This document shows positions 1 to 64,000 of a stretch of 64,000 nucleotides of DNA, in pieces. The notes beneath the pieces are model-generated. The model was given only the letters and a program-made list of their open reading frames with translations. It had not been told where the DNA came from and did not search any database. The stretch lies in NCBI GenBank assembly GCA_028583605.1, contig CM053332.1:248001-312000 (forward strand), read 5' to 3'. This stretch comes from Dastarcus helophoroides (Eukaryota > Arthropoda > Insecta > Coleoptera > Bothrideridae). How positions within the stretch are numbered: position 1 is the stretch's first letter; each line of letters begins with the position of its first letter. A program made the translations under genes and the position numbers.

Positions 1-389
1 TCGCGCCGACAGCTTTCTCATGCCCAAAATTTCATGCAGCGGTCTTTTGAGATGCCTATTGTCTCAGCTATCTTGCGTACCTTCAATCGGCGGTCTGCCA
101 ATACGAGATCGTGAATTTTTGTCACGTTATCCTCCGTAATAGCCGTTTTTGAGGCACCTGGGCGCGGCTCATCAAAAACCGACGTGCGACCACGCTAAAA
201 CTTGTTAAACCAATTTTTGACGGTCGCCATCGAAGGAGAAGAGTCACCGTACACAGCATCCAAGCGCTCTTTGATTTCGCTGCGCGATTTCCCTTTCAAA
301 AACAAGAATCGAATCACCGACCGGTATTGCTCATTTTCCATTTTTCTAAAATACGCGGTCACGTCCGCTTCCACAAACGGTGAAAACAA
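1..389 (-). pseudogene. Mariner-family transposase, N-terminal part, broken and cut by window edge
   Basis: Reading on the minus strand from about 389, the translation gives the mariner/Tc1 N-terminal helix-turn-helix region with the motifs KGKSRSEIKERL and MATVKNWFNKF. An in-frame TAG follows near position 195, and the same frame then continues with RGRTSVFDEPRPGA, TEDNVTKIHDLV and RKIAETIGISKD, the linker and second HTH typical of SETMAR-like mariner transposases. Beyond that a frameshift is needed to recover a HEILGMRKLSAR-like segment at the left edge. The DDD catalytic domain lies outside the window. One stop plus one frameshift mean it cannot encode an active enzyme as written. Family assignment is firm; completeness beyond base 1 is unknown. 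Confidence 0.85.
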
Positions 390-429
390 AACTACGAGTC
401 CGATTCGGCTGAAATTTCGACAGTAGCCG

Positions 430-960
430 TCTACGAGAATGTACTACACGATAGTAAATTTCTCTTGCGATAGTGGCGCCATCGGGCGGTGAGGCTAAGT
501 ACTTATCAGACAGCTCGTAAACCTATATTACGAAATAAGTAAACATAGTTTTTAAAGCTAAATAATTGTTTTAACCGAAAACCGTTCATCAGACGAAAAA
601 AATTCAAGGGAGCATTTTTACCAAAAAATTAGGGTCATTTATGAAATTGGTACTTAATTTGTAAAAAAGCAGTGGCGTACCATTTTTTTGTTAAGAATAC
701 TCAAAGACCTTTTGGCATGAAGGACACTGATGGAAGAAAAGCAAATATTTTTCTTGCAACAAAGCGTGTTTATGCCTAGTTACTATCTACAAAAATTGAA
801 AAAAATAGAATTTAAGGAAAACCTAAATGTTTTCTTAATTGTCAAGGCCCTATAATTTAAAAATAAAGCGGTTCTGAACCTATATTGATATAAAGCTTTT
901 TGCTTAAAATCGTTTGAGGATTATGCTCCTTAAGTATGCTCCTTATTTTGAAACACCTGG
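430..960. other. AT-rich flank of the mariner relic, no gene seen
   Basis: The first 100 bases would hold the 5' leader and terminal repeat of the mariner copy, but no clean terminal inverted repeat could be paired because the other end is outside the window. The remainder is unstructured AT-rich sequence with no coding signal. Confidence 0.5.
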
Positions 961-1023
<63 letters not shown>

Positions 1024-1065
1024 TTTATTATTTTTATTATTATTATTTTTATTATTTTTTTATTA

Positions 1066-1125
<60 letters not shown>
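961..1125. repeat. (TTA)n trinucleotide microsatellite
   Basis: About 165 bases of TTA repeats, interrupted mid-way by several TTTTTA units. The two flanks are purer than the middle. It produces artefactual poly-Leu, poly-Tyr, poly-Asn and poly-Ile open frames, which are not genes. Confidence 0.97.
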
Positions 1126-1126
<1 letters not shown>

Positions 1127-1709
1127 AGATCACAATTTTTTAATAGGTAAACTTTTTTACGTATGTTATTAGCTAAACATTCCTTATTTTATTTAATTTC
1201 ACTCACTGTTACTGTATTCCGAGGTCAAAACCCAGAGACACTTCACTATCTAGAGATTTTTATAAAAATGAACATTTCGGAAATAATCTAAATTTCTATA
1301 AAACTTCCCCAAAAATTTAAATAAAATTAAACAAATTTCGAGTTTGTACAGAAATTTCAATTTTTTCCTGGAAATCTGAAGGTTTTTCACATTTTTAATG
1401 TTTTACATAACATTAGTATAACCTGTTTTTTTCAATTTATTTAACATTTCTTCGGCCCAGTTTGGAAATATTTAAATTTTTATGGTTTGTTGACAATTTT
1501 ATAAACAGTTTTTGAAATGCGACTACGTGATATTTAAATTTATTGAAAACGTCACTTCATGACAGTTTACAAATTAAAAGGTTAGTTTATTTTACATAGA
1601 ATAGGAATAATGAAAAATAGTAGACCAAAAATTAGATATGGAAAAAATAAAAATTTTGTTTTTTTGATAAATTAGGAAAATATAAAAAAATACATAAAAG
1701 AGGTTGTAG
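1126..1709. other. AT-rich non-coding sequence
   Basis: No open frame with protein-like composition, no paired terminal repeats and no RNA gene were recognised here. Confidence 0.5.
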
Positions 1710-1754
1710 CACTGGACATCGATGTTTCGCTCTCATTTGAGCTCGTCAGCAGTG
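1710..1754 (-). ncRNA. Hammerhead ribozyme motif (type I), retroelement-derived
   Basis: On the minus strand the conserved core is intact: CTGACGA, a stem II of GCTC/GAGC with a six-base loop, GAAA, then a palindromic stem III (ACATCGATGT) followed by the cleavage-site C. Stem I closes perfectly as CACTG pairing with CAGTG. All core nucleotides of the CUGANGA/GAAA/NUH consensus are present, so self-cleavage is predicted. Such ribozymes are known in Penelope-like elements and retrozymes. No flanking element body was recognised, so this may be a fragment. The family role is established knowledge; activity here is inference. Confidence 0.82.
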
Positions 1755-2764
1755 GAAAGGGAACAATGGGGAAGAAATACTTAAAAATAATTTTTTTTTA
1801 AATATAAAAAAGAAAAATAAAGAAAGTTTAACATGAATAGACGTTTCATCATTGATTTACTGTGTTAAAAATTTACTGTGTTAAAAATTTAAATATTTGA
1901 AGCCCAATCCACAAGAAACAACTACTCCGAGGGCTAATACCCCTTTCGGCATTGAACTACATTGGTCTACCATGAAGAATTAGTATAACCTTTAAAATCA
2001 ATTTTTCCATAGTAGTAAAAAATCGAAATATCGAGAACATCGATATTCTCGAAGTTAAAATCAAAATTTGGAAAGACGCTGAAAATTACTAAAATAAAAT
2101 CAAAAATTCGGGATCAATTCAGAATTCTTTTGAAATAACTTTGAAAATTACAAGCACCAGACTTAAAACTATAAAAAAAAAATTGAAAATTAGAAAAAAC
2201 GACTGAAAGTTATAGATAATATTGTTTTAAATTTGTATTTCTTTTTCTGAAATGTCTGATTCTTTTTTTTTAATTTGAATATTCACTGAAAATTTTGTTC
2301 GTTGCCCAAAATTTCAACTTTAAAAATTTAAACTCAAGCTTTCGTGACTGTGTTCCTGAAATAATGTTTAGTATAGTCATAATTATGTGAAAAAAAGTGG
2401 AAATTGCCACAGAAAACTTGAAATTTCGAAATTAAAATCGAAATATATAGGGAAAAAATCCGAAATTTATGGAACAAAATGGAAATGTCAAGAAAAATTA
2501 GATTTTTTTTATTTTCGGAAAACGAGACGATATAGTTTAAAGTTAAACGTCTAAATAAAAACTGGTTTTTGTTTTCCCAAAATTGGATGTTTTTTAAAAC
2601 AACTATTTTCTAAAAAATTTTTCTTTCCTCTCGAAAAATAACGAAATAGATTGTTAAGTGATTTTTTTTTATAAATTTCCTCGAGATGTTTAGATTTTCT
2701 TAAGGTGTGGACTGTAAGCTCGAATTAACAAAAACTTTTATATTAAAAATAATTGTTCTAGACC
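1755..2764. other. AT-rich non-coding sequence
   Basis: Contains a tiny tandem duplication near 1859-1890 (TTACTGTGTTAAAAAT twice) and otherwise only degenerate A/T-rich sequence. No gene signal. Confidence 0.5.
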
Positions 2765-2830
2765 AGTGCTTGCCAATCTTCTTTCAAGCCCCTCGCCTCC
2801 ATCCCCGAGTATAAGAAATATATTTATGTC
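2765..2830. mobile_element. Possible hAT-like terminal fragment
   Basis: A short C-rich island opens with CAGTGCTTGCCAATC, which resembles the start of hAT terminal repeats. No matching second end or 8 bp target duplication was found, so it may be a truncated remnant. Confidence 0.25.
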
Positions 2831-2839
2831 CCCCTGCAA

Positions 2840-4072
2840 GTGTTTTCAATAAAAGCCAAAAATTCGATTCAAAATCGACAGTTAGAAAGAGTCAAAGTTT
2901 TCAAAAAACATAGAAAACTTGGCAGTCGAAATTTTGCAAAACAGCCGAAATTTTTAATTCGAAAATTTGAAAAACCAGACGAAATGTTCACAAAATTTCA
3001 AATTTTTAGAAAAGTTGACATTTTAAAGAATCGAAATGTTCAAAAAAAGTTAACATTTTGAATCAAATCAAAAATTTTCAAAAATGTCATTTTAAATAAT
3101 ATTCTCTGTATATTCTTTGTGAAGTAAGAGAAGGTTACGGAAAATCTAGAATTGGAAAAGGAGTAACTGGCAAACAAAAAGCCAACAAAACATGAATGGA
3201 AATTTTTAAAATTGTCCATGTTTTTAAAAATGTCTAAATTTTCAAAAAAAATCACATATTTAAACAATAAAACCAAAATTTTTAAAAAATATTTGGTTTT
3301 GAAAAATATCTATATCTAATTTTTAAAAAGCCTAAATATTGAAAAGTAGTCAGAAATTTCAAAAAATAGGTGAAATTTTGAAAAAAATTCAAAACCTTCC
3401 AAAAAATTCAAAAACTTAAAAAAGACAATTATTTAAGAAATTTCAATCTTTTTAAAAAAGAAATATTGCCAAAAATTTAAAAATTTTCAAAAATTTCGAA
3501 TATTTCGAAAAATTTTCAATACTTTGAAAAATAGATGAAATTTTGAAAAAAAGAGAAATTTTCGGAAAGGGCTGCGAATTAAAATAAGAAATTTTAATGT
3601 CAAACTTAAAAAATGTCGAAATTTTCATAAAGTTGAAATTTTCATAAAGTTAAAATTTTCAAAATAATTCTGAATTTCCAAAAGTCGAAATTTTGAAAAA
3701 AGAAATCGTACAATTTAAAAAATCGAAATAATGATAAGATGATTAAAAAACTCCACTAAAGTAGAAATTTCCAAAAAAAATCACAAATCTCAAAATTAGT
3801 TTAAAAATTTTCGAAAAAAAGTTAAAATTTGGTAAAATTTTTTAAAGTTTAATTTTTTAAAAATATCTCATATTAAAAAAAAGTTGAAATATTGAAAATT
3901 ATTCAGAAATTGCAAAAAAAAAGGTGAAATTTTGAAAAGGAATTCAAATATTTCCAAGAAAATCAAAACTTTAAGAAACACGTCAGAATTCTCAAAAAAT
4001 TCAAAATTTTTAAAAACAAAATTTTCTAAATAATTTGATAATTTCGAAAAATTTTCAAAATTTTGAAAAATA
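2840..4072. repeat. Strand-polarised AT-rich degenerate repeat block (A-rich on +)
   Basis: Degenerate repeats of a unit like GAAATTTTCAAAAAAGTC, with A runs on the plus strand and short TCGAAA or CAAAATTT islands at irregular 12-25 base spacing. No exact period. The same texture recurs across the window, mostly within introns and intergenic DNA. Apparent open frames here are compositional. Confidence 0.6.
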
Positions 4073-5330
4073 CAGGCTGGAGAAGGGTGGATTATTTGAA
4101 TAAAAATAATGTGATTTGGCTACATATACCTTATACCAAAAGTTGAACAGAGAAACAGGGTGTCAAAGTTGAAAAAAAAAATCGATTTGTTCATATAATT
4201 ATGAAATCAATTGTAATAGAGGCACGAAATTTGGCACAGGGGGGTTTCTTAAGTCGACAAACTCTAATTTGCCAACATATTACCAATAGCTGATAGGGGG
4301 CGCTACCTGCGCTATTCTGCATAATTCTAAATCTTCATAACTTTTTTGTTCACCTGCGTATATTAATTTTACATGAGTTATTTTATTTCTCCATATTTTT
4401 TACGTAAAAAAGGGATACTTTCTAAAAGTTGATACGAGCAACCGTTTCCAAGATATTTGCCTTTAAAGCTTGAAACTAATTTATGTCAAGTATTACTTTG
4501 CTGATAATATTATTACCTAAATTTTGAAAATCTTAATAAAGAAAATCCAAAAAATTAAGACGTAATTTATTTTCTAACATAGAGATGTGAGATATGATCT
4601 CCGAGTTCGCACAAGAAAATTTTAATAGTCTGCTTGGTCAAAGCTGATATTTGGAGATGAATTTCAATAAAAGACGGCCAGATTTTTAATTGTTTACAAT
4701 CCTTTTACACGAAAAAAGTCATTTTCCACATACTTATTTTTGAAAATAAATTTTGTATTGGTATTTTATTTAAATTTGTTTTAGAAATTTAAAAAATATG
4801 TGTAATAATAATGTCAGTAGAGTAATATTTGATATAAACTATTTTAGAATCAGTTTTATTACTTTTATTTTGAAATCTACTGCGAAGAATTCACTTTGCA
4901 TAACTTGAAATAAACGTACGGCAAACTTTGAAGGCAAATATCTTGAAAACGGTTGCTTCCATCAACATTCAGAAAGTGTACCTTTTTTACGTAAAAAATG
5001 TAGGTAAATAAAAGAGTATATTCAAAATAAGTGTACATGGAGGCTCAAAAAAGTTATGATGCTTTAGAATAATACAGGGCAGCGCAGGTGGCGCCCCCTA
5101 TGAGTTACTGGCAATCTGTTAGCAAATTAAAATTTCTCAACCAAAGAAACCCCCCTATGCCAAATTTCTTGTCTATAGTGAAATGTGTTTATGAGTTATG
5201 CGAAAAAAAACACAATTTTTTTTTCAACTTTGACACCCTGTATCTGTTAATATCAACTTTTGGTATAAGGTAAATGTGGCTAAATTACCTTATTTTTATA
5301 CTAAAAATCTACTCTTGCTCTATGTACGCT
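4073..5330. mobile_element. Palindromic CAGGGT-type DNA transposon, older copy
   Basis: Two long arms are inverted relative to each other (about 4085-4480 against 4930-5320), sharing the TACCAAAAGTTGA, CAGGGTGTCAAAGTTGA and GGGGGCGCTACCTGCGCT blocks. It is the diverged relative of the complete copy at 54657-56040. Its outermost ends are degraded, so no target duplication can be read. There is no coding capacity; it is a non-autonomous foldback element. Confidence 0.75.
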
Positions 5331-5530
5331 TCCCCAAAAATTACAACCTATCCTTGTTTAAGAAGGCGGTTCATCGTCATCTATCTTTGTTTCCGCATCC
5401 TACTCGCAGTGCTTTGAAAGCATAATGGGGTTACCCTTTGCGAGTGGATTAAATTTAAAAAAAAAAATTTTTAACCCTTGTCCGGGCAAGGGGGGTCTGA
5501 CAAGCCCGACCCTTTATTTGAATGTTAATA
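5331..5530. other. GC-richer island of unknown origin
   Basis: A short segment of higher GC abuts the damaged right end of the palindromic element. One plus-strand frame contains FKKAVHRHLSLFPHPTRSAL, which loosely recalls the C-terminus of non-LTR reverse transcriptase ORFs, followed by stops. Too short to assign. Confidence 0.25.
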
Positions 5531-7511
5531 TTTACGTAAATATTTTTTTTAGATATTTGGGTTTTCTAATATTCTTCCAAAATTTTATTTACTATTGCTT
5601 TTATGAGTTTCTACTTAATCGCCAGATTAGCATTTGTATTTATTTATCCATTATTATTATATAAAGTCGAAATGTTGAAATAAATTTATTTAAAAAAGAA
5701 TAATATATAATAAAAAAGATCGAACTTTTGGAAAAATTCAACCTTTCAAAAAAAAGTTCAAAATGTATTCGAATACACATCGGGCCCCCCTAATGTATAC
5801 AAGTTTGCAGACAACTTACACTGCATACAAAATTTCGAATGTTTTCTCAACATTCAAATCTTTATATTCTCCGATAGATACATTTTATTTAAAGTAATCC
5901 ATATGACAGTTCTTTTATTTATTTCTCTTTAAGCCACACAGGAAGCTTGTCCCATTGGTTGGGAAGCGATATTCTAGGCAAGATGTGCAAGAAAGGATGC
6001 AAGATGACTTTAATATCAATAAAAACACCGACATAAATATTGACACCAGACAAATATTGCTAATAACGAGCATTTTTTTTATCGACAATACCGATTATTT
6101 TGGGAATTAACTTTCGATCTGGGGATTTTCGCATTTTCTCCACCAAGAAAAAAAAAATGGGAGAGCCCTCAGTTTTCCTATTTCGGTCAAACAATCTTTC
6201 AATCTTTGAAGACCAAAAAAAAATGCTGAATTATTTACATCATTGAAGTTCCATCATATTAGCAGCATATCGATAATATCGTATCGTATGGTGTCAACAA
6301 TGTTATAATATCGATATAAATATCGACATTTTCCCTTCCACCTTATCTGTTGTTCAATTATCGACGTCTTTTCAAAACTTCGAGTAATACATAATATCGA
6401 AATTTCTTTTTTTTTTTTTTCAAAAATCTCATAACACTTTAAACAAGAACCTGATTTATAAAATGAAGACTTTTCTAAAAATTTTCAATTTTTTCTCTTT
6501 AAACTTGACAGTCCCAATGTAAATTTAAAACTTTTACTATGTTCACTAAAATTTCAACTTGAAACCTAAATTGTGTGTTCTAAATTTTGGGTTTTCCGTT
6601 ACTCAAAATGTTAAGCCATTCAATTTCATTTCTTGTATTATTCCGTATTCATTAATATTTCCTTTTCAAATTGACTGAACTAGTCATGTGAGCTTTTCAG
6701 ATCTGCCAAAGCAAGTAACAGCGTAAGTGACTCCGTGTGGTATATTCAGGTCAATTAAATAAAAAACACATCAGTGATGCCAAACAACTGAAAAAGCATT
6801 GTCGTGTAATTTGGAAAAGAACGTGCCTACTCACGCCGGATAACTCCCAATATTCCTAGACCGAATTGATAACATCCTGAAAACTAAAACCTAATAATAA
6901 TATATCAGAGGCTTAATAACTGTCAATTTAAAACATCTTGCAGATTAAGTATTGACTTACACGCGACATTTGAACGCTAAACTCAAAATTTCGAGAAACA
7001 TTCTTTTAGAAATTCCAGTTTTTTCATACATTTCGATAAAAAATTCAAAATTTCAACTTTAACCTGAATTTTTTAACTTTCAAGGTAAAAAAAATTTCGA
7101 TTTCAATTTTAAAATCTCAGAAACAATTTTTTTAAGAAGTTTTTCTTTGATTTTTCCTAGAATTTAATTCCAAATTTTCGAATTTAAGAAAATAATTAAA
7201 TATTCCAAATTAAAATTGAAAATTCTGAGAACAATTGACATATCAAAAAAAAAAATAGAAATGTTGAAATTCTCGATTGTTACAGAAAAATTTGAAGAAA
7301 CATTTAGCTTGCAAGATTTCTACTTATATTCCAAATTTTAACTTTAAATAAAATGTCAAGGAGATTTTTTCTAAAAACTCGGAAATTTATACAGTTCGAC
7401 ATTAAATTCGAATTTTTGACTTCACCTGGACAATAATTTTAAAGGTAAAGTTTTGATTTTAAATTAAAAACTTCGAGAACACTTTTTTTTTAATTCCCAT
7501 AATGTTTCTTC
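5531..7511. other. AT-rich intronic or intergenic sequence
   Basis: Lies within the inferred Syntaxin-1A intron. Contains several ATCGATA/TATCGAT-rich patches near 6040-6320 and polarised AT-rich sequence after 6950. No exon of Syntaxin-1A was found here. Confidence 0.45.
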
Positions 7512-10117
7512 CAGGGCTTCGACTGAACTGAATCAAAAATCGAAAAAAACCGTTATTTTCGCCGGAACGAAAACCGGAACGAAAATCGAAACCGAAAAGA
7601 AAAATCGGTTTATTTCGGTTTGTCGAATTTATATATTTACAATAGTTATTACTTTATACTTAAGATTGGAATTTTTTTTTAAATCTCAATTTTTTTTTTC
7701 AAAATTTTGCACAATTCCATGCAACTTTCATCTCATCTTCATCTCTCATTTCTGATTGGATTAGATTGGAAACACACAATTTCCAGTTTCAACCCAAATT
7801 AAAATTTTAAGTTTTAACTTGAATCTTTTTTCAACTTTTTCTTGAAATTTGGGCGAAATATTTTTTCTTCTCCTAAAATCTCGAGTTTAAAATAAAAAAA
7901 TGTCCTCAGTTGTATCTTTCGAATAAAGCAATAGCGTGCTTTTCATTCAAACTAAACTCGGAAACTCGGTTTTCCTTGCAATTTTTTTTTGCAAATTCGA
8001 GTTTTTTTTTATTTTTTAAAAAATTCCAAATTTACTTCTTTCTTCAAATTTTAATTTTCTTTTCCTAATTTAATATCTCTATTTTTTAAAGTTATTAATC
8101 AAATTTTCGATTTTTCGTGATTTATTTTCCTTCCAACTCCACTTTGATTTTAGTATTCTAATTTTTTTTCAAAATCTTAAATGTAAATTTCTGCTACTGA
8201 CTTCCTAAATCTTCCAAAAATTCCAAAATATGATTTTTTCTCAAAAATTTAGCTAAAATCTCGCAGTTTCAAATTTAACCTAGAAATTTTTAAATTTCAA
8301 GTCAAAATTTCAGCAAAAAATCGTAAAATGGTGACATGTTAGAAAATGCATAATTTAAACTTGTTATGATTTTGTTTCCGTTAAAATAGTAATTTTTATT
8401 CTGAAACCTTTGATTTTTTTCTCAAGATTTCGACTTTAGCCTCAAAACTGCGATATGTTTAGAATTTAAAAGTCAAAATTGTGTGTTCGGCCCTTTGCTC
8501 CTTCAACTTTTGTGTCAAAAATCCGTTCTAAAAATGTTAAATTTAATAACAAACTGTTTAGCTTCAGCTGAAATTATTTCTAAATTTCATTTTTAAAACT
8601 GAAATTCGCGTGTATTTTTTTTTCAGAAAATTTGTCGTTGATCTGAAAATTTCAATTTTTTCACAGAAAATTTAAGTTTAGAAATAATTGAAATTGAATT
8701 GAAATTTTTGTGGAAGTTTTAGCTTTTATTCTTAAAATTTACATTTCCATTAAAAATTTCAAATTTTTGCTTCAAATGTTAGCAGAGGTTAGATTTCAAA
8801 CGCAAAAGTGCTAATTTGAATTTAAAAATTTCATGTTACTTTTTATTTTGAACATTAATTCAAAATTCTGAAAGAATATCCAAGTTTCAAGAAAAAAGAC
8901 AACATTTTCGAAAAAGTCAACATAAATTTATGACAAACAATTTTTCAAAATTAATCCCAAAATGTCGAGCCCTGAAAGTTTTGAGCTTTAGAGCTAAAAG
9001 TCGAATATTCGAAAATTCCAGACTTAAACTTATATTTATCAATTTTTTATAGTCCAAGTCTCAACTAATAATTTCGAGAAAAATGTCTATAATTAAAGAA
9101 TAAAAATCAACATGATGAAAAGGGTTAGGAGGTTGCTAAAGAAAGACTGAATTTTGTTTAAAGTCGAAATTAAAAAAAAAATGATAATAAAAAGTACATA
9201 CAAGTTTAAATTTAAAACTTCAAATGAAAAAAGTTAAAATATCGAAAAAAGGTAAATACTTATTTAAACAAAACTTTGTGAACAATTTTACTTTTTTTTA
9301 GAAATTTTGAAGTTTTCAGCAACATTTCCAGAAAAAAAATCGTTCTTCTAAATTACGGTAGAAATTTTAAAAACTCGTTTTTTTAGAAAATTTAAATTTC
9401 TCTTTTTGAAATTGTGACTATCCTGCAAAATCTTAATCCAAAACTTTTTATTTTATAATTTTTGGTCTTTTTTATTTTCATTTATTTTTTTTAATTTGAT
9501 CTTTTTAATCGACAATTCTAGAAAACAAAGTCGAAACAGTAAAAATAAGTTTTATTGGAAAAGCGAGTCAAAGTCAAAAGTTCCATAGAGAACGAAAATT
9601 ATGAAAGAAAAAAGTCTCTCAGATTTTCGATTTTGATCGCCAAAGTTGTTATATTCTAAGAGTTTTCAACTCTAGGATATATAATTTAAGATTTTTATGA
9701 AAATTCCGAGTTTAGATTTAACATATCTAAACCCAAAATTCCGTTTTAGTTTTTTATAAAGTCAAGGTTTTTCTTGAAATTTAAACTGAGATTGAACTTA
9801 AAATTCAGTTTGAGCATGAAATTTTTAAAATTGAAAAATATAAAATATTTTCCTCAATTTTAGGCAAGGGCATAGTTACGTTTTGTAAAATTAAAGAAAA
9901 AAAGACATCACATTTTCTAAATTATGTTCAAAAACCAATTTATAATACGAAACTTTTAAAAATCAAAAAATTAGTCACCCACAGCTGAATCGAAAACCGA
10001 AAACCGGAAAAAACCGTTACTTTTGTCGGAACGAAAACCGAAACTACACCGATATAATTGTTTTACCAGGACGAAAACCGTAAACCGAAACAAAAAAAAT
10101 AGCGGTTCGAAGCCTTG
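7512..10117. mobile_element. Candidate hAT-like element bounded by CAGGGCTTCGA inverted ends
   Basis: The left boundary reads CAGGGCTTCGAC followed by ACCGTTATTTTCG and repeated CGAAAACCG motifs. The right boundary, reverse complemented, reads CAAGGCTTCGAACCG followed by CGGTTT motifs. Both ends are thus in inverted orientation and rich in GAAAACCG. The 2.6 kb between them is non-coding AT-rich filler. The flanking 8 bases do not match, so the two ends may instead be separate remnants. Confidence 0.4.
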
Positions 10118-11940
10118 GTTAAAATCAATTTTTTCCAGAATTAATAATTGCTACTTCAGATTTTGTATTGCTTAAAAGAAACTCGAACAACTTCTAAAAT
10201 ATTAAATGTTTTCAAAATTTTGACTTCTTTTCGAAATTAAATTGAATGTTTTGATTTTAAACTCTAATGTTTATTCTTTTGTCAAGGTGGTTAAGTTTCA
10301 AAAGTCAAAATGTTTAAAAAATCGAAATTTCAAAAAAAATGTCACTTTTGAACTTTTCAAAAAAAACAAAATTTTATGAAAGACAAAAGCTTGGAATTAG
10401 AAGCTTTCTGAAAAAGTACAAAATTTCCTAGTAAACTCGATATATATCATCAAAAAGTGAAAATTAAAAAGATACATTTTCAAAACAGTCAAAATTTTGA
10501 AGAACAGAACTTCAAAAAGGCTAAATTTAGGAAAAAGTAGGAATTGTAAGAAAAGGAGAAAGATTTCAAAAAAATTTCAAAGGTCGAAATTTTCAAAAAT
10601 TTATTTTTGGCAAAAGTCGATTTTGAAATAATCGAAATGTTTCAAAAAATTAGATACTTTCAAGAGTCGAAATTTTTAAAATAAGTCTAAATTTCTGAAA
10701 TCGAAATGAAATGAAAATTTTAAAAACAATTAAATTTCTTAAAAAAAGTTTTAAAAAGGATCAAAACATTAAGAAAAGTCAAAATCTTGGAAAAAAATTG
10801 GAGATTTTCAAGAAACTTTCACCGAAAATTTCAAATAAGGCAAAATAATAATGCAAATTGAAATTTCCAAAAACGTTCAGGTTTTGAAATAGAAGAGACA
10901 ATCAAAATGTTTTTTTAAGTCGAATTTTTAAGAAACTGTAAATTTTCCAAAAAAAATTAGAAATTTTCGAAAAAATCAAACTTTGTTAAAAAGCCAAAAC
11001 TTTGAAAAAGGTCGATTTTTGAAAAAAAGGTGGAAAACCTTTTTAAAGAATAACAATTTTGAAAATATCGAAATTAAAAAAAAATAAAAATGTTTAGAAA
11101 TCAAATGATTTAAAAAAAAATTATTTTTATCAAGAAAAGTCTAAATTTCGAGAGAAAAAATGATCCTCTGAAAAAATAAGCCCAAATTTTTTCAAACGTC
11201 AAAATTTTGGAAAAAGAAATTTTGGAAGTCGATATTTATATTTTATCCAAATTTTCAGAAAAGTGGAATTTTACAAAAAAAGCAAAGGTTTGAAAAAAAG
11301 TTAAAATTTTAGGAATCGATTTTTTTTAAAAAGTCGAAAAGTCTAAATTTTAAATGTTATAGCAAAATTTACGAAAAAAAAGGCAAAATGTTGATAAAAA
11401 CCCAAAATTCGGAAAAAGTTCCTTTAAGTCAAAATTTTGAAAAGAGTGGAAATTTTAGGATGTCCAACTTTTCAAAGTCGAATTTTCAAAAACTTGTTTA
11501 AAAATTAATTTTTTAAACTTGAACTTAAAATCGAAATATTTTAATAAGTTTAAATATTTAAAACGGATCGAAATGTTCAAAAGAAAATCGAAAGTAGGTA
11601 AAATATAAAAAAATCAAAGCTTTCAGAAAAGCCATTTAAAAAAAACACGCTGATTTATTTTTTAAAAAAAAAGTGAGAATTTTCAAACAAGCCAAAAATT
11701 TTGAGGGAAAGTGAGAATACTAAAAAAAAATCGAAATCTCCTTATCAGAAAATTTGAATTTCAAAATAGAACATGTTTGCTTTCAAGATCATTGATCTAG
11801 TATTTCGTTTAATGACAAATAAAGCTCGTCAGCTTCTAAGTAAATAGTATACGAAAATGACTAAAAAGTCACCTTCGCAAATTCGTCGAAACTATTTGTA
11901 AATAGTTAATATAATAGGAAAAAAATTTCGACATTTTAAG
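10118..11940. repeat. Strand-polarised AT-rich degenerate repeat block (A-rich on +)
   Basis: The same texture as 2840-4072: GAAATTTTCAAAAAAGTCGAAA-like units with A runs on the plus strand and no stable period. No coding signal. Confidence 0.6.
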
Positions 11941-12019
11941 AGTACAGAAGCTCGACATAGGATACCTTGTTTTTTTTTTTTCGAAAGAATTGTGCCCAAT
12001 CTAAAAGTATGGTGCCGCA

Positions 12020-12137
12020 TAGTGCCCTCCCTGTTACGAGAGGTTGGCCCCAACACTGAGTACAACAAATATTATTTTTATAGCTAGCGCTCGGTCTCCG
12101 ATTAAAGCGATGGGAATAAAAAGTTTGGGAACCGCTG
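12020..12137. mobile_element. Possible hAT end fragment
   Basis: The plus strand ends in GTTTGGGAACCGCTG at 12123-12137. Its reverse complement, CAGCGGTTCCCAAAC, is typical of hAT terminal repeats. A second similar end (GGTTGGCCCCAACACTG) lies just upstream in the same orientation, so the element is not intact. Confidence 0.35.
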
Positions 12138-12463
12138 AACTATATAACAAAAACCACATCTGGCAACGCTGCACACAGCTCGCAATTTTTGACAGATCAT
12201 CTGACATTAACCTAATCGAATATCTGGGGTAATAAAAATCTGGACTGGTTCAACTAATGTTTTGTTTAATTTGTTTGTTGTATACGCAATTAGGAAATAA
12301 TAAACAACAGATATGAAAATTATGAAGATACGGTAACAACCAACTAATCCACTTATTTTTATGACGTAATAAATATCGAAATATATCTGGATTTCTAATG
12401 AAAACAATCGCCAAACAATTACCACGAAAGTGTCAAATCTGACAGCTGATAAGACCGATTTAC

Positions 12464-12848
12464 CTCTGCGAAAAACGCGTCCATAAAACCATCACGGCCC
12501 TCGACGTTGACGGCAACATCATCAGGGCCGACGTCGTCCTCATCGCTTTGGGCCTGAAAAGAATTTACTAATGAAAATAGGGAAAAATAGGCGCAAAACG
12601 AGGGGTGGGGTCTATATGACTAACACAACTTTTTTACCTAACCTTATCAAAGGTATATTGTCATTAAGCGCAATGAAGTATTGTTATCGTTTGTGCGATT
12701 GAATGTCCAAAATTTCGATAACAAAACACTGATAGGGTTTTTTTTAAGCATAAAGCAATCTAAATTGTTATTAATGAGAAGAAATCATTTTTCTGCTGTG
12801 TGAAGACGAACTTACCGCAACTAGGGCTGCTAATCTGTCCTTCGTCAT
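12464..12848 (-). CDS. Syx1A: Syntaxin-1A, first two coding exons (partial)
   Basis: Plasma-membrane t-SNARE of neuronal and general exocytosis, partner of SNAP-25, synaptobrevin and Unc18. Exon 1 is 12816-12848 and encodes MTKDRLAALVA, followed by a GTAAG donor. Exon 2 is 12464-12553 (30 codons), preceded by a TTTTCAG acceptor and ending in a GTAAAT donor. It encodes AQSDEDD, DDVAVNVEGRDGFMDAFFAE, matching the acidic N-peptide and the start of the Habc region of insect Syntaxin-1A. Both junctions are phase 0. The remaining exons (Habc, SNARE helix, membrane anchor) were not found between 1 and 12463, so the next intron exceeds 12.4 kb and the gene leaves the window. The start is fixed by the family-conserved N-terminus. 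Confidence 0.93.
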
Positions 12849-13199
12849 CTTGAACCGACAGAATCACACTCCACTTGGAACTTTAATCACACAAAATAAT
12901 CCCATTCAACTAGTTACAATACAACATAAACGACACCGTGATCAGAGCCCGATACTCAACACTTGGTTCAGCGAAACAAAATCGATAGAGAACTGCAGCA
13001 GTGCTGGTAACTGAACGCGCAAGTGCCCAGTACGTCAGATGACGTAACGGGTCACGTGACGATTTTTATAAAGATTTTTCAAAATTTCGCATAAACTACA
13101 GTAGTAATTTGAAATGTATGACGCCCTGTGAGACAGGAGAATATTTGAAATAACTGCAATTTGGCAGATTTAATAAAATCTGCTTAGCTATATAGAACA
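12849..13199. promoter_or_regulatory. Head-to-head promoter between Syntaxin-1A and Ran
   Basis: The Syntaxin-1A start codon (minus) and the Ran 5' exon (plus) face away from each other across about 350 bases. Within it are TGACGTAA at 13040-13047, a CRE-like site, and the ten-base palindrome GTCACGTGAC at 13051-13060, a perfect E-box in the form bound by USF/MiT-TFE-type bHLH-ZIP factors. No TATA box is evident. Shared regulation is inference from geometry. Confidence 0.6.
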
Positions 13200-13332
13200 T
13201 TCATAAGTGTCAAGTCGCCTCGCCGTTGCATCGAGAGAACGCCATTGTGAGCTCTAACGACTTTAGACGTTCCCAAGAGTGATTTAACTTTATTAGTCCC
13301 ATCGGTTTTTCACGAGCGAATTTATTGCGAAG
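13200..13332 (+). other. Probable 5' untranslated exon of Ran
   Basis: A comparatively GC-rich stretch ends in GCGAAG followed by a good donor (GTAAATATT) at 13333. A TTTCCAG acceptor at 13632 then opens the exon that carries the Ran start codon. The transcription start is estimated, not observed. Confidence 0.5.
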
Positions 13333-13657
13333 GTAAATATTATTTTTTACGTACTTTCATCGTATGTTGCTATTTAAGCGCTAACTTTATTATTAGCAGC
13401 GAAAAATATTCGCAAAGTCGGTGTAGTAATGTCAAAATCCCATGAAGCGCCATTTGGCTTCAAAATTGAAAAGTAACCCCAACGTGCTTGTTATGTTTTG
13501 CATGTAACCAACATCGGCGATCCTTGCGATTGATTTAACGCGACTTCAGTTAGAAATTGTTAAAATTAAGTTAATACAACGCGTGAAATTGGTGGAATAT
13601 TCCAGATTGTTTAAGCAGTGACTCATTTCCAGGAATAAATCTTCAGTTCGAAAAACA

Positions 13658-16600
13658 ATGTCTCAAGAACAAGAAATGCCCACGTTCAAATGTGTTCTGG
13701 TAGGCGACGGCGGTACCGGAAAAACCACTTTCGTCAAACGACACTTGACGGGTGAATTCGAAAAGAAATACGTAGCGACGCTGGGCGTCGAAGTCCACCC
13801 TCTCGTCTTCCATACGAATAGGGGCGCCATCAGATTTAACGTGTGGGATACCGCTGGTCAGGAAAAATTCGGTGGACTCCGCGATGGTTATTACATCCAG
13901 GGCCAGTGTGCCATTATTATGTTCGATGTCACGTCTCGAGTAACATACAAAAACGTCCCCAATTGGCATAGGGATCTGATCAGAGTTTGCGAGAACATTC
14001 CCATCGTGTTATGTGGCAACAAAGTAGATATCAAAGACAGAAAAGTAAAAGCCAAAAGTATCGTGTTCCACAGGAAGAAGAATTTACAGGTATGTAGTTT
14101 TCCCGCCATTTTATCTGTCGAGTTTTATTTCTTTATTTGGTGCAGGTATTTCTCCCTGTGTAAATAAGGCCAGTCTTGTAAATTATCGACTTGTGTTCTT
14201 CCTTATTTGAGATGGACATTGTAGTTATTCACAAACTCTTCGTTTACATGAATAGTTAATATTTACAGTTGGAAGTAGTTTTGTGAGGTGTTCAAATTTC
14301 CTGAGTCTCTGCACATGTCCTGATTTAGCCCTTATTAAAGCACAAAAGGTTGCATTTTAGAATCTGTCGATAATTAAGGATGGTTCAAACTTTGGGGATA
14401 TTTGAAGAGCTTGGTCTGCAAGTAATCTTTTTTCGTGGCATCCATATTTGCTTCAAATAGCTCAACAGAAAGAGATGTTTCTCAACCATTTGAATCTAAT
14501 GTTTCACATGTAAAAGTAGACGTAAAGTAACAGTAATCACGTTATAGCAAATTTTATAGTTATATAATTAAAAACGAGGCGCTTATAACAGTGAAAGTAT
14601 GAAAGAGAAAATTTTATTGTAATATAGTTTCGAAAAATCAACATGATTAAGGAGATGAATATAATTTTATTAAAATAGAAATCAAAATATCTAGAACAGA
14701 TCGAAATTTAAAATTTCAAAAAAGTTAAAATTAGTATAATAAACTTGAAATTTCTGAAGACAAATAAAAATATGTTCATTCTTTTCTTTACATATTCATT
14801 ATTTCTAGTCTAAACTGGATATTTCGGAAAAAGATAACGATGAACAGTGAAAACTTGGAATCTGGGGAAAGAATGGAAATTTGGACTCGTTTCTTTTTTA
14901 AGATTAGAAAACTGTATATTAAAATAAAAATAAGAACTACATTAAAAAAACAATTTACAAAAATTTCAAGAAAAAAGTTGCCTTGTAATTTTAAACTAAA
15001 ATCTTTGAAAAAACGCAAAACTTATAAGTTTTCAACTAGGGATATTATGAAGTTGTGTAACCATAACTGAAACAGTTGGATACCCGAAATAAAAAAATAT
15101 CCAATTCTGTAATCAAAACAGATATAAATATTTCGGATGTTATTTGTGCTAATTCCAGATGACAACTTTTTTTTTAGTCGCTTAAAATTATGAAACTACT
15201 TTCTTTGGGTGGGTTCAATGAATCGATTTTTTTTTAATGGAGACATTTTGCCAAAATAAAACTTCAGAATTTCGATTTTTTTAAAATTCTCATCTTTTTA
15301 ATTTTTCCATTTTTTCTTTAATTCTGTGTTTTTGTGAAGATACGAATATTTTACCAAACGACTTCATTTCAAAATGTCGACTTTTTTCAAAATTTCGGTT
15401 TTCCAAATTTTTTTACTTTTCAAATGTTTAACTTGACAAAATTTCCTCTTTTTGAAAATTTTACATTTTTCAAAACTTTTACTTTTCTAGAATTTCAGAT
15501 TTCTTTGAAATTTAGGTAATATCGCGTTTTTTGAAACGTTTAATTTTTTAAAATTTCGATTTTATTTCAAATTTTAGAATTTTTTGCCACAATTTTCAAC
15601 TTTCAAAATGTTTACTGTTTTTGAAATTTTCCTTATTTGTAATTTCCCATTTTTAGATTTTTTTGGTAAAATTAGTACTTGTTTGAAAATCTCGACATTT
15701 TTTTGCAGCAAACTCTTAATTTTTTTAATATGTTGTTTTTTAAAGGCTCCGCAATTTTATAGATTTCAATTTTTTTAAATTTTTGTCTTTTTGAAAATTT
15801 CGTATTTTTTAAAATTGTATTTTTGTTGACAATTTTTGTCTCCTTTTTAAATTCCAAACATTTTAAAATTTTGACTATGAAAAATGTAGATTTTTTGAAA
15901 ATTTGGACTTTTTCAAAATGCCGTTTTTGTTTTTTCTAAATTTTAATTATCCAAAAACTTCAACTAATTTTTGAAATTTGTGACTTCTGATAATTTTGGA
16001 TGTTATTGAACATTTTTTTTAATCTGGACTATTTTTGAAATCTTAAGAGTATTTTTTAGAATTTCAGCTCTGAAAATTTTGAATTGTTTTGGAAATATCT
16101 CATTTTTTCAAATTTTCGCATTTTTTGAAAGTTATGACTTTTAACGTATTTTGTGTTTTTTCAAAATATGCGACATTTTCAAAATTTGTCAGGTATTTTT
16201 TTGAAAATATCGATTCCAAAATTTCAACATTTTCAAGATTTGTTTGAAAATATTTTCCTTTTTTCAAATGTCGACTTTCAAATTTTTGACTTCTTTTTTA
16301 ATTTGGACATTTTTCAAAAATTTCCATTTTTTTTGAAATTCTCACCCATTTAATTTTTCCATTTTTCTTTAATTTTGCCTTTTTGTCAAGATAGGATTTT
16401 TTTACCAGACAACTTCATTTTAAAATTTTTACTTTTTTTTAAATTTCATTTCATGTTTTGAGGGAATGTAAAACCAAATTTCCTTTTAAAAAATGAGATT
16501 TTCATGTTAGGTCAAAGTTTAAAATCGAATCTTCAAAACTTTGAAATTATATTTATCTCGAAGTCTGAGCTCAAATTAGCGATTTTACATTTTCTTTCTT

Positions 16601-19600
16601 TTTCCCCAGCGTTTTGAAATGAAATTCTTTATTAACAATTTTAGAAATGCTCACTTCTTTTAATAAGCTCGAAATGTTGAAGAAAATATCAAAGGTTTTA
16701 AGTAATTAACTAATGTTAAAAAATGTCTCAGGCGTTCATGTTTGTTCGGAAATTAAAATTTTTTCAACAAAATTCGAATTTAAAATTGCTCGAAATTTTT
16801 ACTCTTCTCATAATAATTTCTGAATTTCAACTTTTTTCAAAAATATTGATGTTCTGAGCCAAATTTAGAATGTAAGAATGAAATGTCGTGAAAAAATGAA
16901 ACATTCATGTTTAAAGTTGACATTTAAAATCGAAATTGCGAAGCTTGGAAATTTTACACACAATATAATGTTTTTCCCAAATTCTGGGTTTAAAAATGTT
17001 TCAAACTATCGGGTTTTTCCCCAATACCAACTCACAGGAAACTTCGATATTCTGAATAACATTCGAGTTTAAATTCCAAATTTCGAAAAAAATTCAACAT
17101 TCGAAAAAAAATGTGATAATTTCCGAGATTTTCTTTTTTTAACTTCCAATTTTCATTTGTTTTTCTTCCATATATTAATATTTTGTGCGAAATATTGAGC
17201 TTAAATTTTTTTTCTAGTATTGTGAATTTAAATTTGTAATTTAGAAATTTGAGAAATATTGACCTTTAGTGTCCCAATTTTGAGGATGAAAAAAAAGTTA
17301 GAAATAATGCAACTTAATTTTAAAAGGTTTTTTAAATTTTCAACATTCTGTGGAAATTGAAATTTTCAGAGATTTTTCGCTTTTAAAAGTACAAAATTCC
17401 AGAAAAATTCATATGTTGTAATTTAAAATTAACATTTCCAATTTTTCCTATTATTATTTTTCGAATGCGTTTGCCTTTATATTCCCAATTTAAACTTTTT
17501 CTGGGATCATCACTGACTTTTGTCGACATTTCACATTTTTCTTAATTTTCGACTTTTTTTTTGCTAAATTTCAGCTTTAATGCAAACACTTAGGATTTTT
17601 TGCTACTGAAATTTCGACTTTTCCAGCAATTTTAAAAATTCCTGGTAAACTGTCAAGTTTAAAAGTCAAAATTATGATTTAAACCCGAAGTTGTGAGATT
17701 TGTAATAATTTTTAATTTTTGTTTTTTTTTATTGTAGGTAAATTTCCACGTTTCAAATTTACATTAGACTTCTAGATGTTTTTCTAAAAAAAATTAACAT
17801 TTTACTTATGAAAAGTTAACGAAAAAAATTAATTTGTCATTGAAATAAAGTTTTAGATTTCATCGCGATAAATTGAAAACTATTTAAAACGTTCTCTAGA
17901 ATTAAAATTAAATTTTGAATTCAGATTCGAATTTTTGGGGGAAAATAAAAATGTGGAATTATCTGAAAAAAATTGAAATTATGCGTTCGGAATTTGAATG
18001 TTTAAATTCGACATTTAGACAAAAAAGTTGAAATATTGAGGTTAAAATAAAACTTTCCTTTAAAAAAAAGAATAAGAATGTGTAGAACTTGGATGTTGAG
18101 TTTTAACCAAAATAAGTAGGAAATAATTCTTACAAAAAGATATTTATTTAAAAAAAGTTGAGGGTGAAAATCGATGAAATGTTGACGTTTTAGAAAACTT
18201 TTCTGAAAACAAATTAAATTTTAAAAAATGGATCTAAATTCTACCAATAGAATAAAAATAAAAAGAACAATCTTGAAATTTTGAGAAAAATTTCCGAATC
18301 TAAATTAGAGATGTTTAGAAAGAATTCGATATTTTGAAAGCAAAGCCCAATAATACTGAAAAATAAATATTCTGGAAAGGCTCTCAATTTTGAATTTAAC
18401 CTAAAACTTGTGGAAAAGATAAACTTCGAAAATAAAACTCAATGTAGTGAATGTCATGATTTGTTTAAAAAAATTTTAGATGTATTTTGGGTTTAGACTC
18501 GACAGATTACAATCTAAGTTTCGAAAAATTGTTTCAAAATTTTGAAAGTTTAAAATTTTAGTTGGAAAAAAAGAGTTGATTTTTTTTAAGTAACGGTTTT
18601 AGAAAAAACTTGGAATTTTAAAAAAAGAGGTACGTAATATATTTAAAATAATAATAATTGGACGCTTAGTGTTAAAATAGAAATTTCCTAGAAAAAGATT
18701 GAAATTTCGAGCTTGTCATCTCGAAGCTTCAAGGAAAAGAAAGGAAATGACTGGTTTAAATTTTAGAAATAAAATTATTTCAAGTTCAAACTCGAGATTT
18801 TGGAATTATATATGAATTTAAAAAATATGTTTTTTATGAATTTTTAAAAAAGTTCTAATTTTTGAATGTGTACCATCAATGTTTGTGAAAAACGCAGTAA
18901 CTAGAAGTAACAACTTGAATTTTTGAGAAACGTCAATCAACATTTCTAGAAATTCTCATATAATTTTTTTTTAAATGATATATTTTTTTAACGTCGGAAG
19001 ATTAAAATATAAATATAAAATAATAAAACGGAAACTTGGGGATTTTTGAAGAATAAAAAAATTGTAAATTTAATCTAAGAATATTTAAAAACAATCTAGG
19101 GTGTTTCAAAAATAAAAAATAAATGTTTATAATACACTAAAAGCTAATGACAGTAATTGCAACTACACTAGTATTAATCATTACAAGTTTAAATTAGAAA
19201 CTTCTGCTAAAAGAAATTGAGATTTTGGGTTGAAGTGGAAATTTCAAGTTGAAACACGAAATTAGAAAAAACGCGATGTTGAGAAAAAAGTCAAAATGTT
19301 TAAATTTTGAGAAAAAAGTTGAGGTTTTGAGTTTCAAGTAGAAATTTTTTATGAAACATAACAATTGCTAGTTAGGACACGAAACTTCGTGAAAATATTC
19401 GAAAAAATGAAACGTAAATCGAAAAATAGAAAAAACGAAATCTACATTTTTAAAAAATCTTTTTTCTTAGATGATTTTACTGACATTTTTATTTTCAGTA
19501 TTACGATATCTCCGCTAAATCTAATTACAACTTCGAAAAACCTTTCCTGTGGCTTGCAAGAAAGTTGATTGGTGACCCCAACTTAGAATTTGTGGCCGCA

Positions 19601-19714
19601 CCTGCTTTGGTTCCCCCAGAAGTTACCATGGACCCCTTATGGCAGCAACAGATCGAGAAAGACCTCAAAGAAGCTCAAGAAACTGCACTTCCAGAGGATG
19701 ATGAGGATTTATAA
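13658..19714 (+). CDS. Ran: GTP-binding nuclear protein Ran
   Basis: Small GTPase that drives nuclear import/export and spindle assembly with RCC1, RanGAP, importins and exportins. Coding exon 1 is 13658-14089 (144 codons), ending at a GTATGT donor. Exon 2 is 19499-19714 (71 codons plus TAA), after a TTTTCAG acceptor, phase 0. The 215-residue product has the P-loop GDGGTGKT (16-23), the effector/switch I region around [27 protein letters not shown] with catalytic Gln68, the guanine-specificity motifs NKVD (121-124) and SAK (149-151), and the acidic C-terminus ending DDEDL. Length and motifs match animal Ran. A poly(A) signal AATAAA lies at 19934-19939. No defect is seen; it should be functional. 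Confidence 0.97.
14090..19498 (+). other. Ran intron (5.4 kb), AT-rich filler
   Basis: Entirely non-coding. 15150-16480 is the strand-polarised repeat texture with T runs on the plus strand, the opposite polarity to the blocks at 2840-4072 and 10118-11940. 16490-19450 is mixed. No transposon ends or nested gene recognised. Confidence 0.7.
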
Positions 19715-20017
19715 ATTATTTGCATTCTATGTAAAATATCTTTTAAATAAGACTTAACAAAATTGTATAATTATTAGTTGAGTATACGCCCGCAATAGGA
19801 ATGGCTTTTTTTATTTAAAAAAAAACCAAATTGTTTCAGTTGTTCTTTTGGACAGTACAGATTGTGAAATTTGATATTCTTAGATAACTATTTTTTGTAT
19901 TTGTAATATCTTTGTGAAAAAATGTTAATTTAAAATAAATTTTTTCATTTCAATCTTTTTCCATTTTTTCTGCTGAATTGCCAAGATTTTCCTAAAAATA
20001 ATGAGAATAGTTTTATT
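19715..20017 (+). other. Ran 3' untranslated region and downstream flank
   Basis: The 3' UTR runs from the TAA to a little beyond the AATAAA at 19934-19939. The hammerhead-bearing insertion begins only about 90 bases after this signal. Confidence 0.6.
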
Positions 20018-20096
20018 AACATATTCAATTGACCAATTAAATGTTCTGTAATTAAACAGTTAAACGTGCTTAAAATTGAAAATATGTACAACCGCA

Positions 20097-20139
20097 ACCA
20101 TAGACTAGTTTCGGCCTTCCTTGGCCTCGTCAGCATGGT
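20097..20139 (-). ncRNA. Hammerhead ribozyme, repeat copy 1
   Basis: On the minus strand: stem I ACCATG/TATGGT (closing G-U), core CTGACGA, stem II GGCC/GGCC around the loop AAGGAA, GAAA, palindromic ACTAGT stem III and the cleavage-site C. Stem I extends outward as CCG/CGG and TACAA/TTGTA with internal loops (20086-20155), as in natural type I hammerheads whose loops interact. The very short stem III suggests that it works best as a dimer. Confidence 0.85.
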
Positions 20140-20560
20140 ACGGTGGTTGTATACACTTCCAATTTAAAGCCGTTAGTCAGTCGTATAAGTATCCAAGAGA
20201 GCAAACCTCCATTGGGTGACTTGTAACTGACTTTTAACTGTTTATTACGCAAACATTTTTGCTACATGCTAATTGAAGCATTACTCTGCTGAGATAATAA
20301 GCCTTGTATATACGAATATATACAAGTTTATTACGATGCAATTGAAATCCAATTTCATTAGAATCTAATGAAAATTAGACTGCAATTGCAAAGTTCACGT
20401 AGATGAGGCAAAGCTTGTATCACGGGTTGCATCGCAACACCCATAGATACAAACGTCCTCGGCGTGACTTTACTTTCATCTAGTTTTGACAAATGACCAA
20501 TTAAATGTTCTGTAATTAAACAGTTAAACGTGCTTAAAATTGAAAATATGTACAACCGCA

Positions 20561-20603
20561 ACCATAGACTAGTTTCGGCCTTCCTTGGCCTCGTCAGCAT
20601 GGT
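20561..20603 (-). ncRNA. Hammerhead ribozyme, repeat copy 2
   Basis: Same sequence as the motif 464 bases upstream, in the second direct repeat. A transcript crossing both copies would be cut at both sites and release a 464-nucleotide unit. Confidence 0.85.
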
Positions 20604-20817
20604 ACGGTGGTTGTATACACTTCCAATTTAAAGCCGTTAGTCAGTATCTATGGGTGGTGCGATGCAACCCGTGATACAAGCTTTGCCTCATCTACGTGAA
20701 CTTTGCAATTGCAGTCTAATTTTCATTAGATTCTAATGAAATTGGATTTCAATTGCATCGTAATAAACTTGTATATATTCGTATATACAAGGCTTATTAT
20801 CTCAGAACATATTCAAT

Positions 20818-21603
20818 AGTTACAGATTGCAGTTTTTATTATAATATAAATTACGTCAAGTTCCTTCACAGACTTCTTAAGACAGGTGTAAAATGTCATT
20901 GTTCAATCATTTTGAAAAAAAAACATTGTGAATTTTTATGAAAAATCATAATACATAATATGAAAATCCAAATTCTATGGATAAAATCTTACAATTTATT
21001 TTGTGGAATTGTCATTTTAATGTATTATTATTAAATATAATTTATGAGAACAATTTTCAAAAAATAAAACTTCAAATTTACTTTCAGAAATCTAAATTTC
21101 CGCATTTAACTAAAAATGTTGAGTAAAAATTTAAAATTTTTTATCAAAATGGAAGTTTTAAGGAAAAAATGACAATCAGGGTTGGCAAATGTGATATTTT
21201 TATAAATATCATAACTAGAGCCCGGATATAAAATATCTAATTTTTAAAGGATCAAGACATTTTTTGATCCTTTTTATTTTTCAACCTAGAAGTAGGCAAA
21301 TTTATGAAAAAAAAAAAGTTCTTTTAAATAAAATAAGCATTTTTTTGGCCCAGCTCGCTTTACAAAAAGTTCTGATCAATATAATAGGAAAATGGTCCGA
21401 GAGAACTATCATCCAGTATGTCGCTTTCACTAAGATTACTTACATAAACTGAAAAAAACCTTTATTTAAATAACTATGGAAATAAACTTTAAAAATTAAC
21501 AAAATCTCCTCTAAACATAAACTGATGACTTTCATGTAACTCCCTTGTCACTAGCTAGCAAAAAGCAAAATCTATTTAAAAATAATATTAACCAGTCACA
21601 TTC
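20818..21603. other. AT-rich intergenic sequence
   Basis: No coding or repeat signal beyond short A/T tracts. Confidence 0.45.
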
Positions 21604-21652
21604 CTGGATTTACTTCTTCCGGGATTGGACCGTGTCAAAGAAATAGTGAAAG

Positions 21653-21697
21653 TGTTCGACATTTCGCCCACCATCGTAGGGGGCTTCTTCAGGAACA
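21653..21697 (-). ncRNA. Hammerhead ribozyme, left arm
   Basis: Minus strand: stem I TGTTC/GAACA, core CTGAAGA, stem II GCCC..GGGC with an additional CC/GG pair and a bulge, GAAA, then ATGTC at the cleavage site. The usual palindrome ACGT is changed to ATGT here (the right-arm copy keeps ACGT), which probably weakens dimer formation. Confidence 0.72.
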
Positions 21698-22074
21698 AAG
21701 AAAAGAAAAAAAAATGAAAAGAGGAATATGCAAAAAACGAAAGAATGAAAAGGCCAATTTCAAAACATCAGAGGTCGGTAACTCAGTATGTCCACCATAC
21801 CAGAGGCGAAACTCTTCTGAATTGAAAATTGGTACAAAGGATAAGAAAGTTTAGTTCTGTCCAGAAGAGTTTCGCCTCTGGTATGGTGGACATACTGAGT
21901 TACCGCGCTCTTCTGTCTAAACTTTCTTATCCTTTGAACCAATTTTCAATTTAGAAGATTTTCGCTTCTGGTATGGTGGACATACTGAGTTACCGTGCTC
22001 TGATGTTTTGAAATTGGCCTTTTCATTCTTTCGTTTTTTGCATATTCCTCTTTTCATTTTTTTTTTCTTTTATT

Positions 22075-22119
22075 TGTTTCTGAAGAAGCCCCCTACGATG
22101 GTGGGCGAAACGTCGAACA
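22075..22119 (+). ncRNA. Hammerhead ribozyme, right arm
   Basis: Plus strand: stem I TGTTT/GAACA (one G-U), core CTGAAGA, stem II as in the left arm, GAAA, palindromic ACGT and cleavage-site C. Core intact. With only two possible base pairs and no loop, stem III could form only between two molecules. Confidence 0.78.
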
Positions 22120-22229
22120 CTTTTAGTAGTTCTTTGACACGGTCCAATCCCGGATGAAGTATATCCTGTACTGACTCTGGCCGTGGAAGCCTTCGTTATA
22201 AGTAACATTTCTATTAAATATCAAGTGTA

Positions 22230-22556
22230 CAAAAAGTTTTCTATTCTAGTATGGTGCTGTCATTTTTTGTTTGTTTGTTTGTTCCTTACTTGATTCGTAC
22301 TCAGCAAATTGACATTTAACCTTGATATAAAAATTCTGCAGTACTATCAGAAATAGAGGAGATTCATTTACGATTGCATTGCTGGGCTTTTCGAAAGTAG
22401 GATTCATCAATAAAAGATTTTTCTTCCATTGGAACATCAAATCAATAAAATATTTTTTTAAGGTTATGTTTGTTCACCTGTTTGTCGATCAAGTAAGGAA
22501 GATACGTAAACATGACAAAAAATGACATCCAGCACACTAGATTAGAAAACTTTTTG
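22230..22556. mobile_element. Tc1/mariner-like MITE, about 327 bp
   Basis: Terminal inverted repeats of about 45 bp begin CAAAAAGTTTTCTA and contain the CATTTTTTGT block, with TA target duplications at 22228-22229 and 22557-22558. Internal copies of CCTTACTTGAT are also inverted. No transposase is encoded. Confidence 0.7.
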
Positions 22557-22558
22557 TA

Positions 22559-23056
22559 TACGCGATATAAATAAATCTAGGTTAATAGGAATATTCTAAT
22601 TTGAATTACGAAAATATGATTTGAGAAATAACAACACGTCTGTCACCAAACTTTTTAGTTCAAAATAAAAAAAAAAGTTTCATTTTACACATGCATAGAA
22701 AGATAATAATCCAGTTAAATTTTTAAAGAGCTACAGAGAACCAATAAAAAGTTATTGACATTTGAAATTTCAGGCTTTTAACATTGAGTCTTATGAGAAA
22801 CCAGCAATTTTATCATATTTTACAAAAAGTAGATTTCAATAAAAAAGGGAAAAACGATGGAAAATAACATATAAAACATTTTAGATAAATTAGAGCTTTA
22901 GAGAGTGTAATAGAAATAATTGACGAATAAATATCAAAAATTATTTTTTATCGTAATTTTGCCGTAATTTATTTGATGTGGTAACGTCGTTTTTATGTAT
23001 ACAATTAGACAACCACGACGACTCTCTATCGAATGAAATACCCTTAGATAATACAT
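22559..23056. other. AT-rich intergenic sequence
   Basis: No feature recognised. The last 30 bases are related to the inverted Penelope arm that continues at 24169. Confidence 0.4.
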
Positions 23057-23064
23057 GTGGGGGT

Positions 23065-24160
23065 CAGTGGCGGCTAGTGGTAAGGTTTGCAGGTTTGCGC
23101 AACCTCCAAAAAAAAGAGCCGGGATAAAAATAAAGTAATTGTTGTTATTTTATTTATTAATATAACAGATTTATCGTTACCAAACACGACTATAACGGAT
23201 TCCCCCGGTTCATTAGAATTTGGCGAGGTTGTTGGGTCCATGGTTTGCAAGCTAGACTGCAAACTTTGCTTTTCACGTGTGCACCTGCGCCTTAACTCAT
23301 ATTTTGTTCATTTAAATACTTGCCCATAAGCAAGCATTAGGTTGCACTTGTGGATGCAAACCAAATATCAACTCGGTATTTTAATTTGTTGTCGGTCAAT
23401 GTTGTGAGCCGTGAAACACAAATAAAAATGAATTAAGTGCAAAGTTTAATTGCACAATCATTCTGTAACTGATCTGTGTCGGAAAAACTGGAAATTAAGC
23501 GACTTGGACGACCTATTCCAGACTTAAATATTGTGCAGACGAGGTTTATTAAAAAGCGAAGTTTTAACAGAACTCTGTAGTTCGCGAAGCTAAAGTACTA
23601 TGCAACATTATTATCCGCCTAGCTAAAGAACAATTCAGCTTCACTGGCCGTTTAATTGCAGCAACCTTATTTTTTTCTGAAAAATTTAATCAACATAGAA
23701 CCACTTTTCCCGAAAAGAATTTTAAAGAAACCACTAAGGTATATCCATTTTTTAATGTACAAAAACTAAGAACTGAAATAACTGTAATTTACGAAATAGA
23801 AGGGTTGAAATCGGCTTCTGGTTTACTTGTACTCTATAACTTTATTTCAGAAAAGAGTGAGCTTAGTAACATTTTTAGTGGAACTATAAATGCTTTCAAA
23901 AATCGTGATGACTATCCCAATGGCTTCTGCTGAAGCAGAGGGTGCTTCTCCACCCTGAAAATAATTTAAAACTTTTTCAAGAAATGCCAAGAAAAATTGT
24001 CCGCATTAACGATGCTTTCCAAAGAAAAGGACTTAATCCAAGGAATACCCGACCTAAATATCTCCCAATTCCAGATTAATTTAAAATTTCCAATTTCGGC
24101 ACATTTTGGTAAGTGTCTCTTTGCAACCCCCAATTTTTTTTTTAGCACCAACCGCCACTG
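23065..24160 (+). mobile_element. hAT transposon, 1.1 kb, internally degraded
   Basis: Terminal inverted repeats CAGTGGCGGCTAGTGG and its diverged inverse ACCAACCGCCACTG bound the element. The flanking 8-mers GTGGGGGT (23057-23064) and TTGGGGGT (24161-24168) are the expected 8 bp target duplication with one change. Internal sequence holds the transposase C-terminal remnant. It sits inside an older Penelope fragment. Confidence 0.82.
23601..24020 (+). pseudogene. hAT transposase C-terminal fragment
   Basis: The plus-strand frame from 23601 reads CNIIIRLAKEQFSFTGRLIA, then TTFPEKNFKET and YEIEGLKSASGLLVLYNFIS, resembling the TTF-type hAT transposases. After a stop a shifted frame gives KIVMTIPMASAEAE and FKTFSRNA, aligning with the hAT dimerisation motif (typically TIPVTSASCERSFS...LK). 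The catalytic N-terminal half is missing, and the remaining frame is broken. Non-functional. Confidence 0.7.
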
Positions 24161-24163
24161 TTG

Positions 24164-24608
24164 GGGGTGACACTTGATTTCTCTTCTCTATTTTATCTAA
24201 AATAAGCAATCTGTTCTTGAAATCTAATTTTAATGGATCTCTTGGTCTGTCCAACCTATGTCGAATTACAACAACAAATTCTAACAATTGCAATTTTCCA
24301 TATGTTGGACAGACCAAGAGATCCATTAAAACTAGATTTAAAGAATCGCTCATTTTAGATGCAATAGAGAAGAGAAATCAAGTGTCGCCCTACATATGAT
24401 AAGTATAGGACACAAAATCAACATCGACAATTTAAAATGGTCAAGATGGGTTACAAATAACAGAGAACTTGATGCATACGAAACAATTAACATCAACCAG
24501 AGGCCAGTTACCCTTAATGGAGATAAAGGATCATTGGCGGCCTCCAGTTTATTGAAGGCTATTTGTGGCAGGTCAAAATTGCATGCATTAAATGTGTTAA
24601 GCAATTAG
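24164..24608 (+). pseudogene. Penelope-like element, GIY-YIG endonuclease remnant with inverted partial copy
   Basis: The plus frame reads NNCNFPYVGQTKRSIKTRFK, the GIY-YIG-like motif and following Arg-rich helix of Penelope-like endonucleases. After a stop comes RWVTNNRELDAYE and NQRPVTLNGDKGSLAASSLL, matching the ORF C-terminus. 24164-24258 is an inverted copy of 24302-24395, continuing left of the hAT insertion. The reverse transcriptase domain is absent. It is a truncated, dead copy. Confidence 0.75.
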
Positions 24609-24690
24609 AAATAGAAAAAAAAGCTAAAAACTGCCAGTGTCAATTTGAATCTCAATGCAGATGACGTCAATGCATTTTTTTCTAATCTAT

Positions 24691-24748
24691 TTAGATTAAT
24701 GCGTTTGAAAAAGCCAGTTCTGCTGGCGAAATACGTATCGCGTAATTA
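24691..24748 (+). ncRNA. Degenerate hammerhead ribozyme 3' of the Penelope ORF
   Basis: Stem II GCCAG/CTGGC, GAAA, the palindromic stem III ATACGTAT and a cleavage-site C are clear. The first core segment reads TTGAAAA instead of CTGANGA (two transitions) and stem I is imperfect. It lies about 85 bases past the remnant ORF, as expected for Penelope-like elements. Predicted inactive. Confidence 0.55.
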
Positions 24749-24879
24749 TTGATTTAATTGCCGATGTGGTAAAGGAGTGAAACCTTATATGGACTTAAAT
24801 GTATTTGTCTCAATTTTCTGATGTCATGGTGGGGCCCTTGTCTCCCTCTGACTTAGGCTCTCAAGGTTTGACTTTTTCT

Positions 24880-26620
24880 AGCATTTTCATGCTTATCTCA
24901 AAATCCAATATTTAATATTTCTGGAAAAGGCGAGATTTTCTTCGAAATTTGCCTTCTTTTTTCGAAATTTCGATTTTTTCTCTAAATTTCTATTTTATTT
25001 TCAAAACCTGTATTTGGAAATTTACATTTTTACCATGAAATTCGTCTTTTTGTCTTTTTCTCAAAGTTTCGACATTTTTCTTCAAAATTATCTCTTTGAA
25101 ATTTCGACATTATATCCATTATGGCCCTAAAAATCTTAGTTTATCTTCCAAATTAATATTTTTTTAAATCCTCGATTTTTTTTCAAATTTTTTTTTTCAT
25201 ATATAATTATTCTCATATTTGACTATTTTTTTCCAAATTTAATTTTCTGTGGGAAATTTCTGTTGTTTCCTCCAAGTTTCGTCTTTCTGCTGTGCTGTGA
25301 TTTTTGACGATTTTTTCTTCTTAAATTTGCGTTTTATTCCAAAATTTGATTTCTTTTTAAATTTGAATTTCTTTGGAAAACTTTCCAATTGGTGTAGCCT
25401 CGAATGCATAATTTGACCGACACAATCCAAATTTCCTTTTTTATTGATTGATTGATCGGGTGTAGCAGGATCATGGATTCTTTTCTTTTTTTTTCACAAA
25501 TTTTCATTTTATTCCAAAATACAATTTCTTTTTAAATTTGACTTTTTTTGGAAAACTTCAAATTGTTACTTAATATTCGACCCTCGAAATTTCGAAGGTT
25601 TTTTCGAAATTTAGATCTTTTAGAATGTGAATTTCCAAAAATTTTTGACTGAATTTCTATTGTCTGGAATTTTTTTTCCTCGAAATTCGTCTTTTTCTTG
25701 AAACTTTGTTCTTTTCTATTAAAATGTGTTTTGCTAAAATTCGGCTTTGTTCTCAAAATTCTATTTTTTGGACCTTTCATTTAAAAATCTCTTTTTTTAA
25801 TCCCGTCATTTTTTCTTTAAATAAAAATGTTAAAGAAAAAACTGGAAATTTCCAAAAAAAATTTAACAATTTTGTCAAAAATACAAGATTTAAAAAAAAT
25901 CGGAATAATTAAAAAAAATATTTTTAAACAATAAAAATTCCTAGAACAAAATTTTAACAAAATAAAAAAAAAGGTGAAAAAGTTTATAAATCTAAATTTT
26001 CAAAAAGAATACAAATGTTTGAAAAAGTTTAGAAATCTATTTTCCAAAAAAAGGCGAGGTTTTCAAATAACTTTGAAATATTCAAAAAGCGTCAAAATTA
26101 AAAAAAATAACATTTTCAAAGTGGAAATTTAAAAAAAAGCAAAATTTTGGAAAGGGCCAAAATTTTCAAAAGTCATTTCATCCTTAAATTTGTTAAAACA
26201 CTTTCGAACCTCAACTTCATTTTTCGATAAATTTCGAAATTTTAAGCTTAGCGAATTCGGGACTAAACAAAATTCAGAACTTATTAAAAACAAATTGATT
26301 TTGAGAGAAAAAATCAAATGCGATAAAAACTTGAAATATGGGTAGGCACATATTAGAAATTTGTCGAAATTTAAAGCAAATTTGTTAAAACTGACAGCAA
26401 ATTTGTACAAATAAGAAGCAAATTTTTTCAAATAAAAACAAATTTTTTCACATTAGAAATAAATTTATTCAAATTGAAAACATATTTGTTTGAATTAGAA
26501 GCAAACTTATTGAAAATAAAAGCAATTTGTTCAAACTAGAAGTAATAAGCAAATTTGTTTAAAGAAAGGGAAAAGTCTTAAAATCAGATGCAAATTTGTT
26601 AAAATTAACAGCATTATTGT
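24880..26620. repeat. Strand-polarised AT-rich block with polarity switch near 25800
   Basis: From 24880 to about 25800 the plus strand is T-rich (TTTTTCAAAATTTCGA-like units). From 25800 to about 26600 it is A-rich (GAAATTTTCAAAAAA-like), followed by a run of AAATTTGTTxAAA units spaced about 20-25 bases at 26340-26600. A solitary end similar to the TA-target MITE (GGGTGTAGCAGGATCATGG) sits at about 25459-25477. Confidence 0.55.
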
Positions 26621-26899
26621 TTAAAGTTGCGCATTTTGACACTTTTCGTGCACATTTTAAGCATTTTGAGTGCATATTTGCATACATATTTCAAGCTTTT
26701 CACGCTTCATATAATCCGGTCTCTACTAATAACTAATTTTAAATTTACGTTATTTATGATTAGCATGACACTAAAGCCAAATTCCTGTAATGCAAAATCT
26801 TGGGGAATGTTTAGAAATGTTGAAACTTGTCAAAAACACCAGTCCGTAAAATTTTTTCACAAATTTTATCAATCCGCAGATCAAAAAAGGTTGAGAAAC

Positions 26900-27430
26900 C
26901 CTGATCTAGTCTATCAAAGGCTTTCGAGAAATCAGTATAAATTATATCTACTTAAACATTAAGTCCATGTATTGGGAAATATACTGGGTAACACAACAAG
27001 AGGTTTGTAACTGTAGATCAACCACACATAAACCCATGTTGACTTGTTGTAATTTGCCCTTAAATATAAAAATGCGAGGGTTCATGTAAAGCTATTTCAA
27101 AAACTTACATATTACTGTTATGGGAAGGTAGTTTTCTATATATTTTTTTAAATACAAGACAATGAAGAGATGTATTCCAAAATTTCAGAAAAATACTAGT
27201 TTGCAATGACAAATCACAAAAAGTAGCAAGCAGTTGAACTAAAACAGCAGCATATCTTTGACGATAAATACTGGAATATCATCCGGACTCTTAGTGAACT
27301 TAGGCTTAAGTTTCTTTAGAGTTATTGTTATATCATTCTCAGTAAAAGTAAATGAATGTAGTGTTACTGTTCAGCTTGGAAGAATTATTATTAATTACAG
27401 ATTGCTTAATGAAATTCGTTTTTAAAGAAT
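26900..27430 (-). pseudogene. Non-LTR retrotransposon reverse transcriptase relic
   Basis: On the minus strand, in several frames, there are LKPKFTKSPDDIPVFIVKD (the S/GPDGIP-type motif), QHGFMCG with NLLC, and VDIIYTDFSKAFDR, the hallmark of Jockey/CR1-type reverse transcriptases, in correct order and spacing. Stops and frameshifts separate them. No poly(A) tail or target duplication was identified. Dead fragment. Confidence 0.75.
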
Positions 27431-27890
27431 TTTGCAAAATTATTAATATCAGAGGGATTATTATATAAGGATTTAACTTATGTTTTTACTTTTAAGTTTA
27501 ATTAAAAATAAATTTTATTTCAATATTTCGAATTATTTTTTTTTAAGTAACCACAAATTTCTAGATCAAATTAAAATGTGAATAATCCAGTTGACCCCAA
27601 ATTTTGGAGAAAAAAGGAAAAATTTGGCAAAAAACCTCGTAATTTATATAATTACATTCTTAAAATTGCAAGTTTATTATTGAACTGGTCATTGCATGTT
27701 TGTACCACATCAGAGGTGCACTATGAAAAAAATATCCAAAATTTATTTACTAAATGCAGACAGCTCCATAATGAATAAACATATTTTCAATTGTTTTTAT
27801 TTCAAGAATATTCACCAAAGGGCAGTGACCGAAAAGACAGCAAATATAAGGGTAATTACATAAAAAATGACTCATTCTGTTTTATTTATT
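27431..27890. other. Intergenic flank downstream of EF-Tu
   Basis: AT-rich. A 66-codon open frame at 27578-27778 has no recognisable family. Nothing else seen. Confidence 0.4.
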
Positions 27891-27900
27891 TTGGTTAAGT
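27891..27900 (-). terminator. Poly(A) signals of mitochondrial EF-Tu
   Basis: Two overlapping AATAAA hexamers on the minus strand lie about 75 bases past the EF-Tu stop codon. Confidence 0.55.
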
Positions 27901-27970
27901 TAACTGTAATATTCTTAAAGCTAGTTTATAAAAACATAAACAAAAAAACGTGTTTTACAACAATATTAAT

Positions 27971-30900
27971 CTATTTGCTAGCAGTAGCCTCTCGCTTTTG
28001 CCTAGCTTTCTTTCCTTCTGTCAGCAGCTGCCTATCAGACTCATTTAAAGCGGGTAATATGTTTGTAACCACACCAGTACCTAAAGTCTGAGAACCATCC
28101 CTAAGAGTAAATCTTTGTCCTTTTTCCAAGACCATAGGCTTGAGCATCTTAAGAACCAATCTGAAATGAAAACACATAAGTGAATAGTGACCCCCTCATT
28201 CAGCTAAAATACCTACTTAGAATCTTCTCCAGGCATGACCATCTCCTTATCTGGTATTATCACCTGCGCAGCACAATCCCACGTTTTTGAGAACATCTGC
28301 AGCTGAATATATGAAGTAAATGGTTTCTGACGACCACCTTCATCTTTGCTCAAAATGTACACTTGACTTTCCACATGGTCGTGACTCTTGACGGTTCCTG
28401 GTTTTGCCATAACCATTCCTTAAAAAGAATTTTTAAGAAATCAACAAAAGCAATTTTGAATTAAAACCGAAATATTAAGGGGAAAAAAAATGAAAACTTC
28501 AAGGGAAAGTTGAAATTTATCAAAATTTCTAAAATTCCAAAATTTTGATTTTGATTTTCTTGTTGATTAAGCTGTAACCTATGAGTTTAAAAGTTCAAAT
28601 TATAGGAAAAAAAAAATGAATGTGAAGTCTTGAGAAAAGGCTTGAAATTTGTAGAAAAAAATCAGAATTTACAGAACAAAATCAGGAAGTTTCAAATATA
28701 AATAAATGTTGATTCTAAATTTATAATTTCTATTTTTCGTCCAAATTTTTGATTTTAAGTTCAAAATCTCAAGTTTAAAATCAACAAGAGAGAAAAAGCT
28801 GAAAATGAAAAAAGCTGAAAAAATCGAAATTTGAAGAACAGCTATATTAACATTTACAAATAAAATCTAAAAATTTCGATTTTAAAGTTGAGTTTTTAGG
28901 AATGAAAAATAAAAATTTTGAATTTAAACAGAAATATTGAAAAAAAAAATAATGAAAATTTCGAGTAATTTCCGAATAAAGAATAGACATTTTGATTCTT
29001 TTGTATGTATCTTTTTTGTGAATTTTCTAGTTTAAATACAAAATTTTGGGAAGAAAAAATTTGACACGAAGTCCTGAGAAAAAACTTTAAATTTGGAGAA
29101 AAAAAAGTCGAAATTTATAAATTTCGAAATTTTTTCAAAATTTCGATTTTTGTTACAAATTTCGACTGTATTTTCAAATTTTAGGCTTTTCCCAAAATTT
29201 TAACTCTTTTTGTAAAGTTTATTCTCGAGTAGTTGGAGTTGGAATTTTTCAAAATTTTCAAAATATTTTGAAATTTGTTTTTTAAAAATATTCGGATCCT
29301 TTTGAAAAGTGCTCCAATTTTTTTAAGTTTTTGTTTAAATTTTTTAATATTTCGCCTTATTGTGAACATCAGTAAAACTAAAAATTTCAACCTTATTTTG
29401 GAAATTTTGTTTTTTTTTTCAAATCTACCCATTTTTTTTCCGAGAATTTCGCCTTTTTGAAATTTTTGACTATTTTGCAATACATCGACTTTGTTAAAAA
29501 AAACGAATTTTGTTCATAATTTCTTTTTTATTTATTATTTTTTATTTTCTTTTTGAAAATTAAATTTTTATGAAAATTATGACCTCCAAAATTTTGACTT
29601 TTTTCAAAATTTTTTTAATTTCACAAAATTTAAACTTTTTTCAAAATTTCGCCTCTTTAAAATTTCGACCTTTTGAAAATTTTGATTTATTTGAACATAT
29701 CGCCTTATTTTTCCAATTACAATTTACTAATTTTGACATTCTTCTAAATTCTGACCTAAGTGGATTCGAATTTTCGATTGCTATTGAAAATTTCGACCTT
29801 TTCTTAGAAAGTTTGGCTTTTTTAAATTTTTCAATTAAAGTCTGGTAGATTTTAACAGACTAGTTGTGCCTTAATATAAACGTGGTGATGTTTACTTAGA
29901 TTATATTTTTATGTACTTAATTATTTTTAGGAGTGAACATCAAAGTTTTATGTTTATTAATTTTATTTAACATTGAAGAATCAAAGTTTTAATTAATTTG
30001 ATTATGTTGTGAATTTTTTTATTGTAGTTGTGAAAAAATTTAAAGGGGGGCATGAATATAATTTTTTATAATTCGGGGAGATTTACCGTAAAAAAGGCGA
30101 AAAACCTCTGACTAAAATTTCCCCTCAAAATATGAAGAAATTGCTGTTTCGTAAATTTCAATATTTTATTTTAATTGTCAACATTTTGCTGGACAGTTTC
30201 AGTTTGAGATATTTTCTTTTCTTAAAAGTAGCTACTGCCTATGAAGTTCACACATACATTTCTTTGAAATTTTCATTTTAATGTCAATATTTCAGTTTTT
30301 TTTCTAGATTCAGTAATGTTCGCTCATAATGAACCCGCTTATTACAAACCTTCGCTTATGTATCAAACCAATCTGTAAGTACAGATGGTTTACAGTCCGG
30401 TGAGACCTCATCTAAAGTTGATTTGGTTTAAATGGAAGTTTTATATCAAGGCATAAGAATTATGACATTTTTACTTTTTCTATTTTTTACAACAAGGGTT
30501 AATGTAAAATATTTTAAGATTTGTACACAAAACTTTACAATATGGTGTATTATGTGTTAATTTGATGATGAATGAATATCTTACCCCTTTTAATGTCGTC
30601 CCTTTTAACACCTCTGACTAAAGCTCCCAACTGATCTCCAGCTTGAGCTTCCTCAAGTATCTGATGGAACATTTCTACACCTGATACTGTACTTTTAATA
30701 ACTTTGCTAAAACCTACAAATTCACACTCAGCCCCCTTTTTCAGAACTCCCCTCTCCAAACGTCCAGTAACAACAGTGCCTCTCCCTGGTATAGAATAAG
30801 TATGTTCAACTGGCAAGAGGAACGGCTTATCTAACTCCCTCACAGGCGTAGGAATAAAGCTATCGACCTCCTTCAACAACTTCAAAATTGCATCTTTCCC

Positions 30901-31656
30901 AATCTCAGGTTTAGTACCTTCCAAAGCGCACAGAGCCGACCCCATAACAATAGGAATATTATCACCATCGAAGCCCATCTCTGTTAATAATTCTCGAATT
31001 TCCATCTCAACAAGCTCCGCCATTTCCTGATCCGCAGCATCAACCTTGTTAATGAAGACAACAATGTGCGTCACTCCAATCTGTTTGGCCAACAATAAAT
31101 GTTCTCTGGTTTGTGGCATCACCCCATCAGTTGCGGCAACTACTAAGATAGCACCATCCATCTGAGCGGCGCCCGTGATCATGTTTTTGATGTAATCAGC
31201 GTGTCCAGGGCAGTCTGTGTGCCCATAATGTCTATTCTCAGTCTGGTATTCGATATGAGCCACATTAATCGTAATACCTCTGGCCTTCTCCTCAGGCGCA
31301 TTGTCAATGTCTTGGTAATTTTTAGCTTCTGCTAATTTCTGATCGGAGAGAACTTTCGTAATAGCCGCGGTGAGTGTAGTTTTTCCGTGATCTACATGGC
31401 CTATGGTACCAACGTTGCAGTGAGGCTTCGTCCTCTCGAACACCCTTTTTTCGGCGTAAAATCTCTTTTGACTGTTAAAGGGAATTACGTAGTGGAGGAC
31501 GCGACCTCGATTCTGGACATGTAACTGTTCGGATTTAAGTAGGAAATGTTTGAGACTCCGACGAATCGCTAGAACTTATCACGTGAAATAATCGAAAAAA
31601 TTGTAGGTTAACAACCTACCTGGAACCAAGGTTCGAGCAGTGATGAATGTCGCCAT
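27971..31656 (-). CDS. TUFM (mEFTu1): Mitochondrial elongation factor Tu
   Basis: GTPase that delivers aminoacyl-tRNA to the mitochondrial ribosome, recycled by EF-Ts. Exons on the minus strand: 31620-31656, 30585-31568, 28217-28418 and 27971-28160 (TAG stop), all with GT/AG borders and consistent phases, giving 470 residues. The first 50 or so ([12 protein letters not shown], then Arg/Lys-rich, ending QKRFYAEKR) form a mitochondrial presequence. Then come GHVDHGKT (69-76), switch I GITI (110-113), DCPGH (131-135), NKVD (186-189) and domains 2-3 with [27 protein letters not shown] and [13 protein letters not shown] short Lys/Arg-rich C-terminal tail ([13 protein letters not shown]) replaces the usual ending. 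It appears intact. Confidence 0.96.
28419..30584 (-). other. EF-Tu intron 2 (2.2 kb), AT-rich filler
   Basis: Introns 1 and 3 are only 51 and 56 bases, whereas this one is 2166. It contains A-rich (28440-29100) then T-rich (29100-29850) polarised repeat texture, with a switch near 29110. No nested gene. Confidence 0.7.
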
Positions 31657-32220
31657 TTTTAGAGGTGGAATAAAAGCAATTCAAAAATGAATGTGTGAAA
31701 GCCGGTCAATAAAATTCTAAAGAAAGAAAAGTTATTCGCAAATTTTCCGGATTATTTAATCATTAAATATGGCGGGTCAACATTTATCGAATTGACAATT
31801 TTGACAAGGGAGATCACAGAACCGAAATTGTGAGATTCGACACTATAGACGTTGATTGAATATAGTATATATGGCGGAAGAAATGGAGTAGAAGCGTACG
31901 CCATTTTTGGACGCTCAGGAGCTCTGCTTCAGGACGCATCCACCAAAATCAATGATGGTCTTTGCGTCCACTTGATCTTATCCCTGGTCCTCTGCATCCT
32001 TTTGTTTAATCTTTTCACCAATAGAGGGACACGGTAATTGCAGGTTCCGACAGCCGTCAGTGATGAGCGGCTGGTGGGGTAGTATTTTGAAATCGTTTGA
32101 ACTCTTAAGTAATGGGTCACTTCAGCCTTCAGGCAAAATAAAACCTGTTTTATGACTGGGTAGATGGCAAGTCCGACATTAGCATTGTTGCTTGAATTAG
32201 CCAAAATGCTCTTGTTGGAA
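31657..32220. other. EF-Tu upstream region and unassigned GC-richer block
   Basis: 31657-31850 is the presumptive EF-Tu promoter. 31850-32200 has higher GC and overlapping open frames on both strands (plus 61 codons, minus 91 codons). Neither shows a recognised domain. It could be a diverged exon, a repeat or chance. Confidence 0.35.
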
Positions 32221-34385
32221 TAAACAAATCGTTATATTTTTCTTTAACTGAATTCAACTTAAGATTCCTAAAAGAATTTAAAACAAATTTAAATATTAGT
32301 TAATACAATAAACCAGTGTAAAAAGATTATGTATGCGTATTTCTTAAAATTTTTGATAAACTTTTTGTTAAATTAATTTAATTGATATAATTAATTTAAT
32401 CTCGGAATCTCGACTTTTTCCTTAAAATTTGTAGTTTATGTAAATTCGTTTTTTAAGTTTTTGTTGACTTTTTAATTAATTTATTTATAAAAATTATTAC
32501 TTTTTCGAAAATATTTTTTATTGTTTAGACAGAATTTTTGGCATTTCAGCATTATATATTTTTTTAAACCGGCATGAATTCTGTTTAAGAAAAAAGCCCT
32601 AAGTTTTGGATGTTGCGTATTATTTTTTTCTGACCTTAATATTAAAGACAGCTTCGATAATACGATAATACTACCATAATAATTACTAGAGACCGGATTT
32701 TATGTCATGTCCTACTTTTTTACATTTTTCAGCGTTTTTCATGCGTCTTTGCCTTAATTTTAATTTCGTTTGTTTGTTTTTGATTTGGACTATTTTCAAA
32801 AAGTGTACTGCCTATTTATCCTTTTCTATTGCTCTATTGGTGTTTCCAAGTACAGCTGTATTTCTAAAGAATTTAAGCAGAAATATGTACTTCATAAAAG
32901 AGTATAATTAATCATAATAACAAACTTGAAGGATAAATTTCAACGAAAAGCAATTTTATAATAATTACTGTTATGACTCGCCCAGCCCCTTTTGAAGTTT
33001 TGTCTGCTATTGTGACGCAGGCCAATTGAACTACGTTGTTTATTTATCTTACTTTCTAAGTAAAAACAGATGTTTGGATAAAATGATAAAATTACTGGAA
33101 GGGTGTTCCTTTTCTAAAAGTTGTATTTGAACTGAGAGTATTTATTGCCATCAAGATGCACAAATTTTACAATGGAAAATATTTATAGATATTTGTAGTT
33201 GGGAAAAAAGTAATGTTCAAATTGACCAATATCTGTTTTTCTTGTTAATTATGAGTCTTAGAAAAAAACCGAAATAAAATTCTAATTTAACCACGAAAAC
33301 ACTTTGTTTTGAGAAAAAAGTTCGCTTTTTGTGAGACTTGAAAAAATCGAAATAATATTCAAATTTTAACGCGAAATTTCTAGTAAAAAGCTAAGATTTT
33401 GAGAATTCGAAATTTATAAAAACTGTTTAAAAATCCAAATGTTAGATAAACTTAAAATTTTGATAAAATTTCGAGTATTCGACTTTTTGCTGAGAAACTT
33501 TTAAAAAAGGCAAAATTTCAACATTGGGAAATAAAGTCAAAATTTTGAGAAAAATTTTAAAAGTTTGAAAAAAGGAGGAATTTTCAGAACAATTCATTAG
33601 ATTAAAAAAAAATTGAAATTGAATGAAAAAACGAAATTTTTAAGATAATTGGTAACATTTTGAAGAAATTTTAAATTTCTAAAAAAATCTAAACTTTGAA
33701 AAATAGATTCATTTGAAAAATGGTCGAAATTTTTTTAAATATTCTGAAATTAAAAAAAAAATGAAAATTAGAAAAGCTAAAAATTTGAAAATAATGATAA
33801 TTTAAAACACTAGTGAAATGTCAAAATTGTCATAAAGTTGGAATTTAATAAAAATTGATAATTTTGAAAAAAGCTGAAATTTTGAAAAATGTAAAAATTT
33901 TCAAAAAAAGTAAAATTTTCAAAAAAAATAAATCTTCAAAAAAAAACTCGAAATTATTCACAAAAAGTCGAAATTATGCAAACAAATCGTGATATAATAG
34001 TCACAATATTGACGTCAAAAACTGCAAAAAGGAAAATGTTTAAAATAGACGAAATTTGGAAAAATATCAATTTTCAAAAAAATATCAAAATTGAAAAAAC
34101 TGGTGCAGTGCAGTTCTTTAAAAAATTTGAATTTTAGAAAAATTCGTGATTTTTAAAAAAGTCGAAATTTTGAATAGTTGAAAATTTCAAAGATGGCAAA
34201 ATTTTGAAAAAAGTGGAAATTTTCATTTCATTTTCATAAAAAGTTAAATTTTCAAAACAAAATCAAAATGTTTAAAGAAAGTCTAAATTTTGAATAGTTG
34301 GAAAACAAATTTAAAAAAAAGGCAATTGCCAAGTTTTCCTAATTTAATTTTTTTGCAGCGCTTATGTTGTCAGTTAGCGTTAATT
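32221..34385. other. AT-rich intergenic DNA, polarised block 33280-34330
   Basis: 32221-33280 holds no recognised feature. From 33280 the plus strand is A-rich with GAAATTTTCAAAAAAAGT-like degenerate units. No coding signal. Confidence 0.5.
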
Positions 34386-34500
34386 AGGATGAGTCATGAC
34401 TTTCTACACCAAAGATAAAATGGGACCAAAAAAATGTTTGATACTTTAAAAATTACTCTTGTATCCAGAAAATTGTGCAGATTCCAAAAGTTTAATAATA

Positions 34501-34683
34501 TACAGGGTGTTCTATTTAAAAATCAAAAGTTGGTATCAATTCTAGCGAAAGTGACAACAATAGGAATGTAAATTTTATGTAACAATTTTACATTTTATAA
34601 ATACATCAAGTGTAGCAATTTTGAAAAATTTATCTTTATAAATAAAGGAGAAATAAGGGGTGTACCATGATCCTGCTACACCC

Positions 34684-34688
<5 letters not shown>
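34501..34688. mobile_element. Small mariner-like MITE in R repeat (copy 1)
   Basis: About 185 bp with short inverted ends (ACAGGGTGTT on the left, ACACCCGGT on the right), flanked by TA dinucleotides. Further copies lie at about 42014-42201 and 47313-47500. Non-coding. Confidence 0.55.

Positions 34689-34738
<50 letters not shown>
34686..34738. repeat. (TA)n microsatellite
   Basis: About 26 TA units directly abutting the right end of the MITE. The sister copies have only three or four units, so the expansion is specific to this copy. Confidence 0.95.
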
Positions 34739-34740
<2 letters not shown>

Positions 34741-37700
34741 AAAACTAAAATAATTCGAAATTGTTTGTTTTGAATTTAGTAGTCAAAATTGTGTGTTGTC
34801 TAAAGTGTTCGTTCCGTTGCTCCTTCAACTTTTGTGTCAAAAATTGTCTTTTATCTGTTTTCTTAAAAGATTAAGTTTCTTCACAAACTTATTAGTTGCA
34901 GAGCTAAATTTTTTTATAAAACTTCGTTTGTCTTGAAATTGATCTTGAAATTTCAATTTTTCCGCAGAAAATTTAAATTTAGAAATTGAAATACATTTTT
35001 TATGACATTTTTGACTTCCATAGAAAACCAAAATTATAAAAAAAATCTCTCATATTTTTCAATTTAATTGTCAAATTTCGCATATTTTCAGTTTTCAAAT
35101 ATTGGATAAATATTTTAAATCAATATTTTTGTAAAAATTCCGAGTTTAAATTTAATAATTCTAAACCCAATTATTCCGATTTATTTTATGTTCTTATAAA
35201 GTTAAGGTTTTTCTTAACTTCGTCTCATACTGAATCTGTAAATTGCCAGGTAGACGTGAGTGGAAAAATATGAATCAATACCAAGGTTGCCGTTTTGCCA
35301 ATAAATACTGGCATTAGCCAGGAATATAAGGTCCTGCCAGTAAACTTGTCAGTATTGACTTATGACCAGGAATTTCAAGAAATAACCTCGAATTTCGATT
35401 CGCGATTTTTACACACTACATATTTTGCAATTTTTACACGCTGGCCCTCTTGACAGCGATTCTCTTGTAATATTGGATCTTAAACATGGTGTTGTACAGA
35501 GAAAACCAAAGCGCATTTAGGGTGCAATTCAATGTCTTTGTTGTGTAGGGTACGGTTTCTAACTTTTCAGAGTCAAGTGTTTTCAATAATTTTAACTGCT
35601 TTTATTACATGAACAAGTTTTATAACCATTGCTTTTTTGTCCCTATTGACATAATTCTCGTAACTCAATGTGGAGAGGGTCACTTTGGTCTGCTAGCGGA
35701 AATTCTCCTTACGGTTGTAAAGATCTAACACTTCTCAGCTAAGAACGTTTTAATATGGCAAAAATATTTTATATAATATGGTTTAAATAAATTTCTGCTA
35801 AAATTGATTTGTTAAAAGCTCATTAAAGCAAATATATAATAAATACAATTTAATTTTGAATTTGTCACGAAATACAAGGAATATAACATTTAAATTTTGC
35901 TAGAAAAGCCAGAAATCTAATCAAGATTTGTCAGTAATTTCGTATTTTGCAAGCGGTAACACTTATCAGAACAGCAGCCCATCTGTGGCGAATTAGTCGG
36001 TCGGTATCGGAATGCAATAATTAAGATAACGGGCATAACCAGGTAAAATATCAAGGGACAATTTCAGTTGAAGAGTAAAAAAGAAAAAATATAAAATGCT
36101 CACGACACGTTTCGAGTTGAAATGTAAAAAATATCACACTCACGACTTTAATTAAATACCGAAATTTCCAATTTTTTCTTGAAAGTTCGTTCGAAAATAC
36201 AAAATTTCTAGAAAGTCCTGATTTTGTGATTAAAGCGGAAATATGAAGAGAATAACAAATTTATAAATTTACAATTTTAAATTTTGAAAAAAAGTGAGAT
36301 TTTCCACTCGTTGGTATTACTAGAATAATAAACATTTTGTTAAAAAAATGTCTCGAATTTTCCAATTTAAAGGTGGGTTATTAGGAAAAATTTTTAAAAA
36401 ATAAAATTTTTGAATCGAAGGAAAAAAGTAGCAAGTTCAACTTGAAATTTTGAAAAGTTTTTTTTTATAAATTTATTTTTTTGCTTTAAATTCCCAAAAT
36501 TCAGACTTTAAATTTGCAATAATTGTTCTCTTTTTTCCCTAAAATGTTGACTTCAAATTGAAAATATTTAATTAATAACGAATTATAAAATAAAATAATA
36601 AATTTCGCGATTTTTTATAAATTTGGAGTTATTTCTTAAAATTGTCTATATTCGTTTAGTAATTTCTAATTTCTAACCCGATTATTCTGATTTATTTTAT
36701 GTTCTTATAAAGCTAAGGTTTTTCTTAACTTCGTCCCATTCTGAATCTGTAAATTGCCAGGTAGACGTGAGTGGAAAAATATGAATCAGTACAGCACCAC
36801 ATCTGTTGCGAATTAGTCGGTCGGTATAGGAATGGAATAATTAAGATAACGGGCATAACCAGATAAAATATCAACGGACAATTTTAGTAAAAGATTTCTA
36901 GAAAGTTCTGATTTCGTGATTAAAGTGAAAATATGAAGAGAAGAATAAACTTGTAAATTCTCAATTCGAAATTTTGAGAAAAAGTTATGACTTTAAAAAT
37001 AAAAAGAGATTTTCCAACGCCTATAAAAAGTTGAAATTACTAGAATAATAAACATTTTGTTAAAAAAATGTCTCGAATTTTCCAGTTTAAACGCGAGTTA
37101 TTGGGAACAATTTAAAAAAAAATAAAATTTTGAATCGAAGGAAAAAAGTAGCAAGTTCAACTTGAAATTTAGAAAACATTTTTTTAATTAAATTTAATTT
37201 TTTTACTTTAAATTCTAACTTTAAATTTGCAATTCTTGTTTTTTTTTCCCTAAAATGTTGACTTCAAATTGAAAATATTTAATTAATAACGAGTTGTAAA
37301 TTAAAAGAATAAATTTCACGATTTTTTTTTAATTTGTGAGTTATTTCTTAAAAGTTACTGTATTCGTTTAGTAACTTCTAATTTTTCTAAAAATTTGGAA
37401 ATTTTGTACAATATATTCCAAGTTAAAGATGAGAATTCGGCTTAAAAATTCGAAGTTAATAAAATGTCTTAAACTCTATAAAAAAAAGGTGTTTTGTCAA
37501 AGTTTCATAATTTAAAAGGGTATTCATCAAAGTGAAACTTCCCATCCCATCACGCGGCGACCTTGGACATATCAATAAGAGAAAATAATTATTGTTTGAT
37601 TTGTGGTGTAGATCTTGGATAAATGACCAAAACCGTGAAGAACTCTGTTTTCCCCTGCCAAAGTGTAATAGTTTTACTATTGATCACTAGGTACCAGCAC

Positions 37701-38159
37701 TTCCTTAACAACGTTTTGGAGTATGCAGAGAGAAAAGTGCAGATAATGAATTGTACAAAACATCAGTGTGTTGTAAATTTACTTATTGGGGTTTGACAAA
37801 TAAACCAAAGAAATCTATCAATCAATTATTATAAATTTGTAACGCTACACTTAGAATTTCTTTTTTAGATGCGTATACGCTGATTTAATAAATTTAAATT
37901 ATCAATGTATTTATAGTAAGATGTTTCTATTTCCTGAAACATATTTTCTACACAAATTCACAATCACCCCTATAATTCAATTTCTAAACGAAAATGTACA
38001 TACATATAAGTAATTATTGCCCAAGTATTTAAATTTTATACATGTGTAACTTAAAACCGTTATTGAAACAATAGTAGACTTGTGGAATCGTCGCGTCGCA
38101 TAGTGTGGTAAACTAAATTTTTGCAATAAAGCCATATATTTTTATATTTACTACTCTGT

Positions 38160-38457
38160 CATTGTCTACATTGCCAGCTTTCTATTCTAACATTCTCTCC
38201 GTAACCGAAAACTGTCTCCATCAGAAAAGGGGAAAGTCCACGGGGCTGGTGAGTTTGGCGCAACCGTCAATTCGAATTGCGATGCGCGAAGAACCCAGAC
38301 AATTTTCCCACACTTTCAACCTCTGCATTTGACGGATACACTCGGATGTTTTCGTGTACATCCGATATCTAACGCTTGCGCATTGCTAATTATCCCCGTA
38401 GTGAGGCCGAGAATAGTGAGAGGTGTTTGTCGTTGGTTCCGAATATACACATAAATG
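38160..38457 (+). promoter_or_regulatory. Promoter and first exon of DUF4806-type gene, copy A
   Basis: A CpG-rich island in otherwise AT-rich DNA ends in ATAAATG followed by the strong donor GTAAGTACT at 38458. If this ATG (38455-38457) is the true start, it joins in phase 0 to the exon opening at 39591. The island holds a 29 bp insert absent from copy B. Confidence 0.5.
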
Positions 38458-38703
38458 GTAAGTACTTTGTTTAATTATATTTGTACAAAACGAAAATGAG
38501 CTATAATGACGTGTAAAAACCTAAAGTTTATGCCGTTTCCTCCAATACGTTAAGTTTAATATGAAGTTACATTTACAACCTCTGCAATGTACAGGCATAT
38601 TAGAATTAGTACATTAAATTTAATACCCATTGCATTTCGAAATTAATGAAAAATAAGTATACAGTTTTTGTACGATAGATATTATCACAGAATAGATATT
38701 AGC

Positions 38704-39290
38704 TTAACCCTAGAGTAGGCGCGCCATACTTTGTAACACGAAGGGGCGCGCGCGGTCTCAGAGACCGCATCTATAAATAATGTTATTTATTAACCTTTTT
38801 TGGTTCTATGATGAAATATGGTATCTTGGTTTATTGGTTAATAAAATTAAATTACAAGTCATGCATTGCTTTAACCTATAAACAAAAAATTTAGCCAAAT
38901 ACAAAGGCCAAATTATTGTACGAAATACGGAACTAAATTTCCCATAATATTATATTTAAGGGTTGGGGTCCAAAAATAGGTTTCATTAGGACCATACTCG
39001 TTTGGAATTATTCTCTACAGCCTTATTTCCAGGCAAAAGTCAATTTATATCTGAAACTATAATGACAAAACAATTTAACATGCGTGGGCGCGCGCGGTAT
39101 CACATAATGCAAATAGCTATAACTTACAAAAATGGACATATAATTAATCACTTGATCAACCATTACATTTGTGATGTTATAAAACTCAGCTAAACCAAAA
39201 ATGAGCATTATTGGCAAATTAATTATTGAAATATAAAATAATAAATATAAGTGCGGTCTGAGAGACCGCGCGCGCCCATCGGCGGGTTAA
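38704..39290. mobile_element. piggyBac-like MITE in intron 1 (copy A)
   Basis: Bounded by TTAA target duplications at 38704-38707 and 39287-39290. The left end reads CCCTAGAGTAGGCGCGCC and the inverted right end CCCGCCGATGGGCGCGCG. Both are followed by a subterminal GCGCGCGCGGTCTC palindromic block. Non-coding, 587 bp including both TTAA copies. Sister at 44004-44590. Confidence 0.78.
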
Positions 39291-39590
39291 GCATACAGTA
39301 GCGACAAAAAGCGTTAGTACCTTTGATCTTGAAGTAGCTAAGATCGTTGACCTTCTGCCATGTTAGGGATTGTACGCGCCCGCGAAAATTTAAATTTATT
39401 TATTAAACAAAACAATCGAGTTTATTAATTTCAATAATTTTTACTGGATGCGTTTAGATTAGAGACTTATTTCATAACAGAAATCTCAGGCACTGAGAAA
39501 CTAAATTTATATGTTCTTATATGTAATTTACAAAAAAATAAATGACTTCTTTTGTTGTAGCTATTTTGTTTAGAAATCCACTATTTTTAG

Positions 39591-40987
39591 CTTAACTTAA
39601 ATTATTACGTAATGTCAAGCTGGGATATAGTAATCTTTAAAAAAGACAATACTTGTGAATATCTGCCCAATCCTTGGGCAATAAATTCACAAAAGAACAT
39701 GTATTTGTGGCCCAAGAAAGTACTGTTAAAACAGATTAATAAAATAAGGGATAATTGTATGAAACCAACATGTGACATTGAATATGATGAGTGGGCTGCC
39801 ACTTGTAAAGCCACAGTATATGAGCTGAGTCAGGCTCGTGAGCTCGCTGAAAAGGCAATGTACACATCGAGTTTGTGAGAAAACGATATCGATCAAAAGG
39901 AACTTGATGATGAAGGGAATTATGAAAGAGAAGTAAGTGAAGCATCCAATGATGAAATTTTAGCAGCTCCTTCTATAGTCAAGGCTAAACAATCGTCTAA
40001 AAAGTTTCCAAAAATAGTTTATCATCAGAATGCTGCTTCATCTTCTCAAATCCTAGCTCCAAATCGATTAAAAGGTAATTTTAAAAAATGTTTGTTAAGT
40101 TGATATTAAACGACATTGCTTAGCTTGTCACGTCATGAATAACAACTTGACTAATGATTCATTGGAAGCTTATTCTTCTGCAAATAATAAAAAAGAAGGT
40201 AATTTTAGTACAACGAAAAATACTGCCTTATTTTTTGTATATATTACGTGTTTTTACTGTGTTTTAGAACAAACTGAGATAATGAAGGAGCTAAAGAAGG
40301 TGACCAAAGCCTTGGCCGGTATAAAATATGATATTTTAGAAATGAAAAACGACATAACCCAAATAAATATCAAGTTAGATAGCTTAAGCCAGAATCAGAA
40401 TAAATTTGCACATGCAAGTTTTTTCAATTTTGATTTACCCCTAACTACAGAATTACAAGTAGATAAATTGGAAGAGAAAAATTGGAGATTCAACTAATAA
40501 AGATTTTCAAGAACTGGTAAGGTATTATGATTTGAAAAATACAAGGACTCCATTAATTCCTGTTTATAACACTTCAGGTAAACATCCTTTCTCATGTTGG
40601 TGGTATAACTGCGCGGAAGAATGTGCTTTTAATAATGAGGAAGTTGATGGGTCGCAAACTGAGCCTGCAATATTTGTCTCGTGGGAAAAAAGGAAAAAAA
40701 AATCTCCCAATTAAATTTATTTAAAGCTGGCATAGGTAATATTAATAATTTTTGCTTCAAAACATCATTTCATGAACTCATACATTTGTTTTTTAGAAGC
40801 GGTTAAAGTCAATTTTAATTCTACTGATTTGGAAATATACCAGTTTATTAGCACAGCATTAGCTACTGCAGGAGATAGGGATGGTGGACGGAAAATGAGA
40901 GAACTAGAAGGTTTGTTTGTTACTAAAATTTACAAATAATATTTTTAATTATGATTTCTTTCAGCTGAGAAAAATGATGATGAATGA
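39591..40987 (+). pseudogene. DUF4806-domain gene, copy A (three disruptions)
   Basis: Predicted exons: 39591-40074, 40124-40198, 40268-40516, 40578-40735, 40797-40910 and 40965-40987, all GT/AG with consistent phases. N-terminal motifs: SWDIVIFKKDNTCEYLP, MYLWP and an EWAATCKATVYELSQARELAEKA stretch in two parts, as in insect DUF4806 proteins. A linker and a helix (MKELKKVTKALAGIK) follow, then DUF4806 itself: FDLPLTTELQVD, HVGGITARKNVLLIMRKL, SRGKKGKK and LEIYQFISTALATAGDR. Defects: in-frame TGA at 39876-39878 with coding-like sequence continuing after it; an extra A near 40480 absent from copy B; and one surplus A in the A9 run at about 40693-40701. Function of the family is unknown. Confidence 0.72.
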
Positions 40988-41905
40988 ATTACCATATTAC
41001 TAGTAATAAATGTATTTGTTTCAAAAATAATAAATTTAATAAGGTGTTAAGTTTTTTCTTATTTTCAAAGAAATATATCATATCAAATTGAAGCAAAATA
41101 ATTGATAATTTTATGAACACGTTTGGTGAGTATATAAGTGTAATGAAATGTGGATTATTTGAATTAGGACCAAGTGTGGTTTATGTAGATAATCAATCTT
41201 ACATAAAAATATATTTATATACAAGATGCAAAGATAACTTTGCATTTTGTGTGTATTTATGGTTATTTTATTGTTTACATTAGTTAATAAATCTAACACA
41301 TTTATATAGAAAAAGTAACAACTACCTATAACTTCAAAAAATAGTCACTTCCTTTTCTTGAAACCATTTTCTTTTTCACAACTTTGATAAGCCACGTTGC
41401 AATGACTTTCAGATAATTGATAAGAATTTATGAAGACTACCAAAACCAATAACTGAGTGAGTTTTAAATTTTGCGAAAGAACGATAAATATGTTTTGATA
41501 TAAAAACTTAATTTACATTTATTTAAAGACAATGTATCATAACATCGGAATTTTAAATAGATTAAAATAAAACCTGACAGATAGTATTACACATTGTCTT
41601 TAAATAAATGTACGTTTGGTTTATATATAAATATTAAAACATGTTAATTGTTCAATGCCAATATTGGCGTAAGTTTTTTATTTTTTCTTGGTCCAATGTC
41701 AAGAAAAAATATTGGGAGAATATTATCAATATGTTATTGAACCAACATAGATCTAAATCGTTGGGCCAATAATGGCAGATGATCTTGGGCAAATATTGCC
41801 GAATGTCCAAAGTTTTTATTAGCCCAATCTAGAATAACTAGCTTGGCACAATATATCCTCATATTGGTCAAATATTGGAGCAATATCTGTGTGCTACTTG
41901 GGGAG
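40988..41905. other. 3' flank of copy A with hairpin and CCAATATTGG cluster
   Basis: Contains a perfect 21-base inverted repeat (41515-41535 with 41591-41611, ACATTTATTTAAAGACAATG) and, at 41660-41900, a cluster of TTGGxxCAATATT-type motifs in both orientations. The same structures recur in copy B (+5299). Possibly a small DNA element; not classified. Confidence 0.5.
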
Positions 41906-43090
41906 TCATGACTTTCTAGACCAAAAGATAAAATGGGACCAATAAAGTGTTTGATACTTTAAAAATTACTCTTGCATCCAGAAAATTGTGCAGATTCCAA
42001 AGGTGTAATAATGTACAGGGTGTTCTATTTAAAAATCAAAAGTTGGTATCAGTTCTAGCGAAAGAGACAACAACAGGAATGTAAATTTTATGTAAAAATT
42101 TTACATTTTATAAATACATCAAGTGTAGCAATTTTGAAAAATTTATCTTTATAAATAAAGAAGAAATAAGGGGTGTACCATGACCCTGTTACACCCAGTA
42201 TATATATCAAAAACTAAAATAAATCGAAATTGTTTGTTTTGAATTTAGTAGTCAAAATTGTGTGTTGTCTTAAAGTGTTCGTTCCGTCGCTCCTTGAATT
42301 TTGTGTCAAAATCGTCTTTTATCTGTTTTCTTAAAGGGTTAAGCTTCTTCACAAACTTATTATTTACAGAGCTAAAAATTTCATAAAACTCGTTGTCAAG
42401 ATTTAAATTTCGTTTTGTTTTTGATCTTGAAATTTTAATTTTGCCGTAGAAAATTTGAATTTAGAAATTGAAATACATTTTTTATGAAATTTTTGACTTC
42501 ATAGAAAACCAAAATTATGAAAAAAAATCTCTCATATTTTTCAATTTAATTGCCAAATTTCGCATATTTTCAGTTTTCAAATATTGGATAATATTTTAAA
42601 GCAATATTTTTGTGAAAATTCCGAGTTTAAATTTAATATTTCTAAACCCAATTATTCCGATTTATTTTAAGTTCTTATAAAGTTAAGGTATTCGTTTAGT
42701 AACTTCTAATTTTTCTAAAAATTTGGAAATTTTGTACAATATATTCCAAGTTAAAGATGAGAATTCGGCTTAAAAATTCGAAGTTAATAAAATGTCTTAA
42801 ACTCTATAAAAAAAAGGTGTTTTGTCAAAGTTTCATAATTTAAAAGGGTATTCATCAAAGTGAAACTTCCCATCCCATCACGCGGCGACCTTGGACATAT
42901 CAATAAGAGAAAAATAATTATTGTTTGATTTGTGGTGTAGATCTTGGATAAATGACCAAAACCGTGAAGAACTCTGTTTTCCCCTGCCAAAGTGTAATAG
43001 TTTTACTATTGATCACTAGGTACCAGCACTTCCTTAACAACGTTTTGGAGTATGCAGAGAGAAAAGTGCAGATAATGAATTGTACAAAAC
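41906..43090. repeat. R repeat, copy 2 (fused at the duplication junction)
   Basis: The head of R (41906-42689) is joined directly to the tail of R (42690-43090). About 2.1 kb that separates them in copy 1 is missing. This hybrid marks the breakpoint of the tandem duplication. Confidence 0.8.
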
Positions 43091-43479
43091 ATCAGTGTGT
43101 TGTAAATTTACTTATTGGGGTTTGACAAATAAACCAAAGAAATCTATCAATCAATTATTATAAATTTGTAACGCTACACTTAGAATTTCTTTTTTAGATG
43201 CGTATACGCTGATTTAATAAATTTAAATTATCAATGTATTTATAGTAAGATGTTTCTATTTCCTGAAACATATTTTCTACACAAATTCACAATCACCCCT
43301 ATAATTCAATTTCTAAACGAAAATGTACATACATATAAGTAATTATTGCCCAAGTATTTAAATTTTATACATGTGTAACTTAAAACCGTTATTGAAACAA
43401 TAGTAGACTTGTGGAATCGTCGCGTCGCATAGTGTGGTAAACTAAATTTTTGCAATAAAGCCATATATTTTTATATTTA

Positions 43480-43757
43480 CTACTCTGTCATTGTCTACAT
43501 TGCCAGCTTTCTATTCTAACATTCTCTCCGTAACCGAAAACTGTCTCCATCAGAAAAGGGGAAAGTCCACGGGGCTGGTGAGTTTGGCGCAACCGTCAAT
43601 TCGAATTGCGATGCGCGAAGAACCCAGACAATTTTCCCACACTTTCAACCTCTGCATTTGACGGATATCTAACGCTTGCGCATTGCTAATTATCCCCGTA
43701 GTGAGGCCGAGAATAGTGAGAGGTGTTTGTCGTTGGTTCCGAATATACACATAAATG
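43480..43757 (+). promoter_or_regulatory. Promoter and first exon of DUF4806-type gene, copy B
   Basis: Same island as copy A without the 29 bp insert. ATG at 43755-43757 is followed by GTAAGTACT. Confidence 0.5.
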
Positions 43758-44003
43758 GTAAGTACTTTGTTTAATTATATTTGTACAAAACGAAAATGAG
43801 CTATAATGACGTGTAAAAACCTAAAGTTTATGCCGTTTCCTCCAATACGTTAAGTTTAATATGAAGTTACATTTACAACCTCTGCAATGTACAGGCATAT
43901 TAGAATTAGTACATTAAATTTAATACCCATTGCATTTCGAAATTAATGAAAAATAAGTATACAGTTTTTGTACGATAGATATTATCACAGAATAGATATT
44001 AGC

Positions 44004-44590
44004 TTAACCCTAGAGTAGGCGCGCCATACTTTGTAACACGAAGGGGCGCGCGCGGTCTCAGAGACCGCATCTATAAATAATGTTATTTATTAACCTTTTT
44101 TGGTTCTATGATGAAATATGGTATCTTGGTTTATTGGTTAATAAAATTAAATTACAAGTCATGCATTGCTTTAACCTATAAACAAAAAATTTAGCCAAAT
44201 ACAAAGGCCAAATTATTGTACGAAATACGGAACTAAATTTCCCATAATATTATATTTAAGGGTTGGGGTCCAAAAATAGGTTTCATTAGGACCATACTCG
44301 TTTGGAATTATTCTCTACAGCCTTATTTCCAGGCAAAAGTCAATTTATATCTGAAACTATAATGACAAAACAATTTAACATGCGTGGGCGCGCGCGGTAT
44401 CACATAATGCAAATAGCTATAACTTACAAAAATGGACATATAATTAATCACTTGATCAACCATTACATTTGTGATGTTATAAAACTCAGCTAAACCAAAA
44501 ATGAGCATTATTGGCAAATTAATTATTGAAATATAAAATAATAAATATAAGTGCGGTCTGAGAGACCGCGCGCGCCCATCGGCGGGTTAA
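44004..44590. mobile_element. piggyBac-like MITE in intron 1 (copy B)
   Basis: Identical in structure to the copy-A element with the same TTAA flanks, so it was present before the duplication. Confidence 0.78.
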
Positions 44591-44890
44591 GCATACAGTA
44601 GCGACAAAAAGCGTTAGTACCTTTGATCTTGAAGTAGCTAAGATCGTTGACCTTCTGCCATGTTAGGGATTGTACGCGCCCGCGAAAATTTAAATTTATT
44701 TATTAAACAAAACAATCGAGTTTATTAATTTCAATAATTTTTACTGGATGCGTTTAGATTAGAGACTTATTTCATAACAGAAATCTCAGGCACTGAGAAA
44801 CTAAATTTATATGTTCTTATATGTAATTTACAAAAAAATAAATGACTTCTTTTGTTGTAGCTATTTTGTTTAGAAATCCACTATTTTTAG

Positions 44891-46286
44891 CTTAACTTAA
44901 ATTATTACGTAATGTCAAGCTGGGATATAGTAATCTTTAAAAAAGACAATACTTGTGAATATCTGCCCAATCCTTGGGCAATAAATTCACAAAAGAACAT
45001 GTATTTGTGGCCCAAGAAAGTACTGTTAAAACAGATTAATAAAATAAGGGATAATTGTATGAAACCAACATGTGACATTGAATATGATGAGTGGGCTGCC
45101 ACTTGTAAAGCCACAGTATATGAGCTGAGTCAGGCTCGTGAGCTCGCTGAAAAGGCAATGTACACATCGAGTTTGTGAGAAAACGATATCGATCAAAAGG
45201 AACTTGATGATGAAGGGAATTATGAAAGAGAAGTAAGTGAAGCATCCAATGATGAAATTTTAGCAGCTCCTTCTATAGTCAAGGCTAAACAATCGTCTAA
45301 AAAGTTTCCAAAAATAGTTTATCATCAGAATGCTGCTTCATCTTCTCAAATCCTAGCTCCAAATCGATTAAAAGGTAATTTTAAAAAATGTTTGTTAAGT
45401 TGATATTAAACGACATTGCTTAGCTTGTCACGTCATGAATAACAACTTGACTAATGATTCATTGGAAGCTTATTCTTCTGCAAATAATAAAAAAGAAGGT
45501 AATTTTAGTACAACGAAAAATACTGCCTTATTTTTTGTATATATTACGTGTTTTTACTGTGTTTTAGAACAAACTGAGATAATGAAGGAGCTAAAGAAGG
45601 TGACCAAAGCCTTGGCCGGTATAAAATATGATATTTTAGAAATGAAAAACGACATAACCCAAATAAATATCAAGTTAGATAGCTTAAGCCAGAATCAGAA
45701 TAAATTTGCACATGCAAGTTTTTTCAATTTTGATTTACCCCTAACTACAGAATTACAAGTAGATGAATTGGAAGAGAAAATTGGAGATTCAACTAATAAA
45801 GATTTTCAAGAACTAGTAAGGTATTATGATTTGAAAAATACAAGGACTCCATTAATTCCTGTTTATAACACTTCAGGTAAACATCCTTTCTCATGTTGGT
45901 GGTATAACTGCGCGGAAGAATGTGCTTTTAATAATGAGGAAGTTGATGGGTCGCAAACTGAGCCTGCAATATTTGTCTCGTGGGAAAAAAGGAAAAAAAA
46001 ATCTCCCAATTAAATTTATTTAAAGCTGGCATAGGTAATATTAATAATTTTTGCTTCAAAACATCATTTCATGAACTCATACATTTGTTTTTTAGAAGCG
46101 GTTAAAGTCAATTTTAATTCTACTGATTTGGAAATATACCAGTTTATTAGCACAGCATTAGCTACTGCAGGAGATAGGGATGGTGGACGGAAAATGAGAG
46201 AACTAGAAGGTTTGTTTGTTACTAAAATTTACAAATAATATTTTTAATTATGATTTCTTTCAGCTGAGAAAAATGATGATGAATGA
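44891..46286 (+). pseudogene. DUF4806-domain gene, copy B (two disruptions)
   Basis: Exons 44891-45374, 45424-45498, 45568-45815, 45877-46034, 46096-46209 and 46264-46286. If the TGA at 45176-45178 were read through and the A9 tract were one base shorter, the exons from the second methionine would join to 359 residues with every junction in phase. That strongly supports the model. Unlike copy A, exon 4 is uninterrupted (ELQVDELEEKIGDSTNKDFQEL). The tail AEKNDDE ends in TGA. Known relatives are multi-copy insect proteins of unknown function. Either a recent pseudogene or a gene spoiled by assembly errors. Confidence 0.75.
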
Positions 46287-47204
46287 ATTACCATATTACT
46301 AGTAATAAATGTATTTGTTTCAAAAATAATAAATTTAATAAGGTGTTAAGTTTTTTCTTATTTTCAAAGAAATATATCATATCAAATTGAAGCAAAATAA
46401 TTGATAATTTTATGAACACGTTTGGTGAGTATATAAGTGTAATGAAATGTGGATTATTTGAATTAGGACCAAGTGTGGTTTATGTAGATAATCAATCTTA
46501 CATAAAAATATATTTATATACAAGATGCAAAGATAACTTTGCATTTTGTGTGTATTTATGGTTATTTTATTGTTTACATTAGTTAATAAATCTAACACAT
46601 TTATATAGAAAAAGTAACAACTACCTATAACTTCAAAAAATAGTCACTTCCTTTTCTTGAACCATTTTCTTTTTCACAACTTTGATAAGCCACGTTGCAA
46701 TGACTTTCAGATAATTGATAAGAATTTATGAAGACTACCAAAACCAATAACTGAGTGAGTTTTAAATTTTGCGAAAGAACGATAAATATGTTTTGATATA
46801 AAAACTTAATTTACATTTATTTAAAGACAATGTATCATAACATCGGAATTTTAAATAGATTAAAATAAAACCTGACAGATAGTATTACACATTGTCTTTA
46901 AATAAATGTACGTTTGGTTTATATATAAATATTAAAACATGTTAATTGTTCAATGCCAATATTGGCGTAAGTTTTTTATTTTTTCTTGGTCCAATGTCAA
47001 GAAAAAATATTGGGAGAATATTATCAATATGTTATTGAACCAACATAGATCTAAATCGTTGGGCCAATAATGGCAGATGATCTTGGGCAAATATTGCCGA
47101 ATGTCCAAAGTTTTTATTAGCCCAATCTAGAATAACTAGCTTGGCACAATATATCCTCATATTGGTCAAATATTGGAGCAATATCTGTGTGCTACTTGGG
47201 GAGT
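46287..47204. other. 3' flank of copy B
   Basis: Repeats the hairpin (46814-46834 with 46890-46910) and the CCAATATTGG cluster of copy A. Confidence 0.5.
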
Positions 47205-48566
47205 CATGACTTTCTAGACCAAAAGATAAAATGGGACCAATAAAGTGTTTGATACTTTAAAAATTACTCTTGCATCCAGAAAATTGTGCAGATTCCAAAG
47301 GTGTAATAATGTACAGGGTGTTCTATTTAAAAATCAAAAGTTGGTATCAGTTCTAGCGAAAGAGACAACAACAGGAATGTAAATTTTATGTAAAAATTTT
47401 ACATTTTATAAATACATCAAGTGTAGCAATTTTGAAAAATTTATCTTTATAAATAAAGAAGAAATAAGGGGTGTACCATGACCCTGTTACACCCAGTATA
47501 TATATCAAAAACTAAAATAAATCGAAATTGTTTGTTTTGAATTTAGTAGTCAAAATTGTGTGTTGTCTTAAAGTGTTCGTTCCGTCGCTCCTTGAATTTT
47601 GTGTCAAAAATCGTCTTTTATCTGTTTTCTTAAAGGGTTAAGCTTCTTCACAAACTTATTATTTACAGAGCTAAAAATTTTCATAAAACTTCGTTGTCAA
47701 GATTTAAATTTCGTTTTGTTTTTGATCTTGAAATTTTAATTTTGCCGTAGAAAATTTGAATTTAGAAATTGAAATACATTTTTTATGAAATTTTTGACTT
47801 CATAGAAAACCAAAATTATGAAAAAAAATCTCTCATATTTTTCAATTTAATTGCCAAATTTCGCATATTTTCAGTTTTCAAATATTGGATAATATTTTAA
47901 AGCAATATTTTTGTGAAAATTCCGAGTTTAAATTTAATATTTCTAAACCCAATTATTCCGATTTATTTTAAGTTCTTATAAAGTTAAGGTTTTTCTTAAC
48001 TCTTCGTCTCATACTGAATCAGTAAATTGCCAGGTAGGCGTGAGTGGAAAAATATGAATCAGTACCAGGGTTGCCGTTTTGCCAATAAATACTGGCATTA
48101 GCCAGGAATATAAGGTCCTGCCAGTAAACTTGCCAGTATTGACTTGTAATCAGGAAGTTCAAGGAATAACCTCGAATTTTGATTGGCGATTTTTACACAC
48201 TATATATTTTGCAATTTTATTACACGCTGGCCCCCTTGACAGCGATTCTCTTTTAATATTTGATTTTAAACATGTGTTGTACAGAGAAAACCAAAGCGCA
48301 CCTAGGGTGCAATTCAATGTTTTTGTTGTGTAGGATAGGGTTTTTAAATTTTCAGAGTCAAGTTTTTTAAATAATTTTAACTGTTTTTATTACATGAACG
48401 AGTTTTATAACCATTGCTTTTTTGTCCCTATTGTCATAATTCTCGTAACTCAACGAGGAGAGGGTCACTTTGGTCTGCTAGAGGAAATTTTCCTTACGGT
48501 TGTAAAGATCTAAAATTTCTTAAATCTATAGGTTTTATAACTTTTGCTTTTCTATCCTATTGTCAT

Positions 48567-50180
48567 AATTAGGAAGTTTCCACCTGTCAAAAGTACTACT
48601 AATTTTAACGTTACGTGATAGTATAAAGTAAACTTAAAAAATTGCCGAAAGAATTATTTCAATATCTTTAAATTTGAATAAGTTATTGCACTTTAAAGTA
48701 TCTATGGTACAGGCGACTCCGTAAATGTTGTGTGACGTCACTAGGCACGGCCCGGCTAATATGCCGGCTGTTACTACCTATAAACTAAGTATATGCTATA
48801 AATTAATAAACCATAGGGTCAGTGTGAATGCAATGAATTGTTTTATTTTGTTGTTGTCGAGAAATAATCAACAATGGAAGGTTTTTTTCGTGGTGATTCC
48901 AAAAATTTACCGAAAGTGGATATAGCAATGATTATAGATTTTTTTTTGAATAATCCTCTAGGTACCAGTGCAGAAATTCGAGGTGCAAAGTAGACTATTC
49001 CATTTCTTACTTAAGAACTTTTAAAGTACTTATCCTTACATAAATAATTAGTATTGCCTAGTGTATAGTAATTGTTATCTAAGAAATCAGTAAATATTTA
49101 TTGAGAGATCTAGTGATGTCATTCTTATGCAGTATGTCGATATCAATATTTGGTTTTGAATTTTTTTTTTTTTTTTGTATAAGAACGACTTATTAACGAA
49201 AACATTATTTATATTTAAGGGTGGTAAAAGTGTTATTTCTTTATAACAATAAATATTTTTGTGGCAGACCTGGAAGGGATCTGGATTGGATACGTGTAAG
49301 TAAAAAGAGAAGGAAATCATTGCATTGTACGAGTAAGAATAACACCGGAACATAAAGTTCATTTGAATGTAATGAAAATAAAAAAGTTATCACAAAAATA
49401 CAAAGCTACATCTGCTTCGACCTACAACAATGTTTTTGTTGTATTTCATAAAAATATATTAAATAAAAACCAATGACGTTACATTTCACTTATGTAATAT
49501 TAAACTTAATAAAAAATGAAGATTAAAAACAGGGCTAAAAGTCATCTTTCTTCTTTGAATATCATATTTTAAAAACGAACGATATTATATTTAAATTTAC
49601 TTACGAAACAATTATATTATTTATTTATTTACTTATTTGTCACCCACTGTTTTTATTACAGTAGATCATATTTATGTTTGTTATTAAATTGGTTAATACC
49701 TAAATCAAAATGATCTTCACAGTAATATAATGAAGACTGACATGAAAGTGGTTGTTTATCACGTCTTTTCATAACTCTACACCACTTTTTTCTTAAACTT
49801 TGTACTTTCGTCGGGAAAAGCTAATGACAGTAGTTTTTCTGCATTTAGGAACTATACAATATTTATAGCAGGAAGTCTTTGCACTCATTTTTTGTTGGTT
49901 ACTATTTGGCGCAAAATGACGACGGAAACAAGATTTGAAGAAGTGTTAACTGAAAGAGCAGGGCAAAGACAAGGCGGCTTTAGGCGATCCAGACTCCTAT
50001 CATGTTTTATGACGTCACAGATGTTTTCAGCGGCAAATCGAGAGGACGTGATAAATTTGAACTTCAAAGGACCATAATTCAGCCAATTTTCAAAATAATT
50101 AAAAAAAAAATTTTCGTAGGTTTCATAATTTTTAGGACTATAATTGAGCCTATTTTTAAAAAAATGGAAACTTCCTAATT
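48567..50180 (+). mobile_element. DNA transposon with AGGAAGTTTCCA ends and AATT target duplication
   Basis: The perfect inverted ends AATTAGGAAGTTTCCA and TGGAAACTTCCTAATT include a likely AATT target duplication, since the related empty-site sequence reads CATAATTCT. The interior (about 1.6 kb) has a promoter-like 5' part with a TGACGTCA-type site, a short first-exon-like ORF and mostly non-coding DNA. It looks like an internally deleted derivative of a larger element. Superfamily unknown. Confidence 0.65.
48874..48993 (+). pseudogene. Short ORF, probable first-exon remnant of the element's protein
   Basis: Encodes 39 residues: MEGFFRGDSKNLPKVDIAM, then an IDFFLNNPLGTSAEIRGAK-like tail. 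From memory this resembles the N-terminus of repetitive insect proteins carrying SWIM and YqaJ-like nuclease domains, where RG is near the first splice junction (a GTGCAAAG donor is possible here). The downstream domains are not found in the element. The assignment is tentative. Confidence 0.4.
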
Positions 50181-52224
50181 CTGGTAACTTAAGGTTGTAA
50201 GAATTAAACATTTCTTTATTTTATTACGTTTGCTGTTACTTTCTCAGCTAAAAACGTGTTAATATGACAAAAATATTTTATAAAATATCATTTAAATAAA
50301 TTTCTGTTAAAATTGATTTGCTAAAAGTTCATTAAAGCAAATACATAATAAATACGATTTAATTTTGAATTTGTCAGGAAATGCAAAGAATATAACATAT
50401 AAATTTTGCAAGATTTGTCAGGTAACACTGATCAGTACAGCAGCCCATCTGTTGCGAATTAGTCGGTCGGTATCAAAATGCAATGATTAAGATATAAATA
50501 GGTAAAACATCAAGGGACAATTTGAGTTGAAGAGTAAAAAAGAAAAAATATAAAATTCTCACCCGAGTTGAAAAGTAAAATATATCATATTCACGACTTT
50601 AATTAAATACCGAAATTTCCAATTTTTTCTTTAAAGTTCGTTCGAAAATACAAAATTTCTAGAAAGGCCTGATATCGTGATTAAAGTGGAAATATGAAGA
50701 GAACAAATTTGTAAATTTACAATTCGAAATTTTGAGAAAAGGTGAGATTTTCCACTCGCTGGAATTACTAGAAAAATAAACATTTTGTTAAGACATGTCT
50801 CGAATTTTCCAATTTAAAGGTGACTTATTGGGAAAAATTTTAAAAAAATAAAATTTTGAATCGAAGGAAAAAAGTAGAAAGTTCAACTTGAAATTTTGAA
50901 AAGTTTTTTCTATAAATTTTTTTTTTTTGCTTTAAATTCCCAAAATTCAAACTTTAAATTTGCCATAATTGTTCTCTTTTTTCCCTAAAATGTTAACTTC
51001 AAATTGGAAATATTTAATTAATAACGAGTTATAAAATAAAATAATAAATTTCGCGATTTTTTATAAATTTTGAGTTATTTCTTAAAATTTTCTATATTCG
51101 TTTAGTAATTTCTAATTTCTAACACGATTACTGTGATTTATTTTTTGTTCTTATAAAGTTGAGGTTTTTCTCAACTTCGTCCCATACTGAATCTGTAAAT
51201 TGCCAGGTAGGCGTGAGTGTAAAAATATGAATTAGTACAGCAGCCCATCTGTTGCGAATTAGTCGGTCGGTATAGGAATGGAATGATTAAGATAACGGCC
51301 ATAACCAGGTAAAATATCAACGGACAATTTGAGTAAAAGAGTAAAAAAGCAAGAATATAAAATGCTCACTACACGTTTCAAGTTGAAGAGTAAAAAATAT
51401 AACGGTCGTTCGAAAATACAAGATTTCTAGAAAGTTCTGATTTCGTGATTAAAGTGGAAGTATGAAGAGAAGAATAAACTTGTAAATTTGCAATTCGAAA
51501 TTTTGAGAAAAAGTTATGATTTTAAAAATAAAAAGAGATTTTCCACACGTTTATGAAAAGTTGAAATTATTAGAATAATAAACATTTAAAAAAAAATGTC
51601 TCGAATTTTCCAATTTAAACGCGAGTTATTGGTACAATTTAAAAAAAAATAAAATTTTGAATCGAAGGAAAAAAGTAGCAAGTTCAACTTGAAATTTTGA
51701 AAACATTTTTTTAAATAAATTTTATTTTTTTTACTTTAAATTCTAACTTTAAATTTGCAATAATTGTTATTTCTCTTTTCCCTAAAGTGTTGACTTCAAA
51801 TTGAAAATATTTAATTAATAACGAGTTGTAAATTAAAAGAATAAATTTCACGATTTTTTTTTAAATTTGGAGGTATTTCTTAAAAGTTACTGTATTCGTT
51901 TAGTAATTTTAATTTTTCTAAAAATTTGGAAATTTTGAACAATATATTCCAAGTTAAAGATGAGAATTTGGCTTAAAAATTCGAAGTTAATAAAATGTCT
52001 TAAACTCTATAAAAAAAAGGTGTTTTGTCAAAGTTTCATAATTTAAAAGTGTATTCATCGAAGAGAAACTTAGGAAACCTGGGTATAGAAATCAGTCAAA
52101 TTGCCATCCCATCTCGCGGCGACCTTGGACATATCAATAAGAGAAAATAATTATTGTATGATTTGTGGTGTAGATCTTGGATAAATGACCAAAACCGTAA
52201 ACAACTCTGTTTTCCACTGCCAAA

Positions 52225-52607
52225 TGTAATTGTTTTACTATTGACCATTAGGTACCAGCACTTCCTTAACAACGTTTTGGAGTATGCATAGAGAAAAGTG
52301 GTATACGCATTTTGTGATCGAGTTTGCCTATCTAATATGTATTCAATTAACGCTACACGTTGATTGAATACATATTAGATATGCAAACCTTATCACAAAA
52401 TGCGTATACCACTTTTCTCTATGCATACTCCAAAACGTTGTTAAGGAAGTGCTGGTACCTAACGCTTAACGCTACACGTTGATTGAATACATATTAGATA
52501 TGCAAACCTTATCACAAAATGCGTATACCACTTTTCTCTATGCATACTCCAAAACGTTGTTAAAGAAGTGCTGGTACCTAATGGTCAATAGTAAAACTAT
52601 TACATTT
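52225..52607. repeat. Inverted plus tandem copies of the R tail
   Basis: The R tail (52225-52350: GGTACCAGCACTTCC to GTATTCAATTAACG) is followed by an inverted copy (52352-52470), which is then repeated in tandem with a 119-base period (from 52471). The second inverted copy extends to 52607. The result is a palindrome with an extra arm. Confidence 0.85.
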
Positions 52608-54450
52608 ACCAAATTTTTTTGAACCCACCCTTCCTGATAGGGGTAAATTACCCCTTTTGAAATTTTTAATTAACAAGAAAATAGTCATTATCACAGCTAA
52701 ATTTTGAAAAATAAATGTTATTTTATACATCAAAATTAATTTTACCTGTATTTGGGTCTTGGTGAAGGAAAATATTTTGGGGATTACACCCTTTAAGTCA
52801 AACACGTATATAATAGGATGTATTTCTATGATTTTTAATTCGTTTTTTATCTGAAACGAAGTATTTCAACGAGGAATTAGAAAATTATTTTTTTAAAACT
52901 TTTCCAGTCTTCTCTCTTCCCCTCTCTCCACCTTATCTTACCAGAGGGTGAGTCATCTACTACATTACTACATTACCATCTCTTTTTATACACCGAAAAA
53001 AATTCTAAACCTTTGCACCTTCGTAAGGGGGTAAACAACTCCTTTCTGAGGTTTTTAAGTATTTATAAAATTGTCATTATAACAGCAACATTTTGAAAAA
53101 AAAACCATATTTTATATACCAAAACTTATTTTATTGAATTTTTTTCGGGTTTGCCGAAGAAAAATTTTTGGGGGTAAACACCCTTTAGAGCAAATACGTA
53201 TATAAAATATCTATATAAAAACTGCGGTCAGTTGTCTGAACTTTATAAAAATTTGGAAGTTTTGTATATTGGATATACCTACACGAGAAATATGGGAATT
53301 TACCAAAACATTTAAGCATATTTTATTGTGGCGGTAAAGATATTCGTTTCTTTTTTTCCTGGAACGAAATATCTCAAGAAACAATAAAAATAATTTTTCC
53401 AAATTTTTCCAGCCACACCTCGCGTCCTATTTCTATCAGAAGGATAAGTCACCTGGGATGGAAAATGCAAAAATTTAAAACCTTTCTAAACTCTGTTTTG
53501 TGGTATCTAGAGAACAGCAATGATCTCGAATTTTCAGTTTTTCAAGTAGATAGCTAACTGGCTCATTCTACTGGTATGCCAAGACGAAGGGTGGGAACGG
53601 TAGAACCAACATTTAAAAATAATATTTTTCTACCTTCTTTAAAATACTTCGTTTCAAAAATAACGAATCGAAAATTATACAAATATATCTCCTATTATAT
53701 ATAAATATTTGCTTTAAAGGGTGTTTACCCCCAAAATATTTTCCTTCACCAAAACCCAAATACCGGTAAAATTAATTTTGATGTATAAAATAACATTTAT
53801 TTTTCAAAATTTAGCTGTTATAATGACTATTTATTTGTTAATTAAAAATTTCATAAGGGGGTAATTTACTCCTATCAGGAGGGGTGGGGGTAAAAAAATT
53901 TGGTAAACTTTTCTTTCGGTGTATATAGATAGTAGATGGATCATAATAATCTCGAATTTTCCGGTTTTTTAAGTAGGTAGCTCAGCCTCCTATAAGGGAA
54001 GGGTGGAGAGTGGGGATGAGGGGTCACCGAAAAAATCTTAAAAAATTATTTTATTAGTTTCTCGTCGAAATACTTCGCTTCAGAAAAAAATAAAACAAAA
54101 ATCATAAAAATACATCATATCATATACGTATTCGTGTAAGTGGTGTTTACCCCCCAAAGAGATATTTTTCGACAAAATCCAAAAACAGGTAAAATTAGTT
54201 TTGGTGTATAAAATAACATATATTTTTTTCAAAATTTTGCTGACGTAATTACCATTTTTATGATTAAAAAACTTCTAAATGGGGTAGTTTGCCCCCATGA
54301 GGGGGGTCGGAAAATTTTGAAACATTTTTTTTCTTTTATTTCCCGTCAAAATGAAACTTTTAGAAAAAGAAACGACTCTAATATCATTTTTGGTATGTGA
54401 GAAACATCAAAATCTGCATCTTTTGCCCCAACTTTGAGAGGGTAAAATTA
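52607..54450. repeat. Foldback modules with GGGGTAAATTACCCC-type motifs
   Basis: 52607-52920 is an imperfect inverted copy of 53600-53910. Diverged versions of the same module appear at 53030-53400 and 54040-54300. Shared blocks include TTTTGxTGTATAAAATAACAT, GGGTGTTTACCCCC and CGAAGTATTTC. No protein signal. Probably overlapping foldback or MITE insertions. Confidence 0.65.
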
Positions 54451-56240
54451 CCCTTAAAACCGTTTATCAGCCGATAAAAAAAAATACGTGTCTCTTAGAT
54501 TTTGGTCCTCTAAAACATATCCAAAAGTTAGCAAAATCGAATTTCGAATTCCGAATTTGGTCCTTTTATTTGTATTGTTTTGCGAAAATACCTTTATACA
54601 TTGAACACGATATAAAAAGGCCTTTAATTTGATACCCATAATTTAACCAAGATATACAGGGTAGGCCATAAGTAATGGTACACAGAGCAATGGTGGATTT
54701 TTCGAATAAAAATAATGTGATTTAGCTTCATTTACTTTATACCAAAAGTTGATATTAACAGAGATACAGGGTGTCAAAGTTGAAAAATAAAATTCGATTT
54801 TTTTGTATAATTATGTAATGAATTGTAATATAGGCATTAAACTTGGCACAAGGGGGTTTCTTAAGTCGACTATCTCTAATTGGCTAACTATTACCAATAG
54901 CTGATAGGGGGCGCTACCTGCGCTATCCTGCATATTTCTAAATCATTATAACTTTTTTGTGCACTCACGTATATTAATTTTAAATAAAATATTTTATTTC
55001 CCCATATTTTTTACGTAAAAAAAGTGTACTTTCTCAAAGTCGATACGAGCAATCGTTTCCAAGATATTTGCGTTTAAAGCTTGACGTGTCTTGGTTTTAA
55101 ATTACCAAGATATTAAATTGTCGAAGTGGACTTGAAAAAAAAGTAATTATAAGACAGTTTTAAAACTAATTTATGTCAAATATTACTGGGCTGATAATAT
55201 AATTACTTAAATTTTGAAAATCTCAATAAAGAAAATCCAAAAAATTAAGACGTAATTTATTTTCTAACAAAGATGTGAAATATGATCTTTGAATCCGCAC
55301 AAGAAAGTTTTAATAGTCTGGGTGGTCAAAGCAGATATTTGGATATGAATTTCAATAAAAGACAGCTAGATTTTTAATTGTTTACAATCCCTTTAAATGA
55401 AAAAGGCCATTTCCCACATACTTATTTTTGAAAATAAATATTGTTTTGGTATTTTAGTTAAATTAGCTTTAGAAAAAAAAAAAACAAATGTGTAATAATA
55501 ATGTCAATAGAGTAATATTTAAAATAAACTATTTTAGAGTCAGTTTTATTACTTTTATTTTGAAACTTACTGCGAAAAATTCACATTTACATAACTTAAA
55601 ATAAATGTACGGCAAACTTTGAAGGCAAATATCTTGAAAACGATTGCTTCTATCAACATTTAGGAACTATACCTTTTTTACGTAAAAAATGTAGGTAAAT
55701 AAACATATCTATTTGAAATAAGTGTACATGAAGGCACAAAAAAGTTATGATGCTTTAGAATAATATAAGGTAGGGGAGGTGGCGCCCTCTATGAGTTACT
55801 GACATTCCTTTAGCAAATTAAAATTTCTTGACCAAAGAAACCCTTCTATACCAAATTTCTTGTCTACAGTGAAATGTATTTATCAGTTATGCAAAAAAAT
55901 AACAATTTTTTTTTCTACTTTGACACCCCGAATCTCTGTTAATATCAACTTTTGGTAAAAGGTAAATGTAGCTAAATCACGTTATTTTTATACGAAAAAT
56001 TTACTCTTGCTCTATGTATCATTACTTATGGTCCACCCTGTAGATTACCTCACACTTTGAATGTTTAAAATATAATTCAAAATAAATAATATATTAAATA
56101 ATAAAACTTTTGTTGTTTTATTTTTAATAAATTTGTATAGTTTTACGGTAACTGTTTCCAAGTTTATGTTAAGAAGGTTTCATCTTATAACAAATCAAAA
56201 TACTTGTTTATTTTTATGTGAAAAATAAGTCTTTGTAATA
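54451..56240. repeat. S repeat, unit 0 (split by the palindromic element)
   Basis: Flanks of the 54657-56040 insertion (CATAATTTAACCAAGATA on the left, AATAATATATTAAATAATAAAA on the right) match, when rejoined, the stretch at 58170-58300. Two further units follow at 56240-58379 and about 62100-62740. Confidence 0.5.
54657..56040. mobile_element. Palindromic CAGGGT-type DNA transposon, complete copy
   Basis: A 1384 bp element with TA target duplication (54655-54656, 56041-56042). Ends read CAGGGTAGGCCATAAGTAAT and, inverted, CAGGGTGGACCATAAGTAAT. The arms remain complementary for several hundred bases. TA targets and CAGGG ends suggest the IS630/Tc1/mariner group. No transposase. The relative at 4073-5330 is older and lacks clean ends. 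Confidence 0.82.
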
Positions 56241-56319
56241 CTTTTTCAGATTATTTAACAATAGATTTTTGGAATTTAAGTTAAGACCAAGATTGTTATA
56301 ATGTAAGCATTTAAACTTG

Positions 56320-57669
56320 TGTTACGGTTTAAATTTCCGTTAGAAATAGTGCTTGTGGCTAGGCCACCAAAAATACATTGGTTGGTTTTATAAGTGCTGG
56401 CATATCTTCTGTCAGTCTTGGTGTGGGGGAAATCGGCCATCTTCTCTCTTGTCGTTCACTTGGGTGTCATCCTTCTCAAGGTCAGGTTACAGCATTGTCC
56501 AAGTGCATCTTGGTTGTTTTTCCTGTAAGCGATTTACTGTAACCCATCTTCGCACCGTCTGGGGCGATTATATTTCATGGTGTTACTGAGTTAGGACGAA
56601 AACCTCAGATGGTTCCGGTTTTTCGGGAATAAGCAGGAAGATGCTTCCCAAGCACGCGCCAGAGCCGACTAATAACCAAGGTATGAGCATGTGCCCCTCA
56701 ACCCTCGGTATTTGAAAGGGTAAATCCTATTTTTCTTCGTCCTTATAGGCTCTTTTTCGGTTGGGATCCTTGTCGGATTCATTTTTAAATCCTGGTCATC
56801 GGAAACTTTGGATCCATCATCCTTACGTTGCTTGTTCTGGTGGGCTTAGGTCCAGCCAGTGTTAATTCTGCTTTTGTCTGTGCTGGAACTTTACCAATAT
56901 TTTAATAGTTATATTTACGAATAGAGTATTTTAAATGTATTTCAATGGTAACGTTTACCAACTGTTGTGAACCATTGTACGAAACAAAGTGCACACTTTC
57001 TTTCCAATAAATCGTGTCAGTAATTTAAGATCAGAATAAGAAAGTTTGGGAAAGATACACGTACCTTGAGTGCGTACATTGTCAAGTGTTAAATACCGTG
57101 CATACATTAGAACTTATTCTGCCTTTGAAATATTTTGTTTTATTGCTTCTAAGAATTATTTTCCTGGCTGTCTAAATTGTAAGGTTAGAACATAGACAGC
57201 AACACTCTCAATAAGGTAGGTCACAGAGAGAGTGGCAACGAGAACGGGAACTACCCCATCCAGGAGTGAATTGTCCAGCTTCCGTGATTGAGTATCTTTT
57301 GGTGATTTTTCGACGTCTCCTTTAGGTATATTGCGTGATTCAAAATCACCTGGCGCCCCTTTTTGGTATTCTTTAGCCATCGTGCCGCGCAATTACCAAA
57401 CTTAATTCTATTTAAGCGGAATCTAGGACTTGTCCCCTTTTTGGGAAGTTTTCCACTCAATAGGTTTTCACATCGGCCCAAACAAGGGGTCCTCACAGGG
57501 GTGTACGACTCCCAGCCTGTAACAAGAAGAGGCTCTCGCTCTTTCCCCAACGCTAGCCGGCGATAGTGAAGGAAATTATTTCATAGCTTGATAGTGGCAC
57601 TTAGAAGAATTTCTCGGAAATTATAAATACTAAGCCACCCCACCTTCACTGGGGAAAAACTCCGTAACA
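56320..57669. mobile_element. Solo LTR, 1350 bp
   Basis: Begins TGTTACGG and ends CCGTAACA (TG...CA with an 8 bp inverted border), flanked by the 4 bp duplication CTTG (56316-56319, 57670-57673). It interrupts an S repeat whose uninterrupted relative is at 62150-62220. Higher GC than its surroundings. Open frames inside (for example 57156-57550, minus) have no recognised domain. The coding interior has presumably been lost by LTR-LTR recombination. Confidence 0.7.
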
Positions 57670-57673
57670 CTTG

Positions 57674-58379
57674 GATTAAAACGAAAAAAGCACATATTTC
57701 TTTCGGCTAAATTCCGGTTTTTGTTACAGCAAAAGAGCTTTATTTTGTTTTTGTTTTAGTTTCAAATTACATATTTTGAAAAGTTTGCTTAAATAATAGA
57801 TATCAGAAGTAACTTGGCGCCATTATATTTTTTTATGTTACATAGATCTCATCATAAATTGTCTTAAGTTGTGAAAAATTCTGACGATAGATACTTAATT
57901 TAAGACACTTTTTAAAATAGTTTGCCTAAAAATAGCAGCCAAAAATTTACACCAATTGTATTTCTTTCATGTATTTCGCATTATTAAATAAGTAGGGAAA
58001 AATTCTAATATTAGGTAAAAAAAAGTTTTCAAACTTCTCAAATTTAAAATCTACACAAACCAAACATCGGATATCTTCTTGTAATAAATCTTTTTCTACC
58101 TGTCAGGGACCGGCAGAGATAAACAGTACATAAAATCGATTACAGAACACCATATAAAAGACTTTAAATTTAAAACTCATAATTAAACCAAGATGCTAGT
58201 AACTTGCTGTTAAGCTGTAGATTATTTCCCACTTTAAATATTTAAACTATAAAGTTATAGTCCCAAATAAATGATATGATAAATAATAAATTAATAATAT
58301 TTTTCTGTTTCATTTTTTTAATAAATTTATAATTTTTTTCTATAAAGAAGGTTTATTTTTGTAATAAAGAGAAATATCC
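57674..58379. repeat. S repeat, unit 1
   Basis: Shares TTCCGGTTxTTGTTxCAGCAAAAGA, GTTTGCTTAAATAATAG and ACCGGCAxAGATAAA blocks with unit 2 at 62210-62740. Non-coding. Confidence 0.55.
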
Positions 58380-58746
58380 TGTTATCAACCATAGCAACAG
58401 AGTTTCGGAGTACCTGCTCAAGGTCAACGATCTCAGGGGTCGAGTACGATAGGAAGCTGAGGGTAAAAATTCTGGGAATGCACCGAAATACGGCGGCTGG
58501 GTTGAGGCATTCATTCGGGGTGATTCATGGGAGACGTATGGGCGCGGCTAGCTAACGTTATCATTGATGGTTAAATGTATAGATTTTACTTTGTCTTTTC
58601 AAATGTTAGTTTGATATTTTTGTAATAAACGGTTGTTTACATCAGAAGTGGGATATCATTGGTGTGTTTTTGAGTTTTAAGTGAAAAAGGTGCAAAAATA
58701 TACCAGAGAACGCGCTCCAAAGTAAAAGAAGTACTGAGGATTCGGC

Positions 58747-58833
58747 ATGAATCCAGAAGACATCGGCGATGGCAGGGGAGCTCACGAGAGAGCTGAGGAA
58801 GCCATAAACAGAGGTGAAGACAGGAGGGTGTAA
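58747..58833 (+). pseudogene. Possible gag N-terminal remnant
   Basis: A 28-residue frame starting MNPEDIGDGRGAHERAEEA and stopping at TAA lies just after the 5' LTR, where gag is expected. No capsid motif can be seen. Confidence 0.3.
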
Positions 58834-58889
58834 GATCAAGTTATACATCCCCAAGAACCTCAAGTGTGGTAATAATCGCCAGCAGGGTG

Positions 58890-59980
58890 CAGGAGAGTAG
58901 TGAGTCGATAAACAAATTAAATGCTTTTAGTAATGTTCTGCGTTGCGTCAGATGATTGATAAAATCGTAAATGCAAAAAAAATTCAAAGTTATTAAATTT
59001 AACAGTCAATCACAAGAAATCTAAACGTAAATGAAGTAAACATACAAAGAAACGCATGCTCCTGTTAATAAAAATATTTGTGACTCAACTTTACCCATAC
59101 ACGAGTACGTGACCGTCGAAATAATGCTAACGGAGTAAAAGAGTAGAGCTCCATCATAAACAAGAGCTTTACGAACGTTGAAAATCTCTTAGAACTTTAG
59201 GACTTAAATTAAATGATGTTTATTTTAAAAAAATAGACGGGTTATTGCGTTTTGACGATTACTCAACAAAGGGTTTTAAATTTAACGAAACAAATCCAAA
59301 CATTGATATTAATAAAATAGAACAGCAATTCAAATACTTTTACAACGTTTAAATCTGTATAAAGGGTTATTCCCCCAAAAAAAAAAAAAGGTTTGCTATC
59401 GAACTTGTAACGAACTAATGAACATACAAATAATATCAAAACAATTCATCTTTTATCGCAGAAAAAGGAATGCCAGTTAGGAGATGGCATAGTCAGCTAT
59501 CAGGTTACGGTGTTTATGATGTTTACGATTGCGACAAAAACAGAACATTGATAATTTGGGTTTTTTAAGGTAATTAGTTTGATCTGAAAAAGGCCATTAC
59601 GTATTTACATTTATTTTTATGAGAACATTGTTAGATTTTGGGTGCATAAATTAATCTGCTGTGCGAATCGTCCATTTTATTAATAGGTGTACCTTTACTA
59701 TGATATTGCTTAGTAATTATTGAGATTATTTTAAAGAATTAATTCCTACAATAAACATAATCTAACTCTCACATTATTGAAGTACATATATTTGAAGTGC
59801 TAATTTTTGCGAACCAAGATTGAAATATGGGAGTATGAGGTATCTGATTCGACAATAAAAGGGATAAATTATTATTAGTCGAAAACAACTGGTTCGGCAG
59901 CTTAAATAATATTTGGATTTAATCGAATATTTTTAAAAATGTACGCCTTGTTATTCAGAACAAAGTAAACCATAAAGTGT
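58890..59980 (+). other. Degenerate interior of LTR element
   Basis: Frames such as 59200-59360 (KKIDGLLRFDDYSTKGFKF) look protein-like but match no gag-pol domain that I recognise. Stops are frequent. Confidence 0.35.
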
Positions 59981-59981
59981 A

Positions 59982-60250
59982 TTGAGACACAAAAATATTA
60001 TGTTGATATGGAGAGACCATTCCTTTGAATTAGAAACTGTAGCAATTGTGTTATTAGTTACTAGATTTCGGCAGTACTTAGTCGGAAGGCCCTTCACAGT
60101 GATTACTAATTGTGCTGCAGTAACAAATACTTTCAAAAAGGTTGAATTAAATCAGGGAATCGGCTGGTGGGTTTTGGAATTGAGCGAATACCAGTTTGGT
60201 ATTAGACATACACCTGTCAGCAAATATGTCATCTTGATGCTAGCAGTGTT
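59982..60250 (+). pseudogene. Retrotransposon RNase H domain remnant
   Basis: HSFELETVAIVLLVTRFRQYL, then GRPFTVITNC and WWVLELSEYQFGIRHTP, the Ty3/gypsy RNase H signature. The catalytic Asp of the TDC motif is Asn here and the terminal DALSR motif is destroyed, so the domain is inactive. Confidence 0.8.
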
Positions 60251-60599
60251 ACAAGCGACTACACTCATAATGTATGAATTGAAGGGTAGAAAGGTAAAAA
60301 AAAAAAATCACAAATCATGGTCCTCACTGGCTTGTATTTAAACGAGCACGTTTTCAAATTGTTCAACTAAATCTTGAAGACCTTAGTCTTTTTGCAACAG
60401 GTAAAATTTATGATCAGGTGGCTCATAATTATTGGTTTCTGCGCATGCGACGTTTGGTAGAGCAATACATGAAAAACTTGTATATTGTTGTATATTTCAA
60501 ATATGTAGAAAGCGTCGAATACCATAATCTTGTTAGAAAATATCCAGGTCATTTTATAAAATTCTCACTGATTATCTAGGGTCCTTAATAAAAACGATA

Positions 60600-61062
60600 T
60601 GAGGTAACACTCAAGTATTCTTCGTTGTGGATGCGTTTACAAGGTTTGTTTTAATTTACTCTTCACCTAATACAAGGTAAGACATGTACTCACTGTAATG
60701 ATAGACTTCTTCTTAAGGGGTTTTGATGCACCATTTCAAACTATTAACTGTGACATAGGTAAACCATTTACGTCGAATAATTTTGAAATATTTCGCAAAA
60801 AAAATACGGTATCACTCACTACTTGAATGCAGCTGGGCGACCAAGAGGAACTGGACAAGTTGAAAGTTACAATAGAACCATTCTCGATTCATTGTTTACT
60901 ATGGGAGCAGAAATAAACCATGAAAAATTGAATGAAAACATTAACAAACTCCAGTTAGGATTAAATGGTACTATAAATCAGACATTAGGAGCATCTCCAA
61001 GTGAGGATCTGATGGAGTTTCATGTAATAGGGCAGGTGACCTTATTACTAGCTGAAATGTAG
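60600..61062 (+). pseudogene. Retrotransposon integrase core and C-terminal remnant
   Basis: In shifting frames: FFVVDAFTRFVLIYSSPNT (first catalytic Asp), GFDAPFQTINCDIGKPFTSN (second Asp), then NAAGRPRGTGQVESYNRTIL (catalytic Glu region) and LNGTINQTLGASPSE. Order and spacing match Ty3/gypsy integrases; frameshifts and stops make it inactive. Confidence 0.8.
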
Positions 61063-61277
61063 CAGAGTATTGATGTTACAGCGGTACTAAAACAAATAAT
61101 TGAAAATGCATCTATTTGCCAGTCCAAACAAAAATGCATATTTCGATCCAAAGCGTTGTTTCCGATTAGCTCAAGCAAATGATTAATTTTCCTTAAAACA
61201 AATTCTTTCTTTTACAGCACAGGTACAAGTCAAATTATTACCAAAATAAAAAGGTCTTTAAGGTTACAACAACAGGA

Positions 61278-61600
61278 ACACTGAAGGATAGAGTAAGAGA
61301 GGTTAGGTTCTTGGAGTAGGGTTATTACTCAGACAAGAACAGCTGGATAAGCAGATACCCAGGAAGCTCTTCAGTGCGGTGAAAGGAGATAGAATGGTGG
61401 TCAACTATTCAGAAGCGTTCCTTTCAGGTTCAATTTAACAAAATGGTTGAGTAAGTTAAGGACACTGATGAGTAGAGTAGGGGGATTCGGTTCTTGGAGT
61501 AGGGTTAACTACTCAGACAAGAACAGCTGGATAACCAAATACTCAGGGTGCTCTTCAGTGTGGCGAAGGGAGATGGAATGGTGGTTAACTGTTCAGAATT
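61278..61600 (+). repeat. Direct repeat in LTR element 3' region (183 bp period)
   Basis: GGTTCTTGGAGTAGGGTT, ACTCAGACAAGAACAGCTGG and GCTCTTCAGTG blocks recur with a 183-base spacing (61308 and 61491) at roughly 85 percent identity. Confidence 0.8.
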
Positions 61601-62099
61601 ATCATACTTTCGCGTGGGATTAGCCTATAGAGTTAGCATTTAAGTAGGAGTTTAAGTTCTAAAAATATAAGCTGCCTCTCACTAACCATAGTACTAATAT
61701 TCTTCAAAAATAAATAGATAAGCAAATATACATGTTCTTATAAACTTTGTTGCACAGATCTACCACTGAAGTGAGGACACTCCAGCTGTCAGGAAGGGCC
61801 GAATGTTATCAACCATAGCAACAGAGTTTCGGAGTACCTGCTCAAGGTCAACGATCTCAGGGGTCGAGTACGATAGGAAGCTGAGGGTAAAAATTCTGGG
61901 AATGCACCGAAATACGGCGGCTGGGTTGAGGCATTCATTCGGGGTGATTCATGGGAGACGTATGGGCGCGGCTAGCTAACGTTATCATTGATGGTTAAAT
62001 GTATAGATTTTACTTTGTCTTTTCAAATGTTAGTTTGATATTTTTGTAATAAACGGTTGTTTACAATCCGTTGGTTTTATGCAAGAACTGGGTCTCCTT

Positions 62100-62740
62100 A
62101 ACATTTTTTCATATTATTTAACAATAGATTTTCAGAATTTAAATTGAGACTAAGATTGTTTTAGTGTAATCAATGAAACCTGCTTTGGACCGAAACAAAC
62201 CCATAAATTTTTCGGTTTAATTCCGGTTCTTGTTCCAGCAAAAGAACGTTTTTTTTTGTTTTTATTTTAGGTTTGGTTCGAAGGCCCTATTGAAAAAATG
62301 TAGAAAATTTTTTACTTTAACCATTTATGCGAAAAACATATTTTGAATCAAGTTTGCTTAAATAATAGCTAACCAAAGTAAGTAGACGCCCTTATATTTC
62401 TTTTATGTTACATAATTTTCATTATTGAGTGTCTCAGATTGAGAAAAATTCTAACAAGAGCTAATTTAAAATGTTTTTTAAAATAATTTGCTTAAAAAAT
62501 AGCAACGAAAAATTGAAAGCAATTACATTTTTTTCATGTTACATATTTTGCATTATTAATTTTCCTAATTAAATTGAAAAAAAATCCTATATAAAATTAT
62601 TATACTGATAAGTGAAAATGTCTTCAAATTTCTCACACTTAAAATCTACACAAACCAAATCTTCCGCACCCTCTTGTAATAAAACTTTTTGTACTTGGCA
62701 TTGACCGGCACAGATAAAAAGTACATAAATCCCAAATCCT
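62100..62740. repeat. S repeat, unit 2
   Basis: Unbroken relative of unit 1. It contains TTATTTAACAATAGATTTT and GACTAAGATTGTT, which in unit 1 lie just left of the solo LTR. Confidence 0.5.
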
Positions 62741-63880
62741 ATTGCAGGCTTTCACCCACGTGCGTTTCTGTCTGAAAAAGCGGGATCATTGCAGGGCTTC
62801 CTATAATGCGCGCAATATATACAAATATGCAAATGGGTCTGGTATAGTAAGAAATATGAGCTTGGCTTGCTAAAATCTGTGATATCTATACTTATTTGTA
62901 TAAGTGAAATTTCTTACCTCTATCAGAAAGCAATTTTTCTTATAATTTTTGCTTCATTCTAATTTAAAGATTCCTAATACAATTAACGGCCATATTTAAA
63001 GATCCAGCAAATGATGTTGCTTAAGGAAATATAGAAATATCTTATTAATAGCATTTTAGCTTTGTAAAGATAGAGGATAAAGGTAACAATAATTATTTAA
63101 AAAGCGTATAGATGAATGTTTGCAAATTTGACAGAAATACTACCGCTGTTATCACACCCAGGGTACCCAGGAGAAATAACTATCGGAAAGTTTTGAGGTT
63201 GCTATAGTAACGAGCTGAAATGAAAGCTTCTTATTGTCTTTAGAATAGTGGTGTGAAATTTTGTTTTAATGTTCACTTTTATACCTTATCATATTGTAAT
63301 AATCTTATCATGCATTTTAGTATTGCAGATAAGCAAACAGTATGCTTGGGACATAACGAAATAAGGCAAAACCGTATGCTATTGAGTTGTGCTCGATCAT
63401 ATTTTTAGATTATTTTGTCGCATATTCTTTAAAATTTTAAAACGCCATCCTTTTACTTAAGAAAATTTATTAGGCAAGGATAGGATATGGAAAGTATAGA
63501 GAAAATATAATTAGGCTTCAAGAAAGCTGACTAGAGTCAAAACTGCAGTCGAACTTTTCGGAAAAAGGGCACAAGAGGGAAGTACCCCTTTGTATGAAGA
63601 AAATTTGAATGAATTTTTTTATGACAAATGCTGTCCTGTTTAAAATACTTAAAACAGCAGCAGTAGTCCGGTTATGGTCCGGGTCAACACCCGACAAAAC
63701 CGGATTTTCCTAAATTTTAGAAAATATTTTTTGTTCAAATGTTTTATTCAAATAAAGATTTATTTTTCTGTTGGAATTTAGGTTCCAGTTATAGAAACAT
63801 ATACCAATATTTATTTTCACAATAAACAGGTTTTTCATTTCTTTTCCAGGGTCTTAAAGTTAAGAATCAGGATTTGTCCC
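62741..63880. other. AT-rich DNA, no gene recognised
   Basis: Some mid-GC patches (62750-62830, and 63660-63710 with CCGGTT/AACCGG inverted words) but no coding frame or clear terminal repeat pair. Confidence 0.4.
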
Positions 63881-63889
63881 TCTCTCCTC

Positions 63890-63946
63890 TTTCGCAAAAC
63901 CCCAGCAAGGGCGAGCCCCCGGGCGGTTGCCCTGCTCGCCACCCCT
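63890..63946 (-). mobile_element. Possible hAT end
   Basis: On the minus strand from 63946 the sequence begins CAGGGGTGGCGAGCAGGGC, close to many hAT terminal repeats, followed by a GC-rich hairpin-like stretch. The second end and target duplication were not found. Confidence 0.35.
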
Positions 63947-64000
63947 GATTCGAACTAATTTTCTTCACACTATGTCCAAATTTATTCCCAATCCTATGTT

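What the first reader, a model, noticed from the sequence alone, without database searches (positions are those of the whole stretch)
20018..20817. Small hammerhead-ribozyme retroelement with complete insertion structure
Seen directly: a perfect 12 bp target duplication, two direct 152 bp repeats 464 bp apart each carrying the same well-formed hammerhead, and a 162 bp inverted copy of the spacer. Known: Penelope-like elements and retrozymes carry type I hammerheads in tandem repeats, and metazoan retrozymes give small circular RNAs. Inference: transcription across both copies yields a self-cleaved 464-nucleotide RNA that can be circularised and reverse transcribed in trans. No protein is encoded. 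This could be an undescribed insect retrozyme family sitting just past the Ran poly(A) site, on the opposite strand.
Basis: partly seen in the sequence, partly recalled or inferred. Interest (0 to 1): 0.9.

Follow-up and report, generated by a model that had tools for sequence, protein, structure and literature searches.

The report
Ribozyme retroelement copied from RNA circles
A small non-coding jumping element carries a self-cutting RNA motif, and the structure of its inserted copies suggests that each was written into both strands of the target DNA by an enzyme running round one small RNA circle.

Summary
In detail: 12-bp target duplication, direct repeats 464 bp apart, 162-nt inverted copy, hammerhead on the minus strand. 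The element belongs to a high-copy family (1661 ribozyme cores within one mismatch, control 0). Of the 40 best-scoring loci, 28 have target duplications of 8-17 bp (mismatched control 0 of 40). The inverted copy recurs: 20 of these 28 inserts have two head-to-head arms, each with one outer end at site A and one at site B, about 200 nt apart on the RNA; the other 8 end at A only. In the predicted fold of a 466-nt circle, 20 of 20 B edges fall in one AGCA tetraloop and 22 of 28 A edges in one UCAAAAC loop. Both arms carry the same alleles: 0 of 179 comparisons differ against 30% when arms are re-paired (1 of 185 on another site set). The longest arm is 4.45 laps. Extension of both strands from internal RNA sites was shown in vitro for a Penelope-like element (PMC11167929), and this genome holds such elements with inverted two-end inserts. 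Best reading: a retrozyme whose RNA circle is copied into the genome by Penelope-like machinery. Not tested: circle, ribozyme activity, enzyme.

The parts
20018..20029 (.). left target site duplication AACATATTCAAT
20806..20817 (.). right target site duplication AACATATTCAAT
20030..20645 (-). A arm: 616 nt, 1.3 units of 464 nt; RNA sense is the minus strand, its 3' end (site A) abuts the left duplication
20644..20805 (+). B arm: 162-nt inverted copy; RNA sense on the plus strand, its 3' end (site B) abuts the right duplication; joined head-to-head to the A arm with a 2-nt overlap
20080..20152 (-). type I hammerhead, copy 1 (cut between 20103 and 20102; position from the recalled consensus)
20544..20616 (-). 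type I hammerhead, copy 2 (cut between 20567 and 20566; position from the recalled consensus)
20483..20489 (-). site A hairpin loop (RNA UCAAAAC), internal copy; in the family 22 of 28 A edges fall in this loop
20287..20290 (-). site B tetraloop (RNA AGCA), internal copy; in the family 20 of 20 B edges fall in this loop

Best explanation
A non-coding retrozyme of 464-466 nt. The minus-strand transcript self-cleaves at its hammerheads and is ligated into a circle (inferred). A Penelope-like RT/GIY-YIG enzyme acting in trans cuts both target strands (inferred). One target 3' end starts cDNA in the UCAAAAC loop (A); the other, when used, starts in the AGCA loop (B) of the same circle. Both cDNAs can run for several laps and are joined head-to-head, leaving an 8-17 bp duplication. 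Seen in the sequences: the duplications, two recurrent outer ends, the two-arm structure, one monomer sequence per insert. Inferred: circularity, the enzyme, the loops (predicted fold), the order of steps.
For: Anatomy: 20 of 28 duplicated inserts have one A and one B outer end, none A+A or B+B; 8 of 8 one-arm inserts end at A. Edges: 20 of 20 B and 22 of 28 A in two hairpin loops; hairpin loops are 38 of 466 nt of that fold. From coordinates, opposite-strand ribozyme neighbours within 1.2 kb in the first 100 listed places are (-,+) in 8 of 8 pairs of this family (three of the eight are loci already in the 40) and 10 of 10 of family F3. One template: cross-arm differences 0 of 179 at 12 sites in 21 loci against mean 29.6%, minimum 16.9%, on re-pairing; variants in all copies of a locus 78 shared/13 private, in only some copies 25 shared/77 private. 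Longest arm 2076 nt, 4.45 laps (L024). Window unit as a circle: z -10.2 against 60 shuffles. Two Penelope-like families here (RVT_1 + GIY-YIG) include head-to-head inserts with two different 3' ends. PMC11167929 (parts 1-2 of 4 read): a Penelope-like enzyme cuts and extends both strands and starts internally at two sites, most commonly in an AC-rich stem loop.
Against: In PMC11167929 the start site did not differ between strands, the ribozyme cut was not needed in vitro and unprocessed RNA was the main template; here the A/B split is strict and a circle is inferred. That enzyme prefers AT-rich DNA and ATT; here TSDs are 72% AT against 70% in flanks, and ATT is the last triplet of the A-priming target strand in only 2 of 28. 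A and B are about 200 nt apart, the Penelope ends 31-40 nt, and in the three Penelope two-arm copies the longer ('tail') end is on the main arm, so the ends do not map one-to-one. No sequence shared with the Penelope ends was found beyond a CAAAA-like end. 12 of 40 loci have no duplication by my criteria; two of these have only a B end (L013, L026) and L047 has B without A. One search has one cross-arm difference (site 409, L040) in 185 comparisons. The ribozyme is below Rfam's threshold. A long transcript of a still homogeneous array would give the same homogeneity.
Confidence: 0.7

Rival explanations
1. Same enzyme, but the template is a long uncleaved tandem transcript, not a circle.
For: PMC11167929 reports unprocessed RNA as the dominant substrate in vitro; tandem arrays exist in the genome.
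Against: Variants present in only some copies of a locus are mostly private (77 of 102) and, read from the list, no two loci share two of them; arms agree. A mutated parent array would pass its heterogeneity on. A fresh homogeneous array would not, so this is not excluded.
Confidence: 0.18
2. A LINE mobilises the RNA with twin priming.
For: Duplications of 8-17 bp; inverted second arm; PMC4918200 (passage) likens 15-bp duplications of Nematostella repeats to those of LINEs.
Against: LINE twin priming uses variable second sites (recalled); here 20 of 20 B edges lie in one tetraloop. No poly(A) tail at the edges printed. No LINE of this genome was examined.
Confidence: 0.08
3. End-to-end template jumping between separate linear monomers.
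For: Known for some non-LTR elements (recalled).
Against: No indel near the ribozyme cut in 108 of 108 units, though only 0.26 would be expected by background, so this excludes only jumps that leave scars; units of an insert share alleles, which separate monomers from a mixed pool would not.
Confidence: 0.03
4. Satellite-type local duplication and inversion without retrotransposition.
For: Tandem units occur.
Against: Dispersed copies with target duplications (28 of 40, control 0 of 40) and locus-specific haplotypes.
Confidence: 0.01

Closest known systems
Metazoan non-LTR retrozymes (Cervera and de la Pena 2020, PMC7229834; results part 1 of 3, discussion and passages read)
   Same: type I hammerhead in tandem units of a few hundred bp, low GC, larger target duplications, strongly self-paired monomer RNA; insects are named there among hosts
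   Different: two head-to-head arms with fixed A and B ends; 'inverted' occurs 0 times in the main text of that paper
Penelope-like elements (PMC3846280, passages; PMC11167929, parts 1-2 of 4)
   Same: head-to-head inverted insert with two 3' ends (with and without 'tail'), short duplications, minimal hammerhead, internal initiation on both strands
   Different: no ORF, 464-466-nt unit, ends about 200 nt apart, tandem units of one sequence
Plant LTR retrozymes (PMC4918200, passages)
   Same: hammerhead-flanked monomer RNA, non-autonomous
   Different: type III hammerhead, 4-bp duplications, LTR structure; here type I and 8-17 bp
Schistosoma W-elements (PMC8490949, passages)
   Same: hammerhead-bearing tandem repeats, a duplication reported for one element
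   Different: described as satellite-like; no two-arm inserts in the passages seen

Membership tests
metazoan non-LTR retrozyme | type I hammerhead in each unit | tested here: met
   alignment to Hammerhead_HH9 and fold, conservation; below Rfam's gathering score
metazoan non-LTR retrozyme | short tandem units of about 150-450 bp, GC below 50% | tested here: met
   464-466 bp, just above the printed range; GC 0.37-0.38 for two units
metazoan non-LTR retrozyme | target duplications larger than 4 bp | tested here: met
   8-17 bp in 28 of 40 loci
metazoan non-LTR retrozyme | no protein coded | tested here: met
   longest listed ORF overlapping the element 80 aa, not searched for domains
metazoan non-LTR retrozyme | no LTR, PBS or PPT | not tested
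   no primer-site or polypurine search was made
metazoan non-LTR retrozyme | linear and circular RNA in vivo; self-cleavage | not testable with these tools
   no RNA reads, no bench
Penelope-like element | ORF with RT and GIY-YIG domains | tested here: not met
   no ORF above 80 aa: not a member
Penelope-like element | insert with inverted copies and two recurrent ends | tested here: met
   20 of 28 duplicated inserts A+B
Penelope-like element | reverse transcription starting internally in a stem loop | tested here: inconclusive
   edges coincide with predicted loops; the fold is a prediction
plant LTR retrozyme | type III hammerhead and 4-bp duplication | tested here: not met

The most novel reading that the evidence does not exclude
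The retrozyme circle is a two-landing-pad template: two loops of one multiloop receive the two strands of a cut target, one loop per strand, in a Penelope-like enzyme complex, so that a single RNA circle is copied from both target strands and in several laps, giving a palindromic tandem insert. The one-A-one-B rule would be the footprint of an asymmetric enzyme dimer, or of the first cDNA blocking site A.
Probability: 0.5. Interest if true: 0.85.

Novelty: new variant of a known kind. Interest (0 to 1): 0.72.

Why it matters
How animal retrozymes return to the genome is open: RNA circles have been shown (PMC7229834), but circular templates and Penelope-like enzymes are only proposed there. The inserts in this genome keep a record of start sites, strand use and number of templates, so the proposal can be tested, and they add something that the in vitro work did not show: the two target strands use different start sites.

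Tried and rejected
Rfam at gathering threshold: nothing in the window. Viral-contig scan for the exact core: 0. Penelope sequence sharing stretches with the element: only nested or neighbouring copies among the 12 Penelope loci (L054: a retrozyme in a P1 copy, B end, no clear duplication; L052 and L058: old relatives at 69-76% next to Penelope sequence). A search for the spread of ends of Penelope family P2 and one for the F3 element did not complete, so the Penelope two-arm sample is three copies: L050 (9-bp duplication), L052 (inverted end 8 nt past the usual short end, duplication doubtful), L065 (no convincing duplication). Target-site AT preference: not above flanks. Not held: PMC4209133, PMC5785218.

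Limits of samples. The 40 loci are the scored ones of 1896 first-look candidates, best matches to a 1.3-unit query, so long copies close to the window copy. The 100 places are the first listed, exact matches on C1, so mutated neighbours are missed and cluster sizes are understated. Dropped rows: units under 100 nt or below 90% identity; units below 96% or with 6 or more gaps (130 of 138 kept); units below 96%. TSD search allows one mismatch (used in L015 and L031); 72 seamless unit-to-unit passes, 3 not (L030, L037, L038). The unit folded includes four bases at the left edge that partly belong to the flank; the folds do not.

Full report
What is there. The stretch 20018-20817 is one insertion: a 12-bp target duplication, an A arm of 616 nt (1.3 units of 464 nt) and a head-to-head B arm of 162 nt. 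The hammerhead is on the minus strand, twice. Rfam at gathering threshold gives nothing; in relaxed mode Hammerhead_HH9 aligns over its whole model with 22.7 bits, E 0.0067. Stem III is the palindrome ACUAGU, as in minimal hammerheads thought to act as dimers (recalled).

Family. A search of its own genome (538.9 Mb, 50 contigs, unnamed) scored 40 of 1896 first-look candidates. The ribozyme core with at most one mismatch occurs at 1661 places (834+827), reversed control 0. A looser hammerhead pattern gives 4186, control 2, and shows two more families: F2, 5909 places at up to two mismatches, and F3, 1896 places. F3 also sits in the window at 1710-1754, minus strand. Stem II differs between the three but stays complementary.

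Insertion structure. I fetched the 40 loci. 28 of 40 have an 8-17 bp duplication, 17 of them 12-14 bp; with right flanks from another locus 0 of 40 pass. Of the 28, 20 have two arms, each with one A and one B outer end, and 8 have one arm ending at A. Of the 12 without duplication, read, nine end at A, two only at B (L013, L026), and L047 has B without A. Arm junctions lie at varied positions; overlaps are -6 to 11 nt in 17 of 20, and 32, 54 and 102 nt in L040, L029 and L027. An older copy in L026 (about 90% identical) has the same plan, B left and A right, with a 13-nt duplication carrying two mismatches, read. From coordinates, opposite-strand ribozyme neighbours within 1.2 kb are (-,+) in 8 of 8 pairs of this family, five of them outside the 40 loci (72 clusters: 54 with one core, 10 tandem, 8 with both strands), and in 10 of 10 of F3: RNA 3' ends point outward.

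One template. Copies within a locus differ by a median of 0.5% (opposite arms 0.4%), between loci by 1.5%. At 12 chosen sites 8 of 365 locus-sites are mixed within a locus against 157 on average, minimum 135, in 500 shuffles; one of 185 two-arm comparisons is discordant (site 409, L040). With sites chosen by allele frequency among loci, 0 of 179 comparisons between arms of 21 loci disagree, against 29.6% on average, minimum 16.9%, when arms are re-paired. Variants in every copy of a locus are mostly shared with other loci (78 of 91), those in only some copies mostly private (77 of 102). The longest arm is 2076 nt, 4.45 laps (L024). 108 of 108 units cross the ribozyme cut without an indel, where 0.26 would be expected at background rate, so this is weak evidence. 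A circle is the simplest template; a transcript of a still homogeneous array is not excluded.

Start sites. The window unit as an RNA-sense circle folds to -154.5 kcal/mol against -97.4 +/- 5.6 for 60 shuffles (z -10.2). In folds of six units from other loci the A and B hairpins recur, both in the multiloop away from the ribozyme. On the fold of one unit (L024), with edges extended as far as they match, 20 of 20 B edges fall in the tetraloop AGCA and 22 of 28 A edges in the loop UCAAAAC, the other six within six nt of it; hairpin loops make up 38 of 466 nt.

Penelope link. GIY-YIG matches are abundant (91 listed, 1070 first-look candidates, 150 scored). One ORF each of two families reads as RT plus GIY-YIG. 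Where a 3' end was seen, the long ('tail') end occurs in 9 of 10 P1 and 7 of 8 P2 main arms, the short end about 40 nt earlier in one each; three head-to-head copies (L050, L052, L065) have the long end on the main arm and a short end, in L052 8 nt off, on the inverted arm. P2 carries a minimal hammerhead, with ends 62 and 102 nt past its cut (L066); in the retrozyme A lies about 80 nt past the cut. PMC3846280 (passages) describes inverted, tailed inserts for Penelope elements. PMC11167929 (parts 1-2 of 4) shows for an Anolis element that both strands are cut and extended and that reverse transcription starts internally at two sites that define the tail, most commonly in an AC-rich stem loop. 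The A loop UCAAAAC is such a loop. Against this: no strand difference and no need for ribozyme cutting were seen there, and the AT and ATT preference is not visible here.

Known or new. Metazoan retrozymes and their RNA circles are known (PMC7229834, results part 1 of 3 and discussion read); that paper proposes circular templates and Penelope enzymes for mobilisation. I saw no report of two-arm retrozyme inserts in the searches, which cover open-licence PMC only. So: a new family of a known kind with an insert anatomy I found undescribed. The mechanism is inference from genome copies.

Noticed in passing
window 1710-1754, minus strand: A second, unrelated hammerhead (family F3; Rfam HH9 29.8 bits, E 3.7e-5, below the gathering score), one of 1896 places in the genome; opposite-strand neighbours in the first 100 places are (-,+) in 10 of 10 pairs. 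Short palindromic copies of its downstream end lie in L023 and L061.
   Followed up: partly
L019 4046, L032 5302: Family F2 hammerhead (5909 places in the genome). The L032 copy sits in an inverted repeat, and further downstream L032 shares AAATATTTCCAAACTGGGC with the F3 region of the window.
   Followed up: partly
window 21780-22000: Direct and inverted repeats around GTATGGTGGACATACTGAGTTACCG downstream of the element, another repeat family.
   Followed up: no
L054 1-1467: A retrozyme copy inserted in a Penelope P1 copy with a B end and no clear duplication.
   Followed up: partly
window about 45290-45330 and 39990-40030, minus strand: Two CTGATGA...GAAA stretches with identical flanks, so a repeated segment of the window; the ribozyme resemblance is probably chance.
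   Followed up: no
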